Of a stretch of 64,000 nucleotides of DNA, positions 1 through 64,000 are shown piece after piece; the first letter of the stretch is position 1, and the number at the start of each line of letters is the position of its first letter. Position numbers and translations under genes: made by a program. A model generated the notes under the pieces. It ran no database searches, was not told the DNA's origin, and saw only the letters and a list, made by a program, of their open reading frames with translations. Origin of the DNA: Rhodococcus sp. KRD162 (GTDB taxonomy: Bacteria; Actinomycetota; Actinomycetes; Mycobacteriales; Mycobacteriaceae); the NCBI RefSeq assembly GCF_017168335.1, contig NZ_JABFAU010000005.1, positions 182,575-246,574 of the forward strand, in the 5' to 3' direction.

Positions 1-1
1 G

Positions 2-1333
2 TTCCCGGCCTGGCGCGATACCTCACTTGCCAAGAGAACCTCTGTCCTGTTCGCATTTCGAGAACTGCTGAACGCACGAAAGAACGAGCTCGCGGACATC
101 ATCACCGCCGAGCACGGCAAAGTGCTCTCCGATTCCCTCGGCGAGATCTCCCGCGGACAGGAGGTCGTCGAATTCGCCTGCGGCATAGCCCATCTCCTCA
201 AAGGCGGATACACTGAAAACGCCTCGACCGGCGTGGACGTCTATTCGATCCGTCAGCCGCTCGGGCCGGTGGCGATCATCTCGCCCTTCAACTTTCCCGC
301 CATGGTCCCGATGTGGTTCTTCCCCGTTGCCATCGCAACAGGCAACACCGTCGTCCTCAAACCCTCCGAAAAGGATCCGAGCGCCAGCATCTGGTTGGCC
401 GAGCTGTGGAAGGAAGCGGGCCTGCCCGACGGCGTGTTCAACGTTCTGCAGGGTGACAAACTGGCCGTGGACGAGTTGCTCGAGAACAAGAAGATCAAAT
501 CGGTTTCCTTCGTCGGTTCGACCCCCATCGCGCAATACGTGTACGCCACGGGTACCGCTCACGGAAAGCGTGTCCAAGCTCTCGGCGGAGCCAAGAACCA
601 TGCCGTCGTACTCCCCGATGCAGATCTCGACCTGGCTGCCGATGCCATGGTCAACGCCGGCTTCGGCTCTGCGGGCGAACGATGCATGGCCATCTCCGCC
701 CTCGTCGCTGTCGGTCCCATCGCCGACGAACTCGTCGCCAAGATCGCCGAACGCACCAGGCCGCTGGTCACCGGCGACGGAACCCGTAATGCGGACATGG
801 GCCCGCTGGTGACGAAGGCGCACCGAGACAAGGTCGCCTCCTATGTCGACGCGGGCGAAGCCGCCGGTGCCAGCCTGGTCGTCGACGGGCGCGCGGTGCA
901 GGCCGACGGCGGGGAGAACGGCTTCTGGCTGGGTCCCACTCTCATCGACCACGTCACCCCCGAGATGAGCGTCTACACCGACGAAATCTTCGGACCTGTT
1001 CTCTCGGTCGTCCGCGTCGACACCTACGACGACGCACTCGCGCTGATCAACGACAATCCTTACGGCAACGGCACCGCCATCTTCACCAACGACGGCGGTG
1101 CGGCACGACGCTTCCAGAACGAGGTGGAGGTCGGCATGGTCGGCATCAACGTGCCCATCCCGGTTCCCATGGCGTACTACAGCTTCGGCGGTTGGAAGAA
1201 CTCCCTCTTCGGAGACAGTCACGCCCACGGCACCGAGGGCGTCCATTTCTTCACCCGAGGCAAAGCTGTCACCAGCCGCTGGCTCGACCCCAGCCACGGC
1301 GGCATCAACCTCGGCTTCCCCGAAAACAGCTGA
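2..1333 (+). CDS. mmsA: CoA-acylating methylmalonate-semialdehyde dehydrogenase, 5' truncated by window edge
   Basis: The reading frame is open from base 2 and ends at a TGA at 1331-1333, giving about 443 residues. Full-length family members have about 500, so roughly 50 N-terminal residues lie outside the window. The protein is an aldehyde dehydrogenase fold. The catalytic Cys is in the GERCMAIS motif (codon 683-685), which is the form typical of methylmalonate/malonate-semialdehyde dehydrogenases. The C-terminal region around KAVTSRWLDP is also typical of MmsA. The family oxidises methylmalonate semialdehyde to propionyl-CoA with NAD+ and CoA in valine and beta-alanine/inositol breakdown. 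An iron alcohol dehydrogenase follows 26 bp downstream, so both may act on one alcohol/aldehyde/acyl-CoA route (inference). Confidence 0.88.
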   Translation, partial: FPAWRDTSLAKRTSVLFAFRELLNARKNELADIITAEHGKVLSDSLGEISRGQEVVEFACGIAHLLKGGYTENASTGVDVYSIRQPLGPVAIISPFNFPAMVPMWFFPVAIATGNTVVLKPSEKDPSASIWLAELWKEAGLPDGVFNVLQGDKLAVDELLENKKIKSVSFVGSTPIAQYVYATGTAHGKRVQALGGAKNHAVVLPDADLDLAADAMVNAGFGSAGERCMAISALVAVGPIADELVAKIAERTRPLVTGDGTRNADMGPLVTKAHRDKVASYVDAGEAAGASLVVDGRAVQADGGENGFWLGPTLIDHVTPEMSVYTDEIFGPVLSVVRVDTYDDALALINDNPYGNGTAIFTNDGGAARRFQNEVEVGMVGINVPIPVPMAYYSFGGWKNSLFGDSHAHGTEGVHFFTRGKAVTSRWLDPSHGGINLGFPENS

Positions 1334-1359
1334 CCCCCGAAAAAGAGCTGGAGCACACC

Positions 1360-2526
1360 ATGGTTGCCAATATTTCGTTTCCTCGGTTCCTCAAACTCGG
1401 CGGAGGCGCAGTCGCGGAGCTGGGGACTGTTCTGACCGACTTGAATGTCTCACGGCCGTTGCTGGTCACCGACGCTTTCTTGGCCGGAAACGGGTCCGCC
1501 GATCGCCTGATGACCGTCATGACCGAGGCCGGAAAGACACCCGCTTTGTTCTCCGGCACCGTCCCGGATCCGACGACGGATTCCCTCGTCGCCGGTCTCG
1601 ATGCGGTGCGGCAGCATTCGGCCGATTCGATCATCGGGTTCGGCGGAGGCAGTCCGATGGACACGGCGAAGGCGCTGGCGATCCTCGCGGTGCAGGGCGG
1701 CACGATGCGGGATTTCAAGGCTCCCGTCGTCTCGACCGGCCCGGCCCTACCGATCATCGCCATTCCCACCACAGCCGGAAGTGGTTCGGAGGCAACTCAG
1801 TTCACCATCATCACCGATGTAGCCTCGGACGAGAAGATGTTGTGCCCCGGCCTGTCCTTTCTGCCGATCGCATCCATCATCGACTTCGAGTTGACCATGT
1901 CGATGCCGGCGCGCTTGACGGCCGATACCGGCGTCGATGCACTCACACACGCCATCGAGGCGTACGTCAGCAAAAAAGCCAACCCCATTTCCGACGGTTT
2001 GGCGCTCAGCGCGATTCGTACGATCGGTACGTCACTGCTTCGTGCTTACCGGGACGGTGACGACCGGCAGGCGAGGGAGGCGATGATGCACGCCTCCACG
2101 CAAGCCGGCATGGCGTTCTCCAATGCCAGCGTCTGTTTGGTGCACGGGATGAGCCGCCCGATCGGCGCACACTTCCATGTGGCGCACGGCTTGTCGAATG
2201 CGATGCTCCTGCCTGCCGTTACGGCGTTCTCGATCGTGGGAGCGGAAGGTCGCTATGCCGATTGCGCCCGTGCACTCGGTGCGGCCTCGGAAAGCGATTC
2301 GGATCGGGTTGCCGGCGGCAAGTTGCAAGACGCGATCGTCACACTGTGCCGTGAGGTCGAGGTTCCGACGCCCGAGACGTTCGGCATCGACAAAGCGAAG
2401 TGGGACGAGCTGCTGCCGCTGATGGCCGAGCAAGCCCTGGCGTCGGGCAGCCCGGGCAACAATCCGGTCGTCCCCACTGCCGAACAGATCATCGATCTGT
2501 ACCGGCAGGTGTACGCGGGTCGCTAG
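1360..2526 (+). CDS. iron-containing alcohol dehydrogenase
   Basis: A 388-residue protein starting at ATG 1360, preceded by a purine-rich stretch (AAAAGAGCTGGAG). The N-terminal Rossmann-like half carries GFGGGSPMDTAKA, the NAD-binding signature of group III Fe-alcohol dehydrogenases. The C-terminal half has the metal site segments TADTGVDALTHAIE and CLVHGMSRPIGAHFHVAHG, whose Asp and His residues are the expected Fe2+ ligands. Length is normal for the family. It follows mmsA closely and is probably cotranscribed. Its stop codon overlaps the stop of the opposing permease gene in a shared CTAG. The substrate cannot be told from sequence; short-chain alcohols or hydroxy acids such as 3-hydroxyisobutyrate are possible. 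Confidence 0.87.
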   Translation: MVANISFPRFLKLGGGAVAELGTVLTDLNVSRPLLVTDAFLAGNGSADRLMTVMTEAGKTPALFSGTVPDPTTDSLVAGLDAVRQHSADSIIGFGGGSPMDTAKALAILAVQGGTMRDFKAPVVSTGPALPIIAIPTTAGSGSEATQFTIITDVASDEKMLCPGLSFLPIASIIDFELTMSMPARLTADTGVDALTHAIEAYVSKKANPISDGLALSAIRTIGTSLLRAYRDGDDRQAREAMMHASTQAGMAFSNASVCLVHGMSRPIGAHFHVAHGLSNAMLLPAVTAFSIVGAEGRYADCARALGAASESDSDRVAGGKLQDAIVTLCREVEVPTPETFGIDKAKWDELLPLMAEQALASGSPGNNPVVPTAEQIIDLYRQVYAGR

Positions 2527-3932
2527 TCGAACTCACCGAAATGCGCGGGAACTTCACTGCCTTTCCGCGCATTTCGGCGTTGCACCAGTATTCCGCCGAT
2601 CACGGTGATCGCCGCAAGCACAGCCGACAGTGCGATAGCGGATCGCTGCTCCGGACGTATCACCATCATCACCAGGACGAATACGATGAACCCGATCGCC
2701 AGATACGTCAGCCACGGGTACAGCCACATCAGGACCGCGGGGCGTTCACCGTCGCGATCGAGGTGACGGCGCAGCACCAACTGGCTACTGGCGATGGCGA
2801 GGTAGACGAACAGGGCGACCGCTCCGGTGGTCGCCAGCAGGTAGGTGAACAGCTTCTCGGGCAGGATGTAGTTGCCGACGACGGCGAGGAAGCCGAGCAC
2901 CATCGATGCGATCACCGCGATCCACGGCACTCCGTTGGAGGTGATTTTCTTGACTGCGCGCGGCGCGTCGCCTCGATCGCCGAGGGAATACAGCATGCGC
3001 GACGCTGTGTAGAGTGCAGAATTCAAGCACGACGCGACGGCGGTCAGGATGACGATGTCCATGATCGTGTCGGCGTGCGGAATTCCCATCTTGGACAACA
3101 CGTACTGATACGAACCGGTCGCAGGATCGAGTTCGTTCCACGGCACCAGTGCGACGATGATGAAGATCGATCCGAAGTAGAAGATCGAGATTCGCCAGAT
3201 CACCGAATTCGTTGCGCGGGTGATTCCTTTTGCCGGGTCCTTGGATTCGGCCGCGGCGATGGTGACGATCTCCGAGCCCATGAACGAGAACATCGTCGTC
3301 AGCATGGCCGCGATCACGGCACCGAATCCGAGGGGCATGAATCCGCCGGAGGCCCAGAGTTGGTCCACGCCAGAGACTTCGGAACGGGGTAGCCATCCCA
3401 GGATGGCGGCGATGCCGAGCCCGATGAAGGCGACGATGGCCACCACTTTCACCAGCGCGAACCAGAATTCGAATTCTCCGTAGTTGCCGACGCTGATCAG
3501 GTTGGTCGCGGTGAGCGCGACGACGATGATCAGCGCCCACATCCATTGCGCTCCACCGAGCCAGTTGGTGAGAATGGCTGCCGCTGCGGTGGCTTCGACC
3601 GGGATGACCAGCACCCAGAACCACCAGTAGAGCCATCCCACCGAGAACCCGGCCCAGTGGCCCAGTGCCCGCGTTGCGTAGGTCGAGAACGACCCCGTAT
3701 CGGGGTTGGCGGTCGCCATCTCCCCCAACATGCGCATCACCAGGATGACCAGGATGCCCGCAAACAGGTAAGACAGCAGCACGGCCGGTCCTGCGGTGGC
3801 GATGGCGTTGGCAGAGCCCACGAACAGTCCGGCCCCGATGACGCCTGCTATCGATATCATCGTCACGTGGCGTGGTTTGAGACTGGTGCCGAGTCCTTGT
3901 TCACCGGTTTCCGGCTTGTCCGTAATTGACAT
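2523..3932 (-). CDS. APC-superfamily amino acid permease (GabP/AnsP-like)
   Basis: A 469-residue polytopic membrane protein with about 12 hydrophobic segments. The N-terminal SLKPRHVTMISIAGVIGAGL stretch is the hallmark of the amino acid transporter (AAT) branch of the APC superfamily, which imports amino acids or GABA in symport with protons. I chose ATG 3932 because the reading frame upstream of it (to 4019) lacks any membrane or family similarity and the protein from MSITDKPETG matches the usual cytosolic tail of about 25 residues. It is convergent with the alcohol dehydrogenase gene and divergent from the ASCH-like gene. The substrate is not determinable; neighbouring mmsA suggests an amino acid or beta-amino acid. 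Confidence 0.85.
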   Translation of the reverse strand: MSITDKPETGEQGLGTSLKPRHVTMISIAGVIGAGLFVGSANAIATAGPAVLLSYLFAGILVILVMRMLGEMATANPDTGSFSTYATRALGHWAGFSVGWLYWWFWVLVIPVEATAAAAILTNWLGGAQWMWALIIVVALTATNLISVGNYGEFEFWFALVKVVAIVAFIGLGIAAILGWLPRSEVSGVDQLWASGGFMPLGFGAVIAAMLTTMFSFMGSEIVTIAAAESKDPAKGITRATNSVIWRISIFYFGSIFIIVALVPWNELDPATGSYQYVLSKMGIPHADTIMDIVILTAVASCLNSALYTASRMLYSLGDRGDAPRAVKKITSNGVPWIAVIASMVLGFLAVVGNYILPEKLFTYLLATTGAVALFVYLAIASSQLVLRRHLDRDGERPAVLMWLYPWLTYLAIGFIVFVLVMMVIRPEQRSAIALSAVLAAITVIGGILVQRRNARKGSEVPAHFGEFD

Positions 3933-4060
3933 ACCAATAGTCGACCACATGTCCGAAGTCCCCGCGGGTCTTGACCGAATTGTCCAGACGACCTGTGGTA
4001 CAGAACTTTCCGTGCACAAGGCCGCGGAGTTGATATCGTCTGATCCGTGGACGCAGGCTC

Positions 4061-4648
4061 ATGATCTTCACCGTCGCCGTTGCCAGAGCCATCGCGGACG
4101 GCTCCGTTCGACGCGTGTATCGACGATGGTCGAGTCCGAAGGCAACAGCCGGTTCCGTACTCCGTTCGCCGTCGGGAATGATTCGTATCGACTCGGTCCG
4201 CGAGATAGATCCAGCCGAGGTCACCGACGCAGACGCGAGGGCGGCCGGTGAGGGCACTCGTGCGCAGCTCGAGAAGTCGTTCTTCGGCCCCGCCTCCAAT
4301 CCCACCTTCGTCATCGAGGTGTCCTACGTCGGCGCAGATCCGCGCGACGCCCTCGCTGCCGACGATGCCCTCGACGACGACGCCCTCCACACCCTCAGCG
4401 CAACGCTGACGCGGATGGATTCACGATCCGGCAGCCCATGGACCAGAAACACGTTGATGGCAATCGCCGCCGAGCCGGGGCGTCGCGCTGCAGACCTCGC
4501 CGAGCGCAGCGGCCTCGACACCAAGACGTTCAAGGCCCGAGTACGCCGGCTGAAGAATCTGGGGCTGACGATCAGCCTCGACACCGGGTACCGAATCTCA
4601 CCGAGGGGTGCCACCTACCTTCACCGCACCGATCCCCCCTCCGACTGA
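4061..4648 (+). CDS. ASCH/PUA-like domain protein with C-terminal winged helix
   Basis: A 195-residue soluble protein starting at ATG 4061. Residues 1-105 resemble an ASCH (PUA-like) fold: an early Ala-Ile followed by a VYRRW motif like the KTVEFRRW segment of that fold, then a beta segment MIRIDSVREIDPAEVTDADA. Residues 120-190 look like a winged helix-turn-helix with LMAIAAEPGRRAADLAERSG, where the recognition helix would sit at TKTFKARVRRLKNLG. ASCH domains are thought to bind RNA or nucleic acid. The pairing with a DNA-binding wing suggests a regulator, but this is inference. It precedes an FAD oxidoreductase gene by 22 bp. Confidence 0.6.
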   Translation: MIFTVAVARAIADGSVRRVYRRWSSPKATAGSVLRSPSGMIRIDSVREIDPAEVTDADARAAGEGTRAQLEKSFFGPASNPTFVIEVSYVGADPRDALAADDALDDDALHTLSATLTRMDSRSGSPWTRNTLMAIAAEPGRRAADLAERSGLDTKTFKARVRRLKNLGLTISLDTGYRISPRGATYLHRTDPPSD

Positions 4649-4670
4649 CTCGGCCCGGCATACTGGACCG

Positions 4671-5612
4671 ATGACCTCCGATTCGGGATCCCTCAGCGAT
4701 TCGGTCACCATCGTCGGTGCCGGTATGGCGGGCGCAGCGTGTGCCCAGGTTCTCCACCACGCCGGTGTGCCCTTCCGCATCGTCGATCGAGGTCGCGCTC
4801 CCGGTGGTCGGATGAGCTCACCGGAGTTGCACGGGCGTCGCGTCGATCTCGGTGCGGGCTACTTCACTGTTCGAGATCAGGAGTTCACGACGGTCGTGGC
4901 CGATTGGGAGTCGAAAGGTCTGGCACGCCAGTGGGCCAACACATTCGGCATCCTCAAGCCCGAGACGGTCCCGTGCACCACCACCGGCCCGGTCCGCTGG
5001 GCCACCCCGGCGGGGCTTCGATCGCTGGTACGAAACATGGTGGAAGGCTTCGAGATCCAGGATTCGACCGAACTCACCGACTTGCCGGACGGCCACGTGG
5101 TGGTGGCAATGCCCGATCCGCAGGCGGCGCGACTGACCTCGGTCCCCGACGCGGTCGACTACGACGCGGTCATCGCGGTGGCGTGCGGGTTCGACGGGCT
5201 CGACATCCCCTTCAGGGACGCGGCATTCGTCAACGATCATCCCGATATCGATTTCGTCGTCGACGACGGTGCACGCCGCGCAGACGGCGCTCCGGTTCTG
5301 GTGGCGCACACCACGTCGGAGCGAGCGCAGCAGCACCTCGACGAACCCGATGGCGCGATCGGCTCGGTTCTCGATGCCCTACGCGAGTTGTCGGTGATCA
5401 CGACGCAGCCCACCTGGACGCACGCCCATCGATGGACGTTCGCCAAGCCTGCAGCGCAACACGATTCCAACTTCGCGCTCGAACAACAGGACGGACGCTT
5501 CGTCGGTCTCGCGGGCGATCAGTGGTGTGACTCCGGTGTGCCCAGGGTGGAGAGCGCATGGCGTTCGGGAACGGACGTGGGCAGAGAACTGATTCTGAGA
5601 CTGGGCAACTGA
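4671..5612 (+). CDS. FAD-dependent NAD(P)/amine oxidoreductase (renalase-like)
   Basis: A 313-residue protein. The N-terminus holds a dinucleotide-binding Rossmann motif (VTIVGAGMAGAACAQVL), the acidic residue at the end of strand 2 (IVDRG) and the APGGRM segment that follows in the amine oxidase/renalase group. The C-terminus contains the second FAD contact (FVGLAGDQWCDSGVPRVESA). The start at ATG 4671 puts the glycine motif at residue 11, as expected. Length matches short actinobacterial members annotated as NAD/FAD-dependent oxidoreductases. Probably cotranscribed with the ASCH-like gene upstream; converges on a nitroreductase gene. The substrate is unknown. Confidence 0.78.
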   Translation: MTSDSGSLSDSVTIVGAGMAGAACAQVLHHAGVPFRIVDRGRAPGGRMSSPELHGRRVDLGAGYFTVRDQEFTTVVADWESKGLARQWANTFGILKPETVPCTTTGPVRWATPAGLRSLVRNMVEGFEIQDSTELTDLPDGHVVVAMPDPQAARLTSVPDAVDYDAVIAVACGFDGLDIPFRDAAFVNDHPDIDFVVDDGARRADGAPVLVAHTTSERAQQHLDEPDGAIGSVLDALRELSVITTQPTWTHAHRWTFAKPAAQHDSNFALEQQDGRFVGLAGDQWCDSGVPRVESAWRSGTDVGRELILRLGN

Positions 5613-5624
5613 CGCCGGACGTGC

Positions 5625-6305
5625 TCAGCTGACAAATCTCACCGTCTCGCCCAAAGGCGCTCGGCTGGTGCGAAAACCGTTGATGGGGTGTGTCTCGTCC
5701 GGGTAGCCGAACGAGATGCCCGCCACCACGCGCCGATCGTCCGGAATGTCGAACCACTCGTGCACGAATGACGAGTAGGCAGCGAGTGCGGCCTGCGCGA
5801 TCGCTCCGAGACCGAGGCTGTGGGCGGCCAGCAGGAAGGTCTGCAGATACAACCCGCAGTCGACCGCCCCGTACACACCGAGATCGGCGTCGGTGGTGAT
5901 GATGGCTGCGTGCGGGGCGTCGAACAGCTCGTAATTGCGAATGAACTGACGGGTCGTCGCCTCGGTGTCGGACTTGACCACTCCGATGCTCTCGTAGAGT
6001 GCACCGCCGCATTCCCGCCGTCGTGCGCGGTGCAGGGCGTTGTAGTTGGCCGGGAACGGAAAGTCCGGTTGCGGGACGCTGGATGCCACGTGCTTCACCA
6101 ATGCTTCGGAGAACCTCCTGGTGGCATCGCCTTCGGTCACGATGATCTGCCACGACTGGGTGTTGGACCAGGACGGAGTGCGTTGAGCGGCCGCCAACAA
6201 GTGCTCGAGCACTTCCCTCGAGACTTGCTTCGGCAGGAACTGCCGACAGGAGTATCGCTCGTCGAGCACAGTCATCAGGGAGTCGAACTCGGTCACCAGA
6301 TCCAC
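5625..6305 (-). CDS. nitroreductase family protein
   Basis: A 226-residue FMN-dependent nitroreductase. Visible marks are the N-terminal ERYSCRQFLP segment that binds the FMN phosphate, the RTPSWSNTQSWQIIVTEG segment, and the C-terminal GISFGYPDETHPINGFRTSR. The family forms homodimers and reduces nitroaromatics, quinones or flavins with NAD(P)H. It ends 12 bp from the stop of the convergent FAD oxidoreductase gene. Physiological substrate unknown. Confidence 0.85.
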   Translation of the reverse strand: MDLVTEFDSLMTVLDERYSCRQFLPKQVSREVLEHLLAAAQRTPSWSNTQSWQIIVTEGDATRRFSEALVKHVASSVPQPDFPFPANYNALHRARRRECGGALYESIGVVKSDTEATTRQFIRNYELFDAPHAAIITTDADLGVYGAVDCGLYLQTFLLAAHSLGLGAIAQAALAAYSSFVHEWFDIPDDRRVVAGISFGYPDETHPINGFRTSRAPLGETVRFVS

Positions 6306-6407
6306 CTCGAGCCGTCAGGAACTCTTTTCGCACGCGAATCTAACACCGGTGGATCGACTACCCGCTGCGTACAGCGTCGACGGCCTGGGGCGACCTCTTG
6401 CCGGAAG

Positions 6408-7811
6408 CTAGCGGTTCCACCGTTCGATTCCAAGCGGTGACCAACTGCCGTCGAGCACAGCCGACTTTGGAACGTACATCCGGAGGTATACGCGAAAAGG
6501 GCCGTCGGGCAGCGGAAGCCAGTTCGCACCGGGCACTCCGGGATCGTCCCGCGACAAGATCAAGTCCAGTGAGCCGTCCGGCTGATAGACCAGGCCGGGC
6601 CTGCTGTCGCTGATGCTGTGGCGATCCCCGGGGACGGGCGGCAGAAATCCGTCCCCGTCGTAGACCGTGATGGAGAAGAACGCGTCGGCGGGCGGTTGCT
6701 CACCGGGCGGGAAATGCAGTCGATAGCTGTTTGCCCCGTTGAGCGGCAGGCCATTTCGGTCCAGCAACGCGGTGACGTATGCAGCTTCCTCTGGGGTGTT
6801 GGCTCCGAGTCCGATCTCGGCCACGCCCGCCCTGGTGGTGTAATCGGTTCCGTAGTCACCGATGGTGTCCGGCGGTGACGACCACCCTTGGTTGCGGAGT
6901 GCACCCGCATACTGCGAGCCGCTCACTACAGCCGGCAAGGAGGACTCGGCAGCACGTACGGCTCGATCGAGTGCGCGGAATGCGACCGGACTCAGGCCCG
7001 CATCGGCAACGCGCAGTCCGGGTCCGACGCCGATGCGCGCGAGTTCGGCAAGCTCGGCCGCGTCGCGAATCGGAGGCGGATTCTGTTCCATGGCCGCGCT
7101 GATGGCGTCGAGCAGCGCGGTTCCCTCCGGCTTCGGCGGCTCCACGGGGACGAAGGGCGCGCAGTCGGTGAATGTCTGCGGACCCGCGGGTGGTGTGACC
7201 GAGTACTGGCTCATCAACGCGAATGCATCGGCTCGGTCGGCTTCGTCGCCGGCGAGTGTGCGTCCGAGCAACCAGATCCTGCTGTCCGACACGGTGATCG
7301 TGGTGGCACCGGGGACTTCAGGGCCAGGTGCCCCGGACCAGGTGATCGCGAATTTTCCGGCATCCGAGCCAGTGGTGCGAGAGCCCACGTATCCGACCAC
7401 GTTCGTGTACGAGTCCATGAGCTGAAAGTTGAAATATCGGTCTCCCATGTCCGGATGCGACAGCACCACCGGACCCTCGCTCAGATCCAGATGCGCCATG
7501 GAATACAGCGTGTCGACGTTCGGGGCGACCACGAGCTTCTCGTCCGGCGTGATGAAGGCTGGGCGCGAGGAGATCGCGTTCACCGGAGCGAGGCCGCGGT
7601 CATCCGGACACGGAACACTGGTGGCCGTGTCACGCACGCGCAGCAATTCCAACAGCGGGTTGCCGTAGATGAACGCTCGCGCCCCCAGGGCAGCTGCTTG
7701 AACCGGTCCCGGAGCGGGTCCGACCGCACTCGCCGTTCCGGCAGCGATCACTACCACCAGCGTTGCAAGACCGATCCGCGTCGCGAGACGGAGGATATGG
7801 CGTTTCGTCAT
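6408..7811 (-). CDS. exported DUF1254/DUF1214 protein
   Basis: A 467-residue protein. From ATG 7811 it begins with a clear signal peptide: basic MTKRH, a hydrophobic core (IGLATLVVVIAAGTASA) and a likely cleavage after ASA. The mature part has a DUF1254 domain with the VAPNVDTLYSMAHLDLSEGP signature and a C-terminal DUF1214 domain with the family pattern around FFSITVYDGDGFL and MYVPKSAVLDGSWSP. Homologues in actinobacteria are secreted or cell-envelope proteins of unknown activity. The start was placed at 7811 because upstream residues would bury the signal peptide. It is divergent from a TetR gene with 92 bp between starts, so that regulator may control it. Confidence 0.85.
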   Translation of the reverse strand: MTKRHILRLATRIGLATLVVVIAAGTASAVGPAPGPVQAAALGARAFIYGNPLLELLRVRDTATSVPCPDDRGLAPVNAISSRPAFITPDEKLVVAPNVDTLYSMAHLDLSEGPVVLSHPDMGDRYFNFQLMDSYTNVVGYVGSRTTGSDAGKFAITWSGAPGPEVPGATTITVSDSRIWLLGRTLAGDEADRADAFALMSQYSVTPPAGPQTFTDCAPFVPVEPPKPEGTALLDAISAAMEQNPPPIRDAAELAELARIGVGPGLRVADAGLSPVAFRALDRAVRAAESSLPAVVSGSQYAGALRNQGWSSPPDTIGDYGTDYTTRAGVAEIGLGANTPEEAAYVTALLDRNGLPLNGANSYRLHFPPGEQPPADAFFSITVYDGDGFLPPVPGDRHSISDSRPGLVYQPDGSLDLILSRDDPGVPGANWLPLPDGPFRVYLRMYVPKSAVLDGSWSPLGIERWNR

Positions 7812-7903
7812 GCGCCACATTAAACACGCATGCATGTCCAAAGGGAAGCAGGGCCGGATGATTGGATGAGGAGCACACGACACACAACGGTGAGGAGGTA
7901 CTG

Positions 7904-8560
7904 ATGCCGGACACGAACACCGGTGCCACTCCACTCCCTCGTGGACGACACAAACTCGGGGCCGAGGAAGTCAGGGCCTCGCAGCGCGCCCGGTTGCTAC
8001 AAGCGATGGAAGACCTGGTCGACGAGGTCGGCTACTCGAAAGCAAGCGTCCCCAAAGTGGCCCGCAGAGCGCGGGTGACCGATCGCGCGTTCTATGCCCT
8101 GTTCTCCGACAAAGCCGAGTGTTTCATCGCCCTGTGCGAGCAGCACGGCGACGCACTACGAGAAGAGCTGAGCGACGCCGCCCGCGAGATGTCCGGAGCC
8201 GAGGACATGTTCGCCGCTTTCGATGCCGGACTTCATCGTTATCTTCGGTGGTGGATGGAGCGGCCCGGCGGCTCGCGCGCGTTCTTCGTGGAGATCCTCA
8301 CCGTGGGCGATCGTGCATACGCTTCACGCGACTCACGGGCCGCATTGTTCGCGCAGACGCTGCGCGGAATCGGGACGTTGCTGCGGGCTCGAGCAGGCAT
8401 CGACGGGGCTCCGGCCGAGATAGACGCTACTGCCGCTGCGGCGGTCGCTACTGAACTCGTTGCGCGCGAGGTACGCGCAGGCCGCATAGACCGCCTGCCC
8501 GAGATTCACGCGGACCTTCGCAGAGTACTGCTGCTGTTGCTGCTCGGCCGCGAGATGTAG
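7904..8560 (+). CDS. TetR/AcrR family regulator
   Basis: A 218-residue protein. An N-terminal helix-turn-helix lies at about residues 22-68 (ARLLQAMEDLVDEVGYSKAS, then VARRARVTDRAFYALFSDKA), followed by a ligand-binding helical domain. ATG 7904 is preceded by TGAGGAGG at a good distance; a TTG at 7862 in the same frame is less likely. Divergent from the DUF1254/DUF1214 gene, which is the obvious candidate target. The effector is unknown. Confidence 0.85.
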   Translation: MPDTNTGATPLPRGRHKLGAEEVRASQRARLLQAMEDLVDEVGYSKASVPKVARRARVTDRAFYALFSDKAECFIALCEQHGDALREELSDAAREMSGAEDMFAAFDAGLHRYLRWWMERPGGSRAFFVEILTVGDRAYASRDSRAALFAQTLRGIGTLLRARAGIDGAPAEIDATAAAAVATELVAREVRAGRIDRLPEIHADLRRVLLLLLLGREM

Positions 8561-8597
8561 CGACCAGAACGTCGTGTTTCGACGCGGGTGAAGACGG

Positions 8598-8669
8598 TGG
8601 GCGCAGAGGGGTTCGAACCCCCGACCGCTGGTGTGTAAAACCAGAGCTCTACCGCTGAGCTATACGCCC
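8598..8669 (-). tRNA. tRNA-Val (anticodon TAC)
   Basis: A 72-nt cloverleaf reads on the minus strand. It has acceptor arms GGGCGTA/TGCGCCC, anticodon stem CTGGT/ACCAG with loop TTTACAC, and T loop TTCGAAC. The CCA end is not encoded. Confidence 0.95.
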
Positions 8670-8756
8670 GAGTACCGGTGGCCTGGGGAGAACCCCGGGC
8701 CACCGGAACGCTTGGAGAAATTTATCGTGTCTGGTGTCTAACTACAATTCCGCAGG

Positions 8757-9218
8757 TCAGCTCACCTGTGCGAGCGCCTCGGCCCACGATGAGCTGTCCC
8801 GGGCTTCCCCGGGACCGTTCATTTCGGCGAATCTGATGATTCCGGATTTGTCGACCACGAAGGTCCCACGATTGGCGAAGCCGGCAGTGTCGTTGAACAC
8901 GCCGTACGCCTGCGCTACCTCACCGTGCGGCCAGAAGTCCGACAGCAACGGAAAGGTGTAACCCTGTTCTGCAGCCCAGATCTTGTGGGTGGGAGGAGGG
9001 CCCACCGAAATTGCCAACACCGCAGTGTCGTCGTTCTCGAAGGTCGGTAGTTCGTCGCGTACTTTGCACAGCTCGCCCTGGCACGTGCCGGTGAAGGCCA
9101 GTGGATAGAACACGAGCAGAACGTTTTTCACGCCCCGGTACGACGACAGCGTGACCAGTTGGTTGTTCTGGTCTTTGAGGGTGAAGTCGGGCGCTTGTGC
9201 GCCAACCTCGATCGGCAT
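8757..9218 (-). CDS. ahpE: AhpE-type peroxiredoxin
   Basis: A 153-residue thioredoxin-fold peroxidase that reduces hydroperoxides and peroxynitrite through an active-site cysteine. The peroxidatic Cys46 lies in YPLAFTGTC, matching the PxxxTxxC motif, and a second Cys51 follows in QGELC. Length equals M. tuberculosis AhpE (Rv2238c). It lies next to a DUF3052 gene (Rv2239c-like) and aceE as in mycobacteria, which strengthens the assignment. In that species mycothiol/mycoredoxin regenerates it; the same is assumed here. Confidence 0.93.
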   Translation of the reverse strand: MPIEVGAQAPDFTLKDQNNQLVTLSSYRGVKNVLLVFYPLAFTGTCQGELCKVRDELPTFENDDTAVLAISVGPPPTHKIWAAEQGYTFPLLSDFWPHGEVAQAYGVFNDTAGFANRGTFVVDKSGIIRFAEMNGPGEARDSSSWAEALAQVS

Positions 9219-9248
9219 TTAGAACCGTCTTCCTGTGTCGAGCATGGC

Positions 9249-9671
9249 CTACCGCTTCGTGGCAGGGGTCTTGGGCTGAACCAATCGACTTCCGATCCAG
9301 TCACCGAGGTTTGCCGCAGAGGTCTGCGTCAACCCCGCGGTCGGAGCCGATTCGGCAATCTCGCTGGGTTCAACATGACCGGGCAACCCGGTTTTGGGGC
9401 TGAGGACCCACACGATGCCATCGTCCGAGAGCGGACCGATCGCATCCATGAGCGCGTCGACCAGGTCACCGTCTCCATCGCGCCACCACAGCAGCACAAC
9501 GTCGATCACCTCGTCGGAATCCTCGTCGAGGGTCTCGCCACCGATCACATCTTCTACGTCGGCGCGCAGATCATCGTCGGTGTCCTCGTCCCAGCCCAGC
9601 TCTTGAACGACCATGTCGCGAGTGATGCCAAGTTTCTGAGCGTAGTTCTGAGCGTCCGCCGCGGCGACCAC
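9249..9671 (-). CDS. DUF3052 family protein
   Basis: A 140-residue acidic soluble protein of unknown function. It starts at ATG 9671 and contains the conserved core ITRDMVVQELGWDEDTDDDL, the WWRDGDGDLVDALMDA segment and the HVEPSEIAESAPTAGL segment found in the Rv2239c family across Actinobacteria. It is upstream of ahpE on the same strand with a 30-bp gap and is divergent from aceE. The 257-bp gap to aceE must hold both promoters; I see no site there that I can assign with confidence. Confidence 0.85.
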   Translation of the reverse strand: MVAAADAQNYAQKLGITRDMVVQELGWDEDTDDDLRADVEDVIGGETLDEDSDEVIDVVLLWWRDGDGDLVDALMDAIGPLSDDGIVWVLSPKTGLPGHVEPSEIAESAPTAGLTQTSAANLGDWIGSRLVQPKTPATKR

Positions 9672-9928
9672 GGTGGTGACCTCCTTGAATTGTGGGTGCA
9701 GTAGTCAAAGCGAACAGGGTCGAAGCCGTTCGCGCAAGCTGACCGCGCCGAAATTGCGTACATAAATTTCTACCGGTGGGTATTGGACCTCTGTACTACC
9801 AGAACCGGCGAGATGTAGCAGGATTAGGGAGGAATCACGAGAACGAGGAGAGTAGACCGCCGTCACAGGGGCGGACTACCGGGACCGGGCGCCACACCGA
9901 GCGTCCGCCACATTGAGGAGTGCACACG

Positions 9929-12751
9929 TTGTCCGAAGTGAACAGCGGCGAACGGCAGAACACATCGTCTGCAGGCAAAACGGCAAGTTCGGACGGTCGG
10001 GTCCGCGTCATCCGTGAGGGTGTCGCGTCGTATCTGCCCGATATCGACAACGACGAAACCAACGAATGGATCGAGTCGTTCGACGGCTTGCTGGAGAGGT
10101 CCGGACCGAACCGCGCTCGCTACCTGATGCTGAGGTTGCTCGAGCGCGCTGGTGAGCGCCGCGTCGCGCTGCCGTCGCTGACATCGACGGACTACGTCAA
10201 CACCATCCCCACCGAGAACGAGCCCTGGTTCCCCGGCGACGAGTCGATGGAGCGTCGCTACCGCGCCTGGATTCGTTGGAACGCGGCCATCATGGTGCAC
10301 CGCGCGCAGCGTCCCGGAGTCGGCGTCGGCGGTCACATCTCCACCTATGCGTCCTCCGCCGCGCTCTACGAGGTGGGCTTCAACCACTTCTTCCGCGGCA
10401 AGGACCACCCGGGCGGCGGTGACCACATCTTCATCCAGGGTCACGCCTCCCCCGGCATCTACGCCCGCGCCTTCCTCGAAGGCCGCATTCCAGCCGAGCG
10501 CATGGACGGTTTCCGCCAGGAAGCGAGCCACGAGACCGAAGGCGGCGGACTGCCGTCGTACCCGCACCCGCGGCTGATGCAGGACTTCTGGGAGTTCCCG
10601 ACGGTGTCGATGGGTCTCGGCCCGATGAACGCCATCTACCAGGCTCGCTTCAACCATTACCTCAACGACCGCGGCATCAAGGACACCACCGATCAGCACG
10701 TGTGGGCCTACCTCGGCGACGGCGAGATGGACGAGCCGGAATCGCGTGGACTCGCACATGTGGCGGCCACCGAGGGCCTGGACAATCTCACCTTCGTCGT
10801 CAACTGCAACCTGCAGCGCCTCGATGGCCCGGTGCGCGGCAACGGCAAGATCATCCAGGAACTGGAGTCGTTCTTCCGTGGTGCCGGCTGGAACGTCATC
10901 AAGGTGGTCTGGGGCCGCGAGTGGGATGCCCTGCTGCACAAGGATCGCGACGGCGCCCTGGTCAACCTCATGAACACCACCCCCGACGGCGATTTCCAGA
11001 CGTACAAGGCCAACGACGGTAGCTACGTTCGAGATCACTTCTTCGGGCGCGATCCGCGCACCAAGGAACTCGTCAAGGATCTGTCCGACGCCGAGATCTG
11101 GAACCTCAAGCGAGGCGGCCACGACTACCGCAAGGTGCACGCTGCCTATGCGGCCGCGATGGCGCACAAGGGCCAGCCGACGGTCATCCTGGCGCACACC
11201 ATCAAGGGCTACACCCTCGGCAAGCACTTCGAGGGCCGCAACGCCACGCACCAGATGAAGAAGCTCACGCTCGACGACCTCAAGACGTTCCGCGACCTGC
11301 AGCACATTCCGATCTCGGACGAGGAGCTCGAGAAGGATCCGTACATGCCGCCGTACTACCACCCCGGTGCGGATGCCCCCGAGATCCAGTACATGCTCGA
11401 TCGCCGCAGCAAGCTCGGTGGATTCGTTCCCGAGCGCCGGGTCGACGTCAAGCCGCTGCCTCAGCCGGGCGACGACACGTACAAGACCCTCCGCAAGGGC
11501 TCGGGCAAGCAAGAAGTCGCCACCACGATGGCGCTCGTGCGAGTGATGAAGGAGCTGCTGCGAGACAAGGAGATCGGTCACCGCATCGTGCCGATCATCC
11601 CCGACGAGGCCCGCACGTTCGGTATGGACTCGTGGTTCCCGTCGCTGAAGATCTACAACCGCAACGGCCAGCTCTACACCTCGGTGGACTCGGAGCTGAT
11701 GCTCGCCTACAAGGAGAGCACCGTCGGCCAGATCCTGCACGAGGGCATCAACGAGGCCGGGTCCACCTCCTCGTTCACGGCGGTCGGAACCTCGTACTCC
11801 ACGCACGGCGAGGTCATGATCCCGCTGTACATCTTCTACTCGATGTTCGGTTTCCAGCGCACCGGCGACGGTCTGTGGGCTGCCGCCGATCAGATGGCTC
11901 GCGGGTTCGTCCTCGGTGCCACGGCCGGTCGCACCACCCTCACCGGTGAAGGTCTGCAGCACGCCGACGGTCATTCGCTGCTGTTGGCGTCGACCAACCC
12001 GGCGGCCGTGTCCTACGACCCGGCGTTCTCGTACGAAATTGCACACATCGTCAAGGACGGTCTGCGACGGATGTACGGCGGCACCGAAGGTGTCGAAGGC
12101 TTCGGCGGCGAGAACATCTTCTACTACATCACCCTGTACAACGAGCCGTACGTACAGCCAGCCGAGCCGGAGAACCTCGACGTCGAGGGTCTGCTCAAGG
12201 GCATCTACCGATTCGAAGCACCACAGGATGGCGACGGACCCGAGGCGCAGCTGCTGGCCTCGGGCGTCGGGATGGTCTCGGCACGTAAAGCCAGGGAACT
12301 GCTGTTCGAGGAGTGGGGCGTGCGGTCGGCCGTGTGGTCGGTGACGTCCTGGGGCGAACTGCGCCGCGACGGCGTCGACGCCGAGCGCGAATCTCTGCGC
12401 AATCCCGGTGCCGACAAGCGTGTGCCCTTCGTGACCTCGGCACTGGCCGATGCCAACGGCCCGGTCATCGCATCCTCGGATTGGATGCGTGCCGTCCCGG
12501 ACCAGGTCCGCCAGTGGGTTCCGGGCGACTACGTCACTCTCGGCACCGACGGTTTCGGGTTCTCCGACACCCGTCCGGCCGCGCGTCGCGTATTCAACGT
12601 CGACGCCGAGTCGATCGTCGTGGCCACCTTGTCCGCTCTCGCGGCATCCGGTGAGATCGACAAGGCCAAGGCCGTCGAGGCCGCGGACAAGTACAAGATC
12701 GACGACGTCACCGCAGCTCCGACGTCCTTCGCCGATACCGGTTCGGCGTAG
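9929..12751 (+). CDS. aceE: pyruvate dehydrogenase E1 component, homodimeric type
   Basis: A 940-residue thiamine-diphosphate enzyme that decarboxylates pyruvate and acetylates the lipoyl domain of E2 in the pyruvate dehydrogenase complex. The TPP motif [10 protein letters not shown] runs to [17 protein letters not shown]; the transketolase-like pyrimidine domain and C-terminal domain ([20 protein letters not shown]) are complete. I chose TTG 9929, 8 nt after GAGGAG; a GTG at 9920 is in frame but lies inside that ribosome binding site. It corresponds to Rv2241. It supplies acetyl-CoA beside the FAS-II genes, which is conserved synteny in mycolata. Confidence 0.96.
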
Positions 12752-12768
12752 GTTCACACCCTGTTCGG

Positions 12769-12823
12769 CCGACCCCCGTCCTACATCGCGATGCACGTCC
12801 GTCGCGGTGCAGGCGGGGGTCGG
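12769..12823 (+). terminator. stem-loop after aceE
   Basis: Arms CCGACCCCCG (12769-12778) and CGGGGGTCGG (12814-12823) are perfectly complementary, with a second small hairpin in the loop. There is no T-run. It sits 18 bp after the aceE stop and 15 bp before the next start, so it probably separates the two transcripts. Confidence 0.6.
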
Positions 12824-12838
12824 GCGTAGGTTCTCCTT

Positions 12839-14248
12839 ATGTCCGATGCGAAACCCGACTCCCCGGGCAGCGCGTCTGCGCGTGATGTATCCCGACGCGA
12901 CGCCTACCGTGAAGCGTTGCGAGATTCGTTGACCCGCGATTCCTCGACCCGCGACCCCCTGACCTCGGACAACGAAGTCCATCTTCCGGTCGCCTCGCTT
13001 GCACCCTCTCGCCAGAAGCGCGATCCCCTACCGGATGCCCTGCTGCGACGGGTCAAACAGTTCTCCGGGCGTCTGTCGACCGAGGCCGTGACCACGATGC
13101 AGGGTCAGCTGCCGTTCTTCGGTGACCTCGACGCCGCCCAGCGCGCCAGCGTCCAGTTGTTGATTCAGACGGCCGTCGACAATTTCCTCGAGTGGTTGAA
13201 GAACCCCAACAGCGATATCCGGTTCTCTCTCGACGCTTTTCAGGTGATCCCTCAGGACCTCGCTCGACGGCTGACTCTGCGCCAGACCGTGGACATGGTC
13301 CGGGTGGCGATGGAGTTCTTCGAGCAGTGGCTCCCGGCGCTGGCACGTAACGATCAGCAGCTGGTGGCCCTGACCGAGGCCGTGTTGCGATACGGACGCG
13401 AGCTCGGTTTCGCGGCCGCTTCGGTCTACGCCAGCGCCGCCGAGTCGCGCGGCGCGTGGGACACGCGCCTCGAGGCCCTCGTGGTGGACGCCGTCGTGCG
13501 CGGTGACACCGGCTCGGACATGCTCTCGCGCGCCGCCACGTTGAACTGGGATGCCACTGCGCCGGCAACGGTGCTGGTGGGCACTCCCCCCGACGATCGA
13601 GGAGTCTCGGTCGTCGGCACCGTGCATTCGGTGGCACAGAAGCACGGCCGCGCCGCGCTGGCCGTGGTGCAGGGAACACGACTGGTGATGGTGGTCAGCG
13701 GGCCGATCACCGACTCGGCCGCGCACAACTCGTTCGTCGAGGACATGCTGCAGAACTTCTCCGACGGACCGGTCGTGATCGGTCCGACTACGCGCACCCT
13801 CGGTGCCGCGCACTCCAGTGCGGTGGAGGCGTTCGCCGGAATGCAGGCCGTGGCTGGTTGGCGGGGAGCACCACGTCCGGTGCACGCAGGCGAGTTACTG
13901 CCCGAGCGCGCCCTGCTGAACGATGCTGCGGCGATCTCGGCACTCAACGATCATGTGGTCGTTCCTTTGGCTTCGGCCGGGTCCGGCCTGGCCGACACAC
14001 TCGACGCGTATCTGGACTGTGGCGGGGCCGTGGAAACCTGCGCACGGCAGCTGTTTGTTCATCCAAATACGGTGCGCTATCGCCTCAAGCGAATCGCAGA
14101 AGTCACCGGTCGTGATCCCACGAATCCTCGCGATGCGTACGTGCTCCGGGTCGCGGCAACGGTAGGAAGGCTGGCTCGAACTCATCACGAACCGTCCCAT
14201 TCTGCCCCATATGTCACACAAGTCACATTCGGCGAAGTGGTCACGTAA
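12839..14248 (+). CDS. mabR: PucR-family regulator, MabR-like FAS-II regulator
   Basis: A 469-residue protein. The C-terminal ~60 residues form the PucR helix-turn-helix (LDAYLDCGGAVETCARQLFV then HPNTVRYRLKRIAEVTGRDP). The middle region is the GGDEF-like/CdaR domain of this family, and the first ~60 residues are charged and low in complexity. Position between aceE and fabD equals Rv2242, described in mycobacteria as MabR, a regulator of the fasII operon. A palindrome resembling its reported target lies in the 128-bp gap to fabD. Regulation of fabD-acpM-kasA in this organism is therefore likely but inferred. Confidence 0.83.
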   Translation: MSDAKPDSPGSASARDVSRRDAYREALRDSLTRDSSTRDPLTSDNEVHLPVASLAPSRQKRDPLPDALLRRVKQFSGRLSTEAVTTMQGQLPFFGDLDAAQRASVQLLIQTAVDNFLEWLKNPNSDIRFSLDAFQVIPQDLARRLTLRQTVDMVRVAMEFFEQWLPALARNDQQLVALTEAVLRYGRELGFAAASVYASAAESRGAWDTRLEALVVDAVVRGDTGSDMLSRAATLNWDATAPATVLVGTPPDDRGVSVVGTVHSVAQKHGRAALAVVQGTRLVMVVSGPITDSAAHNSFVEDMLQNFSDGPVVIGPTTRTLGAAHSSAVEAFAGMQAVAGWRGAPRPVHAGELLPERALLNDAAAISALNDHVVVPLASAGSGLADTLDAYLDCGGAVETCARQLFVHPNTVRYRLKRIAEVTGRDPTNPRDAYVLRVAATVGRLARTHHEPSHSAPYVTQVTFGEVVT

Positions 14249-14287
14249 CGCCCGACCCCCGTCCGGCGATGGCCGGTGCTCACGAGG

Positions 14288-14312
14288 CAATTTGTAGGGT
14301 TCCCACAAATTG
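14288..14312. promoter_or_regulatory. candidate MabR operator upstream of fabD
   Basis: The palindrome CAATTTGT - 9 nt - ACAAATTG is perfect over 8-bp arms. It lies 65 bp before the fabD start. AT-rich arms of TTTGT/ACAAA type are reminiscent of the MabR site reported in mycobacteria. No protein-binding evidence exists here. Confidence 0.5.
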
Positions 14313-14376
14313 GTTGTCGAGAGTTCATCGAGCGCGACATCACCGATCAGAGGGCCGACGGTGTTCCCTTAACTCT

Positions 14377-15285
14377 GTGATTGCGTTGCTTGCGCCCGGT
14401 CAGGGCTCCCAGACTCCCGGCATGCTGCTGCCATGGCTCGAACTGCCAGGCGCGGCGGATCGGCTGGCGCTGTGGTCGAAGGCTTCCGGCCTGGACCTCG
14501 TTCGCCTCGGCACCACCGCCACCGCAGAAGAAATCACCGACACTGCTGTGACTCAGCCGCTGGTCGTGGCCTCGGCTCTGCTCGCCTTCGAGGAGATCGC
14601 CGCGCGCGGCCTGTTCCCCGAGGACGCCGTCGTCGCCGGCCACTCCGTGGGCGAGCTCGCCGCCGCAGCCATCGCAGGCGTCATCTCCTCCGACGAGGCA
14701 GTCTCGCTCGCCGCGGTACGCGGCGCTGCCATGGCCAAGGCCTGCGCACTGCAGCCCACGGGCATGTCTGCGGTGCTCGGCGGAGACGAGGCCGCTGTGC
14801 TCGCCCGGCTCGAAGAGCTCGATCTCACCCCGGCCAATGTCAATGCAGCCGGGCAGATCGTCGCAGCCGGGCTGCTGACCAAGCTGGCCGAACTGGCCGA
14901 GAGCGCGCCCGAGAAGGCTCGCGTTCGCGCCCTCCCGGTGGCCGGCGCATTCCACACCGAATACATGGCCTCGGCGGGCGATACCGTTGCCGCTGCTGCC
15001 GCCGCAATCACGGCATCCGCGCCGACCCGCACCCTGCTGTCCAACTCGGACGGTCAGCCGGTCGCGTCCGGTGCCGACGCACTCGACAAACTTGCTGCTC
15101 AGGTCACTCGCCCCGTGCGTTGGGATCTGTGCAACGCCTACCTGCGCACCGCGCAGGTCACCGGACTTGTGGAACTGCCCCCGGCAGGCGCATTGGTCGG
15201 CATCGCCAAACGTGAACTGCGCGGCGTCGCCAACCTCGGCCTGAAGACACCGGCGGACATTTCCGCACTGGCCGAGCTCGGATAG
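14377..15285 (+). CDS. fabD: malonyl-CoA:ACP transacylase
   Basis: A 302-residue enzyme that transfers malonyl from CoA to AcpM for FAS-II elongation of meromycolic precursors. The nucleophile Ser90 is in VVAGHSVGE (GHSxG) and the partner His is in [10 protein letters not shown]. The start is GTG 14377, giving the typical N-terminus [15 protein letters not shown]; upstream in-frame codons have no family similarity. No strong ribosome binding site is visible. First gene of the FAS-II block, followed by acpM and kasA, as Rv2243. Confidence 0.94.
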
Positions 15286-15416
15286 CTCGGTAGCACACCC
15301 CGCAGTCTCGGCACTGCGGATCGACTTCCACTCCCCGAGTGGCAGAAAAATGCACAACCGCGTCTCGAAGCACATGACTTCGGCGTTCTACACTTCAAGA
15401 GAAGGGACCCACAACA

Positions 15417-15719
15417 GTGGCCAGCCAGGAAGACCTCATCGCCGGACTTGCAGAGATCATCGAAGAGGTCACGGGCATCGAACCGTCCGAGGTGACCATC
15501 GAGAAGTCCTTCGTGGACGACCTCGACATCGACTCGCTCTCCATGGTCGAGATCGCAGTGCAGACCGAGGACAAGTACGGCGTCAAGATCCCCGACGAGG
15601 ACCTCGCAGGTCTGCGCACCGTCGGCGACGCCGTGAACTACATCCAGAAGCTCGAAGCGGAGAACCCCGAAGCCGCAGAAGCTATCAAGGCCAAGCTCGA
15701 CGACTCCGCGAGCGAGTGA
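15417..15719 (+). CDS. acpM: meromycolate extension acyl carrier protein
   Basis: A 100-residue acyl carrier protein starting at GTG 15417. Ser40 in DIDSLSM is the phosphopantetheine attachment site. The C-terminal extension past helix IV ([20 protein letters not shown]) is acidic and longer than in housekeeping ACPs, which is the mark of AcpM, though shorter than the 115-residue M. tuberculosis protein. Eight bp separate its stop from the kasA start. Confidence 0.94.
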
Positions 15720-15727
15720 CAGGGCCC

Positions 15728-16978
15728 ATGACCAACCCATCCACCGCCAACGGACGCTTCCCCAGTGTCGTCGTCACCAGCCTCGCTGCGACCACGTCAC
15801 TCGCGGGTGACGTCGATGCAACGTGGAAGGGTCTGCTGAACGGCGACAGCGGTATCCACGCTCTGGAAGACGATTTCGTCACCGAGTACGGCTTGCCCGT
15901 ACGGATCGGTGGGCACCTCGCGGTGAAGCCGCAGAGCCTGCTCTCTCGGGTCGAACTTCGTCGCCTGAGTTACGTGGAGCAGCTGGCCACCGTGCTCGGT
16001 CGCGAAGTATGGAAGAACGCCGGAACACCCGACGTCGATCCGCTTCGCCTCGGTGTGTCGATCGGTACCGGTCTCGGCGGCGGCGACGCACTGATCGACG
16101 CCAACGACAAGATGAAAGACGGCGGCTACCGCAAGGTATCCCCGCTCGCCGTTCAGATGGTCATGCCGAACGGTCCCGCCGCGGTCGTCGGACTCGAGCT
16201 CAAAGCACAGGCAGGCGTCATCACCCCCGTCTCCGCATGCTCCTCGGGATCGGAAGCCATTGCGCATGCATGGCGGATGATCGTGATGGGCGACGCGGAC
16301 ATGGTCGTCACCGGCGGCGTCGAGGGCTACATCGACGCGGTTCCGATCGCCAGCTTCTCCATGATGCGGGCGATGAGCACCAACAACGACGATCCGAAGG
16401 GAGCCTCACGTCCGTTCGACAAGGATCGTGACGGCTTCGTGTTCGGTGAAGCGGGTGCGCTCATGGTCATCGAGACCGAAGAGCACGCCAAGGCACGCGG
16501 CGCAACGATTCACGCCCGCCTGCTCGGTGCAGGAATCACCTCGGACGGATTCCACCTCGTGGCTCCCGATCCGGAGGGCAAGGGTGCCGCACGCGCCATG
16601 AAGCGCGCGATCGAGACCGCTGGCCTGCAGAAGTCCGACATCACCCACGTGAACGCCCACGCAACGGCAACTCCCATCGGAGACACCGCCGAGGCGCTGG
16701 CAATCAACCAGGCCGTCGGAAATCACGCAGCGGTGTACGCACCGAAATCCGCTCTCGGTCACTCGATCGGTGCTGTCGGTGCCCTCGAGTCGGTCCTGAC
16801 GGTGCTGTCAGTGCGCGAGGGAATCATCCCTCCCACGCTGAATTTGGAGAATCAGGATCCCGAGATCGATCTCGACGTCGTCAAGGGCGAGCCCCGCGTC
16901 GGACAGATCGATTACGCGATCAACAACTCGTTCGGATTCGGTGGGCACAACGTAGCGCTCGCCTTCGGTAAGGCGTGA
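15728..16978 (+). CDS. kasA: beta-ketoacyl-ACP synthase (KasA-type)
   Basis: A 416-residue condensing enzyme that elongates acyl-AcpM with malonyl-AcpM. Cys171 in [10 protein letters not shown] is the acyl nucleophile, at the same number as in M. tuberculosis KasA. The two catalytic His are in [13 protein letters not shown] and [11 protein letters not shown] 15728 matches the family start. Unlike in M. tuberculosis there is no kasB between this gene and accD6, so one condensing enzyme may serve the shorter mycolates of this group (inference). Confidence 0.94.
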
Positions 16979-17086
16979 TTCGCTGAGTCGACTGTTCGAC
17001 TCGGCGAATCACGCTCTCGCAGTGCATGATCCGGGCTGGGGTCGTTCCCACGGAACGCCCCGGCCCGGGCCTCGCCCCACTGGGGC
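16975..17086 (+). promoter_or_regulatory. tandem stem-loops between kasA and accD6
   Basis: Three hairpins fill the 126-bp gap. The first (16975-17012) has 17-bp arms, one G-T pair and a CTGT loop, and begins inside the kasA stop codon. The second (17033-17066) pairs GGGCTGGGGTCGTTCC with GGAACGCCCCGGCCC. The third is GCCCC-ACT-GGGGC (17074-17086). No T-run follows. They may terminate or attenuate transcription, or process the mRNA, before accD6. Confidence 0.55.
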
Positions 17087-17104
17087 CCTGAAGAAGGACA
17101 AGCG

Positions 17105-18538
17105 ATGACAATTCTGGCCCCCGTCACTCGATCCGGTACCTCGACCGATCCCCGCGATCCTCTCGCCCGCCTCGAGAATCTCTTCGACACCGGAACCACT
17201 GTGCCGCTGCACGATCGGGACAAGTCCGGCATCCTCGCAGCGTCGGGAGAGATCGACGGCGTCCACACCATCGCTTATTGTTCCGATGCCACCGTCATGG
17301 GTGGTGCCATGGGTGTCGACGGATGCAAGCACATCGTCGCCGCCATCGATACCGCTATCGAACAGCGCGCCCCGATCGTCGGCGTCTGGCATTCCGGCGG
17401 TGCTCGCCTCGCCGAGGGCGTCGAAGCTCTCCATGCCGTCGGACTCGTCTTCGAGGCCATGGTCAGAGCCTCCGGCCTCGTCCCCCAAATTTCCGTCGTC
17501 CTCGGCTTTGCCGCCGGCGGCGCCGCCTACGGTCCTGCGCTGACCGACGTCGTCATCATGGCTCCCGAGGGTCGCGTGTTCGTCACCGGCCCCGACGTCG
17601 TCCGCAGTGTCACCGGTGAGCAGGTCGACATGGCCTCGCTCGGCGGCCCCGACACTCACCACAAGAAATCCGGTGTCTGCCATATCGTCGCCGACAGCGA
17701 GATGGACGCCTTCACCCGCGCCCGCCGTCTGGTGTCGATGTTCTGTGAGCAGGGCGAGTTCGACATCGCCGCTGCCGAGCACGGCGATACCGACCTGCGG
17801 GCGTTGATGCCCGAATCCAACCGCCGCGCATACGACGTCCACCCGATCGTTCACGAACTACTCGACAACGTCGAAGGAGAATCGACGTTCGAGGAGTTCC
17901 AGGGTGGCTGGGCGCGCAGCATCGTCGTCGGTCTCGGACGCATCAGCGGCCGCACCGTCGGCGTGATCGCCAACAATCCCATCCGACTCGGCGGCTGCCT
18001 CAACTCCGAAAGCGCCGAAAAGGCAGCACGTTTCGTGCGGCTGTGTGACGCGTTCGGAATCCCGCTCATCGTGGTCGTCGACGTACCCGGCTACCTCCCC
18101 GGCGTCAGCATGGAATGGGAAGGCGTCGTCCGGCGCGGAGCGAAACTACTGCATGCCTTCGCCGAAGCGACCGTCCCCCGCGTCACCCTCGTCACCCGCA
18201 AGATCTACGGCGGTGCCTACATCGCGATGAATGCGCGCGCTCTCGGTGCCACCGCTGTGTACGCCTGGCCCGGCTCCGAGGTCGCTGTCATGGGCGCGAA
18301 GGCAGCCGTCGGCATCTTGCACAAGAAGGCTCTCGCCGCCGCGCCCGAGGAAGAGCGTGAGGCGCTGCATGATCGCCTCACCGTCGAACACGAGAGCATC
18401 GCAGGCGGCGTGGACCGTGCGGTGGCGATCGGTGTCGTCGACGAGGTGATCGAGCCGAGCAAGACTCGCAGCACCGTCGCCAAGGCTCTCGCAGCGGCCC
18501 CGGTGGCGCGCGGCAATCACAAGAACATCCCGCTCTGA
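17105..18538 (+). CDS. accD6: acetyl/propionyl-CoA carboxylase beta subunit
   Basis: A 477-residue carboxyltransferase that makes malonyl-CoA for FAS-II together with a biotinylated alpha subunit encoded elsewhere. Both halves of the crotonase-like carboxyltransferase fold are present. The N-half has the acyl-CoA oxyanion region HSGGARLAEG and the FAAGGAAYGPAL segment. The C-half has VVDVPGYLPGVSMEWEG and the second oxyanion region KIYGGAYIAMNARALG. Length and position match Rv2247. ATG 17105 follows GAAGGACAAGCG. Confidence 0.93.
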   Translation: MTILAPVTRSGTSTDPRDPLARLENLFDTGTTVPLHDRDKSGILAASGEIDGVHTIAYCSDATVMGGAMGVDGCKHIVAAIDTAIEQRAPIVGVWHSGGARLAEGVEALHAVGLVFEAMVRASGLVPQISVVLGFAAGGAAYGPALTDVVIMAPEGRVFVTGPDVVRSVTGEQVDMASLGGPDTHHKKSGVCHIVADSEMDAFTRARRLVSMFCEQGEFDIAAAEHGDTDLRALMPESNRRAYDVHPIVHELLDNVEGESTFEEFQGGWARSIVVGLGRISGRTVGVIANNPIRLGGCLNSESAEKAARFVRLCDAFGIPLIVVVDVPGYLPGVSMEWEGVVRRGAKLLHAFAEATVPRVTLVTRKIYGGAYIAMNARALGATAVYAWPGSEVAVMGAKAAVGILHKKALAAAPEEEREALHDRLTVEHESIAGGVDRAVAIGVVDEVIEPSKTRSTVAKALAAAPVARGNHKNIPL

Positions 18539-18622
18539 CTCCCAGTTGGAATCAGTGCCGCTTCGAGGTGCACTGGACCCCGTGGGTCGAGCCGGGGCCG
18601 GGGTGGGCGTCAGCCGGGTCGG

Positions 18623-19072
18623 TCAGCTCTCGATCCATTTGTGGTCGTGAGCCAACCGCAGCATCGCCGATCGAATGTCGAGAATCTGCGTCGCCGTCAA
18701 CGTGCCGTTGGCAGATAGCAGAGTATCGGTCAGCTCGGCGGTGAATTCGGCCTCGGACAGCACGTCGCAGAGGACGTCTTCCAGCTGCTGATGCTCAGAG
18801 ATCGGAACGGTGTTGTGGTACGGCACATCCGGCTTGTGTCGGGTGACCAGCGCGGTCGATGCCGGCCCGTCGATGATCTGTACCTGGGTGGCCTTGAGGC
18901 CCCGGTCGCCTTCGACGGCCACGTACTCGACGCGAACGCCCGGTGCTAGTAGTCGTTTGTCGAAATCCAGATCGTTGACGTGAATGAACACGTCCTCGCC
19001 GCCCTCGTCCGGCGCTACGAATCCGTACCCCTTGAACTCGTCGAATCGAATCACTTTTCCGGTCGACAACAT
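18623..19072 (-). CDS. cold-shock domain protein with C-terminal extension
   Basis: A 149-residue protein. Residues 1-65 are a cold-shock domain: GKVIRFDEFKGYGFVAPDEG holds RNP1-like aromatics and DVFIHVNDL is RNP2-like. About 80 extra residues follow, mostly helical and unrelated to the OB fold. Cold-shock domains bind single-stranded RNA or DNA. ATG 19072 starts the domain directly, so the in-frame codons upstream are excluded. The longer tail separates it from the ~67-residue CspA class. Confidence 0.82.
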   Translation of the reverse strand: MLSTGKVIRFDEFKGYGFVAPDEGGEDVFIHVNDLDFDKRLLAPGVRVEYVAVEGDRGLKATQVQIIDGPASTALVTRHKPDVPYHNTVPISEHQQLEDVLCDVLSEAEFTAELTDTLLSANGTLTATQILDIRSAMLRLAHDHKWIES

Positions 19073-19163
19073 CGAACCCACCCACTCCACGGTCGTTCCC
19101 ACATGCCGAACCAGGCACGCCCGCGAAACTACCGGGATGCACTCCCCCCGGCAACTCCTGCTT

Positions 19164-19676
19164 CTAGCCGACGTTGCGGCTCAACCACGTCACTTCTGCT
19201 CCGGCCCCACCGGTTCGATACGGCTCGAGGGCAGCATCCCAGTCCGATCCGAGTGCGTGCTCCACAGCCGCAGTGAAATTGCCCTGGTTGTTCTCCATGA
19301 GGGCGCGCAGGCGCATCTCGCCGAGGACGACATCGCCGTTCGCGCTCGTCGTTCCCCGCCACAGGCCCAAGCCTGGCACGTGCGAGAACCGTTCGCCGTC
19401 GACGCCTTCGCTGGGGTCTTCGGTCACCTCGAAACGCAGCATCTGCCAGGAGCGAAGAATGCCGGCCAGGGTGGCTCCGGTACCCACCGGACCCACCCAG
19501 TCGGTGGTGGCGCGCAGTTGCCCATCGGAGGCGGGCTGCACGGACCACTTCAAATTCGCCCGGCAGTCGAGAGCGTCGGTCAACGCCCATTCGACATGCG
19601 GGCACAACGCAGCGGGCGACGAGTGGATGTACACGACACCCGACGTCGCTTCTGCGAACTGATTCGATCCACGCAT
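19164..19676 (-). CDS. DUF3145 family protein
   Basis: A 170-residue protein conserved in Actinobacteria. Characteristic segments are GVVYIHSSPAALCPHVEWAL, LDCRANLKWSVQPA and LRFEVTEDPSEGVDGERFSH. ATG 19676 is preceded by GGAGGT at ideal spacing. Function unknown; no catalytic motif is visible. It lies upstream of the cold-shock domain gene on the same strand with a 91-bp gap. Confidence 0.85.
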   Translation of the reverse strand: MRGSNQFAEATSGVVYIHSSPAALCPHVEWALTDALDCRANLKWSVQPASDGQLRATTDWVGPVGTGATLAGILRSWQMLRFEVTEDPSEGVDGERFSHVPGLGLWRGTTSANGDVVLGEMRLRALMENNQGNFTAAVEHALGSDWDAALEPYRTGGAGAEVTWLSRNVG

Positions 19677-19820
19677 TGCACTACCTCCAGCTTCGACGAG
19701 GGACGTCTTCCCCAACGACCTCGACATGCTTCGCGTGGATGCAGTGAATCAACACGTGTGTGTACTAGTGTGCCCCGAGTTGCCCCTGTTGCGCCAGTGC
19801 AATCTGTTGACGAATGAGAT

Positions 19821-20624
19821 TCATCGCGCGAGCACTGCGTCGGAGAGTTCGGGCCACAACGGTTTCGCCCAGTCTCCGAACGCCCGATCCGTCAACACAA
19901 CGCATGCCGTCCGCACGGCGGGATCCACCCACAGAAACGTTCCGGCCTGCCCGAAGTGGCCGAACGTGGCCGACGAGTTGGTGCCCCCGGTCCAGTGCGG
20001 GTTTTTCTCTCCGCGCAGCTCGAACCCCAGCCCCCAGTCGCACGGCTTGTGCGATCCGTATCCGGGCACGATTCCGTTCAGACCGGGGAAGTGCACGTCG
20101 GTCGCGGACGAGAGTGTCTGCGTCGCGAGGAGCGTCGGTGCGAGCAATTCGGCGGCGAACCTGGTCAGATCTGCCACGGTCGAGCTCGCACCGTGGCCTG
20201 CCGATCCCGACAGCGAGGTATTCGTCATCTGCAGTGGACGGAACACGGCCTCGTCCAAGTAATCGGGAAACGCGATGTGCGACTCGGTTTCGATCAGCTC
20301 GGCCAACACCTCGAACCCGGCGCTGGAATAGATCCGCTTGGTACCGGCCGGTGCCTGCACCGTCCGTTCGCCGAATGCCAATCCCGACGCGTGTGCCAGC
20401 AGATGACGCACCGTCGACCCTTCCGGCCCCGCGGGCTGATCGAGCTCCACCGCGCCTTCCTCGACGGCGACGAGCACCGCGTATGCACTGAGCAACTTGG
20501 TGACCGACGCAAGCTCGTACACGCGCTCGGCCTCACCCACTTCCTCACGAACGCCGGAGTCTGTGACGACAGCGGCGCTGACATGGTCGACGGGCCACGA
20601 GGCGGTGAGATCGAGGGTAGACAC
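19821..20624 (-). CDS. beta-lactamase-family serine hydrolase
   Basis: A 267-residue protein of the class C beta-lactamase/EstB fold. The SxxK motif is Ser40-Val-Thr-Lys43 in ELASVTKLL, the second motif is YSSAG, and an HxG-like GWTGGT is replaced near the end by HWTGGTNSSATFGH. No signal peptide is seen, so it is probably a cytosolic esterase or peptidase rather than a resistance enzyme. It is divergent from the molybdopterin oxidoreductase gene. Confidence 0.82.
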   Translation of the reverse strand: MSTLDLTASWPVDHVSAAVVTDSGVREEVGEAERVYELASVTKLLSAYAVLVAVEEGAVELDQPAGPEGSTVRHLLAHASGLAFGERTVQAPAGTKRIYSSAGFEVLAELIETESHIAFPDYLDEAVFRPLQMTNTSLSGSAGHGASSTVADLTRFAAELLAPTLLATQTLSSATDVHFPGLNGIVPGYGSHKPCDWGLGFELRGEKNPHWTGGTNSSATFGHFGQAGTFLWVDPAVRTACVVLTDRAFGDWAKPLWPELSDAVLAR

Positions 20625-20708
20625 GACTGTGAGCCTAATTGTCGGCCGAACAGCGTGGCCCGGTCCCCTGCCGGGCTACTCTCGGTCCACAGGGATGGGA
20701 GACATGCG

Positions 20709-22844
20709 ATGTCGGTCGTGTTCGGATCGTGCAATCTGTGCGAGGCAATTTGTGGACTCGAGTTCACGGTGGAGAACGATGCTGTGGTGTCGATCCGCGG
20801 GGACGAGAACGACCCGCTCTCGCGTGGTCACATCTGCCCCAAGGCTCTCTCGCTGATCGATCTGCACGCCGATTCCGATCGGCTCACCACACCGGTCAAG
20901 CGGGTTGGTGACACGTGGCAGAAAATCAGCTGGGACGAGGCGTACGACCTCGTCGTCGACGGCCTCGTCTCGACGCGCAAGAAATACGGGCGCAACGCGG
21001 TCGGTCTGTATCAGGGCAACCCGAATGTCCACTCGATGGGCGCGATGACTCACGGCATTCCGTTCACGTCGTTGCTCCGGACACGCAATCGCTACTCGGC
21101 CACCTCGCTGGATCAGTTGCCGCATCAGCTCGTCGATCATCTGTTGTACGGCCACCAACTGCTGTTGCCGATCCCGGACATAGACCGAACCGACTTCTTC
21201 TTCGTCCTCGGCGGCAACCCGATGGCGTCGAACGGCAGCATGATGACCGTTCCTGATTTCGCCAAACGGGCACGGGCACTGCGTAAACGGGGCGGCAGGC
21301 TCGTCGTGGTCGATCCTCGCAAGACGGAGACCGCCGATATCGCCGATACCCATTTCTTCATCCGCCCCGGTAGCGATGCACTGTTGCTCCTCGCGATGAT
21401 TCACACGATCGTCGCCGACGGCATCTCCCGGGTAGCCGACTACATCGATGGAGCAGATCGACTCGCCGACCTCGTCGCGGAGTTCACCCCGGAAGCCGTG
21501 GCCCCCGTCGTCGGTATCCCGGCGGACGAGATCTCCACCCTGGCACGCGATTTCGCTGCAGCGAAATCAGCCGTGGCGTACGGGCGCATGGGGGTCTCGA
21601 CCCAACAGTTCGGCACCGTGTGCCAGTGGGCGATTCAGGTGCTGAACATCGTGACGGGAAATCTCGACCGCCCGGGTGGTGCGATGGTGACCGATCCGGC
21701 GATCGATCTGATCTCGCAGGGCATCGTCGGCCGCGGTCATTTCGACAAGTGGCGCAGCCGCGTTCGCGACCTACCCGAGTTCTCGGGCGAGTACCCCTGT
21801 TCGACGCTCGTCGACGAGATCACCACCGAGGGCAAAGACCAGATTCGTGCCATGGCCGTGCTGTCGGGTAATCCGGTGTTGTCGATGCCCGGCGGAACCA
21901 CGCTGAACGACGCGTTCGCGGGGCTGGATTTCATGGTGTCGTTCGATTTCTACATCAACGAGACATCACGCCACGCGCACGTGATTCTGCCGCCGACGAT
22001 GTCGCTCGAACGAGATCACTACGACTTGATCTTCAGCTCTTTCGCAGTACACAACACGGCAAAGTACTCGCCGGCGGTTCTGTCCAAGAAGGCCGATGCC
22101 AAGCATGATTGGGAGATCTTCCGAGATCTGTCGCTGCGCTACAAGAACGAACTGGCTGGTTCGACGATCGGTCGGTTGAAGTCTCGCCTGAGTCCGAAGA
22201 GCTTGGTCGGCGAAGCCCGCCTACGCCTGTCCCCCGCCCGCACCCTGGACCTCCTGCTCCGTAGTCGGCGAAAAGGGCTGTCTCTGAGAAAACTTCGCGC
22301 CAACCCGCACGGTATCGATCTCGGCCCACTGCGTCCCGGCTTTCCACAGAAGCTGAAGACCAGGGACAAGCGCGTCCAGCTGATTCAGGACGTCGTGGTT
22401 GCCGAACTTCCCGCGCTGACGGATTTGATGCGCTCGAGCGTCGTCCCGAGCGGTGACGAGCTGCTTCTGATCGGTCGGCGACACCTGCGGAGCAACAACT
22501 CGTGGATGCACAACACCACCCGGCTCACCAAAGGAAAAGCGCGACATCAGCTTCTGGCCCACCCGGACGATCTCGCGCACCGCGGTATCGAGGACGGGGC
22601 GATGGTGTCGGTCACCTCCGCTGCCGGAACGATCGATATCGAGGTGGCCGCATCGGAGAAGATGATGCCGGGCGTGGTGAGCATGCCGCACGGCTTCGGC
22701 CATCAGCGCCCCGGTGTCCAATTGTCGGTCGCGACGACGGTGCAAGGACCGAGTGTCAACGACATCACCGACCCTGGCCGCGTCGACGGTGTCTCGGCCA
22801 ACGCGATCCTCAACGGGGTCCCGGTGCAGGTCCGGGCCAAGTAG
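20709..22844 (+). CDS. molybdopterin-dependent oxidoreductase with N-terminal [4Fe-4S] cluster
   Basis: A 711-residue DMSO-reductase-family protein. Cys8, Cys11, Cys15 and Cys43 bind a 4Fe-4S cluster. The molybdopterin domains follow (LYQGNPNVHS, FFFVLGGNPMASNGSM, RLVVVDPRKTETADIADTHF, PGSDALLLLAMIHTI) and the C-terminal dinucleotide-binding domain ends with MPHGFGHQRPGVQ. No Tat signal is present, so it is cytosolic. It stands alone without electron-transfer subunits. ATG 20709 is used; an ATG at 20704 is out of frame. Related to assimilatory nitrate/formate dehydrogenase types; the substrate is unknown. Confidence 0.87.
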   Translation: MSVVFGSCNLCEAICGLEFTVENDAVVSIRGDENDPLSRGHICPKALSLIDLHADSDRLTTPVKRVGDTWQKISWDEAYDLVVDGLVSTRKKYGRNAVGLYQGNPNVHSMGAMTHGIPFTSLLRTRNRYSATSLDQLPHQLVDHLLYGHQLLLPIPDIDRTDFFFVLGGNPMASNGSMMTVPDFAKRARALRKRGGRLVVVDPRKTETADIADTHFFIRPGSDALLLLAMIHTIVADGISRVADYIDGADRLADLVAEFTPEAVAPVVGIPADEISTLARDFAAAKSAVAYGRMGVSTQQFGTVCQWAIQVLNIVTGNLDRPGGAMVTDPAIDLISQGIVGRGHFDKWRSRVRDLPEFSGEYPCSTLVDEITTEGKDQIRAMAVLSGNPVLSMPGGTTLNDAFAGLDFMVSFDFYINETSRHAHVILPPTMSLERDHYDLIFSSFAVHNTAKYSPAVLSKKADAKHDWEIFRDLSLRYKNELAGSTIGRLKSRLSPKSLVGEARLRLSPARTLDLLLRSRRKGLSLRKLRANPHGIDLGPLRPGFPQKLKTRDKRVQLIQDVVVAELPALTDLMRSSVVPSGDELLLIGRRHLRSNNSWMHNTTRLTKGKARHQLLAHPDDLAHRGIEDGAMVSVTSAAGTIDIEVAASEKMMPGVVSMPHGFGHQRPGVQLSVATTVQGPSVNDITDPGRVDGVSANAILNGVPVQVRAK

Positions 22845-22913
22845 TGCACCCGATGCACCACTGAGAGGGCCGGATTCTGTACGATTCTGCAGGCTCGTAC
22901 CTGGTACGAGTAT

Positions 22914-22990
22914 GGGGCGGTAGCTCAGTCGGTTAGAGCCGTGGACTCATAATCCATTGGTCGCGGGTTCGAGCCCCGCCCGCCCCACCA
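22914..22990 (+). tRNA. tRNA-Met (anticodon CAT)
   Basis: A 77-nt cloverleaf with encoded CCA. Acceptor arms are GGGGCGG/CCGCCCC, anticodon stem GTGGA/TCCAT with loop CTCATAA, and T loop TTCGAGC. Overall it resembles an elongator tRNA-Met; a CAT tRNA-Ile2 cannot be fully excluded. A perfect palindrome CTCGTACC-T-GGTACGAG lies just upstream at 22894-22910. Confidence 0.92.
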
Positions 22991-23136
22991 CGGTGTCGAT
23001 AGCCGAGCCGGAATTCGTGCCGATCGATGAAATACCCTCGACCTCATTGCGGACAGAGGATGTCCTCGATTGTGGGCACACTGAACGCTTCCAAAGCCCG
23101 GTGTGCAACACCACGACGAGTAGATGGAGCGCGCAC

Positions 23137-23757
23137 GTGACTGCTGAGAAATCTTCGTCGTCGGCATCCGACCACCCGGCTTCATGGAAATTCGACTATC
23201 CGATCGTTCATGCCGAAACTCGCTCGCAGTGGCGTACCTGGCTGGAGCGCAATCACGCATCCGTCCGAGGCGTGTGGCTGTGTTCGTGGCGCAGCACCAC
23301 CGACCTACCACGCTGCCCGTACCCCGAAGCTGTCGAGGAAGCCATCTGCTTCGGATGGATCGATTCCACCGGCAGCAATCTCGACAAGGACCGCAGCCTG
23401 CAGCTGTTCACGCCGCGTAGGACCAAGAGCCCGTGGACCCGGCTCAACCGGAAACGCGCCGCCGATATGGAGGGCCGCGGCCTCATGACCGACGCAGGCC
23501 GCCGCGCCATCGCTGCGGCGAAGTCCAACGGCTGGTGGACGATTGCCGATCAGGTCGAGGACCTCCTGGAACCACCCGAGCTGACGACTGCGCTGGACAG
23601 AAACACGAACGCAAGGAGCAACTGGGACAGCTTTCCGCCGAGCGCCCGCAAGCAGATGCTGTGGTGGGTGGTCAGCGCCGTGCGAGACGACACTCGTGCA
23701 GGTCGAATCACTCATATCGTCACCGAGGCCGCAGCCGGTCGACGAGCTCGCGGCTGA
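23137..23757 (+). CDS. YdeI/OmdA (bacteriocin-protection) family protein
   Basis: A 206-residue soluble protein. The family marks are WLERNHASVRGVWLCSW near the N-terminus, the EAVEEAICFGWIDS segment and the SPWTRLNRKRAADMEGRG segment. GTG 23137 has GGAG 7 nt upstream and gives the expected N-terminus; an in-frame GTG at 23101 is the alternative. Family members have been linked to polymyxin or bacteriocin tolerance in other bacteria, but no biochemical role is known. Lies directly after tRNA-Met. Confidence 0.78.
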   Translation: MTAEKSSSSASDHPASWKFDYPIVHAETRSQWRTWLERNHASVRGVWLCSWRSTTDLPRCPYPEAVEEAICFGWIDSTGSNLDKDRSLQLFTPRRTKSPWTRLNRKRAADMEGRGLMTDAGRRAIAAAKSNGWWTIADQVEDLLEPPELTTALDRNTNARSNWDSFPPSARKQMLWWVVSAVRDDTRAGRITHIVTEAAAGRRARG

Positions 23758-23764
23758 ATACCGG

Positions 23765-24349
23765 TCAGAGCAGCGCTGCCCGTCGGTACAGCCGCGACCA
23801 GTACACCATTAGCGCAGCAGCATTGGCCCCGAACCAAAGCCAGGTCAGGAACGCCGCCACCACACCGGTGACGAAGAATCCCAGTACCAGCGCCACGACC
23901 CAGGCGAGGAAGAAGACAACAATCGTGATGGCGACGGCGATCGCGCTCCGCCCCGGGGACCGTCGGACAGTGTGCAGTGCTGCACGGATCGGATTCCTCC
24001 TTCCATCCGCTACCGCCGGGAGTATCAGCAGCGCAACCACAATCGCCACGACGGGTAGTAGCGGGAACAGGATTGCGAGCGCAACGGCGACGGCAGTCAG
24101 CAAAACACACCACACCAGGACTCCCGGCCGTCGCCAAGCCCGACTCAGCGCACCGGACGCGTTGCCGTCCACTACATCGAGTGCCGCCGACGCGGTGATC
24201 CACAGTGCAAGTACCACCGCGGCAACAGAAGCCAGAACCAATCCCGCGAAACCGAGAGACGACATCGGAACCGGATCCCCCAACACGGTCAGCGCCTGCA
24301 CAAGAGCCGACACGACCACGACGGCCGCAAGGACCAGACTCCCCCTCAC
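23765..24349 (-). CDS. multi-pass membrane protein of unknown function
   Basis: A 194-residue hydrophobic protein with about five transmembrane segments. The start GTG at 24349 overlaps the TGA of the upstream lipoprotein gene (GTGA), so translation is probably coupled. The region upstream in this frame is hydrophilic and belongs to the neighbour's coding sequence. I do not recognise a family. It is the last gene of a tight three-gene unit with a lipoprotein and a Tat-exported phosphoesterase, suggesting a cell-envelope role. Confidence 0.7.
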   Translation of the reverse strand: MRGSLVLAAVVVVSALVQALTVLGDPVPMSSLGFAGLVLASVAAVVLALWITASAALDVVDGNASGALSRAWRRPGVLVWCVLLTAVAVALAILFPLLPVVAIVVALLILPAVADGRRNPIRAALHTVRRSPGRSAIAVAITIVVFFLAWVVALVLGFFVTGVVAAFLTWLWFGANAAALMVYWSRLYRRAALL

Positions 24350-24699
24350 GGTGCACCCACCGTGGAGTTGCGATCGAGCACGTCCTGCACCGAACCCGAG
24401 TACAGAACAGTGGAACCGACCTCGATCTTCACGGTGCTCGCGTCTTCCGACGTAGCTGTTGCCGTGATCGGTTCGTTGCCGGTCGTCGTCCCGGTGCAGG
24501 TTATCTCTGCCCCGGTGCCGGAGCACACCGGCGCGACCAATATCTCGATCCCCTTATCCGTCAGGACGTCGTTGACTGCGTAGCGGAGGTCTCCGAGCTC
24601 GGCACCACCGACCGGGGCGAGCGCAGCGGTCTGCGAGCATCCAGCGCATGCCACCGAGACAGCCGACACCAGAAGGAGTTTCCTGCACAAGCCGGTCAT
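24346..24699 (-). CDS. small lipoprotein, DUF4333-like
   Basis: A 117-residue protein with a lipoprotein signal peptide. The hydrophobic core LLLVSAVSVACAG ends in Cys21, giving a lipobox-like CAGC, so it is likely acylated and anchored at the outer face of the membrane. The mature part has two more Cys (VCSGTGAEITC), which resembles DUF4333-type actinobacterial lipoproteins. ATG 24699 overlaps the stop of the phosphoesterase gene (ATGA) and its own stop overlaps the next GTG. Function unknown. Confidence 0.75.
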   Translation of the reverse strand: MTGLCRKLLLVSAVSVACAGCSQTAALAPVGGAELGDLRYAVNDVLTDKGIEILVAPVCSGTGAEITCTGTTTGNEPITATATSEDASTVKIEVGSTVLYSGSVQDVLDRNSTVGAP

Positions 24700-26480
24700 C
24701 TTCCCTGCCTCGTCTGGTGGGCGATCAGTCTCGCGTGCTCTTCGAGGTGTTGCTTCTCCAGAGCGGCGTCGGTGATGGTGCTCAGGTCGAAGGGCGCAGG
24801 CAGCAGCAGTTCGGTGTTGCGATCGAGACGCGAGCCTCGTCGCATCAGCGGATTCTCGGCCCAATCGTTGGCCGCCAGCTCCCGACTGCGCGATGCGAGA
24901 TCCAGATAGCTCCCGCTGTTCCCCGGAGTGATCGGCGAGGCGTGGTCCAGCACCGTCGTGAACAGCGACATTGTGCCGTCCCGGTTGTCGACGATCTCGA
25001 CCACTTGCTGCTGCTGCGGAAAATCGATGCACGACGCGGTGGTGATCTCCCAGAATCCTCGCCCGTCTCGCGAATGCGCAAGGATCTGATTCTGGTGGGT
25101 GTGACCGTTCAGCCACCCGATCACCACGGGATACCTCAACAGTAGATCGATGAATTCGTCTGCGCCGTAGAGCTTCACCGACTGCCCGGGCCGTTGTGCC
25201 CGGTTCTCGAGTGTGAGGCTGTTGTGGTGCGTGTAGATCAGCACCAGCTTGTTCTCGGCCTGCGCACGCTTCAATTGGTCGGTGAGCCAGTCGAATTGCT
25301 GTTCCGGCACGGCGCCGTCGGGTCCGGCGACTGCGTTGCAGGTATCGAGCCCGAACGTGCGGATGTTCGGGGTGGGATCGGCCGTCCACCAGGTCTCGCC
25401 CGAATCGAGATTGTGCTGGGTGAAGCCGTGCCCGATCGGCCCAGGCGTCGGGGTGGTCTCGAAGTGTTCCTGCATGAACTCACGTTGCTCGAAGAGGTAT
25501 CGCGCTGGATCGGCAGACACTGCCCGAAACCCCGGTCGTGCGCCGGATCCGACGCCCAGCGCGTCCGCCATCCGCTGCAGCGGACTGGCCGTCGACGCAT
25601 AACCGGCCAGGGCAGACGTGGCCGTCGCCTCGAGTGTGTAGGCCTTGCGTCCCCCGACGGCGAGCGCATGCAGTTGCGAGGACAGATCGAACGTTCCGAG
25701 CAACAGGGTGTCGTGATTGCCGTACACCGAATACCACGGGACCGGTAGCCCCACAGATTCGACCGTCCCCGACATGGCCTGGTCGAGAAGGTCGGGAAGC
25801 ATCGGAAATCCGTAGTCGCCGAACGACCCTCCCGCCGGATCGCCCGGACGATAGGCCCACTGTGCCTCCGGCCATGCTTGGACACCTTCGAAGACATCGG
25901 CCGAACCGCTCGTGGGCCGAACCGGAACACCATCGAGAACGTCTATGTACCAACGTAATTCGAGATGCGAATGCATGTCTGCGCTGTCTCCGGTGACCAC
26001 CGCGGCTCCCATCGGTGCGCCGGTGACCGGGCTGATCCGAGCGTCGGCGAAGGCTTTGACCATCGCCGCGGTGACGTGCACGGTCAGCGGGTCCTGCGGA
26101 TGGAATGCCGATCCCCACGCGGCGTGATCGGACACGATCATGGGCTCGATCCGGCCCGGCGACTGAGCGTCGATGACGTGCATATCCGACAGGTGCCCGA
26201 GATAGAGCAACGACCGCCGTGACTGCACCCGAGACGCCTGGGGCGCTCGGCCCAATACGTCCAGGCGAGTCACGTACGGCTCCGCGGGCCCGGCACCGAG
26301 CACGCGATACCGTGCCGGACCGGTCGCAGTCCGAAGGATGGTCTGCGCCAGGGTTCCGGTGGGTTCTGCCGGCTGCGCCTGCGCGATCGAGGCCTGACCC
26401 AGCACATGGGGCGCGATGCCCCACACCGCCGCGAGGGTGCCCACCCGAGCCATGAACTGCCTACGTGACAAACCGGTCAT
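24696..26480 (-). CDS. Tat-exported metallophosphoesterase (TIGR03767-like)
   Basis: A 594-residue protein. It begins with a twin-arginine signal (LSRRQFMARVG) and a hydrophobic stretch ending at AQAQPA, so it should be exported folded. The calcineurin-like metal ligands are all present: HLSDMH, VVTGDSADMH, YGNHDT, TYTHHNS-type and NGHTHQN. Length and the long insertions match the large actinobacterial family TIGR03767. The physiological phosphoester is unknown. It is the first gene of a three-gene unit with 4-nt overlaps. Confidence 0.85.
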   Translation of the reverse strand: MTGLSRRQFMARVGTLAAVWGIAPHVLGQASIAQAQPAEPTGTLAQTILRTATGPARYRVLGAGPAEPYVTRLDVLGRAPQASRVQSRRSLLYLGHLSDMHVIDAQSPGRIEPMIVSDHAAWGSAFHPQDPLTVHVTAAMVKAFADARISPVTGAPMGAAVVTGDSADMHSHLELRWYIDVLDGVPVRPTSGSADVFEGVQAWPEAQWAYRPGDPAGGSFGDYGFPMLPDLLDQAMSGTVESVGLPVPWYSVYGNHDTLLLGTFDLSSQLHALAVGGRKAYTLEATATSALAGYASTASPLQRMADALGVGSGARPGFRAVSADPARYLFEQREFMQEHFETTPTPGPIGHGFTQHNLDSGETWWTADPTPNIRTFGLDTCNAVAGPDGAVPEQQFDWLTDQLKRAQAENKLVLIYTHHNSLTLENRAQRPGQSVKLYGADEFIDLLLRYPVVIGWLNGHTHQNQILAHSRDGRGFWEITTASCIDFPQQQQVVEIVDNRDGTMSLFTTVLDHASPITPGNSGSYLDLASRSRELAANDWAENPLMRRGSRLDRNTELLLPAPFDLSTITDAALEKQHLEEHARLIAHQTRQGR

Positions 26481-26586
26481 GGAACTCCTCGAACTCCGAA
26501 ATCGGTACCACGTACGCCTCGCATCCGACGAGGTGACTGCCTATTTTTACAGGGCACACGCCGGTATTGGATCGATTTCGCCTCGT

Positions 26587-27054
26587 TCAGGGCACCACTG
26601 TGACCGGCCAACGTCCTGCTTTGACCAATCGGACCGCCACCGAACCCGCAAGTCGGTGCCCCGCGTGCTCGGACGCCCCCACCACCACAGCGTCGGTGCG
26701 GAGTTGTTCCGCCACGGAGATCAGCCCGTTGTACGGATCGCCTTGTGCGGTGCGGAACTCCCACCGCACGCGCTCCCGGTTGCCGAACTTGGCGGCCGAC
26801 GCTCGGATGTAGTCGAGGAGCTCGTCGGCGATCTGCTTACCGGTTTCGACAAGCGAAATGCCGACTTGGCCCCACGATGCGGTCACAATCGGTTGGACGT
26901 ACACCAGCACCAGCAGCGATCGTTGCCTGCGGGCGAGTCCCGCGGCGTAGGCAGCGGCGCGCCAGGACGAATCGGAACCGTCGACCCCGACCACGATCGA
27001 CTTCGGCCCGTCGTGGCCGTACTCGAACCCGGTCGGGTCCTGCTCATCGCTCAC
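26587..27054 (-). CDS. universal stress protein (UspA family)
   Basis: A 155-residue single-domain Usp. The N-terminus SIVVGVDGSDSSWRAAAYAA and the ATP-binding pattern VVVGASEHAGHRLAGSVA are both present, so it is of the nucleotide-binding type. A role in stress survival is assumed from the family. Stands alone, divergent from the GAF-ANTAR gene with 114 bp between starts. Confidence 0.88.
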   Translation of the reverse strand: MSDEQDPTGFEYGHDGPKSIVVGVDGSDSSWRAAAYAAGLARRQRSLLVLVYVQPIVTASWGQVGISLVETGKQIADELLDYIRASAAKFGNRERVRWEFRTAQGDPYNGLISVAEQLRTDAVVVGASEHAGHRLAGSVAVRLVKAGRWPVTVVP

Positions 27055-27168
27055 GCGTCGAGGCTACTGTCGGTACCGCCCGTTCGAGTACCCCACGGGG
27101 CAACGGTACGGTTGAGCCATCTCGAGTCCTGGTCACTCGAACTACGACACTCTGGACGGGAGCAGCAC

Positions 27169-27909
27169 GTGAACGACAATTCGCAGTTCGACGCCTCTCC
27201 GGCTGTTTCCGGACCATCGACCGATCCGGCAACCGTATTCGCCGCCTTGGCCGACATCGTGTATCGCGGCAGCAGCGCCGAACAGGTCTACACCGCCATC
27301 TGCAATGCGGCTCCCCTCCTGATCCCCCACTGCGATCACGCGAGCCTGATGCTGATGCAGCATGGAAAAGCCGTCACGGTCGCGGCCTCGGATGACATTG
27401 CCCGTGTGGTGGACGATATCGAGCGTGCCACCGGCGAGGGCCCGTGTCTCGATGCCATCACCAGCGAAGCAGCGCAGCTCGAGACCGACTTCCAGACGCC
27501 GACTCAGTGGCCTGCGATGGCTCGCGGCGTGCTCAATCGAACGCCCGTTCGCGGCGCGATGGGTTTTCGGCTCAAGGTCAACGAGCACAAGGTGGGCGCA
27601 CTCAATCTGTTCACGGACACTCCTGGAGTCTTCGATTCCGACACCGCAGGCGAAGCGATAATCCTGACCGCGTTCACAGCGGTCACCGTCGCCGCGATGA
27701 TGAACGGACAGGAAGCGTCGACGCTACGTGGCGGCCTGGAAAGCAACCGCGAGATCGGCAAGGCGGTCGGGTTGATCATGGCGTTGCACGACGTGTCCGA
27801 CGACGAGGCGTTCGCGTTACTTCGCAAATCCTCCCAGGATCTGAACGTCAAGATTGCCGACCTCGCGTCCAGCGTCGTCGAGCGGCACAGCAAAGCCTCG
27901 AAGAACTGA
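27169..27909 (+). CDS. GAF-ANTAR RNA-binding antitermination regulator
   Basis: A 246-residue protein. Residues ~15-165 form a GAF domain (ending with GALNLFTDTPGVFDSDT). Residues ~185-240 form an ANTAR domain: LESNREIGKAVGLIMALHDV with the conserved Ala and Gly, then DDEAFALLRKSSQDLNVKIA. ANTAR domains bind dual hexaloop RNA stem-loops to prevent termination. The start is GTG 27169 after GGGAGCAGCAC. The signal sensed by the GAF domain and the RNA targets are unknown. Such proteins are abundant in mycolata. Confidence 0.87.
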   Translation: MNDNSQFDASPAVSGPSTDPATVFAALADIVYRGSSAEQVYTAICNAAPLLIPHCDHASLMLMQHGKAVTVAASDDIARVVDDIERATGEGPCLDAITSEAAQLETDFQTPTQWPAMARGVLNRTPVRGAMGFRLKVNEHKVGALNLFTDTPGVFDSDTAGEAIILTAFTAVTVAAMMNGQEASTLRGGLESNREIGKAVGLIMALHDVSDDEAFALLRKSSQDLNVKIADLASSVVERHSKASKN

Positions 27910-27919
27910 GCGTCGTTGC

Positions 27920-29386
27920 TCAGTGTGCGCCCTGAACTTTCTTGGGGAGAGCAAAGACCAGCGCCAGCGCCACGACACTGAACGCTGCGCTGACGGCCAT
28001 CGCCATCGCCGCTCCATGCAGAAAGCCCGATCCGACGGCGTCGGGGCCCGTGATGTTCAAGGATCCGAACAGAACGCTGCCGATCACTGCGATGCCGATC
28101 GCCGAACCGATTCGCTGCATGGTCGAGATGACCCCGCTTGCGGCACCTGCATCACCGCGATCCACGGTCGCGACGATGAACTGCGCGTTGGGTGCGATGA
28201 AGGCACCATTGCCCAAGCCCGCCACGAAGAGCGGCACCAGCAGGGTCCAATGCGAGATCGTGTCGGCGGAGCTGGTCGCCAGGATGATCCACAACCAGAT
28301 CAGGCCGATCGAAACCAGAGACGCGCCGAGAACCAACACCGTGCGCCCGAGGCGGAGCGTCAACTTGTTGCTCTGCGAGGAAGCGACGATGCTGCCGATC
28401 GCGAACGGAATCGACACCAGCCCGGCCGACAGAGCCGTGTTGCCGAGTCCGGTCTGCCACAGCAACGAGATGGTGAAGAAGATGCTGGTGAAGGCAGCGA
28501 AATAGACGAGTGCAAGAATCACACCCCCGGTGAAGGCCGGGTGTGTGAACAGTCGCGGTGGAACCAGCGGGTTGTGGCCGCGACGGGTGTGGATCACTTC
28601 CCACCATCCGAACAGTGCGATCAGACCCAGTCCCGCGGCGATCGTCAGGTAGGTCCACAGCGGCCAGCCCAGCTCCTGGCCTTCGATCAACGGAACGAGC
28701 AGAGCGACGAGGCCCGCGGAAATCAGAACCAGGCCGAGCCAGTCGATTCCGGGGAGAGCCGTGGGCGCGGAATCGTTCTTGTTCGGTAGCAGTACGGCGG
28801 CCGCAACGAGTCCGACGATTCCGATGGGCAGATTGACCCAGAAGACCAGCCGCCACCCGTTCTCGTCACCGAACACCTGGATGATCAAGCCCCCGATGAG
28901 GGGTCCTAGCGCGGTCGACACACCGATGACGGCACCCATGATCGCAAAGGCTTTGCCCCGCACCGGACCCGGGAACAGCAACTGGATGAACGCGGTCACA
29001 GCGGGCACGAAAATGCCGCCTGCCAAACCCTGGACCACCCGCGCGACGACGAGCTGCAGATCGTTCTGCGCCAGTCCACACGCGAAGCTCGCGAGGGTGA
29101 AAAGCGCGAGCCCGGTGAAGAACACCCATTTGTGGCCGACGCGGTCACCGACCTTGCCCGCCGGAATCAAAGCGAGCCCGAACGCCAGTGCGTATCCGGA
29201 GATGATCCACGACAGAACCGACTCCGAGGCGTCCAATGTGGTGCGGATCGTCGGGAGCGCCACGTTGACGATCGTGGTGTCCAGGAGTGCCATGAACATG
29301 CCCAGCAGCAGCACCACGAGCGCCTGCCACGCACGCTTGGGTACCTGTGTCGCAGGCGGAGTTCCAGAGGCGATGCCGTCGGTCAA
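27920..29386 (-). CDS. MFS transporter, DHA2 (14-TM) drug exporter family
   Basis: A 488-residue membrane protein with about 14 hydrophobic segments. The first segment carries the DHA2 signature LLDTTIVNVALPTI, followed by motif A (GKVGDRVGHKWVF) and the antiporter-type motif C region in the fifth segment. Family members expel drugs or metabolites by proton antiport. Stops 10 bp from the stop of the ANTAR gene. Substrate unknown. Confidence 0.87.
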   Translation of the reverse strand: MTDGIASGTPPATQVPKRAWQALVVLLLGMFMALLDTTIVNVALPTIRTTLDASESVLSWIISGYALAFGLALIPAGKVGDRVGHKWVFFTGLALFTLASFACGLAQNDLQLVVARVVQGLAGGIFVPAVTAFIQLLFPGPVRGKAFAIMGAVIGVSTALGPLIGGLIIQVFGDENGWRLVFWVNLPIGIVGLVAAAVLLPNKNDSAPTALPGIDWLGLVLISAGLVALLVPLIEGQELGWPLWTYLTIAAGLGLIALFGWWEVIHTRRGHNPLVPPRLFTHPAFTGGVILALVYFAAFTSIFFTISLLWQTGLGNTALSAGLVSIPFAIGSIVASSQSNKLTLRLGRTVLVLGASLVSIGLIWLWIILATSSADTISHWTLLVPLFVAGLGNGAFIAPNAQFIVATVDRGDAGAASGVISTMQRIGSAIGIAVIGSVLFGSLNITGPDAVGSGFLHGAAMAMAVSAAFSVVALALVFALPKKVQGAH

Positions 29387-29441
29387 ATTGCTGCCCTTCT
29401 CAGTAGTCGATGAGCAGTGTCAACCAAACGGTCTGTTATTG

Positions 29442-29576
29442 CTAGCTGATCATCGCAGTCGCGGCGAACACCCACGACAGTCCCGCAGCCAACACCACGA
29501 ACGACGAGGCGATGACGCGTCCGCCCCACTGCGTCTCCACGAGAGCTTGTGCACTGGTCGTGTCCGTCTGTGTCAT
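29442..29576 (-). CDS. small single-pass membrane protein
   Basis: A 44-residue reading frame from ATG 29576 to TAG. It has a polar N-terminus of about 20 residues (MTQTDTTSAQALVETQWGG) and one hydrophobic helix (VIASSFVVLAAGLSWVFAA) at the C-terminus. It lies 55 bp upstream of the MFS gene on the same strand. No family recognised. It is short, so confidence is limited. Confidence 0.45.
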   Translation of the reverse strand: MTQTDTTSAQALVETQWGGRVIASSFVVLAAGLSWVFAATAMIS

Positions 29577-29650
29577 GATTCGCTTCCCACCCGGCATCTG
29601 CCACTGTCGTCATTTCCGGCCGCTGGATACCCCTGTGGTCCGCACCGAAA

Positions 29651-30121
29651 CTAGTTGGCAGCAACAATCGCCTCCACCGCGTCGAGAAATGGAAGCTGCG
29701 AGGGCAGCAGCTTCTGTCTCGCCTGGTCCAGCGGAAACCATTCGATGCGGTCTACCTCGGGAAACGACTTCATCAGACCGGATTTCGGCGGCCACTCGAT
29801 CTCGAATGTGTTGCTGACCGCATTCGAAACATCGAGATCCGATTCGACAGCGAACGCCGTGACGATCTTCCCGCCGCGTTGAGTGACGGTGCCAAGTTCC
29901 ACGTACGCTCCGGCCGGCACCTCGATACCCACTTCTTCTCGAAACTCCCGCCGGGCCGCAGTCCACAGATCTTCACCCTCGGCCAACAAACCCTTGACGA
30001 TCGACCACGCTCCCTCGTCCTTGCGCGACCAGAACGGCCCGCCGGGATGAGCGATCAGGACCTCGGGACTGTCGGCACCGAGGCGATACAACAGAATTCC
30101 TGCACTCGTAGCGAACATCAC
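29651..30121 (-). CDS. NUDIX hydrolase
   Basis: A 156-residue protein with the NUDIX box at about residues 44-66 (GLLAEGEDLWTAARREFREE, then VGIE), including the REFREEVG metal site. The N-terminal SAGILLYRLG and the W-rich WSIVKGLL segment resemble diadenosine polyphosphate or ADP-ribose type hydrolases. Two ATG codons are adjacent at the start. Stands alone; likely housecleaning of nucleotide derivatives. Confidence 0.83.
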   Translation of the reverse strand: MMFATSAGILLYRLGADSPEVLIAHPGGPFWSRKDEGAWSIVKGLLAEGEDLWTAARREFREEVGIEVPAGAYVELGTVTQRGGKIVTAFAVESDLDVSNAVSNTFEIEWPPKSGLMKSFPEVDRIEWFPLDQARQKLLPSQLPFLDAVEAIVAAN

Positions 30122-30217
30122 GTCAGCGTGCCATCAAAATCGCTTGCTCGCCGTTGTCTGCCGTCGTTACCGTCTTCGCAGTTCACAGCCGATCCAGAAC
30201 GCCCGAGGAGACCGAAA

Positions 30218-30465
30218 ATGAGCACCACGGGATCGAGCAGGGTCTGGTTGATCACTGGCGCGAGCTCGGGATTCGGACGCGAATTCGTTCGTGCGACCCC
30301 CGCCGCGGAGCCGAGGCTGTTCTGGCCGCGATTTCCTCGGAGGATCCCCCACTGCGCTTACCTCTGGGTTCGCCGTCGTTCGAGTGGATCGAAACGTATC
30401 TGAAGGGTCGACTGGACCAGTGCCGTGAGGCTCGGCCGTTGGGCTCGGACACCGACTACCAGTGA
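30218..30465 (+). pseudogene. short-chain dehydrogenase/reductase remnant
   Basis: ATG 30218 follows a GAGGAG site and opens with VWLITGASSGFGREFVRA, the exact N-terminal NAD(P)-binding segment of an SDR. Within a few codons the similarity ends. In another frame, from about 30310 to the TGA at 30465, the sequence encodes AVLAAISSEDPPLRLPLGSP, a typical SDR C-terminus. So the ~150-200 central codons with the catalytic Ser-Tyr-Lys are deleted, and the halves are out of frame. It sits between a NUDIX gene and the butyrolactone receptor gene. Confidence 0.7.
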
Positions 30466-30522
30466 AGTGCTTCCTGCACCACACGCGATGCCGCCGACCC
30501 AGGCAGCAGCTATGGTCTACCG

Positions 30523-31164
30523 ATGCAGGAGCGCGCAGAATCGACCAGGCAAGCCGTACTCGAGGGTGCTGCGGCCAGTTTTGACAAGTTCGGCTATGGC
30601 ACAGCCAGTTTGAGCACCATTATTGCCAACGCGGGCGTCAGTAAAGGCGCGATGTACTTCCACTTCTCGTCCAAGGAAGACCTCGCCCAGGCCGTCATCG
30701 AGGCGCAGATGGCAATGGCCGAGGCGGCGGCTGCCGCCATCATCGAGCACACACCGAAAGCTATCGACGCGCTGATCCTCATCACCAAGGAGTTGGCGCG
30801 TCAGTTGCAGTCCGAGGTGATTGCCCGCGGCGGGATGAGGCTGACGTTGGAATCGACCTCTGCAGAGAACCCGAACGCCAAATCGTTCGACGACTGGATA
30901 CGACGGATCGCGGCGTTGACCGACCGCGCTCAGGCTGAGGGCGATATCTCCGAGGATGTGGATACGACGTCGTTGGCCAGGCTGATCGTCGCGTCGTTCA
31001 CGGGCGTGCAGACCGTGTCGGAGATGCTGACCGGCCGCGCCGACCTGCAAGACCGAATGACCGAGCTGTGGCACATGGTGCTGCCGTCGGTGGTGCCGCG
31101 TCGACGGCTCGCGCGGATCCGGTTGGTGGCCGATGGGCCAGTTACCGACTGGAGCGCTCGGTGA
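30523..31164 (+). CDS. TetR-family regulator, gamma-butyrolactone receptor type (ScbR-like)
   Basis: A 213-residue protein. The N-terminal helix-turn-helix (VLEGAAASFDKFGYGTASLS, then IIANAGVSKGAMYFHFSSKE) is close to ScbR/ArpA-type autoregulator receptors. The remaining helical domain would hold the ligand pocket. Its 3' end overlaps the 3' end of the convergent AfsA-type synthase gene by 23 bp, the arrangement of signal receptor and signal synthase side by side known from streptomycetes. It likely binds the palindrome at 32065-32083 (inference). Confidence 0.8.
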   Translation: MQERAESTRQAVLEGAAASFDKFGYGTASLSTIIANAGVSKGAMYFHFSSKEDLAQAVIEAQMAMAEAAAAAIIEHTPKAIDALILITKELARQLQSEVIARGGMRLTLESTSAENPNAKSFDDWIRRIAALTDRAQAEGDISEDVDTTSLARLIVASFTGVQTVSEMLTGRADLQDRMTELWHMVLPSVVPRRRLARIRLVADGPVTDWSAR

Positions 31165-32053
31165 CCGCCAGCCACGGCTCGGAGGTCGCTCGGACCGACA
31201 TCGCCGACAGCAACGACGCGTCGTGCTCGAACCGGATCTGGTGAACGCCGTCCGACTCACCATCGACCGTCACCGAACACGGGTTGCCCCACTCGGCGAA
31301 CCCCGTGAACGTCACCTCGAGCGAGATGAAATCGAGCTCGCGAATGCCAGTGGTCAGCCGTAGGGCCTGGCGGGCCGCTTCGAGCATCGTCACCCCCGGT
31401 AGGTATTCGGTCGTGTGATCGAACAACGCCATGTTGCGCGGGTCGGGTGCCACGACGAGGGTTCCGTCGGACGTATGCCGAGCCAACACCACATCGGCGG
31501 GATCGAGGCGTCCGACGATGGCGGCCGGAACCACTTCGGTGCCGGCAGGGAGGTGCCGAAAATGTGGATCGGCCATGGTCGGTGTGCGGTGCTGCGAGAA
31601 CATCTCGGGATCGATGGGCCGGACAGTTGCCGTCCCCGACGCCACGACGTGAGTGCCGTTGAGCAGCCGGGCCGAGAGCGTCAATTCGTCCATGCGATCG
31701 CTGGCGTAGCTCACGTCGTACGTCACCGACTCTGCCACGAGCGAATCATCGATGTCGTCCACCGACAGCGGCTCGAGGATATCGAAGCGGAAGTGCTCGA
31801 TGAGCACCACATGATCGATGGGTACCCCGTGGTCGACGTGACAGAACAGGCTGACCGCCTGCCGCAGCGCCTCGGCCACCATCAACGAGTCGTGTGTTCG
31901 CCGCACCGGCGCGAACGTCCGATGAGACGTGGGGAGCTGCACGGCCGCCCGATGCGTCCCGTCGACGGTCTCGAAGTCGGTCAGCAACACATCTGCCGGC
32001 GAACGCCGATGGACGAGGTGACGTGGAACTGTGGACGCGTAACTCAAACTCAT
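31142..32053 (-). CDS. AfsA/ScbA-family gamma-butyrolactone biosynthesis protein
   Basis: A 303-residue protein with two hotdog-like A-factor repeats. The first holds VPRHLVHRRSPADVLLTDFE, the classic N-terminus of AfsA/ScbA/BarX proteins, and the second starts near VGRLDPADVVLARHT. AfsA enzymes condense a beta-ketoacyl chain with dihydroxyacetone phosphate, the first step to a diffusible gamma-butyrolactone signal. ATG 32053 has AAGGGG just upstream. A 19-bp palindrome lies 12 bp before the start, suited to repression by the adjacent ScbR-like protein. A homologous pair has been reported for Rhodococcus jostii. Confidence 0.85.
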   Translation of the reverse strand: MSLSYASTVPRHLVHRRSPADVLLTDFETVDGTHRAAVQLPTSHRTFAPVRRTHDSLMVAEALRQAVSLFCHVDHGVPIDHVVLIEHFRFDILEPLSVDDIDDSLVAESVTYDVSYASDRMDELTLSARLLNGTHVVASGTATVRPIDPEMFSQHRTPTMADPHFRHLPAGTEVVPAAIVGRLDPADVVLARHTSDGTLVVAPDPRNMALFDHTTEYLPGVTMLEAARQALRLTTGIRELDFISLEVTFTGFAEWGNPCSVTVDGESDGVHQIRFEHDASLLSAMSVRATSEPWLAVTERSSR

Positions 32054-32064
32054 GGAGCCCCTTA

Positions 32065-32083
32065 AAACCGACCGATCCGGTTT
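32065..32083. promoter_or_regulatory. operator-like palindrome upstream of the AfsA-type gene
   Basis: AAACCG - 7 nt - CGGTTT is a perfect 6-bp inverted repeat. It resembles the autoregulatory elements bound by butyrolactone receptors. It lies immediately before the ribosome binding site of the synthase gene, so a bound repressor would block its expression. Confidence 0.55.
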
Positions 32084-32242
32084 GTTATAGCACTGTTGAG
32101 CCTCCCGGACCGTGAGTTCAGTATCCCGTGCGGTACCGACAAATCTGACATCCGAAGGAGGGATTCATCCGTTCGATATACAGCCAACTGCGTCGCAGTC
32201 TGATAACCAACCGAGTCCCCCGATATTTTGGTGGGAAACAAA

Positions 32243-32272
32243 AATCCCCGTCCGGCATGCCGGACGGGGATT
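32243..32272 (-). terminator. original intrinsic terminator of tRNA-Asn
   Basis: A perfect 30-bp palindrome with arms AATCCCCGTCCGGCA / TGCCGGACGGGGATT, followed on the minus strand by TTTTTGTTT. Before prophage insertion it lay 3 bp past the tRNA-Asn 3' end; the prophage now separates them by 29.6 kb. Confidence 0.85.
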
Positions 32273-32274
32273 GC

Positions 32275-32313
32275 GCTCCCCCACCTGGACTCGAACCAGG
32301 AACCCTTCGATTA
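32275..32313. repeat. attL core (39 bp)
   Basis: It is identical to 61890-61928 over 39 bp, with mismatches at both flanks. The sequence equals the 3' half of tRNA-Asn, from the base after the discriminator to the anticodon loop. It marks the left end of the prophage. Confidence 0.95.
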
Positions 32314-32366
32314 CCAGTTCGGGAATGCCCTGACCTTGGCGTTTCCGCAGGTAGCGTGAGGTACGC

Positions 32367-33338
32367 ATGTCGCTGACACACCTGCGTCCGACGCTAGATG
32401 TACGTGACGGATCTGGGACGGGTGTATCGAAACCCAACCCAGCAGTCCGTTACCTGCATCACAGTCAGACCATGCACAAGCAAATGTATTCACTGCCCCC
32501 AGAGTGGGAGGACGCCGTCATCAGGTGGGTCGAATGGCTCATCTCGGCCGGTGCTCCCGCCACCACCATCCGCACCCGCCGCAGCCACGTTCGGGGTGTC
32601 GCCCGCAAGCTCGGATGCGATTCGCCAGGCGTGGTCACTGCCGACGACATCGTCCACGTCACCGCGCACCAGAACTGGTCGAAAGACCATCGGCGCGGAC
32701 TGAAGTCCTCGTTGATCAAGTTCTTCGACTGGGCCATACGTGTCGGCATCGCCACAACGAACCCGGCGATCTCCCTTCCCAAAGTTTCCGAGTCCCGTCC
32801 ACGACCACGGCCCGTCCCCGACAACATGTGGGCACAGCTGATCGTCAACGCCGGCCCGCGAGAGCTCATGGCTGCACGGCTCGCGGACGAAGTCGGAATG
32901 CGGCGTGAGGAAGTCGCCAAGTGCCACACCAGCGATGTGCTGGAATCGTTCGACGGATACGAGCTCGTCGTGCACGGCAAAGGCGGCAAGCAACGGACCG
33001 TCCCGATCACCGACAAACTGGCGAAAGATATCCTCCGCGGGCCGGGCGGACACACCTACGGACTCGGCCGGCACGGGTATCTCTTCCCCGGCGCGGTCGA
33101 CGGGCACATCTCCGCGCACTACGTCGGCAAGCTCGTCGGCGACCTCCTCCCCGTCGGGTGGACGATGCACAAGCTCCGCCACCGATTCGCCACACGGATG
33201 TACCGAGCCTGCGGGCGCGACATCATGATCGTCTGCCGCCTCCTCGGCCACTCGAACGTCGCTACCACACAGCGCTACCTCGCCACCAGCAACGAAGACC
33301 TCCGCGCAGCAGTCAACGCACTCGCCGACGCGGCCTGA
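32367..33338 (+). CDS. int: tyrosine-type integrase
   Basis: A 323-residue site-specific recombinase that would integrate and excise the prophage at tRNA-Asn. An N-terminal SAM-like DNA-binding domain (WEDAVIRWVEWLISAGAPAT) is followed by the catalytic domain. There the active residues are Arg in EVGMRREEV, Lys in VHGKGGKQRTVP, HxxR in TMHKLRHRF, His in LLGHSNVATTQRY and the nucleophile Tyr in TQRYLA. ATG 32367 has TGAGGT upstream and is 7 nt after the stop of the rebuilt viral repressor frame. ATG 32472 or 32484 would give more typical N-termini. The last residues, ALADAA, resemble an ssrA-type degradation tag. Confidence 0.92.
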   Translation: MSLTHLRPTLDVRDGSGTGVSKPNPAVRYLHHSQTMHKQMYSLPPEWEDAVIRWVEWLISAGAPATTIRTRRSHVRGVARKLGCDSPGVVTADDIVHVTAHQNWSKDHRRGLKSSLIKFFDWAIRVGIATTNPAISLPKVSESRPRPRPVPDNMWAQLIVNAGPRELMAARLADEVGMRREEVAKCHTSDVLESFDGYELVVHGKGGKQRTVPITDKLAKDILRGPGGHTYGLGRHGYLFPGAVDGHISAHYVGKLVGDLLPVGWTMHKLRHRFATRMYRACGRDIMIVCRLLGHSNVATTQRYLATSNEDLRAAVNALADAA

Positions 33339-33351
33339 CACAGGAGAAACC

Positions 33352-33867
33352 ATGTCCAGCTTTCGCCCTGCCGACGCCACAGCAAAGGTCGGCACCACGC
33401 TCATCGCGCTCGGCGCGTTCTGGCTCAGCTTCACCGCACTCCGGGATCTGGCGGTGAGGTCCGGCGTCCCCGCCGGACAAGCCTGGGTCTGGCCCCTCAT
33501 CGTCGACGGGCTGGTCCTCGTCGCCACCGTTGCCGTCGTCGCACTCGACCACCACCGGTGGTACGCCTGGACTTTGCTCGGCTTAGGGGCGAGCCTGTCC
33601 CTCGTCGGTAACTCACTGCACGCGACGTACACCGGGGAGTTGCCCGTCGCCGTTCGCATACTGGTCGCCGCCGTACCACCGCTGTCGCTGCTGGCTGTCA
33701 CCCACCTGACGTACCTCCTGACTCGACGCGATGCACCGGCACTCGAGTCGGCGGAGGAGGCCCCCGCGGCCACACGAGTGCAGCCGTTGGTCACGACACT
33801 TCCCAGTTCGGACAGCGAGGTACCCGACCTCGGTGCCGCCTTTCGGGAAGCCCGGCGCGCAAGCTGA
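33352..33867 (+). CDS. DUF2637 membrane protein
   Basis: A 171-residue protein with four predicted transmembrane segments and a hydrophilic C-terminal tail of about 45 residues. The stretch VGTTLIALGAFWLSFTALRD and the SGVPAGQAWVWPLIVDGLVL segment are typical of DUF2637, a family found mostly on actinobacterial plasmids, integrative elements and phages. ATG 33352 has AGGAGAAACC upstream and follows the integrase stop by 13 nt, so the two may be cotranscribed. Function unknown. Confidence 0.83.
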   Translation: MSSFRPADATAKVGTTLIALGAFWLSFTALRDLAVRSGVPAGQAWVWPLIVDGLVLVATVAVVALDHHRWYAWTLLGLGASLSLVGNSLHATYTGELPVAVRILVAAVPPLSLLAVTHLTYLLTRRDAPALESAEEAPAATRVQPLVTTLPSSDSEVPDLGAAFREARRAS

Positions 33868-33949
33868 GCCAGCCGCGATGGGGGATTCGACGTCCGCCGT
33901 CGCGGCCTATCGTTCAAACATTCGAGGCCCACCTGGTAGACACACCTGT

Positions 33950-34282
33950 GTGACCACACGTGGAAAGATCTGGGTTGTCGTCGGTATCGCCGTGCTTATT
34001 CTGGCTGGCGTGGTCTATTGGGGCGTATCCCGCGAGAACGAGAAGGCCGACACACAGGAGTCAGTTGTCACGTCTTCTTGCGTTCAAGACCTGGGCCGAA
34101 AGCTCAACGGCATCACTTCGTCCACCCCGCTCGACGTCATAGACATTGCCTACGATCGAACAACCACGGTCACCACGGGGACCTTCCGCAATCCATTGGA
34201 AAGCGGAAACCCCGAGTACACGTTCGAGTGCAACAAGCTCTCACACACCGCTGACTTCGAACGTGTCGATCCGGGAAACTGA
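33950..34282 (+). CDS. membrane-anchored protein with extracytoplasmic domain
   Basis: A 110-residue protein from GTG 33950. The short basic N-terminus (MTTRGK) is followed by one hydrophobic helix (IWVVVGIAVLILAGVVYWGV). About 80 polar residues follow, with two Cys (SSCVQDLGRK and YTFECNK) that could form a disulfide outside the cell. No family recognised. As a prophage gene next to int it could act in superinfection exclusion, but that is a guess. Confidence 0.6.
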   Translation: MTTRGKIWVVVGIAVLILAGVVYWGVSRENEKADTQESVVTSSCVQDLGRKLNGITSSTPLDVIDIAYDRTTTVTTGTFRNPLESGNPEYTFECNKLSHTADFERVDPGN

Positions 34283-34315
34283 ACACACTGTCCCCGAACC
34301 GCGCGTACTCCTGTG

Positions 34316-35242
34316 TCACGCTACGGCCCCGAGGTAGGCCGCCAACGTGTGTGATGCGTGTGTGTCGAGGTTTCGGCGGCCGCGATCGTAGATCCCGATG
34401 GTCGTCGAGATGTCCGCGTGCCTGGCGGCGAGCTGCACCTCACGTAATGGAACTCCGGCGTCGATTGCGTTGACGATCATGCTGTGCCGGAACGTGTGTG
34501 GTGAGACATTCATGGTGATACCGGTCGCGCGGGCGACACGTTTACACACGCGGTCGGCCGATCGTCGGGTCATGCGCGTCCCGTCTCGCCGCAGCAGAAG
34601 CGGCCCACTCGACCTGCCGTCGACGACCGCGTCGATCGCGCGCATCACGACGGGCGGTTGCGGCACGATCGCCTGCGCTCCACCTTTCTGCACGAACGAC
34701 ATGATCCGGTGGCCACGCGAATACGACAACACGTCGCCGACGTCTAGGCCGCAGACCTCGGAGACACGTAATCCCGTGTAGCCCATGATGACCACGAGCG
34801 CGTAGTCGACGGGCGAGGAGTCGTACGCCGTCCGGCACACGGCCTGCAATTCGTTCCGGTCGAGGTGCACTTTCTCGTTCGCGGATCGGTGGATCTTCGG
34901 CATCTTCAACAGGCGTGCAGGGTTTTTCGCTACGAGGTCGTCATCGAGTGCGAGCTCGTAGAACAGTTTCAGCGTGCCGAGTCGGTGATGGACCGTGGAC
35001 GGGCAGTTTCCGCGATCGTCGGCGAGATACCTCATGTACATTTCGAGGTGCTGACGACGGATCGCGAACGCCTCGAATCCGTTTGTGTCACACCACAGTA
35101 GAAACATAGATAAGTCGGCGCGGTAGCTGATACGAGTGTTCCCGTCCCAGCGTTGCAGGAAAGACTCGACGTAAAACTCGCGGTCGATTACGGGCATAGG
35201 CTGCGCTGCAGAAAGCAACGCGGTACCGTTCAGCACGGTCAC
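34316..35242 (-). CDS. second tyrosine recombinase (XerC/D-like)
   Basis: A 308-residue recombinase, not closely similar to the prophage integrase. An N-terminal SAM-like domain (NTRISYRADLSMFLLWCDTN) precedes a full catalytic set: Arg in GYTGLRVSEVCG, Lys in FVQKGGAQ, HxxR in SPHTFRHSM, His in ARHADISTT and Tyr in IGIYDRG. It faces the opposite way from int. It may be a second integration module, a resolvase, or a host gene picked up by the phage. I see no second att pair around it. Confidence 0.88.
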   Translation of the reverse strand: MTVLNGTALLSAAQPMPVIDREFYVESFLQRWDGNTRISYRADLSMFLLWCDTNGFEAFAIRRQHLEMYMRYLADDRGNCPSTVHHRLGTLKLFYELALDDDLVAKNPARLLKMPKIHRSANEKVHLDRNELQAVCRTAYDSSPVDYALVVIMGYTGLRVSEVCGLDVGDVLSYSRGHRIMSFVQKGGAQAIVPQPPVVMRAIDAVVDGRSSGPLLLRRDGTRMTRRSADRVCKRVARATGITMNVSPHTFRHSMIVNAIDAGVPLREVQLAARHADISTTIGIYDRGRRNLDTHASHTLAAYLGAVA

Positions 35243-35371
35243 GCTCCAATGTCACATGATTGGTGGGTGGCAAGGCCTCGATCGGTGTTCCCGCACCGGC
35301 CGGGGCCGCTTCTAATTTCCCGCCACAGTACGCGCAAACCCGGCAGATCGGTACCGATTTCGAACACGAAA

Positions 35372-35405
35372 AAGCCCCACCCGGAACGGATTCCGGGTGG
35401 GGCTT
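35372..35405 (-). terminator. intrinsic terminator at end of leftward prophage genes
   Basis: Arms AAGCCCCACCCGGAA and TTCCGGGTGGGGCTT form a perfect 15-bp stem with a CGGA loop. On the minus strand it is followed by TTTTTCGTG, 22 nt after the stop of the gene at 35428. Confidence 0.85.
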
Positions 35406-35427
35406 CGTCCATGCAGACCTGATCAGG

Positions 35428-35790
35428 TCAGAGCGTGGTCTCGTCGGTCTGCACTGCCTCGGGCTGACCGGAGTCGTTCACACCGGACTCAGCGGGTTCG
35501 AGAGTGCCGCCCGTGTCGCCGGCACCGGTCTCGACTGCCTCGTCGTCGGGGATGATTCCCTTGACCGGTGCGAGCAAGGTGCGAATCTCCGCAGCGGTGT
35601 CTGCGTCTGCCCGGGTGGCCTCGATGATCTTCGTCGCGGCCTGATCGACCTCGGCCGCCACCGCCTCGCGGACCTCGGCGATGGCCTTGGCGGATTCTGT
35701 TCCTACTGCCATGATGGTGCTCCTTCTCGTGAATTCGTTCGATGCGAGCACGGCCGCGAGTGCGACCGCTCCGCCTATCTGCCACCACAC
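35428..35790 (-). CDS. small prophage protein with two possible starts
   Basis: The frame can start at GTG 35790, with a very strong AGGAGGAGGT 8 nt upstream (120 residues). It can also start at ATG 35712, with AAGGAG 8 nt upstream (94 residues). Only the long form has the N-terminal hydrophobic helix WWQIGGAVALAAVLAS. Both share a helical, Ala/Glu-rich region (AIAEVREAVAAEVDQAATKI) and an acidic tail. Two well-placed starts in one frame recall phage holin/antiholin genes, although a single short hydrophobic segment is weak evidence. No family recognised. Confidence 0.55.
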   Translation of the reverse strand: MWWQIGGAVALAAVLASNEFTRRSTIMAVGTESAKAIAEVREAVAAEVDQAATKIIEATRADADTAAEIRTLLAPVKGIIPDDEAVETGAGDTGGTLEPAESGVNDSGQPEAVQTDETTL

Positions 35791-36123
35791 AGGGCGACAC
35801 CTCCTCCTGTTGAGAAGCGTTGCGCTCGGGAGATTTTCACCGATCAGTTCTTGGGCCATCGACGCCGTGGCGGCGGTTCGCGCATGCCCACACCAGCGCA
35901 GTCCGGGCACGCATGATCGGGCCACGACGTTACGTGTTTGCCGGTGCGCACTTCACCAGCCGAAATTCGGCCGAACCCTCGGCACCACACGCACGGGACC
36001 TCTGCCACAGCAACACCTCACAGACCGTTTCCGCACACCCGTTCGAGTTCCTGCTATGGTCGAGTCAGCGGGGTGAGGTTCGGAAGGGAAGCCAGACCGA
36101 GCCCCGCACTCACGTTCGGAGGC

Positions 36124-36354
36124 ATGGTGGAGCTGTACCGGATCGGCGATCGATGGGCCGAACCCGCGCCCACCCATTGCCCGCGCGGCCACGAGCTACG
36201 CGGCGGCCGTGTGCTCGTCGGCTCCCAAGTCTGCTCCTGCGAGGTGCACCACCATCGCACCCACACCTGTCGCGAGTGCGGTGCGGTGACATACACGCCG
36301 CCCAGGACGGCGGAGTGCATGGACGGCAGCTTCGACGGGCGCGGACGCTCGTAG
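36124..36354 (+). CDS. small zinc-ribbon protein
   Basis: About 76 residues. The Cys/His content is high: CPRGHELRGG, VCSCEVHHHR, CRECGAVTYTPPRTAEC, suggesting a zinc-binding ribbon. GGAGG is only 1 nt before ATG 36124, so the GTG at 36127 may be the true start. Small proteins of this type are common on actinobacterial mobile elements; function unknown. It is read opposite to the neighbouring late genes. Confidence 0.55.
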   Translation: MVELYRIGDRWAEPAPTHCPRGHELRGGRVLVGSQVCSCEVHHHRTHTCRECGAVTYTPPRTAECMDGSFDGRGRS

Positions 36355-36364
36355 AATCCTCCGC

Positions 36365-36499
36365 ATGGCATACCCACCCGACCCCGACGAGGGTCAAGCA
36401 GGCATGGTCCTACTCCCCGACGGACGCTACGGCTACCGATACCCCGACAGCGACGACGTCATCATCCTCAAACGAGCAGACGTGGACACGACGGAGTAG
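36365..36499 (+). CDS. small acidic hypothetical protein
   Basis: A 44-residue frame, MAYPPDPDEGQAGMVLLPDG, then YGYRYPDSDDVIILKRADV. It starts 10 nt after the zinc-ribbon gene and its end overlaps the end of the opposing gene by 32 bp. It is plausible as the second gene of a two-gene unit, but short and without recognised relatives. Confidence 0.4.
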   Translation: MAYPPDPDEGQAGMVLLPDGRYGYRYPDSDDVIILKRADVDTTE

Positions 36500-36698
36500 C
36501 CGGGCGTAGCTCAGACAACTCGAACGGCATGACCTGCCCCCAGAACGGACCCGACTCCACCTTCACGATCGCGCCCGGGACCATCGGCTCCTGCACAAAC
36601 ATGGTTCGTATCGGTGCGAGCTCGGTGATGACGCCAACGCTGTCGACACAGCCAGGCCAACTGCGGCACACTCTATCCCCAACTCGGAGCTCACCCAT
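36468..36698 (-). CDS. hypothetical prophage protein (beta-rich, KOW/SH3-like look)
   Basis: 76 residues from ATG 36698, preceded by GAGGAAA. The pattern LRVGDRVCRSWPG, then VGVITELAP, PGAIVKVESGPFWGQVMPFE suggests a small beta-barrel of the SH3/KOW kind that binds nucleic acid or protein. This is a look-alike judgement only. Confidence 0.55.
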   Translation of the reverse strand: MGELRVGDRVCRSWPGCVDSVGVITELAPIRTMFVQEPMVPGAIVKVESGPFWGQVMPFELSELRPATPSCPRLLV

Positions 36699-36744
36699 CG
36701 TTGATTTCCTCTTGGTAGCTGTGCCGAAGTGACCGGATAATGGA

Positions 36745-37107
36745 TCAGTCCGGCCAGACCCCATCTCGGACGGTCATGGCGTTGGGGTCGACGCGAGAGA
36801 CCGATCCCGCGTCGTCTGGCACGTAGGCCGGTCCAAGCTCCCAGATGTAGTCCTGCGCCGCCGCCGATGTGAACTTCAGGAACTGCCGGCCGCTGTGGTC
36901 GACCAGCTCGAATGCATCGACCCATGCGTGTCTCGGGTTTTCGGAATCGCCGCATCCGCCGAGCCGAGCGACACGCTCGATGTACTCGAGCCAGTTCGTC
37001 CGGACCGTGATTCGCGGCTCGGCACGGATCAGGACGACCTCTCCGGCGGCGTGCCCGTACTCCAGATGACCACAGTGTGATCGGTAGAGAACTTCCGCGT
37101 CGGCCAT
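36745..37107 (-). CDS. hypothetical prophage protein
   Basis: 120 residues from ATG 37107. Soluble, with Trp/Tyr-rich segments (NWLEYIERVARLGGCGDSEN, DYIWELGPAYVPDD). No motif recognised. It is 46 bp upstream of the 36468 gene on the same strand and may be cotranscribed with it. Confidence 0.55.
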   Translation of the reverse strand: MADAEVLYRSHCGHLEYGHAAGEVVLIRAEPRITVRTNWLEYIERVARLGGCGDSENPRHAWVDAFELVDHSGRQFLKFTSAAAQDYIWELGPAYVPDDAGSVSRVDPNAMTVRDGVWPD

Positions 37108-37234
37108 ACCGCCAGCATACGGCCAACTTATCGGCGATTCCGAACAGTTCGACACGCCCATAATTGGTGTTATGGGCGGGTAGCGGGAGAGCTTGCCGAG
37201 CGGTGAGACCGGGCGGTACGGCATGATGTCGCGC

Positions 37235-37417
37235 ATGACCGAAAACGAACTGGTGCCGTTCGTAGCACTCGCCGTCTCTCTCGATGAGGGCTACGACGAC
37301 GCTTGGACGCTCGTGCTCTCTGTCGCTGCCGAACATCCCGACCTATCGGGCCGCGCGTTCGCCGACGCGGTACGCGACAAAATTAGTGCGGCGATACCTC
37401 TCAACTACGTCCTGTGA
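37235..37417 (+). CDS. small hypothetical protein upstream of acyltransferase
   Basis: 60 residues, MTENELVPFVALAVSLDEGY and onward, mostly helical and acidic. Its TGA overlaps the GTG of the acyltransferase gene (GTGA), so the two are likely translated together. In-frame ATGs at 37223 and 37226 are alternatives. Function unknown. Confidence 0.55.
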   Translation: MTENELVPFVALAVSLDEGYDDAWTLVLSVAAEHPDLSGRAFADAVRDKISAAIPLNYVL

Positions 37418-37956
37418 AACTCGGACGACTGCGCGAGATCCTGTGGCAGGAAGCGGGCGACCGCCACTCCGTGCTCTGGCTCTTCGTCGTTAATGACGTG
37501 CTCGGCCTGTTCATTTTCCCGGCTCGCATCCGAACGCAACTCCTGCGCTTGTTCATCCCCGGCATTCATCCGAGAGCAATCATTCGCGCACATGTTCTGT
37601 TCAAGTCGAAGAACGTCACAATCGGACCTGGCTGCGTCATCAGCTACCGAGTCATGTTCGATACGCGCGATGGGATCACGCTCGGAAACAACGTCTCCGT
37701 TGGGGCCGATGCGCGGTTCCTCACTTCCGACCACGACGTTTCCGATCCCACGAAGCGATCAGGAAAAGGCTTTGGAAGTCCGATCACGATCGGGGATGGT
37801 TCACGGATTGCGGTCGGGTCCACAATCCTTCCTGGTGTCACAATCGGTAACGGCGTAGTCGTGGGAGCGTGTTCTCTGGTCCGTGCCGACCTCGACGAGC
37901 ACACCTTGTACGCAGGCGTGCCCGCCAAGGAGATCCGCAAACTACCTACGGAGTGA
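37414..37956 (+). CDS. hexapeptide-repeat O-acetyltransferase (WcaF/LacA-like)
   Basis: A 180-residue left-handed beta-helix acyltransferase. Hexapeptide turns are visible at IGPGCVISYRVMF, ITLGNNVSVGADARFLTSDH, ITIGDGSRIAVGSTILPGV and TIGNGVVVGACSLV, with the catalytic His in LTSDHDV. The C-terminal YAGVPAKEIRKLP is the standard end of the family. It uses acetyl- or succinyl-CoA to modify sugars. It is a lone rightward gene between tail genes, overlaps the end of the SGNH tail gene by 11 bp, and may change the host surface in the lysogen (inference). Confidence 0.85.
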   Translation: MKLGRLREILWQEAGDRHSVLWLFVVNDVLGLFIFPARIRTQLLRLFIPGIHPRAIIRAHVLFKSKNVTIGPGCVISYRVMFDTRDGITLGNNVSVGADARFLTSDHDVSDPTKRSGKGFGSPITIGDGSRIAVGSTILPGVTIGNGVVVGACSLVRADLDEHTLYAGVPAKEIRKLPTE

Positions 37957-39049
37957 CCGCGAACGTCTTCCGTGACGGCAACTGCCACTGATCTGCGACA
38001 GCCAGCGCGGCGATGTCGTGGCCCTCGTTTATCAGGTGCAGGTTGTCGGTGTAGTAGTCCCCCGACGTGGTCGCTGCGGTGGTGTCCTTCGCGAAGAAGT
38101 CGTAGAACGACGCGAACGGTAGGCCCCTGGTCTGTGCGAACGCCTTGATGCCCGCGTGGAATGCAGGCCATCGCGAATCCGTCGAGTGCTGCGCCATGAC
38201 CAGGATCGGCACTTTCTTGGTCGTGTCGATCGCCGCCGCTCGGTCCGCGATGATCCCGAGGTCGGTCTGCATCTGCGCCACCGTCGTCGCGCCGAGGTTG
38301 TTGTGCCCGAGCATCAGCGTGAAGAAGTCCGGCTGCATCGACGTAATCCGCGCCCATGTCGAGTCGGCTGTCGAGTCGACGAACTGCGTCGTCGCGCCAC
38401 CCGCTCTACCGAAGTTGTAGAGCCGCAGCCCGTAGTTCTCGTCCTGGTCGCGGATGTACGTCAGGCCGATCACCGTCGCTGAGGTAGCGGTGATGACGTA
38501 GGTGTGCACCTGTCGGGTCAGAACGCCCGATGACCACTTCTCGGTGTAGCCCTCCGTCGACGACGGGGTGACGGTGATTGGTGCGCCGCCGTCGATCGTG
38601 ACGGTGAACGCTCCTACTGTCGGCCCGGACGGGAAGAAGATGTCGAGCCCGGTCGACGGCTGGAACGTGGTGTGTGTCGCTGTCGTTCCTGCGGCGAGAG
38701 TGGACAGCTTCTTGGTGTCCTGATCCAGGATCTCGCCGGACGATCCGGACTTCACCCAGCCGAGTGCACCGGCCACGCCGGCATTGCGGCACTTGAGGCT
38801 GTAGCCGCCCGTGACACCCGCCGGATTGTACGAATTCTGGAGCATCTTCTCGAGCTGGCAGGAGATCTGCCGATTCGGGTCCGCCACCGAACCCTCCCAG
38901 GTAGATGCGCCCAGCCCTACGCCGATGAGCTTGCGCTTCGTGCGCTGGCCGAGCATTCGGTAGAACGGGCGCATGCCGGGGTTCAGTGTCAGCCGGGACG
39001 CGAGGATCTGGTCTTTCGGTACGCCGATAGGGCGGGTGAATTCACTCAT
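37946..39049 (-). CDS. SGNH/GDSL-hydrolase tail protein
   Basis: A 367-residue protein. Block I is GVGLGASTWEGS (Ser in a GAS variant of GDS), block III is LMLGHNNLGAT (Gly/Asn) and block V is DNLHLINEGHD (Asp-x-x-His), so the full catalytic set is present. A beta-rich insertion lies between residues ~110 and 200. Such enzymes in actinophage tails are taken to deacylate or cleave cell-envelope esters during adsorption. Follows the tail fibre-like gene by 12 bp. Confidence 0.82.
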   Translation of the reverse strand: MSEFTRPIGVPKDQILASRLTLNPGMRPFYRMLGQRTKRKLIGVGLGASTWEGSVADPNRQISCQLEKMLQNSYNPAGVTGGYSLKCRNAGVAGALGWVKSGSSGEILDQDTKKLSTLAAGTTATHTTFQPSTGLDIFFPSGPTVGAFTVTIDGGAPITVTPSSTEGYTEKWSSGVLTRQVHTYVITATSATVIGLTYIRDQDENYGLRLYNFGRAGGATTQFVDSTADSTWARITSMQPDFFTLMLGHNNLGATTVAQMQTDLGIIADRAAAIDTTKKVPILVMAQHSTDSRWPAFHAGIKAFAQTRGLPFASFYDFFAKDTTAATTSGDYYTDNLHLINEGHDIAALAVADQWQLPSRKTFAVTP

Positions 39050-39061
39050 GGTTCGGCGCTC

Positions 39062-40894
39062 CTAGGCGATCGCGTAGCGGGCTTGCAGGGACGTGCGCAG
39101 TGCGGCGAGATCCTGCTCGGTGAGGGCTCGGTTGTAGACGCGGACTTCGAGGATTTCACCGTCGAGGTACGTGGCAGTTGCTGCTGCATTGGAACCGAGG
39201 GTGACGCGGGGAAGAACGCCGTTAGGGTCGTTGGTCACAGTTCCAGTGGTAATAGAGCCATCGACATTGAGTCGAGACGACGCGCCGTCGAACACGCCAC
39301 CGACCGCATGCCAATTTATGTCCGGCGATGCTGGGGAAGTAACCGCCGACCCACCGTTCTGCGCCGAGATGTTCACAAGATTCGTCGCGGATTCCGCGCT
39401 GATCGACATGTGCTGTCCAACGCCCGACACGCCGCCCGTGATGACAAATCCTGCAGCAGCGGTCGAGGTGCGCTTGAACACGGTGTACTGCGTGGCAGGC
39501 TGGCCGATGATGTCCTGTGCCGCGAACAGTGCTGTTCGGAGATACTGCGCGTTCGCTCGGACGAATCTCGCCGCCGCGTGGCCGTTCGCGGCGTTGAGAT
39601 GAATAGTGGGCTGTTTGGACACGGTCGCGTGCGCGGTGAGCGCATACCCGCCGACGAGGGCGGGGACGTTCGTGATGGCCGCGCCGTCTGCAAGGCCGAG
39701 GTCGTCGAATGTCCAGTGGAACTTGAGGCCCGTCGTGTAGTCGCCACCCGCGGAGACGGTGATCGCCGGAGCCGAGGTGACCGCACCCGCAGCGTTTCGG
39801 GTCATCAACGGCTGCGTGTAGACCTTCGTCGCTGGGTTGCCGTAGGTGATCTTGTAGGCGTCGACCGCCGAGGGGAAGTCCGCTGACACGGCATCAGCGG
39901 TGTACGTGCCGGGGGTGCCGTCCGGCCAGACGACCGCCGCCGAGATGGCTGCGCCGTTCGCGTCGAAGGTGATCGCGCCGACGATGAGAGATTCCGGTGT
40001 GCGAGCGAGCTGCTTGTAGAGCGCGTCGGATGCACCGCCGCCACCGGACTGGTCGGCCCAGGCGAAGCCGTCAGCAGTCTTGGCGATCACCTGTCCCGCT
40101 GTGCCGCCTGACGGGGTGGTGAGCTTCTGCGTTGCCAGGGTGGCCGCTGCGGCAGCGGCACCGGACGCCACATCGGCCACGGAAACGGGTGCATAACGTG
40201 TGTCAGCAGCATCTTCGTCCAAGGCCGCGTCGACCTTTGCGCGGACCTCCGGCGCGAGCTTGGCCGCGTCGATCGAATCGTCGGCCACCTCGCCGCTGCC
40301 GGCGGGCAACGGGACCGGAACACCGACCGGCACCTGACCGTCCGGCGAACCGGGAGCCTCGCGATAGAACTGGATGCCGTCCTCGACGATCTCGACACCG
40401 GAAATCGAGAACCCCGCCGGTCCCTGCACCACACCGGTCCCCGACCCCGGCACATTCACCGGCTGCACCGTCGTCAGATTCACCACCGTCGGATTGCGGC
40501 CCGCAACCAACTCGGCATCCGGATCGTAGATCGGGAGCACGAACGCGAACTGCTTGCGCACGACCTGCGCACCATTGAGCCGCAGATCGAACGAGGCCTG
40601 CCACTTCCAGTTCGTCGGGTTCGTCGCCTCGTTCGGGGCCAGCAACATTACATACGGCAGACCACGATGAGTCAGACGACCGTTGATGTACTGACAGGTG
40701 ATCGGCTGAACCGACAACCATTTCGGCATCGTCGGCACCCGGATACCGCCCGCCGTCTCGACGAGCATCGGCTCCAACTTCACCGTGCCCGTCAACGCCA
40801 CATCATCGGGCAGATCGTCGGAGTCCACCCCGTCCATGACGAGGCCACCGATCCAATCCTCCACACGCCCGTACTCCAACCCCGGTGACGTCAC
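39062..40894 (-). CDS. minor tail / tail fibre protein with LamG-like C-terminus
   Basis: A 610-residue protein. The first ~170 residues are a beta-rich attachment region. The middle is Ala-rich and repetitive (VASGAAAAAATLATQKLTTP), typical of fibre shafts. The C-terminal ~220 residues (LKFHWTFDDLGLADGAAITN to the end, with DGEILEVRVYNRALTEQD) form a concanavalin/LamG fold expected to bind a surface glycan. GTG 40894 overlaps the TGA of the preceding gene. Confidence 0.82.
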   Translation of the reverse strand: MTSPGLEYGRVEDWIGGLVMDGVDSDDLPDDVALTGTVKLEPMLVETAGGIRVPTMPKWLSVQPITCQYINGRLTHRGLPYVMLLAPNEATNPTNWKWQASFDLRLNGAQVVRKQFAFVLPIYDPDAELVAGRNPTVVNLTTVQPVNVPGSGTGVVQGPAGFSISGVEIVEDGIQFYREAPGSPDGQVPVGVPVPLPAGSGEVADDSIDAAKLAPEVRAKVDAALDEDAADTRYAPVSVADVASGAAAAAATLATQKLTTPSGGTAGQVIAKTADGFAWADQSGGGGASDALYKQLARTPESLIVGAITFDANGAAISAAVVWPDGTPGTYTADAVSADFPSAVDAYKITYGNPATKVYTQPLMTRNAAGAVTSAPAITVSAGGDYTTGLKFHWTFDDLGLADGAAITNVPALVGGYALTAHATVSKQPTIHLNAANGHAAARFVRANAQYLRTALFAAQDIIGQPATQYTVFKRTSTAAAGFVITGGVSGVGQHMSISAESATNLVNISAQNGGSAVTSPASPDINWHAVGGVFDGASSRLNVDGSITTGTVTNDPNGVLPRVTLGSNAAATATYLDGEILEVRVYNRALTEQDLAALRTSLQARYAIA

Positions 40895-41160
40895 AGCGAT
40901 CCTTCCTCCACGTCGAGAGCGGGCAGTGCCTCCGGATCAGGTCCCGGCTCCGCGACAACCTGACCGTCGAGCACCGGTCCGATTCCCGAATACGGTTCGG
41001 GGTCGGGAACAACGAACACCGGCTCGTATCGGGGGAGATCGACACAGCGGCCGGAGAAGGACATCCCGGAATCGAGACACGTCACCACCAACATGTCGGG
41101 ATCGTCCGGGTCACGATGTGCGGTGAACCGCTCCCCTTCGACAGTGAACTCCGTACTCAT
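40891..41160 (-). CDS. small tail-region protein
   Basis: 89 residues from ATG 41160, preceded by AGGAGCTGTGCCC. Acidic, with an N-terminal beta hairpin (FTVEGERFTAHRDPDDPDML). Located between two minor tail genes and coupled to the downstream one by a GTGA overlap. No family recognised. Confidence 0.65.
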   Translation of the reverse strand: MSTEFTVEGERFTAHRDPDDPDMLVVTCLDSGMSFSGRCVDLPRYEPVFVVPDPEPYSGIGPVLDGQVVAEPGPDPEALPALDVEEGSL

Positions 41161-41171
41161 GGGCACAGCTC

Positions 41172-43538
41172 CTATTCGGGTTCGGGTGTATCGCGGGCGA
41201 GGATGAATTCCCAGCCGCCGGAATTGACGAAGCTGGAACGGTCGAGGCCGATCTCGATGTATCGGTAGGCGGCACCACGTGGGATCGCATTCGTGGTGTC
41301 CGGGTAGGTGAGTACGGTCGACCACGTATCGGTACCGGTCAGCTTGGCCACGGTGAACACATTGCCGGCTGCGCGGAGGCGGAAGACGTCACCGGAATCG
41401 ACAGTGAAGTCCTGGGAGGCCAGGACTCCACCACCGAAAAACGGGCGGTACGCGAGCTTGACACCCGATGCACGAACCTCGACATCGACATAGCTGCGGA
41501 CACGCAAGTACGCCGGTTCCGATGTCGGAGTCCGAATCTGGCCAGTGGCCTCGTGATCGTCTCGCGCCATCTTCGCCGTGACCCGGTAGCGCCGCCGGCC
41601 GTCGTTGATCAGACCACCGGGCAGCATGATCGCCCCGTTGTCGACGATCGCTGCCGCTCCCTGCTGACGAGACAGCGTTGCAGGAATCGACCCCGATGAG
41701 AAGTCCTCGAAATACGTGACCGGATCCGGGAGCGGCAACTCCGTGGGCTGACCGATGCCGATCCACAACAGAGGAGCCGCTGCCGCGAACGTCAACGAAT
41801 CCGCCGCGATCACCGACTGCTCCGTCAACGGTGACGACGAGATCAACCGAGTCGCCTGCTGAGGCGGATACAGCAGGCCCTCCCGCGAGATCGACGCCGC
41901 ATCGATGATCCCCACCAACTGGCGCTGCGCATTCGACGGGCCCGGCTGATGAATTGCCAGATGGATCGACTCGTTGGTATCGAAGACGATTTCATCGGGC
42001 AGGTTGTAGATCTGCTCCCCCGGGCCGGTGATCGCCGCAGTCTGATCCGGCGAGACATGCTCGAGCAGCAACGACCCATCGTCAGGGTTCATCCGAGAGA
42101 TGTAGATGTAGAGCGGATTCGGCGACGACGACGGAACCGTACCCAACGCGTACACGATCGAGGCACGACCGCCCGCCCACTTCGCCCGGATGAACCCGCC
42201 CTCCACCGAGTTCTGCGGCGGAAGGTACATCGGATCGGACTTCGACAACGAGAAGCTGTCACTGTGCCCGTGCGGGCTGAGCGTGCGATCGCCAGTGTTC
42301 GATCCGACAGTGCCACGCACGTGATCGTGCGTACTCCACGAACTACCCGACACACTGCTCACGTTGCCCGAGATACCGGACGCGACCTTGCGGCGCAGGA
42401 TCTGATCGAACGTGCACTCGTGGTTGGTCATGCAATGGTCGTAGGGAACCACCGGCAGACCTGCTTGCACCTTGATGATCGCAGCCTGGGTGTTGTCGAT
42501 CGACTGCTGCTGTGCCGCCCCGATCGCCGCCGCAGCTGCCTCCGCCGCCGACGTCGCCGCCGCAGTCGCATCCTCGACCACCGTGCCGATGGCATCCTGC
42601 GCACCCTGGGCCGCCTCGAGCGCCGCCCCCGCATCGGCCTTCGCATCCTCGATCGCGGTGAACTCGCTACCACGAATCGCGAAGCCGGTCAGTCCAGCCG
42701 AGAACTCCGGTGTGGCACCGAAGAATCCAGTCCATGCCTCGCACGAGAACATCGAGAACTTGTGATTGCCGTCGACAGGAAACCCCGACACATCGTCGTG
42801 GACGATCAGCTCGACACCACTGACCACCACCACGTAGCGGTTGTCCTTCATCCGCAGTTCCGGAGTGGACGAAAAGTTGTACGAGAGTTCGGTGTTCGAC
42901 TTCCACTGCGTTCGATTCACCGAGTTCCCGGAGCGGGTGAACCGGCCGAGCTCGCACCGTCCGCCATAGAAATCGACGTACACGCCCTCGGTGCCAGCCG
43001 CATTACACCGTCCGTAAATTGTTGTGCACGCCTTCGTCGATACCTTGCCCGACTTGGAGAGTGGGTGCACGATCGCCACCACCGTGTAATTCGGTGACGA
43101 GGCCGCCTGCGGACACAAGGCGAATCGTGTTCCATCATCGACGAGGTTGAACGGCGCGGACGGGTTGAGTTGCGCTGCCTGATCAATGATTTCCAGAGGC
43201 TGCCCGTGACCGAATGTGATCCACGCCGGGACTGCTCCCGGGTTCGGCGATCCCAGGTTCGAGGAGTTGTCGCGGTTGAAGTTGTCGGAGTACTCCGCGC
43301 CCTCAGCCATCTTGCCTTCGAGGGTGAGCAAGCGCGCCGACAACCCGGCCGTCAGCACCTGCGCGGTGTACTCCCGGTCCTGCGCATCCGGAGTGTTCTC
43401 GAAACCCTGATCACCCGCGAGCACCCCACCGAGCGCACGCAGCGCCTCCGAGTTGCCGATGTTCACACCGCCGGGAGGGTCCTGGTCGCGGCCGTTGTAG
43501 CCGATGTCCGGGTTCTTCGGATCGAAGTATTCGGGCAC
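41172..43538 (-). CDS. minor tail protein (large)
   Basis: A 788-residue protein. The N-terminal part is a jelly-roll-like region (YSDNFNRDNSSNLGSPNPGA). It is followed by an Ala-rich coiled stretch (EAAQGAQDAIGTVVEDATAA) and a second beta-rich region ending in DRSSFVNSGGWEFILARDTP. This layout is common for tail-tip proteins of actinobacterial siphoviruses. It starts 5 bp after the stop of the truncated tail gene. It likely forms part of the baseplate or adsorption device; now without a tail tube to attach to. Confidence 0.78.
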   Translation of the reverse strand: MPEYFDPKNPDIGYNGRDQDPPGGVNIGNSEALRALGGVLAGDQGFENTPDAQDREYTAQVLTAGLSARLLTLEGKMAEGAEYSDNFNRDNSSNLGSPNPGAVPAWITFGHGQPLEIIDQAAQLNPSAPFNLVDDGTRFALCPQAASSPNYTVVAIVHPLSKSGKVSTKACTTIYGRCNAAGTEGVYVDFYGGRCELGRFTRSGNSVNRTQWKSNTELSYNFSSTPELRMKDNRYVVVVSGVELIVHDDVSGFPVDGNHKFSMFSCEAWTGFFGATPEFSAGLTGFAIRGSEFTAIEDAKADAGAALEAAQGAQDAIGTVVEDATAAATSAAEAAAAAIGAAQQQSIDNTQAAIIKVQAGLPVVPYDHCMTNHECTFDQILRRKVASGISGNVSSVSGSSWSTHDHVRGTVGSNTGDRTLSPHGHSDSFSLSKSDPMYLPPQNSVEGGFIRAKWAGGRASIVYALGTVPSSSPNPLYIYISRMNPDDGSLLLEHVSPDQTAAITGPGEQIYNLPDEIVFDTNESIHLAIHQPGPSNAQRQLVGIIDAASISREGLLYPPQQATRLISSSPLTEQSVIAADSLTFAAAAPLLWIGIGQPTELPLPDPVTYFEDFSSGSIPATLSRQQGAAAIVDNGAIMLPGGLINDGRRRYRVTAKMARDDHEATGQIRTPTSEPAYLRVRSYVDVEVRASGVKLAYRPFFGGGVLASQDFTVDSGDVFRLRAAGNVFTVAKLTGTDTWSTVLTYPDTTNAIPRGAAYRYIEIGLDRSSFVNSGGWEFILARDTPEPE

Positions 43539-43542
43539 AGGC

Positions 43543-43938
43543 CTACACCGGAACCGGGATCGGGCGGACCCGAAGGTAGGCGCGTTCCTTGCGTGTTTCG
43601 AGGCGAGTCTGCGCCGTGGTCTCGATCTTGCGTGCGATCAGGAAAATGTTCACCGCGGTGTTCGCCGGAACGATCGTCGACGAGGACGTCGGAACAGAGA
43701 TCGTCTCCTCCGCCGCGCGAGAGAGCACACGCGGAATCCACTGATTCTGGAATGCGGTTATCGCGACCGCCGGACCACGCGCGAGCAACGGCCCGGACAC
43801 GGCACCGAGGCGGCACTCCAAATCGATCCGGACGTTGGCGGTGGTGAAGAATTCCACCATGCCGTCCACCTCCGGCTCCCACGGGAACGGCTGCGCCGGC
43901 ATCGGCATCGTCACGATCTCGAGGAACTCGCCCGCCCA
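43543..43938 (-). pseudogene. minor tail protein, 3' fragment
   Basis: About 131 C-terminal residues (from WAGEFLEIVTMPMPAQPFPW to RKERAYLRVRPIPVPV) remain in the tail-gene position just before the large minor tail gene. Upstream the frame passes without a stop into the reverse-frame remnant of an IS3 transposase, so its own 5' part is missing. The join is near 43938. An accidental start inside the IS remnant could still produce a chimeric ~150-residue protein. Confidence 0.75.
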
Positions 43939-44069
43939 CCCGAGCCGGCGAACGGCCAGATGAAACCACGAGCTCAACGGCATCAGCCTTGAACTCATCG
44001 GAATAGGTAGGTCGAGCAGACATGAGCACAATCCTTTCAAACTGTGTCTCACATCAGTAGTACACCTCA
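43938..44069 (-). mobile_element. IS3-family element remnant (left end plus OrfA N-terminus)
   Basis: From 44069 the minus strand starts TGAGGTGTAC, as an IS left inverted repeat. After 46 bp ATG 44023 opens MSARPTYSDEFKADAVELVV and then SSGRSPARV, the N-terminus of an IS3-family OrfA (helix-turn-helix transposase subunit). The similarity stops at about 43938, where phage tail sequence begins. The rest of the IS and its right end are absent. Confidence 0.78.
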
Positions 44070-44267
44070 CTGCGGAGTCGTCCAGGCCTCGGCCCACACG
44101 AGTCCTTCACGTTCGGACGCATCGGGTAAGAACTCCGACAGCGGCGGGAAGTCGTCGCTGTATCCCTCGACCGGCAAACGAGTCGCCTTCAGATCACGGG
44201 CATCCGAGCGAGCCGAGTACATCGACGGCTTCGGTCCGGACCTGCTACGTGCACCTCCGTGATTCGT
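44070..44267 (-). pseudogene. P27-family small terminase subunit, 5' fragment
   Basis: ATG 44267, with AGGAG upstream, opens MTNHGGARSRSGPKP, then LPVEGYSDDFPPLSEF and REGLVWAEAWTTPQ. This is the standard N-terminal third of the P27 small terminase, which recognises phage DNA for packaging. The frame then hits a TGA that is the first codon of the IS remnant. The remaining ~80-100 residues are lost. It is preceded by an HNH gene two genes upstream, the usual phage order. Confidence 0.82.
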
Positions 44268-44402
44268 CATCGCCACCAACTCCTACGTTCGGCAGTGCGC
44301 CGAACAGACACCGCAGCAGTGCGCCGCGGGAAAAACGATCAGAACCAACCCATGCGGTGGGCGAACTTCCGGACACAGGACGCGACCAGGTTGTGCAACC
44401 GA

Positions 44403-44735
44403 TCAGTGATCGACACTGCTCACCGGTTCGTAGGTAACTGCAAAGACGTCAGGTTTACACGGGTAGAAGGTCCCGGGCTTTCCATCCGGAATGATCCAGT
44501 CGCCGTGACGAAACGGCGTCAGATCGCCGTGCATCGTGAACAGATACAGGATGATGTATTGCGGTCCCTCACCGCAGGTATCCGAGTACTCCTCCGACAT
44601 CGCCGCGTGCGGACCACCAGGCGCGTCAGTCAAAGTGCCCTCACCGATGAAGGTGCAGACGTCGTCCCAGTTCGCCCAGTTGAGCTGAATGGATCGGACT
44701 TTGATTGGCTTCTTTTGGAACATCTGCACTGGCAT
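44403..44735 (-). CDS. phage protein with PGDYI-like C-terminus
   Basis: 110 residues from ATG 44735. The C-terminal part GDWIIPDGKPGTFYPCKPDV, then FAVTYEPV, matches a small fold seen in many phage proteins (xWIxxGxxGexYxCxxxxFxxtYexV). The N-terminal part begins MPVQMFQKKPIKVRSIQLNW. Function unknown. A second protein with the same end pattern is encoded at 58792-59070. The 123-bp gap to the terminase fragment shows no gene, only a small hairpin at 44287-44305. Confidence 0.7.
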   Translation of the reverse strand: MPVQMFQKKPIKVRSIQLNWANWDDVCTFIGEGTLTDAPGGPHAAMSEEYSDTCGEGPQYIILYLFTMHGDLTPFRHGDWIIPDGKPGTFYPCKPDVFAVTYEPVSSVDH

Positions 44736-44748
44736 GTCGCAGTTCCTT

Positions 44749-44910
44749 TCAAGCTCGTGAAGCAGGCTCCGATGTGGTGCCGCCGAATAGCCGAGCGATG
44801 CGCGCCTTCTCGTCGTACATCTCTCGAGTGAAATCCAGGCCGGGATTCATCCACGCCTCAACCATCCGCAGATACTCCGCGTCGCTTGGCTGGCGATTCG
44901 GATCGAGCAT
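44749..44910 (-). CDS. small hypothetical phage protein
   Basis: 53 residues from ATG 44910 (MLDPNRQPSDAEYLRMVEAW onward), with AGGAAGGG upstream. Helical and charged. A longer frame from 44979 runs through a T8 homopolymer and is less likely. No family recognised. Confidence 0.5.
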   Translation of the reverse strand: MLDPNRQPSDAEYLRMVEAWMNPGLDFTREMYDEKARIARLFGGTTSEPASRA

Positions 44911-44967
44911 CGGCAGCAGCCCTTCCTGTTTTTTTTGGAACTTCTTGAACCCTCCGCACCTCGGAGA

Positions 44968-45024
44968 GCCCTCCCCCACGGCGAACCTCGAGGAGGGCCC
45001 CGTAGGGGCACCCCCCTGGGGTGC
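44968..45024. other. GC-rich dyad cluster between HNH and terminase-side genes
   Basis: GCCCTCC (44968) pairs with GGAGGGC (44992), CCCC-GTA-GGGG follows, then GCACCCC-CCT-GGGGTGC (45008-45024). The whole gap 44911-45079 has no gene. In related phages the cos site lies close to HNH and small terminase genes, so this could be the packaging site or a terminator. Confidence 0.4.
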
Positions 45025-45079
45025 ACCGCCGCAGGTCAGAGCATTGTTTACCGTCGCGAACCATTTGCATTACCGCTGG

Positions 45080-45421
45080 TCAGAAGCGTGCAGCCTGCCT
45101 GCTGTTGCAGCTCCGGCAGTGCACTTTCAGCGGCCCGTGCGGGTCACCGCCGAGCGCAATGGGTGGATCGTGTGCCGCAGTGAGGTCCCGCGATGCATGC
45201 CCTGACCGTCGAACACCGGGGCACCAATAGCCATGCCGCGCAACCCAATCCGCGACGGCCTGCGCGCGACGCCGTTGCTCGGCCCGGTCCCGAGTGACCT
45301 TGGTCGGCACTGTTGCTCGTTGGTAACGTTCCCGCTCCCTCGCATGCACCGTGCACAGCGGTCCAGTTTGTATCGACGGACACCCAGGCATCGAGCACAC
45401 CCGCTTGGATGCCCGTGCCAT
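45080..45421 (-). CDS. HNH endonuclease (terminase-associated type)
   Basis: 113 residues. The N-terminal MPGCPSIQTGPLCTVHARER gives a CxxC...CxxH zinc knuckle. The HNH core is LTAAHDPPIALGGDPHGPLK, then VHCRSCNSRQAAR. This class works with the terminase of HK97-like phages at cos sites. Its ATG overlaps the upstream stop by one base (TGATG). With the terminase gone it has probably lost its partner. Confidence 0.83.
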   Translation of the reverse strand: MARASKRVCSMPGCPSIQTGPLCTVHARERERYQRATVPTKVTRDRAEQRRRAQAVADWVARHGYWCPGVRRSGHASRDLTAAHDPPIALGGDPHGPLKVHCRSCNSRQAARF

Positions 45422-45690
45422 CAGTCCTGCTGGATCTGGGCCTGAGTACGGAGAGCTCCGAACATCTGAAGACCGAGCAGTGTGTCGAGTGGCACGTTGC
45501 CATCACGAGGCATCGTCGCGTTCGAGGTAAGCGGACTGCCATCGTCTTCGTCGAAGGTCCGTCGCCTGGCGTTCACCACGTACTCCATCAAGATGCCTGG
45601 CTCAGTGTCCGGGTAGTATGCGCGCCACACGCGCTCGATCGCTGCAGTCAGTGCCTCGTCAGCTTCGCGCTGCTCCTCACTGCGGGTCAT
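45421..45690 (-). CDS. hypothetical phage protein
   Basis: 89 residues from ATG 45690, with a strong AAGGAGGT site. Helical N-terminus (EEQREADEALTAAIERVWRA) and a C-terminal MFGALRTQAQIQQD. Coupled to the HNH gene by TGATG. No family recognised. Confidence 0.65.
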   Translation of the reverse strand: MTRSEEQREADEALTAAIERVWRAYYPDTEPGILMEYVVNARRRTFDEDDGSPLTSNATMPRDGNVPLDTLLGLQMFGALRTQAQIQQD

Positions 45691-45794
45691 GCGACCTCCT
45701 TGTTCGGGAACGACAAAGCGACCGGGACGTGGAGTCACCGATCGCTTACGCGAAGAGTACACCACCGCATGGGCACACGCTGGTCACAGCGCTT

Positions 45795-46016
45795 CTACGG
45801 TTTTCGTGTCCGAGCCGCGTTGTAATGTGCCGCCGCTTCCGCATCGACGAGATCTGCGAGATGGAATCCGCGAAGTCCCTGGCGTTCAATCGTGCGCACT
45901 GTGCCGGCCTTCACCCAACGCAGGACCGTGCGGCGCGAGCGCGACGTCCGCCGCTGAGCTTCGGCCAGCGTCACGTACTGATCCGAGTCCACATCGAGAG
46001 GATCGACGTTGTTCAT
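45795..46016 (-). CDS. small helix-turn-helix protein (MerR/excisionase-like)
   Basis: 73 residues. YVTLAEAQRRTSRSRRTVLR, then WVKAGTVRTIERQGLRGFHL is a winged-helix pattern of the MerR/Xis superfamily (helix, turn, recognition helix, wing). It starts in a 4-nt overlap with the previous gene. It is located at the end of the early operon and may control late genes or assist excision. Confidence 0.68.
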   Translation of the reverse strand: MNNVDPLDVDSDQYVTLAEAQRRTSRSRRTVLRWVKAGTVRTIERQGLRGFHLADLVDAEAAAHYNAARTRKP

Positions 46017-46498
46017 TGCTCAGCACTTCCACTGCGTCCAATCCGTTCAGCGGTGCAATCACCGCACGTCACATGGGATCTGCTGAAGGTGCCGTTCAGA
46101 CCCCATCCCATTTCGAGACCACACAGGCTCAGATCACTGATGGTCAGTGCATGGACGCGATCGTCTTGTTCCCGCGGTGGGTCGAGGGCAGCGCGAAGGG
46201 CATCGAGCACCGGACCCGCGAAAAGCTCGGCTTGCTCGATGTGTGAGTCAACGATTTTGGCCATGACGTCGGGGCCTAGATCATCGGGAATGCATCCCAG
46301 TTGGTCCTGCATTCTGGCAACTGTGGCGTCGATCGACTTCTGTGCGATCTCATCGAGGCCGAGAAGGCCGACTTCCCGTACTCGTGCGATGGTGTTGTCC
46401 CGTTCCCGCACCGCAGCCAACAGGCGTCCGTTCTCCTTCACGGCGGCTTCCCACGCTTTCGCTCGGGCTTCGATCGCCGCGAACTCCTCAGTGTTCAT
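46013..46498 (-). CDS. coiled-coil phage protein
   Basis: 161 residues. Residues 1-50 are a likely coiled coil (EARAKAWEAAVKENGRLLAA). The C-terminal region has Cys in CGLEMGWG and HVTCGDCTAERIG that may bind zinc. Overlaps both neighbours by 4 nt. Function unknown. Confidence 0.6.
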   Translation of the reverse strand: MNTEEFAAIEARAKAWEAAVKENGRLLAAVRERDNTIARVREVGLLGLDEIAQKSIDATVARMQDQLGCIPDDLGPDVMAKIVDSHIEQAELFAGPVLDALRAALDPPREQDDRVHALTISDLSLCGLEMGWGLNGTFSRSHVTCGDCTAERIGRSGSAEQ

Positions 46499-46743
46499 TG
46501 GTCGCCCTCGGGTCGTGCACTCTCCCGCTCGCGGCCCCGACGCCTATTGTGGCGCTCGTTCGCGACACAGGTGCCGTCATAGAAGCCGAGGGCGTACACT
46601 TTCGCTGCGACGTTGTGGAGTCCATAGATCCCGTCTTCGTCCAGTAGAGCTTTGTTGTCGGCTCTCTCGGCGGCCCGGTGTTCGTCGTCGATGTATTGCT
46701 CGATCAACTGCACTACTGCGTTGGGTTCGATTGGCGCGCTCAT
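46495..46743 (-). CDS. small hypothetical phage protein
   Basis: 82 residues, helical N-terminus (AVVQLIEQYIDDEHRAAERA) and a very basic tail (NERHNRRRGRERES). Starts and ends in 4-nt overlaps with its neighbours. No family recognised. Confidence 0.6.
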   Translation of the reverse strand: MSAPIEPNAVVQLIEQYIDDEHRAAERADNKALLDEDGIYGLHNVAAKVYALGFYDGTCVANERHNRRRGRERESARPEGDQ

Positions 46744-47255
46744 GCTTGGCCTCGCGTAGTTCGGACGTGCTCGATCGCCTTGTCGGGATCGGCAGTTCGC
46801 CAGTTTGGCCAGGTTCGTCTCTCGTTCTTCGACTGCTTCGCCTTGATCGCGGCGATGATCTCCTCAGGCTCGAAGCCCTGCCGTAGTGCACCATCGAACG
46901 TGAGGATCGCAAGGTCGGCCCACTCGGTGATATCGCCCGGCTTGGCACGAACCTCAGCGATCTCCTTCGTGATGTGGTCCAGTACGCCCTCGATGCGTGA
47001 GCCTGGGCCGAATGTCGTTCGGCTCCAGTCACGCTGATGTGTGAGATGCGCCGCGTCGATGGCGATGCTAGGGAGGGCAGCCACCACAGACGCCAGGCTC
47101 TCGGCCAACTCGTGGATCACCTGCTTACCTGACGGCACATCCATTGATCCGCCGCGCATGCACACGTCCTCGAATCGCTCGCCCTTCCAGTCCCAACCCA
47201 GTTCCTCGGTGAGCTTCGCCGCGAGTGCGGACGCGAGTGCCCTCTGATCGGTCAT
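46740..47255 (-). CDS. DUF550 dATP/dGTP diphosphohydrolase-like protein (MazG fold)
   Basis: 171 residues from ATG 47255. The C-terminal ~95 residues carry the DUF550 signature: SRIEGVLDHITKEIAEVRAK (metal-binding Glu residues), PGDITEWADLAILTFDGALR and IKAKQSKNERRTWPNW. Relatives hydrolyse dATP/dGTP to monophosphates and some act in 2-aminoadenine (Z) DNA synthesis. No PurZ or DatZ gene is present here, so Z-DNA is not indicated; it may simply shape the nucleotide pool. Confidence 0.8.
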   Translation of the reverse strand: MTDQRALASALAAKLTEELGWDWKGERFEDVCMRGGSMDVPSGKQVIHELAESLASVVAALPSIAIDAAHLTHQRDWSRTTFGPGSRIEGVLDHITKEIAEVRAKPGDITEWADLAILTFDGALRQGFEPEEIIAAIKAKQSKNERRTWPNWRTADPDKAIEHVRTTRGQA

Positions 47256-48361
47256 GTCCAGCCGTTCCCTTCGTAGATGCTTGCCCCGGACGTGGTGCCC
47301 ATCGCTCGGCTTCGGATGTCCTTGTCTCGGATGTCCGCGCCCGACTCGGCGACGAGACTGGCCCAGTTCCAATACACTTCGTCGACCCGGCCGCCGCAGC
47401 GGAGGTCCGAGCAGGCGACGAGCATCGGGTGCGCGTACAGCTCGCGGCGGGTGATGTGCAGGACCGGTCGGCCGTCGTCATCGAGGAGCGGGTGCCCGTA
47501 CTCGTCGAGCCGAGGGAACGGGGCCGGTTCCATCCGAGGGCCGATGCCACCGGGGGGGTAGTGCTCGGGTGGCTCCCGCAGAACGGGGATCTCCTCGTAC
47601 ATCGGTGCGTGTGCCGGTGGGTGGACGACGATGGATTCGCGGTTGCAGTCCATGCAGCGGAATCCCTTTGCGCGGCGGGCGGTATCGCCGAGTGGCCACC
47701 GGTTGGTGTGCGAGCGGCGGTTCGCGCCGAGCTCGGTCATCATCTGCCCCGCCCACTCCTGCTCGGGGATCCAGTCCAGTCGATCGAGCAGGTACTTCGT
47801 GACCGAGTTGACTACGCGGTTCACGGCGACCGGGTCGATGGCTCGGAACCCGATGACGCGGCGATCCTGCTGCAGCGGTGCGACCGGCCGGTACGTCGAC
47901 CGCCACGTGGTGCGTGCGCCGGCCAAGTCCGGGCCCATCTCCCCGCGATCCGCCGAGACCTGTTCTGCCCACTCGCACAGGAACACGAGTTCCTCGTCGG
48001 CGGCGTCGACTGCGGCCGCCGAGATCGGTAGTGGCGGCTCCTTCTTCGACGGCTTCGTGTATCCCGCACTGCGATCCGGAGCGGTGTTCGACGGCTCGAT
48101 CTGCTCGCGCATCCACTCCACCGTGCGGGGCGTCGACGCGACGAGATCCTGCAGCCGGGTGAGGTGACCGCGGCAGAGGGTCGAGCCGTCGTGCGAGGCG
48201 GTGACCGCTCGACCACCGTCGACCGCGTACTCCCACACCGGCGTCATCCCGTCACCGACACCGGTCTTGCCGTCGGCCGCGGTGAACGGCTGTCCCTTGT
48301 CGGGGGTTCGCTTGTGCGGGAGCGAGCACACGCACGTGGTGACAGCGACGTCGATGCTCAT
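47252..48361 (-). CDS. zinc-finger-rich phage protein of unknown function
   Basis: 369 residues. Three metal-site candidates are visible: CVCSLPHKR with STLCRGHLTR near the N-terminus, GFRCMDCNRES in the middle, and ACSDLRCGGRVDE near the end. The central helical region (AVNRVVNSVTKYLLDRLDWI) looks like a folded domain. It may bind DNA. 4-nt overlaps on both sides. A comparable large Cys-rich protein occurs in early operons of actinophages. Confidence 0.65.
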   Translation of the reverse strand: MSIDVAVTTCVCSLPHKRTPDKGQPFTAADGKTGVGDGMTPVWEYAVDGGRAVTASHDGSTLCRGHLTRLQDLVASTPRTVEWMREQIEPSNTAPDRSAGYTKPSKKEPPLPISAAAVDAADEELVFLCEWAEQVSADRGEMGPDLAGARTTWRSTYRPVAPLQQDRRVIGFRAIDPVAVNRVVNSVTKYLLDRLDWIPEQEWAGQMMTELGANRRSHTNRWPLGDTARRAKGFRCMDCNRESIVVHPPAHAPMYEEIPVLREPPEHYPPGGIGPRMEPAPFPRLDEYGHPLLDDDGRPVLHITRRELYAHPMLVACSDLRCGGRVDEVYWNWASLVAESGADIRDKDIRSRAMGTTSGASIYEGNGWT

Positions 48362-49020
48362 CCTCGGCCCTCATCCCAGCCGAGGACCTTGATCAGATCC
48401 TGGACGACACCAAATTGCGTACTGTCGCCGCCGTTGCGGTCGGGATGAGAGTTCGCCTTGGCCAACCGCTTCAGCCGGTCGATCGACCCGATGCCCGATG
48501 GGTCGACACCATCGGTTTCCGGGAACGCGATCAGCTCCAATGCTCGACGAGCACCCTTCGTCGACGATTGCGAGGGCGGCGACGCAGCGGACCCGATCGC
48601 TCGAAATCTGGTGTACTGCTCGGCGTTCGGCGTGGTACCGAATCGGTCGACCTTGCGGAGCGCCTCCAACGACAGGGCGATCGCACGCAGGTTGTCCTGC
48701 CAGTGAGTGAACCGATCGCACGGGAACGACAGCGGGCCCTTGCTCGACTCGATCGACAGGATGACACCGGGGTGCGTCGGCACAGCGTTCGCTCTCGGTA
48801 GGCCGTCGAGACGGAAGTCCTGTTCACGCATCGCGATCTGCAGGATTGCCGTCGCTGGTCGGTTGCCGGTTCCGATCGCCCGGAGCTCGCGGTCGAGGAG
48901 TTGCAGGGTCGATCGCCAGGGAGCGGAGAATGGCGACGGCCCCGGCGTTTTGTTCGGTGGTGCCGGCCACCGCTCGATCGGCCGCAGTGTCAGGCCGGAT
49001 GGGTAATCGCTCACGGTCAC
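48358..49020 (-). CDS. phage protein with DnaJ-like C-terminal J domain
   Basis: 220 residues. GTG 49020 overlaps the previous stop (GTGA); GTG 49014 is in frame too. The last ~45 residues contain LAKANSHPDRNGGDSTQFGV, a complete HPD motif followed by the DRNGGD pattern of J domains. The N-terminal part (RPATAILQIAMREQDFRLDG) is unknown. A J domain could recruit the host DnaK for replication complex remodelling, as lambda uses DnaJ (inference). Confidence 0.62.
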   Translation of the reverse strand: MTVSDYPSGLTLRPIERWPAPPNKTPGPSPFSAPWRSTLQLLDRELRAIGTGNRPATAILQIAMREQDFRLDGLPRANAVPTHPGVILSIESSKGPLSFPCDRFTHWQDNLRAIALSLEALRKVDRFGTTPNAEQYTRFRAIGSAASPPSQSSTKGARRALELIAFPETDGVDPSGIGSIDRLKRLAKANSHPDRNGGDSTQFGVVQDLIKVLGWDEGRG

Positions 49021-50519
49021 TCCTCGCTCGTCTTGCAGGCGGAACATGGTTCGTGCTGGCCGTGGATCTCGCAGATGGTTTCCGTCACCGTCGACGCCGG
49101 GCCCCGCCACCCGAACCACGGCGAGCCGAATCTGGCCGGTACTTCGACATCGGGTGCAGCGCCCGCATCCATCGATTGGTCGACCAGGTTCAGGAGTTGG
49201 GCGGTGGTGACTGATCTCGGTGGTAATGGATTCACAGGTCGGTCAGGAGATGGATCTGGACTGGCCTGTTTCGTAGAGCTACGGGAACGACCACGAGATC
49301 TGCGGCGGCCACGTTTACGAGCGGTGTCTCCGGATGGATGGTGGTCGGGTGACCCAGACGAGTGACCCTCCCCCAGACCCCTACCCAAACCATCACCCTG
49401 CCCTGACCCTGCCTGGCGCACCTGCGCCCGCACGCGCCCGAGCACAGTGCCGGAAAGTTGATTTCCGGGTTGATCCGGTTTGATCGGGGTTTGTTCCGGA
49501 TTCGCCGCTGGCCGTGCCGGTTTGATCGAAGGTTGATCCGGTTTGGTCGCGTCATGGTCCGATGGCCGGGTGGTGGCCGACTCGTCGGCGTTGTCGTGCA
49601 CTGCCCCAGCGACGGGTTGCCCCGGTGAGCCTGGCGTGACAACTGTTGACGGGTCGGCCACCTGCGGCCGAGCGGGGCGATCCTGGGCGGCGAGCTGCGT
49701 CCCTGCGTCACCGGTTCCGGCGAGTACCGCTTCGTCTGCGTCGCGGCCGGCGAGTACGTCTTCGCGGGAGCTACCCGTCGAAGACAACCCGGCGTCGGAC
49801 CGTGGAGACGAAACCAACCCGTCATCGGAACGTGGCGGCGAGACCACGGTGGAACTGTGCTGCTCAGGACCTGGGCGCGGAGCCGGACGTAGCGTCATGC
49901 CAGCGGCCTGCGGGGTTCGGTTGCCTTTGCTCTGGTTGCAGGGCGAGCACGCGATCACGATGTTGCGTGCGCCGTTCGCCACTGCGGGGTCTACGTGCTC
50001 GAGGTGTGCTTTGACGGGTGACTTGTGGTCCATGCGCTTGACCACGACGCCGCAGTAGCGGCAGTGCGCCGACATCTGCTTCGCCGGGACCTTCGGATCG
50101 ATGCAATCCCGCGCCCACACAGCCGCAACTATTTTCTCGGTCTTCAGCTCGGCGGCCTTGCGCCGCTTGAGCCGGACCGCTGCGCCCGTGTCGTACTTCA
50201 AGTCGAACCAGTCGTGGAACAGGAATGTCCCGTCCGCGACCGGCGGGCACCGAGGGCACTCGTGCCCCGGTGCGTGCCACAAACCGACCTCGACCAACAT
50301 CGTGGCGGCGTCGAGGCTCATCCGAGTGTCGAGAAGAATCCTCGCGACGTCAGCACGTTTGACCACCCCATCGCTACCCGCTGCCTGAGAGGTGGTCCCC
50401 GAGATCGACCACACGGTGAACGCTGCACAACCAGACATGTCGCCGTCGAGTGTGGGATCCAACAACGCCTTGATCTTGCGGTTGTTGGACAACTCGTCGA
50501 CCAGCTGGAAGAACGGCAA
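49017..50519 (-). CDS. HNH endonuclease / replication-associated protein
   Basis: About 500 residues from TTG 50519, which has AAAGGATG upstream; GTG 50564 in the same frame is possible. The N-terminal ~130 residues (LPFFQLVDELSNNRKIKALL) look like the winged-helix primosome/replication-initiator type of actinophages. An HNH core follows at about residues 145-190 (CRYCGVVVKRMDHKSPVKAH, then ACSPCNQSKGNR). The next 250 residues are low-complexity, Pro/Ser/Asp-rich and basic, and the C-terminus has CEIHGQHEPCSAC. Likely the main replication-side protein of the phage. Confidence 0.72.
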   Translation of the reverse strand: MPFFQLVDELSNNRKIKALLDPTLDGDMSGCAAFTVWSISGTTSQAAGSDGVVKRADVARILLDTRMSLDAATMLVEVGLWHAPGHECPRCPPVADGTFLFHDWFDLKYDTGAAVRLKRRKAAELKTEKIVAAVWARDCIDPKVPAKQMSAHCRYCGVVVKRMDHKSPVKAHLEHVDPAVANGARNIVIACSPCNQSKGNRTPQAAGMTLRPAPRPGPEQHSSTVVSPPRSDDGLVSSPRSDAGLSSTGSSREDVLAGRDADEAVLAGTGDAGTQLAAQDRPARPQVADPSTVVTPGSPGQPVAGAVHDNADESATTRPSDHDATKPDQPSIKPARPAANPEQTPIKPDQPGNQLSGTVLGRVRAQVRQAGSGQGDGLGRGLGEGHSSGSPDHHPSGDTARKRGRRRSRGRSRSSTKQASPDPSPDRPVNPLPPRSVTTAQLLNLVDQSMDAGAAPDVEVPARFGSPWFGWRGPASTVTETICEIHGQHEPCSACKTSEE

Positions 50520-50566
50520 CGGACATCCTTTGTCAGAGAACGGGAAACAACGGGCAGGCAACACGA

Positions 50567-50605
50567 TTAATGGTTAGGGGGCGGGGCCCTCGTGGATACG
50601 CGCAT
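50567..50605 (-). other. 12-codon leader ORF before the HNH/replication gene
   Basis: ATG 50605, with GAGGAGAAGACC upstream, reads MRVSTRAPPPNH then TAA, 2 nt before GTG 50564 of the next frame. A strong ribosome binding site on such a short frame suggests a leader peptide or reinitiation device. Evidence is only positional. Confidence 0.35.
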
Positions 50606-50620
50606 GGTCTTCTCCTCGGT

Positions 50621-50794
50621 TCAGGAAGGGTGATCGGGACAGAAATCGCGGTTGTTGCTCTTGGTCCACGAGTGCCGTCGGGCGACGCCGAATGCCTCAC
50701 GCGCGGTGTCGACGTAGAAGTGCGCGACCTTCTCGCACGAATCGCAGGTGATTTTCCAGCCCTTCATCCCGCGCTCGTGGACCGGGCGAATCAT
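50621..50794 (-). CDS. small zinc-binding phage protein
   Basis: 57 residues from ATG 50794: MIRPVHERGMKGWKITCDSC at the start and RDFCPDHPS at the end, giving a CxxC...CxxH zinc site. Its ATG overlaps the stop of the upstream small membrane gene (ATGA). Function unknown; similar small ribbons are common in actinophage early operons. Confidence 0.62.
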   Translation of the reverse strand: MIRPVHERGMKGWKITCDSCEKVAHFYVDTAREAFGVARRHSWTKSNNRDFCPDHPS

Positions 50795-50928
50795 GTTCGG
50801 CCCCGACGCTCGAGGTACACCTCGCCTACCGCCACAGCCGCCGACGTCACACGGAACGCGACGAAGAACACCGCCGACGTCGCCAGGCCTAATGCGACTA
50901 CGACAGAGCCGATCTCAGAGCGGCTCAC
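50791..50928 (-). CDS. tiny single-pass membrane protein
   Basis: 45 residues from GTG 50928. One hydrophobic helix (IGSVVVALGLATSAVFFVAF) and a short charged end (GEVYLERRGRT). Bound to both neighbours by 4-nt overlaps, which argues that it is really translated. Confidence 0.58.
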   Translation of the reverse strand: MSRSEIGSVVVALGLATSAVFFVAFRVTSAAVAVGEVYLERRGRT

Positions 50929-51605
50929 GACGGATCGTCCTCATCCGCGATGTACCCGTTGAAGTAGCCCGTCAGCGAGTCGTACCAACGCTGCACCCAC
51001 CGCGCATCGCCGATCGCCGTGTGTCGCTCGTCCCCCACGGGTGGCTTGACGTCGCACAAATCCGACAGTTTGTCGGAGCTTACCGGCGGCATGAGCACTT
51101 CAGCGGGACCAATGTTTCCCGGACCCGGATCCAGGAGGTATCGGTAGCTGAGATATCCCAAGGCCACCGCCTCGACGTCTATCAGGTGGTAATGCCATGC
51201 CGGACAGAGGTTATGGCGGCGAAGCATCGCAGCAAGGCATTCCGTATCGAAACTTGGGACAGCACCCACGATCGTCGCACCGCGCGTCATTCGCTCGACC
51301 AACTTCGCGGCCTTCGCCTCGGTCGCAAACCATGTTCCCGGTGACAACTCCCACTCCTCAGCCCCATCCGGGTCGTTGCGCAGAGAGATCGGTCGCTCTG
51401 TTCGGAACGAGGGATGGTTGTCGTAGAAATGGCCGACGTTCAACCCCATCAGCTCCGCCGACGACAGCTCCACGTCGGCAACGAACACCCGCAGCTCCGT
51501 CGTATAGCCGTTCGGCTCTCGTCGAATCAGCGCGATCTCCCACGGACGCCGATCGTGATGCAGTCCAGTCGTTTCCGTATCCAAGAACACCAGTGCGTTT
51601 GTCAC
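50925..51605 (-). CDS. DnaQ-like 3'-5' exonuclease
   Basis: 226 residues from GTG 51605. The exonuclease motifs of the DEDDh group are visible: LVFLDTETTGLHHDRRPWEI (motif I), VGAVPSFDTECLAAML (motif II) and DERHTAIGDARWVQRW (motif III with His and Asp). Stand-alone phage enzymes of this kind take part in proofreading, end processing or RNA degradation. 4-nt overlaps to both small membrane genes. Confidence 0.83.
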   Translation of the reverse strand: MTNALVFLDTETTGLHHDRRPWEIALIRREPNGYTTELRVFVADVELSSAELMGLNVGHFYDNHPSFRTERPISLRNDPDGAEEWELSPGTWFATEAKAAKLVERMTRGATIVGAVPSFDTECLAAMLRRHNLCPAWHYHLIDVEAVALGYLSYRYLLDPGPGNIGPAEVLMPPVSSDKLSDLCDVKPPVGDERHTAIGDARWVQRWYDSLTGYFNGYIADEDDPS

Positions 51606-51766
51606 AGTTCACCTCTCAAGATTCGAGCCTCAGGGGAATTCCAGGAATAGCTACGAGCACGAGTCGAATCCGGTTCCCGTAGAACTGCCCACGCGATGCC
51701 GTACACAGCGACAGCGGCAACGGCGACGAAGACCAGCCAGGTGAGGCTCTCTGGGAGAGTGCTCAT
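51602..51766 (-). CDS. tiny single-pass membrane protein
   Basis: 54 residues from ATG 51766. A hydrophobic helix (LTWLVFVAVAAVAVYGIAWA) follows five polar residues; the tail is basic and polar. Linked by 4-nt overlaps to the ParB-like gene before it and the exonuclease gene after it. Confidence 0.58.
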   Translation of the reverse strand: MSTLPESLTWLVFVAVAAVAVYGIAWAVLREPDSTRARSYSWNSPEARILRGEL

Positions 51767-52563
51767 GCGCGGATCGCCTTTTCGTCGAGCTTCGGCCCGC
51801 GCTCCCGGTTGTACAGGCGAATCAATACAACGGCGACCATCGTTGCGAGAGAGCCTGACTCGAACTCACGCAGGCTCTGGGCCTGTGCGCGAATCTGACG
51901 AGGTGTCATCTCAGTCATGGCGTCGGCAAGCCGCCCGGTCTTGAACGTGGCACCGGCCTCGACGTCATCGAACGAGTCGAGAAGGATTCCGACGCCCGCC
52001 ACGATTGCGCCTTCGAGGGCGTCCTGGGACGGCGGCCATGTGTCCGTGATCAAGAACAGGGTGTTCACGACGAGGGACTGTCCACCTTTGCGAAGCAGCT
52101 TTTCGAGGCTGGTGATGCAGCGGAGGTTCTTCGGACCGGGCTTTGGATTGATCTCCAACCCGAGTTGAGTGACCGCGTCTTCGATGACGGTGACGTCCGC
52201 GTCGCCCGCCGCCTTGCGCGCCCGCCAGCGGTCCCATGTCGAAATGGGTTTCGTCTTGCGATCGATGTCATCGAAAAGCTTCGCCTCGCCAGCGAGGTCG
52301 AGTCCGGTATGGACGTTGACGACGAGGTGCGCGTCGGGGTCTCTCATACCTGCCGCAGCCCAGCGGTGCTGGCCATTGATGATCGCGAAACGCGGACAGG
52401 CGTGGTCGCCTCGATCCGAGACGTCGAGGACGCCGACGAGCCGAGGATCCCATTCGGCGGCGATCTTCCGGACTCGCTTGACGTCGCAATCGCGTTGGTA
52501 GGTGTGGTCGACGAACAAATCGGTGACGGCCACTGCCATCGGGAACGAACTCGGTGCGGTCAT
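51763..52563 (-). CDS. DUF6551 / ParB-nuclease-like phage protein
   Basis: 266 residues. The first ~110 form a ParB/sulfiredoxin-like domain: FVDHTYQRDCDVKRVRKIAA, then FAIINGQHRWAAAGM with the GxxR-type nucleotide pocket. The rest is helical. Such proteins occur in many actinobacterial phages and integrative elements and probably bind nucleotides; the role is unknown. Confidence 0.72.
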   Translation of the reverse strand: MTAPSSFPMAVAVTDLFVDHTYQRDCDVKRVRKIAAEWDPRLVGVLDVSDRGDHACPRFAIINGQHRWAAAGMRDPDAHLVVNVHTGLDLAGEAKLFDDIDRKTKPISTWDRWRARKAAGDADVTVIEDAVTQLGLEINPKPGPKNLRCITSLEKLLRKGGQSLVVNTLFLITDTWPPSQDALEGAIVAGVGILLDSFDDVEAGATFKTGRLADAMTEMTPRQIRAQAQSLREFESGSLATMVAVVLIRLYNRERGPKLDEKAIRA

Positions 52564-52568
52564 GGCGA

Positions 52569-53159
52569 TCAGAGCCCCTGCTCGGCGTAGTAGTCCGATA
52601 GCTTCACTGGGGTCCAGTAACCGAGGAAGTCCTCGGTGGGCCCATCGACAATGTTGTGCGAGAACGGATCACCGGGGCAGACTGCGGTGACGACACCGTC
52701 GGCGACGGTAATCCGCGCCGAGGTGCACGAGGTTCCGCCGTCGCGGGTCGATCCGACGACGATCATCGTGGACAGGCCGGTGATCCGTTCCGCGATCGAC
52801 GCAGCGCCCCTCACGTACGGCATCGATCGGGCGAGCGCTTTGCCTGCTTCGGTGCGTGTGTCGGCTACCCAGCATCCGATGCGGCGGTTGAACTTCCAGC
52901 CCGGGTGCGGCGCGTCGGCAACCTTGCGGCGGTAGCGGGTGTCGTCACCGCTGTGGTGCTCGAACCCGGCAAACCATCGATCGAGGGTCACACCGTTGTA
53001 GCGGATTTGATATTCGCGGTCGGCGGAGTCCATCGGGTAGGTGTCTGCCCAGTCGTCGCACTCGGCTTTGAAGTTCGCGCGGCGTGTCTCTGCGAGAGTC
53101 AGTGCCTCGACCAGATCGGTTGCGGTGCTGCGGTAGACGTGTGTTACGGGCCAGGTCAT
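52569..53159 (-). CDS. hypothetical phage protein
   Basis: 196 residues from ATG 53159 (overlap ATGA with the previous gene). A Trp/Tyr-rich N-terminal region (THVYRSTATDLVEALTLAET) and the segment YNGVTLDRWFAGFEHHSGDD are visible. No motif recognised. Confidence 0.6.
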   Translation of the reverse strand: MTWPVTHVYRSTATDLVEALTLAETRRANFKAECDDWADTYPMDSADREYQIRYNGVTLDRWFAGFEHHSGDDTRYRRKVADAPHPGWKFNRRIGCWVADTRTEAGKALARSMPYVRGAASIAERITGLSTMIVVGSTRDGGTSCTSARITVADGVVTAVCPGDPFSHNIVDGPTEDFLGYWTPVKLSDYYAEQGL

Positions 53160-53716
53160 GCTTCCCACCTCGTTACGGGGGTAGCGATGTCGAAGCGGTA
53201 GGGGTCGCCGGGGTTCGGCGCAGGTGCCGGCCACGCCATCCACTCGAACTCGAAGTCCGAACCGTCGGCATGAGGATTTCTGGTGAACTGAACCCACCGA
53301 TGTTTGACCTGAGTCGACCCGACAGTGTCTTCGAACGCCCACTTGATGTCCACGTAGTCCAGTCCGCAGAACTTGCGCCAGTACTTGTTGAGAGCTGCTA
53401 ACATTCGGCGGGGTTCGATGTGCCCGAGCGCGATCATGCTGTCACTGTCTTCACCGAGCTCGGAGAGGCTGACTCCGTACGCAGTGAATGCGAAGTCGGC
53501 GGGTGTCGGCGTGAATCGTTGAGGCGTCGAGATCGAGCAGCCATTGCTGCGCAGCTCCATCAGGACCTCGTCGGCGACCTGCTCGCCCGTCAACTTATTG
53601 GCGATGCCGTTGTCGAATATCCGCTGGCGATCGATAAGGGCGTTGACCGCCTTGGCGATCAACTCTTCTGCGTCAAGGTCTGGTGCGCCTGCGGGGGTCT
53701 TATGGTCTTGGGTCAT
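53156..53716 (-). CDS. hypothetical phage protein
   Basis: 186 residues from ATG 53716. A helical N-terminal part (AEELIAKAVNALIDRQRIFD) is followed by a Trp-rich C-terminal part (KYWRKFCGLDYVDIKWAFED). No family recognised. Coupled on both sides by ATGA overlaps. Confidence 0.6.
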   Translation of the reverse strand: MTQDHKTPAGAPDLDAEELIAKAVNALIDRQRIFDNGIANKLTGEQVADEVLMELRSNGCSISTPQRFTPTPADFAFTAYGVSLSELGEDSDSMIALGHIEPRRMLAALNKYWRKFCGLDYVDIKWAFEDTVGSTQVKHRWVQFTRNPHADGSDFEFEWMAWPAPAPNPGDPYRFDIATPVTRWEA

Positions 53717-54549
53717 GACGACTGCTCCTGTGCGGTGCGGAATCCTGTTTCGGCCCTGCGCTGATACACCCATCCGGTGATCGCCGCCTTGGCGTCAACC
53801 TGCCAGTCCTTCTTGCGGGGCATCTTGAACGGGAGGCTGAATCCATGGACTCGGTCACCTTTGAAGCCGCCCGAAGAGTCGTACCGATACGGAACGCCGT
53901 GACGGGAGTGGACGTCGAGAACCAGCTTCTGCTCGATGATGCGGCGAGACTTGGTGCGGCTGTACGTCTGGCGCTGCACGGTAGCGACGACCGGGTACGA
54001 CCCTTCCGGCATATCGATTACGAAGGCAGCTGTTTCGAGGTTGGCGTAGTCGTATCGCTTCGGTCCCCAGATCCGGTCGAACAGGTTGATGTTGATGTAC
54101 TGGTCACGCCACCGCGCAAACTCGTCGCGTTCGGTGCGGTCACGGTGAACCCACAGTTCCCACGAGAGGGCACCACCATCGGTGATCGTCAAGGCTACGT
54201 CTCGGCCGTCGTACTCGTGCTTGTCGCCAGTAACGTGGGTCAGCCACTGGGCGAGTTTGCGGCCGTTGCCAATGCCCCAGTAGACAGCTGCCCCACCTAT
54301 CTGCAGGTCGCCGTCGAACGGCGTCTCGGAGCCCAGAGTGCCAACGTGCAGGCGGGCACTAAACAGGTTGAAACCCTTGCGTGCGAGCACAATCTGAATC
54401 TGACCGGATGCCAGCGAACGGGCTTTGTCGCTCTCGCTGCTTCGTACGTCGATCCATCCGCGCCAGTTCACCAATTCGCCGGCCTTCGGATTCTGGGTGC
54501 GTTCGTTGTTGCCGTGCCGCCAGACGGTGAGTGTGCTGAACCTCTTCAT
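53713..54549 (-). CDS. hypothetical phage protein
   Basis: 278 residues from ATG 54549. Beta-rich, with many Trp/Tyr (LTVWRHGNNERTQNPKAGEL, YDYANLETAAFVIDMPEGSY). Proteins like it are found in early regions of actinophages without known role. Coupled by ATGA to the PE-PPE-like gene upstream. Confidence 0.6.
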   Translation of the reverse strand: MKRFSTLTVWRHGNNERTQNPKAGELVNWRGWIDVRSSESDKARSLASGQIQIVLARKGFNLFSARLHVGTLGSETPFDGDLQIGGAAVYWGIGNGRKLAQWLTHVTGDKHEYDGRDVALTITDGGALSWELWVHRDRTERDEFARWRDQYININLFDRIWGPKRYDYANLETAAFVIDMPEGSYPVVATVQRQTYSRTKSRRIIEQKLVLDVHSRHGVPYRYDSSGGFKGDRVHGFSLPFKMPRKKDWQVDAKAAITGWVYQRRAETGFRTAQEQSS

Positions 54550-55367
54550 CGGACACCCGCGATCATGGTGGCGGCGCGCTCGGCGTAGGTGACGGACTCG
54601 CCCTGCATCTTCTCGTGGAGGTAGCAGGTGTGGCGGCCGTGTGCGGTGTAGCCCAGGGACCACTTGTAGGCGTTCCACCAGTCCACTCCCGATCGTTTCC
54701 AGAACTGCAGCACACCAGCGAGGGCTTTGCGGCGAAGATCTTCCATCCATGCGGGGACGTCGACGAGGGACAGGCTGGTGATCAGCTGCGCGAGGTCGGC
54801 GAGGGCGTTGCCTTCGGGGAGTTCGGAGATCGGGTCACCGGGGGCCGAGAACTGCAGCACCTGGAATCGGTCCGACTTGATGTAGCGGCCGCCGAGGATG
54901 CCTTGGCCGCCGCGGTTGACGCCGATGATCTGGCTCTTGTGGCGCGACGGGTCGGAGATCAGGACGACGGCGCGGATGGTCAGCGCCGGGTGCCGGCCTT
55001 CACCGATCTGGGCCGCGACATTCCCGGCAACCTGCGCGCCGCCGGAGTATCCCAGGAGGATCGCGCCCGGATACTTGGCGATCAGCCCCAGCAGCGCGTG
55101 TTCGGCGTGAAGGACATTGACGGTGAAGCTGTTTCCGTCCCACCGGGGTACCGGCCCGAACGCGGCCGACCACACCAGTTCGATGATCAGGTACTTCTTG
55201 GGGTCCAAGTTCTTCGTGACACCGGACAGGCTGTTGGTGCCGTACGGTTCGCCGATTCCTCGGCAGGTGATGATCACTTTCATGTCGCTTGGGGCCTCCG
55301 GGGTGTCCGTGGCGACGAAGGTGCTGATGAATGCCGGCGGCGTTGCCGGAGACTGTGGGTTGTTCAT
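54546..55367 (-). CDS. PE-PPE / cutinase-like alpha-beta hydrolase (Lysin B-like)
   Basis: 273 residues from ATG 55367. The start of the fold is VIITCRGIGEPYGTNSLSGV. The nucleophile elbow is ILLGYSGGAQVAGNVAAQIG (GxSxG), and the C-terminal part has HTCYLHEKMQGESVTYAERA with a candidate catalytic His. This is the PE-PPE/cutinase architecture used by LysB enzymes that cut mycolic-acid esters at the end of lysis. It lies in the early operon, not near tail genes, which is unusual; lysis timing or another esterase role is open. Confidence 0.75.
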   Translation of the reverse strand: MNNPQSPATPPAFISTFVATDTPEAPSDMKVIITCRGIGEPYGTNSLSGVTKNLDPKKYLIIELVWSAAFGPVPRWDGNSFTVNVLHAEHALLGLIAKYPGAILLGYSGGAQVAGNVAAQIGEGRHPALTIRAVVLISDPSRHKSQIIGVNRGGQGILGGRYIKSDRFQVLQFSAPGDPISELPEGNALADLAQLITSLSLVDVPAWMEDLRRKALAGVLQFWKRSGVDWWNAYKWSLGYTAHGRHTCYLHEKMQGESVTYAERAATMIAGVR

Positions 55368-55696
55368 CGGATTGCCATCCCGTCTGTCGAGGTCTCGAAG
55401 CGGTAGAAGACGTGCCACACCAGACCGACAGCGGTGACGACCGTGCCGAGGAATTCGGGTGCATCCTCGGCTTCCACGTCATGGCCGGTGCCCCTGATGC
55501 AGAGCACCGCGTACCGTCCCGTCTCGGTGGCGTAGCGATCGGACTTTGGCACCCGCACCCACACGTCGACTTTCCGACCAGGGTCGGTGCGCGAGTCCGC
55601 GACCGACAGCAGCACGGAGTTCGGTGAGACCGGGACGAAGAATTCAGGCCCAACGACGGGAATCGAGTATCGGAATACGTTGAAGGTGTTGGACAT
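55364..55696 (-). CDS. DUF7352-like phage protein
   Basis: 110 residues from ATG 55696. The C-terminal pattern AVLCIRGTGHDVEAEDAPEF, then LGTVVTAVGLVWHVFYR, matches a small family common in phages (xGTGhxi...yigTvq...fVwHvf). Function unknown. TGATG overlap with the DnaN-like gene. Confidence 0.65.
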   Translation of the reverse strand: MSNTFNVFRYSIPVVGPEFFVPVSPNSVLLSVADSRTDPGRKVDVWVRVPKSDRYATETGRYAVLCIRGTGHDVEAEDAPEFLGTVVTAVGLVWHVFYRFETSTDGMAIR

Positions 55697-56418
55697 CAGC
55701 TCGCCGCCTCGTCGTGGTTGTTGATGTGGTCGGGGTTCGGTAGCCGTGACGACCACGCGACGGCCCATTCCTTGTTCCGGGCCTCGGTGTCCTCGCTGAT
55801 GTTCAGCGGCAGAAGCATGCCGAGGAACGACTCCCCTGCCCGGATCAGAAGGGCGCGGGATCCGGTGTGCGACTCGATGAGCAGCGGCTTGACGTAGGCG
55901 TTGGCGGCGACAGCGAAGCGGGCAAGGTCGGTGCCGTTGACGGCCATGTTCTCGAGCAACACCGGCGGCGCGTGGTGGGATCGCGAGATCAGCTTCGGGA
56001 TGTCGAGGAACTGCTCATCGTGCGGAAGCCGCGGGATCTTGTAGGAGCGGCCGTCGACGAACCCGGCGCAGTCGATCAGGGTGACGAACTCGTCGTCGGC
56101 CTCGATCCGGACCTGGAACTCTGGGGCGTCCGAGTCGGCCTTCTCCTTGCCTGCCTTGAAGATCGAGAGGATCTTCTTCACGTCCTCCGGTAGCACGTCG
56201 ATCGTGGCAACGCCTGGTTCGACCTGCTCCCAGATCGACACGATGGCCTGTCCCATCGAGAACCGGTCGGTGGCCGTGACCCACAGGTTGACGGGGTCGA
56301 CGAGCAGCCGGACGCGAGTGTAGGTGGGGAGGTGCTCGTCGTTGCCGGCGTGGACGACGACCGAGGACAGTGCCGCGCGGAGGTCGGCGGTGCCGACGGT
56401 GATGATGACGTCGCTCAT
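55696..56418 (-). CDS. DnaN-like sliding clamp protein
   Basis: 240 residues. The beta-clamp pattern is visible: TADLRAALSSVVVHAGNDEH, LPTYTRVRLLVDPVNLWVTA, then ATDRFSMGQAIVSIWEQ. With 240 instead of ~380-400 residues it would hold two rather than three clamp subdomains, or be a divergent clamp. It could be a phage processivity factor or compete with the host clamp. Confidence 0.65.
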   Translation of the reverse strand: MSDVIITVGTADLRAALSSVVVHAGNDEHLPTYTRVRLLVDPVNLWVTATDRFSMGQAIVSIWEQVEPGVATIDVLPEDVKKILSIFKAGKEKADSDAPEFQVRIEADDEFVTLIDCAGFVDGRSYKIPRLPHDEQFLDIPKLISRSHHAPPVLLENMAVNGTDLARFAVAANAYVKPLLIESHTGSRALLIRAGESFLGMLLPLNISEDTEARNKEWAVAWSSRLPNPDHINNHDEAAS

Positions 56419-56421
56419 GGT

Positions 56422-56601
56422 CTATGCCCTTCCTGCTCGATGGTGTCGTTGCCCGGGGATGGGGATGGCGAGCTGGCCTTCGACTTCGGTGTGCGGGGCC
56501 GCCGCTTCCTTGCCCGCGAGGTAGCGGTGGATACCGACCTGCCGCTCCGGTGGAAGCGACAGGAACCACTGCTGTGCGGCAGCGAGGGCGGCGGCGTCCA
56601 C
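56422..56601 (-). CDS. small hypothetical phage protein
   Basis: 59 residues from GTG 56601, 3 nt after the ParB-like stop. Sequence begins MDAAALAAAQQWFLSLPPER and ends in a basic tail. No family recognised; kept because it fills the gap exactly in a tightly packed operon. Confidence 0.5.
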   Translation of the reverse strand: MDAAALAAAQQWFLSLPPERQVGIHRYLAGKEAAAPHTEVEGQLAIPIPGQRHHRAGRA

Positions 56602-56604
56602 CGG

Positions 56605-58041
56605 TTACTCCTGCGCATCGGCCGTGGCCGCATCGAGTGCGTCGAGCAGACCCTGCTCGACGTCGGAGTACTCGTACCCGAACACCGACGTGAGGTCGTT
56701 GTGCCAGGCATCGAGCGCCGGGTACGGGGCGCGTTGCCACTGGAAGGCGGCGGTGAGGTGTTCTTCCTGTAGAAGGTTGCCGAGAAGGTATGCGGACACT
56801 GCCAGTTGCGGCAGGGTCATCTTGTTGACGTGGCGTTCGATCTCGGCGTGGTCGTTCTCGTCGTCGTCCTTCGTCATCGGTGGGACGCCGAGCAGTTCGA
56901 CCGCTGTGGCCTTGGTGTATCCGGATCGGGTGCAGTGGTCCATCACGTGCAGGCGTAGGCAGCGGACCGCGAAGTCGGAGTTGCTCTCGGCTGCGGCCTT
57001 GGCGAGGAAACGGCGGCGCACTGTCGCCGCTATCCGGAGGTCCTCGTCGAGCTTCGCCTTACGTTCCCGCTCATCCCGCGCCTGTGCCTGCGCCGGCGTC
57101 TCGGCGGCGGGTTTGATCGGCTCACCCGATGGATTGGTGGCGTCACCTTCGGGTCCGGGGAAGAACTGCTTGTACTTCCACACGTACCCGGACACCACAT
57201 TCCGGTCGGTCAGAGCGACACGCTCCGCACCGTCTGGAATCTCCTCCTCGTTCTGGGCTTCGATCCAATCGAAGGTGACCACGGCGGGGTCGGTTTCTGC
57301 GGCATCGGTAGCTGCGTCGGCCTCCTCGTCGAGCTCGTCGTCGGTGGCCACACGAATCCCTTTGTCGGTCAGCTCCTTCACGATCTTCGCTTCGCGTTTG
57401 AGCCAGTCCCTGTCCTTGCGTGCCTCCTCGAGGGTGAACGCGAAGTTCGGTGTGCCGAGAAATAGAGCGAGTCGGTCGTAGACCGGCTGATCGGCGGCGA
57501 ACTCGGTGAGCGCGAGCGCATCCTCGATCGTGACCTGACGGGCAACGAGCCTGTCGCGCACCGACTGCGGCGCATTCGCCAGCTTGATGCGATCCCTGAT
57601 GGTCTTCTGCTTATGCCCGGTGCGGGACGCGAGGCCCTTCAGGTCGACGTCGTCGAACTCGAGCAGCGACTGATACGCGTTGCCCTCCTCCACGACGTTG
57701 AGATCGGAGCGGTGCAGGTTCTCGGTGAGCATCACTTCGAGCTGCGCACGGTCGTCGCCAGCGAGGTCGAACCGAACGATGCACGGAACCGTCTTCAGTA
57801 CCGCCTTCTTCGCGGCCGCGTGACGACGGTGCCCGGCGATGAGCGTGTACTTCCCCTTCGCATTCGCGGGAGTCACTATCAACGGTTCGAGGACACCCTG
57901 ACCCTTGATGGATTCGGCGAGCTCGGACACGTCACCGAGATCGGTCCGCGGGTTCTTCGGGTGCGGGACGATCGCGGTCGGTCGTAGGTGTTCGAGGATG
58001 GTCTCGCGGACCTCAGTGGGGTCGGACTGTGTGGTGGTCAT
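56605..58041 (-). CDS. ParB/RepB/Spo0J-family protein
   Basis: 478 residues from ATG 58041 (AGGAG 12 nt upstream). The ParB N-terminal domain is clear: IVPHPKNPRTDLGDVSELAE, GVLEPLIVTPANAKGKYTLI, AGHRRHAAAKKA and MLTENLHRSDLNVVEEGNAY, with the CTP-binding GHRR motif. A helix-turn-helix follows (LASRTGHKQKTIRDRIKLAN). The last ~250 residues are extra. No ParA is encoded nearby, so partitioning is unlikely; a regulatory or recombination role is more probable. Confidence 0.85.
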   Translation of the reverse strand: MTTTQSDPTEVRETILEHLRPTAIVPHPKNPRTDLGDVSELAESIKGQGVLEPLIVTPANAKGKYTLIAGHRRHAAAKKAVLKTVPCIVRFDLAGDDRAQLEVMLTENLHRSDLNVVEEGNAYQSLLEFDDVDLKGLASRTGHKQKTIRDRIKLANAPQSVRDRLVARQVTIEDALALTEFAADQPVYDRLALFLGTPNFAFTLEEARKDRDWLKREAKIVKELTDKGIRVATDDELDEEADAATDAAETDPAVVTFDWIEAQNEEEIPDGAERVALTDRNVVSGYVWKYKQFFPGPEGDATNPSGEPIKPAAETPAQAQARDERERKAKLDEDLRIAATVRRRFLAKAAAESNSDFAVRCLRLHVMDHCTRSGYTKATAVELLGVPPMTKDDDENDHAEIERHVNKMTLPQLAVSAYLLGNLLQEEHLTAAFQWQRAPYPALDAWHNDLTSVFGYEYSDVEQGLLDALDAATADAQE

Positions 58042-58070
58042 CGTGTGCGCTCCTGGCATGTAGCGGGCGG

Positions 58071-58373
58071 TCAGGTTCTGTTCGGCAGATCGAGTTGGAC
58101 GTGAGCGGGGCGTGGGTTGTACGGCTTACGGGCGGTGCAGATCTCGGAGTGCCGAATCCACAGGCGCTCCCCGTCGGCGCGGGCCGCGTCGAGGTCGGAG
58201 CCTTTGAGGACTTCGCCGTACACCACGCGGCCGTTGACCGGTCCGGAGAAGTGCTTGCGGACCGTGCCGAGTTCCGGGTCCGGTGAGATGTCCACTGGAA
58301 TCCATCGGTCCTCCCGGGACATCGACTTGCACCAATGCACCGGCGCGTGACAGTCCTTGCATTCGCTCGCCAC
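58071..58373 (-). CDS. small zinc-ribbon phage protein
   Basis: 100 residues from GTG 58373, with GGAGTGGAGC upstream. N-terminal ASECKDCHAPVHWCKSMSRE gives CxxCH...C, and ICTARKPYNP is near the end. The core WIPVDISPDPELGTVRKHF is typical of phage zinc ribbons of unknown role. Confidence 0.65.
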   Translation of the reverse strand: MASECKDCHAPVHWCKSMSREDRWIPVDISPDPELGTVRKHFSGPVNGRVVYGEVLKGSDLDAARADGERLWIRHSEICTARKPYNPRPAHVQLDLPNRT

Positions 58374-58396
58374 AGCCCGCTCCACTCCTTCCTCGT

Positions 58397-58795
58397 TCAG
58401 CCGGTCCGTGCTCGAATACCGGCGAGCACTCGATGCCGGCGGACTGACGCGCGCGTCTGCGCCATCACCGGTGCGCAGTCCGGACACATTCCGTGTCGCG
58501 CCGACTCGGCCGTGACCGCGGTGATCTCGTTGCACAGCAGGCACGGGATGTGGTTCGCCGGGGTCTCTTCGCGGACGTCCGGCGCGGCGGATACCGGTTC
58601 GAGTCCGAGGTGCTCGCGGATCCGGACAACCGTGTAGTCCGTCCACTTCGTGAGCTCGGAGATCTCGCGGTCGGTCATGCACCGGCGGACGAGAGTGGAC
58701 ACCAATACCCGCCGGTCATACGGCGACAAAGCTTCACCCGGCAGACGTCCCGCGAGTGCCTGCTCGAAGCGTTCCGGATGGTCGAGGCGCTTCAC
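58397..58795 (-). CDS. helix-turn-helix / zinc-ribbon phage protein
   Basis: 132 residues from GTG 58795 (GTGA overlap). The first part has a helix-turn-helix (LVRRCMTDREISELTKWTDY, then TVVRIREHLGL). The second has CLLCNEITAV and GMCPDCAPVM, a four-Cys zinc ribbon. This mix suggests a DNA-binding regulator within the early operon. Confidence 0.65.
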   Translation of the reverse strand: MKRLDHPERFEQALAGRLPGEALSPYDRRVLVSTLVRRCMTDREISELTKWTDYTVVRIREHLGLEPVSAAPDVREETPANHIPCLLCNEITAVTAESARHGMCPDCAPVMAQTRASVRRHRVLAGIRARTG

Positions 58796-59070
58796 AGCGA
58801 CACCACCACGGCGTAGCTGGACTGAAACTCGATCGCCGGAATGCACTGGTACTTGCCGGCCGCATCGCGAACCACATAGTCACCCGGCACCGCAAACATC
58901 GACTCCTCATCGAGTGGCTCGATGAAGAACCGGTCACCGCGCTTGGCGACGTTCTCGTCAGAGACGAACTTCAGCAGTTCGACGAAGTTGTCGCCCGTCC
59001 ACACGATCGCGTCGACCTGCTTCGGGACCTGCTGGTACCGGCGAGCCGCCGGAGGAGTAGGTGTGGTCAT
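58792..59070 (-). CDS. phage protein with PGDYI-like C-terminus
   Basis: 92 residues from ATG 59070. KQVDAIVWTGDNFVELLKFV and then VPGDYVVRDAAGKYQCIPAI, FQSSYAVV, follow the same pattern as the protein at 44403-44735, so the prophage has two members. Function unknown. Confidence 0.68.
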   Translation of the reverse strand: MTTPTPPAARRYQQVPKQVDAIVWTGDNFVELLKFVSDENVAKRGDRFFIEPLDEESMFAVPGDYVVRDAAGKYQCIPAIEFQSSYAVVVSL

Positions 59071-59183
59071 CGCGCACCGGCCAGCGGGAGAAGTGACGAC
59101 ACGACGATGATCACGACCAGACCGGCGATGAACAGCAGGTGGAACCGGAGGCGACACCGTTCCGGTGGGAGTTGGTTGCTCAT
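59067..59183 (-). CDS. tiny single-pass membrane protein
   Basis: 38 residues from ATG 59183. Basic N-terminus (PPERCRLR) and one strong hydrophobic helix (FHLLFIAGLVVIIVVSSLLP). ATGA overlaps with both neighbours support translation. Confidence 0.58.
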   Translation of the reverse strand: MSNQLPPERCRLRFHLLFIAGLVVIIVVSSLLPLAGAR

Positions 59184-59293
59184 GACACGTACCACCCGGC
59201 AGCGATGATCAGCGTGCAGATCAGACGCATTGCGAGGTAGCCGCTGACCGCGGCGACCACGATGAGGACGTAGGCAATTCGTTCGTCGGTCAT
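59180..59293 (-). CDS. tiny membrane protein
   Basis: 37 residues from ATG 59293, almost wholly hydrophobic (AYVLIVVAAVSGYLAMRLIC, then TLIIAAGWYVS). ATGA overlaps on both sides. Directly next to another tiny membrane gene; the two might act as a pair. Confidence 0.58.
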   Translation of the reverse strand: MTDERIAYVLIVVAAVSGYLAMRLICTLIIAAGWYVS

Positions 59294-59532
59294 GACGCCA
59301 TCACCTCGACCGATGCGAGCCACAAGTACAGGGCGTCGCGGACGTGCTTGGGGAGTGCGTCGGCGGTGACCTCGTTGATCGGTGTCTCGCCGCCGCCCTG
59401 CGGGGATTGCTCGACGACTGCCTTCCCGAGTGCCGACTGCTTGTCGACGGCGTCGATCTGGATGAAGTACCGCTCGTTGACCAGGCCACGCTTCGCGTTG
59501 ACCTCGGACACGATCACTTTCATGTCGGACAT
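59290..59532 (-). CDS. hypothetical phage protein
   Basis: 80 residues; ATG 59532 or 59523. Begins MSDMKVIVSEVNAKRGLVNE and ends DALYLWLASVEVMAS. No motif recognised. ATGA overlap with the tiny membrane gene downstream. Confidence 0.58.
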   Translation of the reverse strand: MSDMKVIVSEVNAKRGLVNERYFIQIDAVDKQSALGKAVVEQSPQGGGETPINEVTADALPKHVRDALYLWLASVEVMAS

Positions 59533-59533
59533 G

Positions 59534-59770
59534 TCATGCCTCCGCTACGTTTTCGAGGACCGCTTCGAGCAGGCTCAGTTGGTATGCGATGTGGGTGATG
59601 AGCTTGTGCTGATCACGGTCGACGTCGGTGTCGGCAAGCTGGTCGACAGCGGACTTCGCTGCCCGCCGGATCAGTTCGGCGTTGTCGATAAGCTGCGCGC
59701 GCTTCGCCTCGCGAGCCATTCGGATCGCGCGGCGGCCGTTGATGACGCCGACGCAGGCGGTGTCAGCCAT
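59534..59770 (-). CDS. hypothetical helical phage protein
   Basis: 78 residues, strongly helical (RAIRMAREAKRAQLIDNAEL, then HKLITHIAYQLSLLEAVLEN). Starts inside the end of the previous gene (8-nt overlap). No family recognised. Confidence 0.58.
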   Translation of the reverse strand: MADTACVGVINGRRAIRMAREAKRAQLIDNAELIRRAAKSAVDQLADTDVDRDQHKLITHIAYQLSLLEAVLENVAEA

Positions 59771-60098
59771 GCGTCACCGCCGGCGCTGCGAGCGGTGGGC
59801 CGGTGATCTGCGAGCGCGGTGGCAGATACGCGACGCGGAGCTTGTCTCCGGGCTTCATCCACCGGTCGTTGACGGCCTGCCACAGGTGCACACCGTCGAG
59901 CTCACCGCGGTACACCATCCGACACGGGTACACCGTGTAGACGGTCTTGCCTGCATCGTTGACGTGCGGGACGAGGAGCTCGACACCGTCGGGACGGTCG
60001 GACGGGGTCGCAGCAGCCGGGATGAACCGGTCGTAGCCGAGCTGCGCGGCGAATGCAGGGCCGGACAGATCGTCGGGGGTATTGTTGCTGGTGCTCAT
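59763..60098 (-). CDS. hypothetical phage protein
   Basis: 111 residues from ATG 60098. Includes FAAQLGYDRFIPAAATPSDR and a beta-rich part (VYTVYPCRMVYRGELDGVHL). No family recognised. First gene after the stem-loop at 60185-60230. Confidence 0.6.
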   Translation of the reverse strand: MSTSNNTPDDLSGPAFAAQLGYDRFIPAAATPSDRPDGVELLVPHVNDAGKTVYTVYPCRMVYRGELDGVHLWQAVNDRWMKPGDKLRVAYLPPRSQITGPPLAAPAVTHG

Positions 60099-60184
60099 CA
60101 GGATTCACTCGATTCTTCTGGTGAGTAGACGGGCCTCGCGGGCAATGCGGGGCCCGTTACTTTGTCGGTCGAGGTAGCTGGAAA

Positions 60185-60230
60185 CCGGTGGTGGCGGCGA
60201 CTCGGGGGGCCGGTCAGCCGCCACCACCGG
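60185..60230 (-). terminator. stem-loop between early genes
   Basis: Arms CCGGTGGTGGCGGC (60185-60198) and GCCGCCACCACCGG (60217-60230) are perfectly complementary. It spans the stop codon of the gene at 60214 and is followed on the minus strand by TTTCC. A second weaker dyad (ACGGGCC/GGCCCGT) lies at 60129-60157. It may be a partial terminator that splits early transcription. Confidence 0.6.
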
Positions 60231-60858
60231 GGCCTGAACCGTCAGGGGCCGCAGGGGGATTCAGCGCGCCACCGTGACGGTCAGACAGCCCGGCAGGTTT
60301 CCCCGACGGGCGGCTCTTGAGATGCTGGCCAGGCTTCGGAACCGCAGGCTCCGTACGCAACGCATCGTTGCCGGATAGCTGATAGACATGCTCGACCATG
60401 TTGTTGATGTGGACCTGGGCCGTCATAGCCGGACTCCGCTTCATCAGCTTCTCGATGTCGGACTCAATAGCAGCGTTGGAGACGTAGACGTTCGGCGTAA
60501 TCTCGTGGGCCGTCAGCACAGCACGGAGCGTCGTCTGCAGACGCTCCAAGCGCTGATCAAGTTCCAGCGCAACAGCATCGAGACGGTCGGCACCCTCAGC
60601 GAGAAACCCGACCCGGTCGACATAGTCCAGGTCCTCGATCGCACGGATCGCATCACGCATCCACAACGTCGCCATCCGAGCTGCGTCGTGAACCGACTTG
60701 GCACGCTGACGCTCCCCGTCGCGGCGATCGACCTCGTCGCGGATCTCCGGCACTGTACGGCCAGCAGCGTCATCGAAAGAGTCGCGACTGTAGGGCTTCG
60801 GATACCTCTTGTCCGGTGACAGGAGGAACCGTTGACGCTGAACGGGATTGGTGGTCAT
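60214..60858 (-). CDS. helical phage protein of unknown function
   Basis: 214 residues. The central part is helical and coiled-coil-like (DAARMATLWMRDAIRAIEDL, DAVALELDQRLERLQTTLRA). The tail is Pro/Gly-rich and ends GPGGGG. Its ATG overlaps the stop of the upstream gene. No family recognised. Confidence 0.6.
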   Translation of the reverse strand: MTTNPVQRQRFLLSPDKRYPKPYSRDSFDDAAGRTVPEIRDEVDRRDGERQRAKSVHDAARMATLWMRDAIRAIEDLDYVDRVGFLAEGADRLDAVALELDQRLERLQTTLRAVLTAHEITPNVYVSNAAIESDIEKLMKRSPAMTAQVHINNMVEHVYQLSGNDALRTEPAVPKPGQHLKSRPSGKPAGLSDRHGGALNPPAAPDGSGPGGGG

Positions 60859-61145
60859 GACGCGCCACCCTCGACTCGAGCCCTGAACTGGTCGTTCCTG
60901 ACAATCTCGCTCAGGCTTCGCAGTAGGTCCTGGTACTTCTCAAGACCGCGCTGCGACAGGTGCGCGTGACCGTCACCGAGTAGGAGCTCAACGGTTCCGT
61001 CCTCAGATATCATCAGCCCAACCTCAGCGTGCGGCGCGCTGCGAGGCGAGAACCAAACAACGTTCTCGACCCCGGCGATCACCAGCGTGCGATCGGGATG
61101 GTGGATGGTCACCGACTTCGAGTCGGGATCTTCGGGCGCGGTCAC
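60855..61145 (-). CDS. hypothetical phage protein
   Basis: 96 residues. GTG 61145 overlaps the stop of the tiny membrane gene upstream (GTGA), which decides the start. Includes SVTIHHPDRTLVIAGVENVV and a helical end (GLEKYQDLLRSLSEIVRNDQ). No family recognised. Confidence 0.58.
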   Translation of the reverse strand: MTAPEDPDSKSVTIHHPDRTLVIAGVENVVWFSPRSAPHAEVGLMISEDGTVELLLGDGHAHLSQRGLEKYQDLLRSLSEIVRNDQFRARVEGGAS

Positions 61146-61273
61146 AGCCACACCTTCAACGCGGACCCCACCTGCATGAACGCCCACAAGATCAACACCC
61201 ACGAGGCCGCGCCCGCCGCACATATCGCAAGCAACCACAGAGCCAACCTGCGAGGAGATCGGTTGCGCTGCAT
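61142..61273 (-). CDS. tiny single-pass membrane protein
   Basis: 43 residues from ATG 61273. Basic start (MQRNRSPRR) and one long hydrophobic helix (LALWLLAICAAGAASWVLIL). Lies 5 nt after the HTH gene stop and is coupled to the next gene by GTGA. Confidence 0.58.
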   Translation of the reverse strand: MQRNRSPRRLALWLLAICAAGAASWVLILWAFMQVGSALKVWL

Positions 61274-61278
61274 GGCAA

Positions 61279-61479
61279 TCACGAGACTGCCGTTTCGTGA
61301 CGGCGCGCCTGGTCGTATCGATCGACCTCATCCGGCTCGATCAGGTAAGCCCCGGTCTTCGTGGGCAACTTCTGGGCGGCCAGTGCATTGCGGGCGATGG
61401 CCTGCTGAACTGCGCGGCGGGTGATGCCCAACCGAGACGCCACTTGAGCGACGGTTAGCAAGTGTTCGATACTTGGCAT
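61279..61479 (-). CDS. small HTH protein, Cro/excisionase candidate
   Basis: 66 residues, first gene of the leftward early operon and divergent from the repressor. LTVAQVASRLGITRRAVQQA is a helix-turn-helix, and AYLIEPDEVDRYDQAR is the wing-like end of MerR/Xis-type small proteins. A sigma-70-like promoter places the transcript start within 1-2 nt of ATG 61479, so the mRNA is probably leaderless. Position fits a Cro-like regulator or an excisionase. Confidence 0.75.
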   Translation of the reverse strand: MPSIEHLLTVAQVASRLGITRRAVQQAIARNALAAQKLPTKTGAYLIEPDEVDRYDQARRHETAVS

Positions 61480-61486
61480 AGGTCAA

Positions 61487-61515
61487 GTTCTACCGTGCAA
61501 CTTGGCACACGTCAA
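61487..61515 (-). promoter_or_regulatory. early leftward promoter (P-cro type)
   Basis: On the minus strand TTGACG (-35) is followed after 17 nt by TAGAAC (-10). The spacer holds GCCAAGT. Operator-like ACTTGGCA copies (plus strand) lie at 61471-61478 and 61500-61507, so the repressor should block this promoter. Confidence 0.55.
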
Positions 61516-61581
61516 CTATTAGTCCTTAGCTATTTTGTCGACGTAGATGTTGTTATCCGTCACACACACCATCCGCACCAG

Positions 61582-61610
61582 TTGCCAAGTTACGAACGTG
61601 GTTCTAAGCT
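61582..61610 (+). promoter_or_regulatory. repressor promoter (P-rep)
   Basis: TTGCCA (-35) and TAAGCT (-10) are 17 nt apart and would start RNA at or just before ATG 61618, that is a leaderless message. No ribosome binding site is present. An inverted copy of the operator-like repeat (TGCCAAGT, 61583-61590) covers the -35, suggesting autoregulation. Confidence 0.5.
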
Positions 61611-61617
61611 ACGAACC

Positions 61618-61929
61618 ATGACAACCGTGTATGACCAGGGACGAGCACCTGAGATTCAGCCGCGACACCGGCTGCGCATTGCGCGCGAAGAGGCCGGCCT
61701 CGAACAGGCCGAGCTTGCGGAACGAATCGGAATTTCTCGACAGAGCGTGTCTAATGCCGAGAGCGGAAAGACTTCACCTCGGAAGTTGGTCTTCAACGCC
61801 TGGGCGCTCGCTACCGGTGTTCCGGTGAGCTGGTTGCAGACGGGGACAGTCGAAAGCCCCCGCCCGGATGGACCGGACGGGGGCTCTGAGCTCCCCCACC
61901 TGGACTCGAACCAGGAACCCTTCGATTAA
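61618..61929 (+). CDS. prophage repressor, truncated form ending in the att site
   Basis: 103 residues from ATG 61618. A Cro/C1-type helix-turn-helix lies at about residues 17-65 (LRIAREEAGLEQAELAERIG, ISRQSVSNAESGKTSPRK). Residues 92-103 (LPHLDSNQEPFD) are encoded by the att core, antisense to tRNA-Asn, and the stop TAA straddles the core edge. In rebuilt attP the frame would go on for 15 residues (YQFGNALTLAFPQVA). A 103-residue prophage form and a longer viral form is the pattern of integration-dependent immunity in BPs-like phages. It should repress the early promoter and so confer immunity. Confidence 0.85.
   Translation: MTTVYDQGRAPEIQPRHRLRIAREEAGLEQAELAERIGISRQSVSNAESGKTSPRKLVFNAWALATGVPVSWLQTGTVESPRPDGPDGGSELPHLDSNQEPFD
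61855..61885 (-). terminator. phage-supplied terminator for tRNA-Asn, inside the repressor gene
   Basis: Arms AGCCCCCGCCCGG and CCGGACGGGGGCT with an ATGGA loop, one G-U pair in the minus-strand RNA, followed by TTTCG. It lies 6 bp past the tRNA 3' end and mirrors the displaced chromosomal terminator. It also encodes residues 80-90 of the repressor. Confidence 0.65.
61890..61928. repeat. attR core (39 bp)
   Basis: Identical to 32275-32313. Together with bacterial sequence to its right it rebuilds the full tRNA-Asn gene, and it also encodes the last codons of the repressor on the other strand. Confidence 0.95.
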
Positions 61930-61963
61930 CAGTCGAATGCTCTGCCAATTGAGCTATGGGGGA
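61891..61963 (-). tRNA. tRNA-Asn (anticodon GTT)
   Basis: A 73-nt cloverleaf on the minus strand: acceptor TCCCCCA/TGGGGGA, anticodon stem TTCGA/TCGAA with loop CTGTTAA, T loop TTCGAGT. CCA is not encoded. Its 3' part is supplied by the prophage att core. Corresponds by position to asnT next to Rv2342 and dnaG in mycobacteria. Confidence 0.96.
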
Positions 61964-62143
61964 TTGTCGTGCTGCTGCACACTCTCGCGTGAGCCGTTGG
62001 AAACAATAGCGCATGCCCCCTGCCAACCACCAAATCGGGGCTACGGACCCCCGCAGCGAGACGCTCGCCTACCTGATCGGCCTGCCCGAGCGTCATCGGG
62101 CAAGATGGACGCACAGCCGCACGCTCTACGGAAGGACCCACTG

Positions 62144-62389
62144 ATGATTCGTTTGGTACTGGCGGCTGGGGCTGCATACGTGCTCGGTGCCAAGGCGGGC
62201 CGTGGCCGGTACGAGCAGATTCGTAAGACGGCCAGCGCGGTCGCGTCGTCTCCGGCCACCAAGAAGGCGATCGAGGTCGGCCGCCAGAAGCTCTCCGACT
62301 CCCTCAACACCCAGCCCCGACTCGAGCCGATGCGGCCTATCGACGACGAGACACAGGTCTACGTTCCGCGCGATCAGCTCCGCCGCTAG
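62144..62389 (+). CDS. small conserved membrane-associated protein (Rv2342-like)
   Basis: 81 residues from ATG 62144, with GAAGGA upstream. A short hydrophobic start (MIRLVLAAGAAYVLGAKAGR) resembles the N-terminus of YtxH-like proteins, followed by a helical charged region (KKAIEVGRQKLSDSLN). Lies between tRNA-Asn and dnaG as in mycobacteria. Its TAG shares CTAG with the stop of dnaG. Function unknown. Confidence 0.75.
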   Translation: MIRLVLAAGAAYVLGAKAGRGRYEQIRKTASAVASSPATKKAIEVGRQKLSDSLNTQPRLEPMRPIDDETQVYVPRDQLRR

Positions 62390-64000
62390 CCGACCTCGGC
62401 CACACTTCCGACGGCGAGCTCGAGCAGACTTCGGCGATACTGCTCCAGGGCAATCAGGTCGCCGAACAGCGCGTTGTAATCGTCGGGCTTCTCCGCCGGC
62501 GACATCCGCTGTAGCTTCGATTTCAGTTCGGCGACCTGTTGGCCGACCCACACTTCCTGCAGCCTCGCGAGCACACCCGAGATGTAGCGCGTGAGGGCGT
62601 CGTCGGCCACCCGCATCGGATCGACCGCCAGCTCGGTCACCAACGAGACCACAACGGCGTCCTTGGCCTGCTTGGCCACGGCATCGACCCACTCCCCTCC
62701 GCCCAGACCTGCGGCGGTGCCGCCTGCCGCGGCAACCGCATCGCGCACGGCCGAGTACGCCGGGTGGTGAAAGCTCTCCGGCGGGAGTGAGTCGAACACC
62801 GTGCCCGCCATCGCGGGCATCTGCAGTACCGCTTTGAGAGCCTCTCTCTGGGGCCACAGTGTCGGATCGGTCGGGTTGGGGCGGGGTGGTCCAGAGGGTG
62901 CCTCCGCGGGCTCCTGTCGGCGCTTGGTGAAGGGAACGCGTGCACCACTGGGCTCCCCTCGGGCCCCCTTCTTCGCCTCGTCGCGCACGCGAGCGAGCAC
63001 CATCGCGGTGTCGTCCCAGCCGGTCCAGCCGGCCAACTGCCGCGCGTACTCGTCCCGCAACGACGCGTCCTTGATGCGTGCGACCACCGGAACGGTCCGC
63101 CTCAACGCCTCGACGCGCCCCTCAGGAGTGTCCAGGTCATGTTCTCGCAACAGTGATTTGACGACGAACGCGAACATCGGAGTGCGTCGTGCGACGAGGT
63201 CTCGAACGGCGTTGTCGCCGGACTTCAAGCGTAGGTCGCACGGATCCATACCGTCCGGTGCGACGGCGACGAATGTCTGACCGGCAATCTTCTGATCGCC
63301 CTCGAACGCCTTCATCGCGGCGGCCTGGCCTGCGTCGTCTCCGTCGAAGGTGTAGATCACTTCGCCGCGAAAGTAGCTGTCGTCCATCATCAGTCTGCGC
63401 AGCATCGCCAGGTGATCCTCGCCGAACGCGGTGCCGCAGGATGCCACCGCCGTCTTGACGCCGGCCAGATGCATGGCCATCACATCGGTGTAACCCTCGA
63501 CGATGACGGCCTGATGCGACTTCGCGATCTCCTTGCGCGCCAGATCGAGACCGAACAGCACCTGAGACTTCTTGTACAGCATGGTTTCCGGGGTGTTGAT
63601 GTACTTGCCCGGCATCGTGTCGTCGTCGAACAGTTTGCGCGCGCCGAAGCCGATCACGTCACCACTCTGACTTCGGATGGGCCAGACCAACCTGCGCCGA
63701 AAACGGTCGATCGGGGTTCCGCGCTTGCCTGGTGTCGCCAGCCCCGCGTCGACGATCTCCTTGGCCTCGAAGCCTTTGCCCAGCAGATGTTTGGTGAGGG
63801 TGTCCCAGCCGTCGGGCGCATATCCGCAGCCGTACGCCAGTGCCGCGTGCCCGTCGAAGTTGCGTTCGGTGAGGTAGTCCCGTGCGGCCTGGGCGTCGGG
63901 ACCGCTGAGCCTGCCCGCGTAGAACTCCTGCGCCGCGGCATTGGCGGCGATGAGGCGCGCCCGGGTACCACGATCACGTTGGACCGACGGCCCCCCGCCC
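62386..64000 (-). CDS. dnaG: DNA primase, 5' truncated by window edge
   Basis: About 537 C-terminal residues; the N-terminal zinc-binding domain lies outside the window. The frame is open to the right edge and contains the RNA polymerase domain (FYAGRLSGPDAQAARDYLTE, FRRRLVWPIRSQSGDVIGFG). The TOPRIM motifs follow (AVIVEGYTDVMAMHLAGV and IYTFDGDDAGQAAAMKAFEG, with Glu and DxD metal ligands). The C-terminal helical domain that binds DnaB is present. Primase makes RNA primers for both strands at the replication fork. Converges on the Rv2342-like gene. Confidence 0.95.
   Translation of the reverse strand, partial: GGGPSVQRDRGTRARLIAANAAAQEFYAGRLSGPDAQAARDYLTERNFDGHAALAYGCGYAPDGWDTLTKHLLGKGFEAKEIVDAGLATPGKRGTPIDRFRRRLVWPIRSQSGDVIGFGARKLFDDDTMPGKYINTPETMLYKKSQVLFGLDLARKEIAKSHQAVIVEGYTDVMAMHLAGVKTAVASCGTAFGEDHLAMLRRLMMDDSYFRGEVIYTFDGDDAGQAAAMKAFEGDQKIAGQTFVAVAPDGMDPCDLRLKSGDNAVRDLVARRTPMFAFVVKSLLREHDLDTPEGRVEALRRTVPVVARIKDASLRDEYARQLAGWTGWDDTAMVLARVRDEAKKGARGEPSGARVPFTKRRQEPAEAPSGPPRPNPTDPTLWPQREALKAVLQMPAMAGTVFDSLPPESFHHPAYSAVRDAVAAAGGTAAGLGGGEWVDAVAKQAKDAVVVSLVTELAVDPMRVADDALTRYISGVLARLQEVWVGQQVAELKSKLQRMSPAEKPDDYNALFGDLIALEQYRRSLLELAVGSVAEVG

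Follow-up and report, generated by a model that had tools for sequence, protein, structure and literature searches.

The window analysed here, a stretch of 64,000 nucleotides from Rhodococcus sp. KRD162, contains a prophage of 29,654 bp from core to core (32275-61928), inserted in a tRNA-Asn gene. A repressor gene at its right end runs into the attachment core, and the integrase gene lies at its left end. The features relevant to the analysis are the following.

32243-32272, minus strand: the host's own tRNA-Asn terminator, left at attL (13 pairs, tail TTTGTTTCCC)
32275-61928, no strand: prophage, attL core to attR core (39-bp exact repeat; empty site in relatives)
32275-32313, no strand: attL core (exact repeat)
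32314-32359, plus strand: displaced 3′ end of the viral repressor gene, consisting of one base (the third of a Tyr codon), QFGNALTLAFPQVA and the stop TGA (join, sister alignment)
32367-33338, plus strand: tyrosine integrase, 323 aa, C-terminus NALADAA (domain and PHROG matches)
61279-61479, minus strand: divergent HTH_17 gene, 66 aa, weakly excise/RDF-like (domain and PHROG matches)
61480-61617, no strand: divergent control region with candidate operators (blocks conserved in four aligned sequences; putative function)
61499-61507 and 61583-61591: mutual reverse complements AACTTGGCA and TGCCAAGTT, candidate operators
61590-61607 and 61600-61617: short or imperfect inverted repeats TTACGAACGTGGTTCTAA and GGTTCTAAGCTACGAACC, candidate operators
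61618-61929, plus strand: repressor as in the prophage, 103 aa, HTH_3, phrog_2328 (ORF, domain and PHROG matches)
61856-61884, minus strand: hairpin within the repressor coding sequence, shortly after the 3′ end of tRNA-Asn; proposed phage-borne replacement terminator (tested on L038, identical DNA)
61890-61928, no strand: attR core, equal to the 3′ end of tRNA-Asn and coding LPHLDSNQEPFD in the repressor frame (exact repeat, ARAGORN)
61890-61963, minus strand: host tRNA-Asn(gtt), intact (ARAGORN)

The longest exact match shared by the prophage ends is 39 bp long, and its right copy forms the 3′ end of the intact tRNA-Asn(gtt) gene identified by ARAGORN. An attB that overlaps a tRNA gene at its 3′ end is a feature shared with phages of the BPs type, and some relatives have this site empty. 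Specifically, a 106-nt query joining the outer flanks was matched against 37 genomes of the genus: nine of them contain the whole empty attB (query positions 1-105) at 93-98% identity, and a tenth, G008, matches over positions 15-105 only. Host-type flank and terminator follow the tRNA gene in all ten genomes (the nine whole matches and G008). Within the prophage-bearing genome, attR matches the query over its full length but at only 92% identity because the phage hairpin located there resembles the host terminator, while attL matches over positions 1-84 and is the sole other match of the attR stretch in this genome. Two further members of the genus, G016 and G015, carry prophages at the same 39-bp core; the G016 match, whose coordinates are those of Rhodococcus sp. 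Leaf278 (L032, contig NZ_LMRR01000045.1), likewise has an attR matching the query at 92%. Separately, the strong hairpin after the same tRNA-Asn gene in G014 (L197) is of another kind, with 20 pairs and a TTTC tail, and part of the site recurs about 7.9 kb away; perhaps this site holds another element that brought its own terminator.

In the prophage, the repressor frame stops one base past the core, at a TAA to which the core contributes its last two bases and the host its first one. Joining the left side of attR to the right side of attL in silico restores TAC in place of TAA and yields a single open frame of 118 aa ending in DYQFGNALTLAFPQVA, in which 15 further residues (YQFGNALTLAFPQVA) lead to a TGA (32357-32359); the integrase ATG (32367) follows after 7 nt. 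The attP core lies inside the repressor frame and the prophage form is the shorter one (103 versus 118 aa), with its stop at the junction, both as in BPs-type phages. The initial annotation had proposed that the frame enters the 39-bp core and stops there at 103 aa, which the exact repeat and the ORF confirm, and that it continues in attP for 15 residues to a TGA 7 nt before int, which the join reproduces; all of its coordinates hold. The repressor contains an HTH_3 domain (Pfam) and belongs to the known BPs-type family, matching phrog_2328 over its whole length (residues 1-103, E 6.8e-33). Relatives were found by tblastn in 229 of 50,697 phage records (153 from phages of Mycobacterium, 64 of Gordonia, 11 of Arthrobacter and 1 of Curtobacterium), with no Rhodococcus-named phage among the 229, and 57 of the best 60 of these records annotate an immunity or transcriptional repressor.

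The reconstructed viral order places int directly downstream of rep (7-nt gap) and the divergent HTH_17 gene upstream, an arrangement that the initial annotation had likened to that of BPs/Charlie-type mycobacteriophages (HTH on the minus strand, repressor on the plus strand, attP, int). The phage loci bear this out. Fourteen were fetched, 13 of them with a whole repressor-family gene, and all 13 show the order minus-strand gene, repressor, plus-strand integrase; the minus-strand neighbour is annotated as excise, RDF or HTH in 11 and as hypothetical in Typha and McGonagall, and one hypothetical gene separates repressor and integrase in Dmitri and Gusanita. The fourteenth locus, prophiGD43A-5, is interrupted at attP, which according to its record lies within the immunity repressor. 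Among phages, the integrase DNA is closest to that of UmaThurman (Gordonia) and of mycobacteriophages such as Sneeze. Its C-terminus, correctly given before as ALADAA and read here as NALADAA, is an ssrA-like end of the kind known from BPs-type integrases, and the sister integrases end in NALANAA and NALAAAA. Between the divergent genes, the end blocks of 61480-61617 are nearly invariant and the middle is variable among four aligned relatives; judging by sequence, the inverted repeats in this region could be operators. No clear Shine-Dalgarno sequence was seen by eye upstream of the repressor ATG. The gene directly after int (33352-33867, plus strand) carries a DUF2637 domain (Pfam), yet it matches phrog_733, labelled "excisionase" (E 6e-46), so that label and domain disagree.

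The tail that the join adds to the repressor has the same length and frame in all three prophages at this site: DYQFGNALTLAFPQVA in the window, DYQSGSVLTVVFPQAA in G016 and DYQSSKVVTLAFPAAA in G015. The viral repressor ends in QVA (...FPQVA) and its sisters in QAA (...FPQAA) and AAA (...FPAAA). Substitutions between the three sister tails, counted by codon position, amount to 1,5,4; 3,4,5; and 4,3,4, with third positions not enriched. On these sequences, constraint is apparent only on the frame, the length, the last Ala and a few other residues. The comparison was widened to 15 attL/attR pairs from prophages in genomes of the family, which cover several tRNA cores and include the three same-site prophages, these not being mutually independent. 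The in-frame continuation ends in Ala in all 15 pairs, as against one of 15 in each other frame; ten of the in-frame endings are AA, three VA, one PA and one TA. These pairs came from 27 attR/attL combinations, of which 12 gave no usable pair: G006, G004 and G070 have rep and int on one overlapping locus and no Ala end; G045 with L160 and G004b share a 14-nt match only, again with no Ala end; and G018, G023b, G108, G333, G121, G004c and G039 share no 14-mer. Taking every row with a core of at least 19 nt gives 18, with an Ala end in frame in 15 and in one for each other frame. The host supplies only the third base of the stop codon in 6 of the 15 pairs. Among free-phage repressors, several of them closely related, 12 of 13 end in Ala and that of Angel ends in Ser. 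Conservation of frame, length and last residue is the pattern expected of a C-terminal degradation signal, and the Ala-ending tails in all 15 pairs lend comparative support to a tail selected as such a signal across several tRNA targets.

The initial annotation had also described the tail as a different tag ending in VA. The ending is as stated, but a new tag class was rejected: QVA is a variant, one residue away from the sister tails in AA, and -VA recurs in prophages G023 and G096 and in phage Typha. According to the accessible text of PMC5765039, an -LVA tag led to about 2 times faster degradation of GusA in Streptomyces lividans, which indicates that VA can work in an actinobacterium, though the upstream residues of that tag differed. 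In the portion of PMC8092301 available, some published members are described as lacking an ssrA-like tag, with other signals thought to take its place.

The present state of the prophage bears on how these genes may act. Twenty chosen prophage ORFs, scanned against PHROGs, include tail proteins, endolysin, ParB-like and nuclease genes and a second integrase, and no terminase, portal, capsid or tape measure was found among these 20. Relative to the G015 prophage, 23.6 kb are missing between 43942 and 44070, a stretch that in G015 codes for terminase, portal, protease, major head protein, tape measure and minor tail protein. With structural genes missing both in this comparison and in the ORF scan, formation of particles by its own means is unlikely; from its gene content, the prophage has probably lost its head and tail module and is cryptic. 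In place of the 23.6 kb stand 127 bp (43943-44069), whose minus-strand junction reads MSARPTYSDEFKADAV... and resembles the start of an IS3-type transposase; this suggests an IS-linked deletion. The second tyrosine integrase lies inside the prophage at 34319-35242 (minus strand; phrog_1, E 1.4e-41), where G015 and G037 align too.

Repressor family, gene order, a tRNA attB with empty sites, a stop completed by a host base and an Ala-ending in-frame tail together indicate that this Rhodococcus prophage very probably carries an integration-dependent immunity switch of the BPs type, as the initial annotation had claimed. Under this model, the free phage would carry rep and int head to tail, with attP in the rep frame, and would make a 118-aa repressor whose Ala-ending tail acts as a putative protease degradation signal. 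The integrase (ending -DAA) would recombine attP with the tRNA-Asn 3′ end, splitting the repressor gene at the core and sending the tail and int to the other prophage end. With A as the first host base instead of C, the Tyr codon TAC would become the stop TAA, and the resulting 103-aa form, presumably stable as in BPs, would repress a divergent lytic promoter; the integrase's own C-terminus (NALADAA) may in turn limit integration. By analogy with BPs, integration would convert an unstable 118-aa repressor into a stable 103-aa form; cotranscription, proteolysis, repression and inducibility are the steps that we infer here, the direct observations being the gene anatomy, the att sites, the empty site, the frame, the homology and the conservation of the tail. 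The available text on BPs describes a stable and active 103-aa repressor and a 136-aa form degraded via its tail (PMC4557955), as well as a repressor stop codon made by the first host base (PMC9262239).

The principal alternative to this switch is that the 15-codon extension is a fortuitous read-through, integration trimming a meaningless tail while immunity is independent of it. Open stretches of 15 codons are by themselves not rare, the extension alone is weak evidence, and the interior residues of the tail lack strong conservation. By contrast, the agreement of three same-site relatives in tail length and frame, together with the Ala end in frame in 15 of 15 pairs, is more than chance would give. 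On the strength of the latter count, against one of 15 in each other frame, we rejected read-through noise; since 12 of 13 free-phage repressors also end in Ala and the homologous BPs repressor is degraded via its tail (PMC4557955, available text), a meaningless tail appears highly improbable. A further reading, compatible with the BPs-type switch, is that the switch is vestigial: with the structural module deleted, the tail may drift (QVA from QAA) and the truncated repressor alone may work as a superinfection shield. Replacement by 127 bp of the 23.6 kb that in G015 hold terminase, portal, protease, capsid and tape measure speaks for this reading, whereas the core and the genes for repressor, integrase and HTH protein are complete, with open reading frames, and -VA is present in G023, G096 and Typha as well; we regard a vestigial state as a serious possibility, although somewhat on the doubtful side. 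Given the loss of the head and tail module, the BPs-type switch would probably now serve only as an immunity and excision module.

Integration-dependent immunity is on record from phages infecting mycobacteria and Gordonia, and its presence in Bifidobacterium prophages has been proposed (PMC6109161, available text); the literature naming both Rhodococcus and integration-dependent immunity, to the extent that its text was accessible, contains no such switch in a Rhodococcus phage. The kind of switch is already known; what is new is the genus (within this search scope), the tRNA-Asn site and the variant tail. A minimal lysis-lysogeny switch is thereby extended to Rhodococcus prophages, with same-site sister prophages for comparison. 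In the published parts consulted (PMC4557955, PMC9262239), BPs (repressor gp33, integrase gp32, gp34) shares with the window an attP in the repressor frame, a 103-aa prophage form, a divergent small regulatory gene, int adjoining rep and a stop from the first host base. It differs in its target (tRNA-Arg, against tRNA-Asn here), in the codon turned into a stop (Cys, against Tyr) and in its tail (33 aa, against 15 aa ending in QVA), and its relative Angel lacks the strong hairpin that lies beside the core here. Among the matches listed, the closest named repressors are those of Gordonia phages Bakery (59% over 110 aa) and Wizard (62% over 101 aa), and the closest integrase DNA is that of Gordonia phage UmaThurman. 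All three phages have the gene order found here, and the two tested, Wizard and UmaThurman, have a hairpin beside the core; their cores differ from that of the window, and their tails end in PAAA and IPA. The target of UmaThurman is a tRNA-Arg gene (PMC4929511, available text).

Also among the closest systems are the Leaf278 (L032) and G015 prophages, which share the 39-bp core, the tRNA-Asn target, an integrase 92-93% identical and a tail of equal length, ending in QAA in Leaf278/G016 and AAA in G015, against QVA in the window. The prophages of G015 (L021) and the window (L017) share the core and have similar tails and integrases 93% identical, yet their repressors are only 48% identical; going by these identities, repressor heads might be exchanged at the att core as at a joint. 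Neither of the IMG/VR prophage records L037 and L038 contains an integrase match, and their other ends are unpaired.

Beyond the switch, the repressor segment next to the core has a second property. GCCCCCGCCCGGATGGACCGGACGGGGGC (61856-61884), between the HTH domain and the core, codes for a P-D-G-rich linker and forms a hairpin on the minus strand. We analysed 62 usable repressor loci, dereplicated to 50 (31 with and 19 without a tRNA-like core), L038 standing for the window with identical hairpin DNA. Compared with shuffles of synonymous codons, folding of the segment that precedes a tRNA-like core is stronger (mean z -1.92, n=31). This is not seen in homologues lacking such a core (-0.29, n=19) or in control windows from other parts of the gene (-0.44, n=100); the one-sided Mann-Whitney p-values of these two comparisons (4e-4 and 4e-6, respectively) assume the dereplicated loci to be independent and are hence overstated. 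Shuffles and control windows together led us to reject the hairpin as a mere result of GC-rich coding. Nineteen of the 31 tRNA-type loci have a strong stem at 1-14 nt past the tRNA, versus 2 of 93 control windows. Scored as RNA of the tRNA strand, the stem is better in 13 of these 19, equal in 5 and worse in 1, a comparison favouring that strand because the 19 were picked on it, and T residues after the stem average 3.42 of 8 there versus 2.26 on the other strand (p 0.003, under the same assumption of independence). A closely similar stem, CCCCGT[C/T]CGG...GGGG, lies 6 nt beyond the tRNA in 10 of 11 sites without this prophage; the exception, L197 (G014), is the site with the 20-pair hairpin, where another element may reside.

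These observations make it fairly probable that the segment is doubly written, as a linker in the protein and, on the other strand, as a terminator replacing the host one displaced by integration; by taking over this role it would also protect the repressor against the strong antisense transcription that converges on it from the tRNA gene. Alternatively, the hairpin may be an integrase/excise recognition element, or a by-product of the PDG-rich linker, and no terminator at all. The standard terminator scan called none at the phage hairpin, where the T-tract is short; T-tails are weaker at phage hairpins than at the 11 host sites (3.42 versus 5.27 of 8); and a strong stem is absent from 12 of the 31 tRNA-type loci, among which are four named mycobacterial loci (Typha, Angel, prophiGD43A-5 and M. 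komossense) and two of the genus to which the window belongs (G018 and G023). A role other than termination nevertheless seems rather unlikely, considering that the hairpin exceeds synonymous shuffles where homologues without a core and control windows do not, that the tRNA strand has both the better score in most cases and the longer T-tail, and that prophage-free hosts have a near-identical stem at nearly equal distance. The accessible text of PMC9635641 reports no arm-type integrase sites beside the core in the BPs type.

If the replacement-terminator reading is true, the repressor C-terminus, the recombination core, the tRNA 3′ end and the tRNA terminator share about 100 bp, and the coded hairpin suggests how a phage inserted in a tRNA gene could avoid having its repressor silenced by the tRNA promoter. 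The same DNA seems to give the host tRNA gene a new transcription stop, which is possibly a new observation, and the coded tRNA-terminator hairpin may be the part of this analysis most likely to be new. The word "terminator" is absent from the main text of PMC8092301, PMC9934374, PMC9635641, PMC9262239, PMC4557955, PMC5559632, PMC5513430, PMC6109161, PMC10865867 and PMC4982277; the founding 2013 paper lies outside this scope and could mention the hairpin. In literature joining integration-dependent immunity with "terminator", the tail terminator protein is meant, and no account of a tRNA terminator was found there. Phages Dmitri (L005), Doggs (L007) and Gusanita (L009) have Ala-ending repressor tails and no tRNA-like core found in the gene, and their attP, if located in the gene, must target something else. 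Gusanita has no hairpin (z -0.16), and Dmitri has a moderate one (z -1.97).
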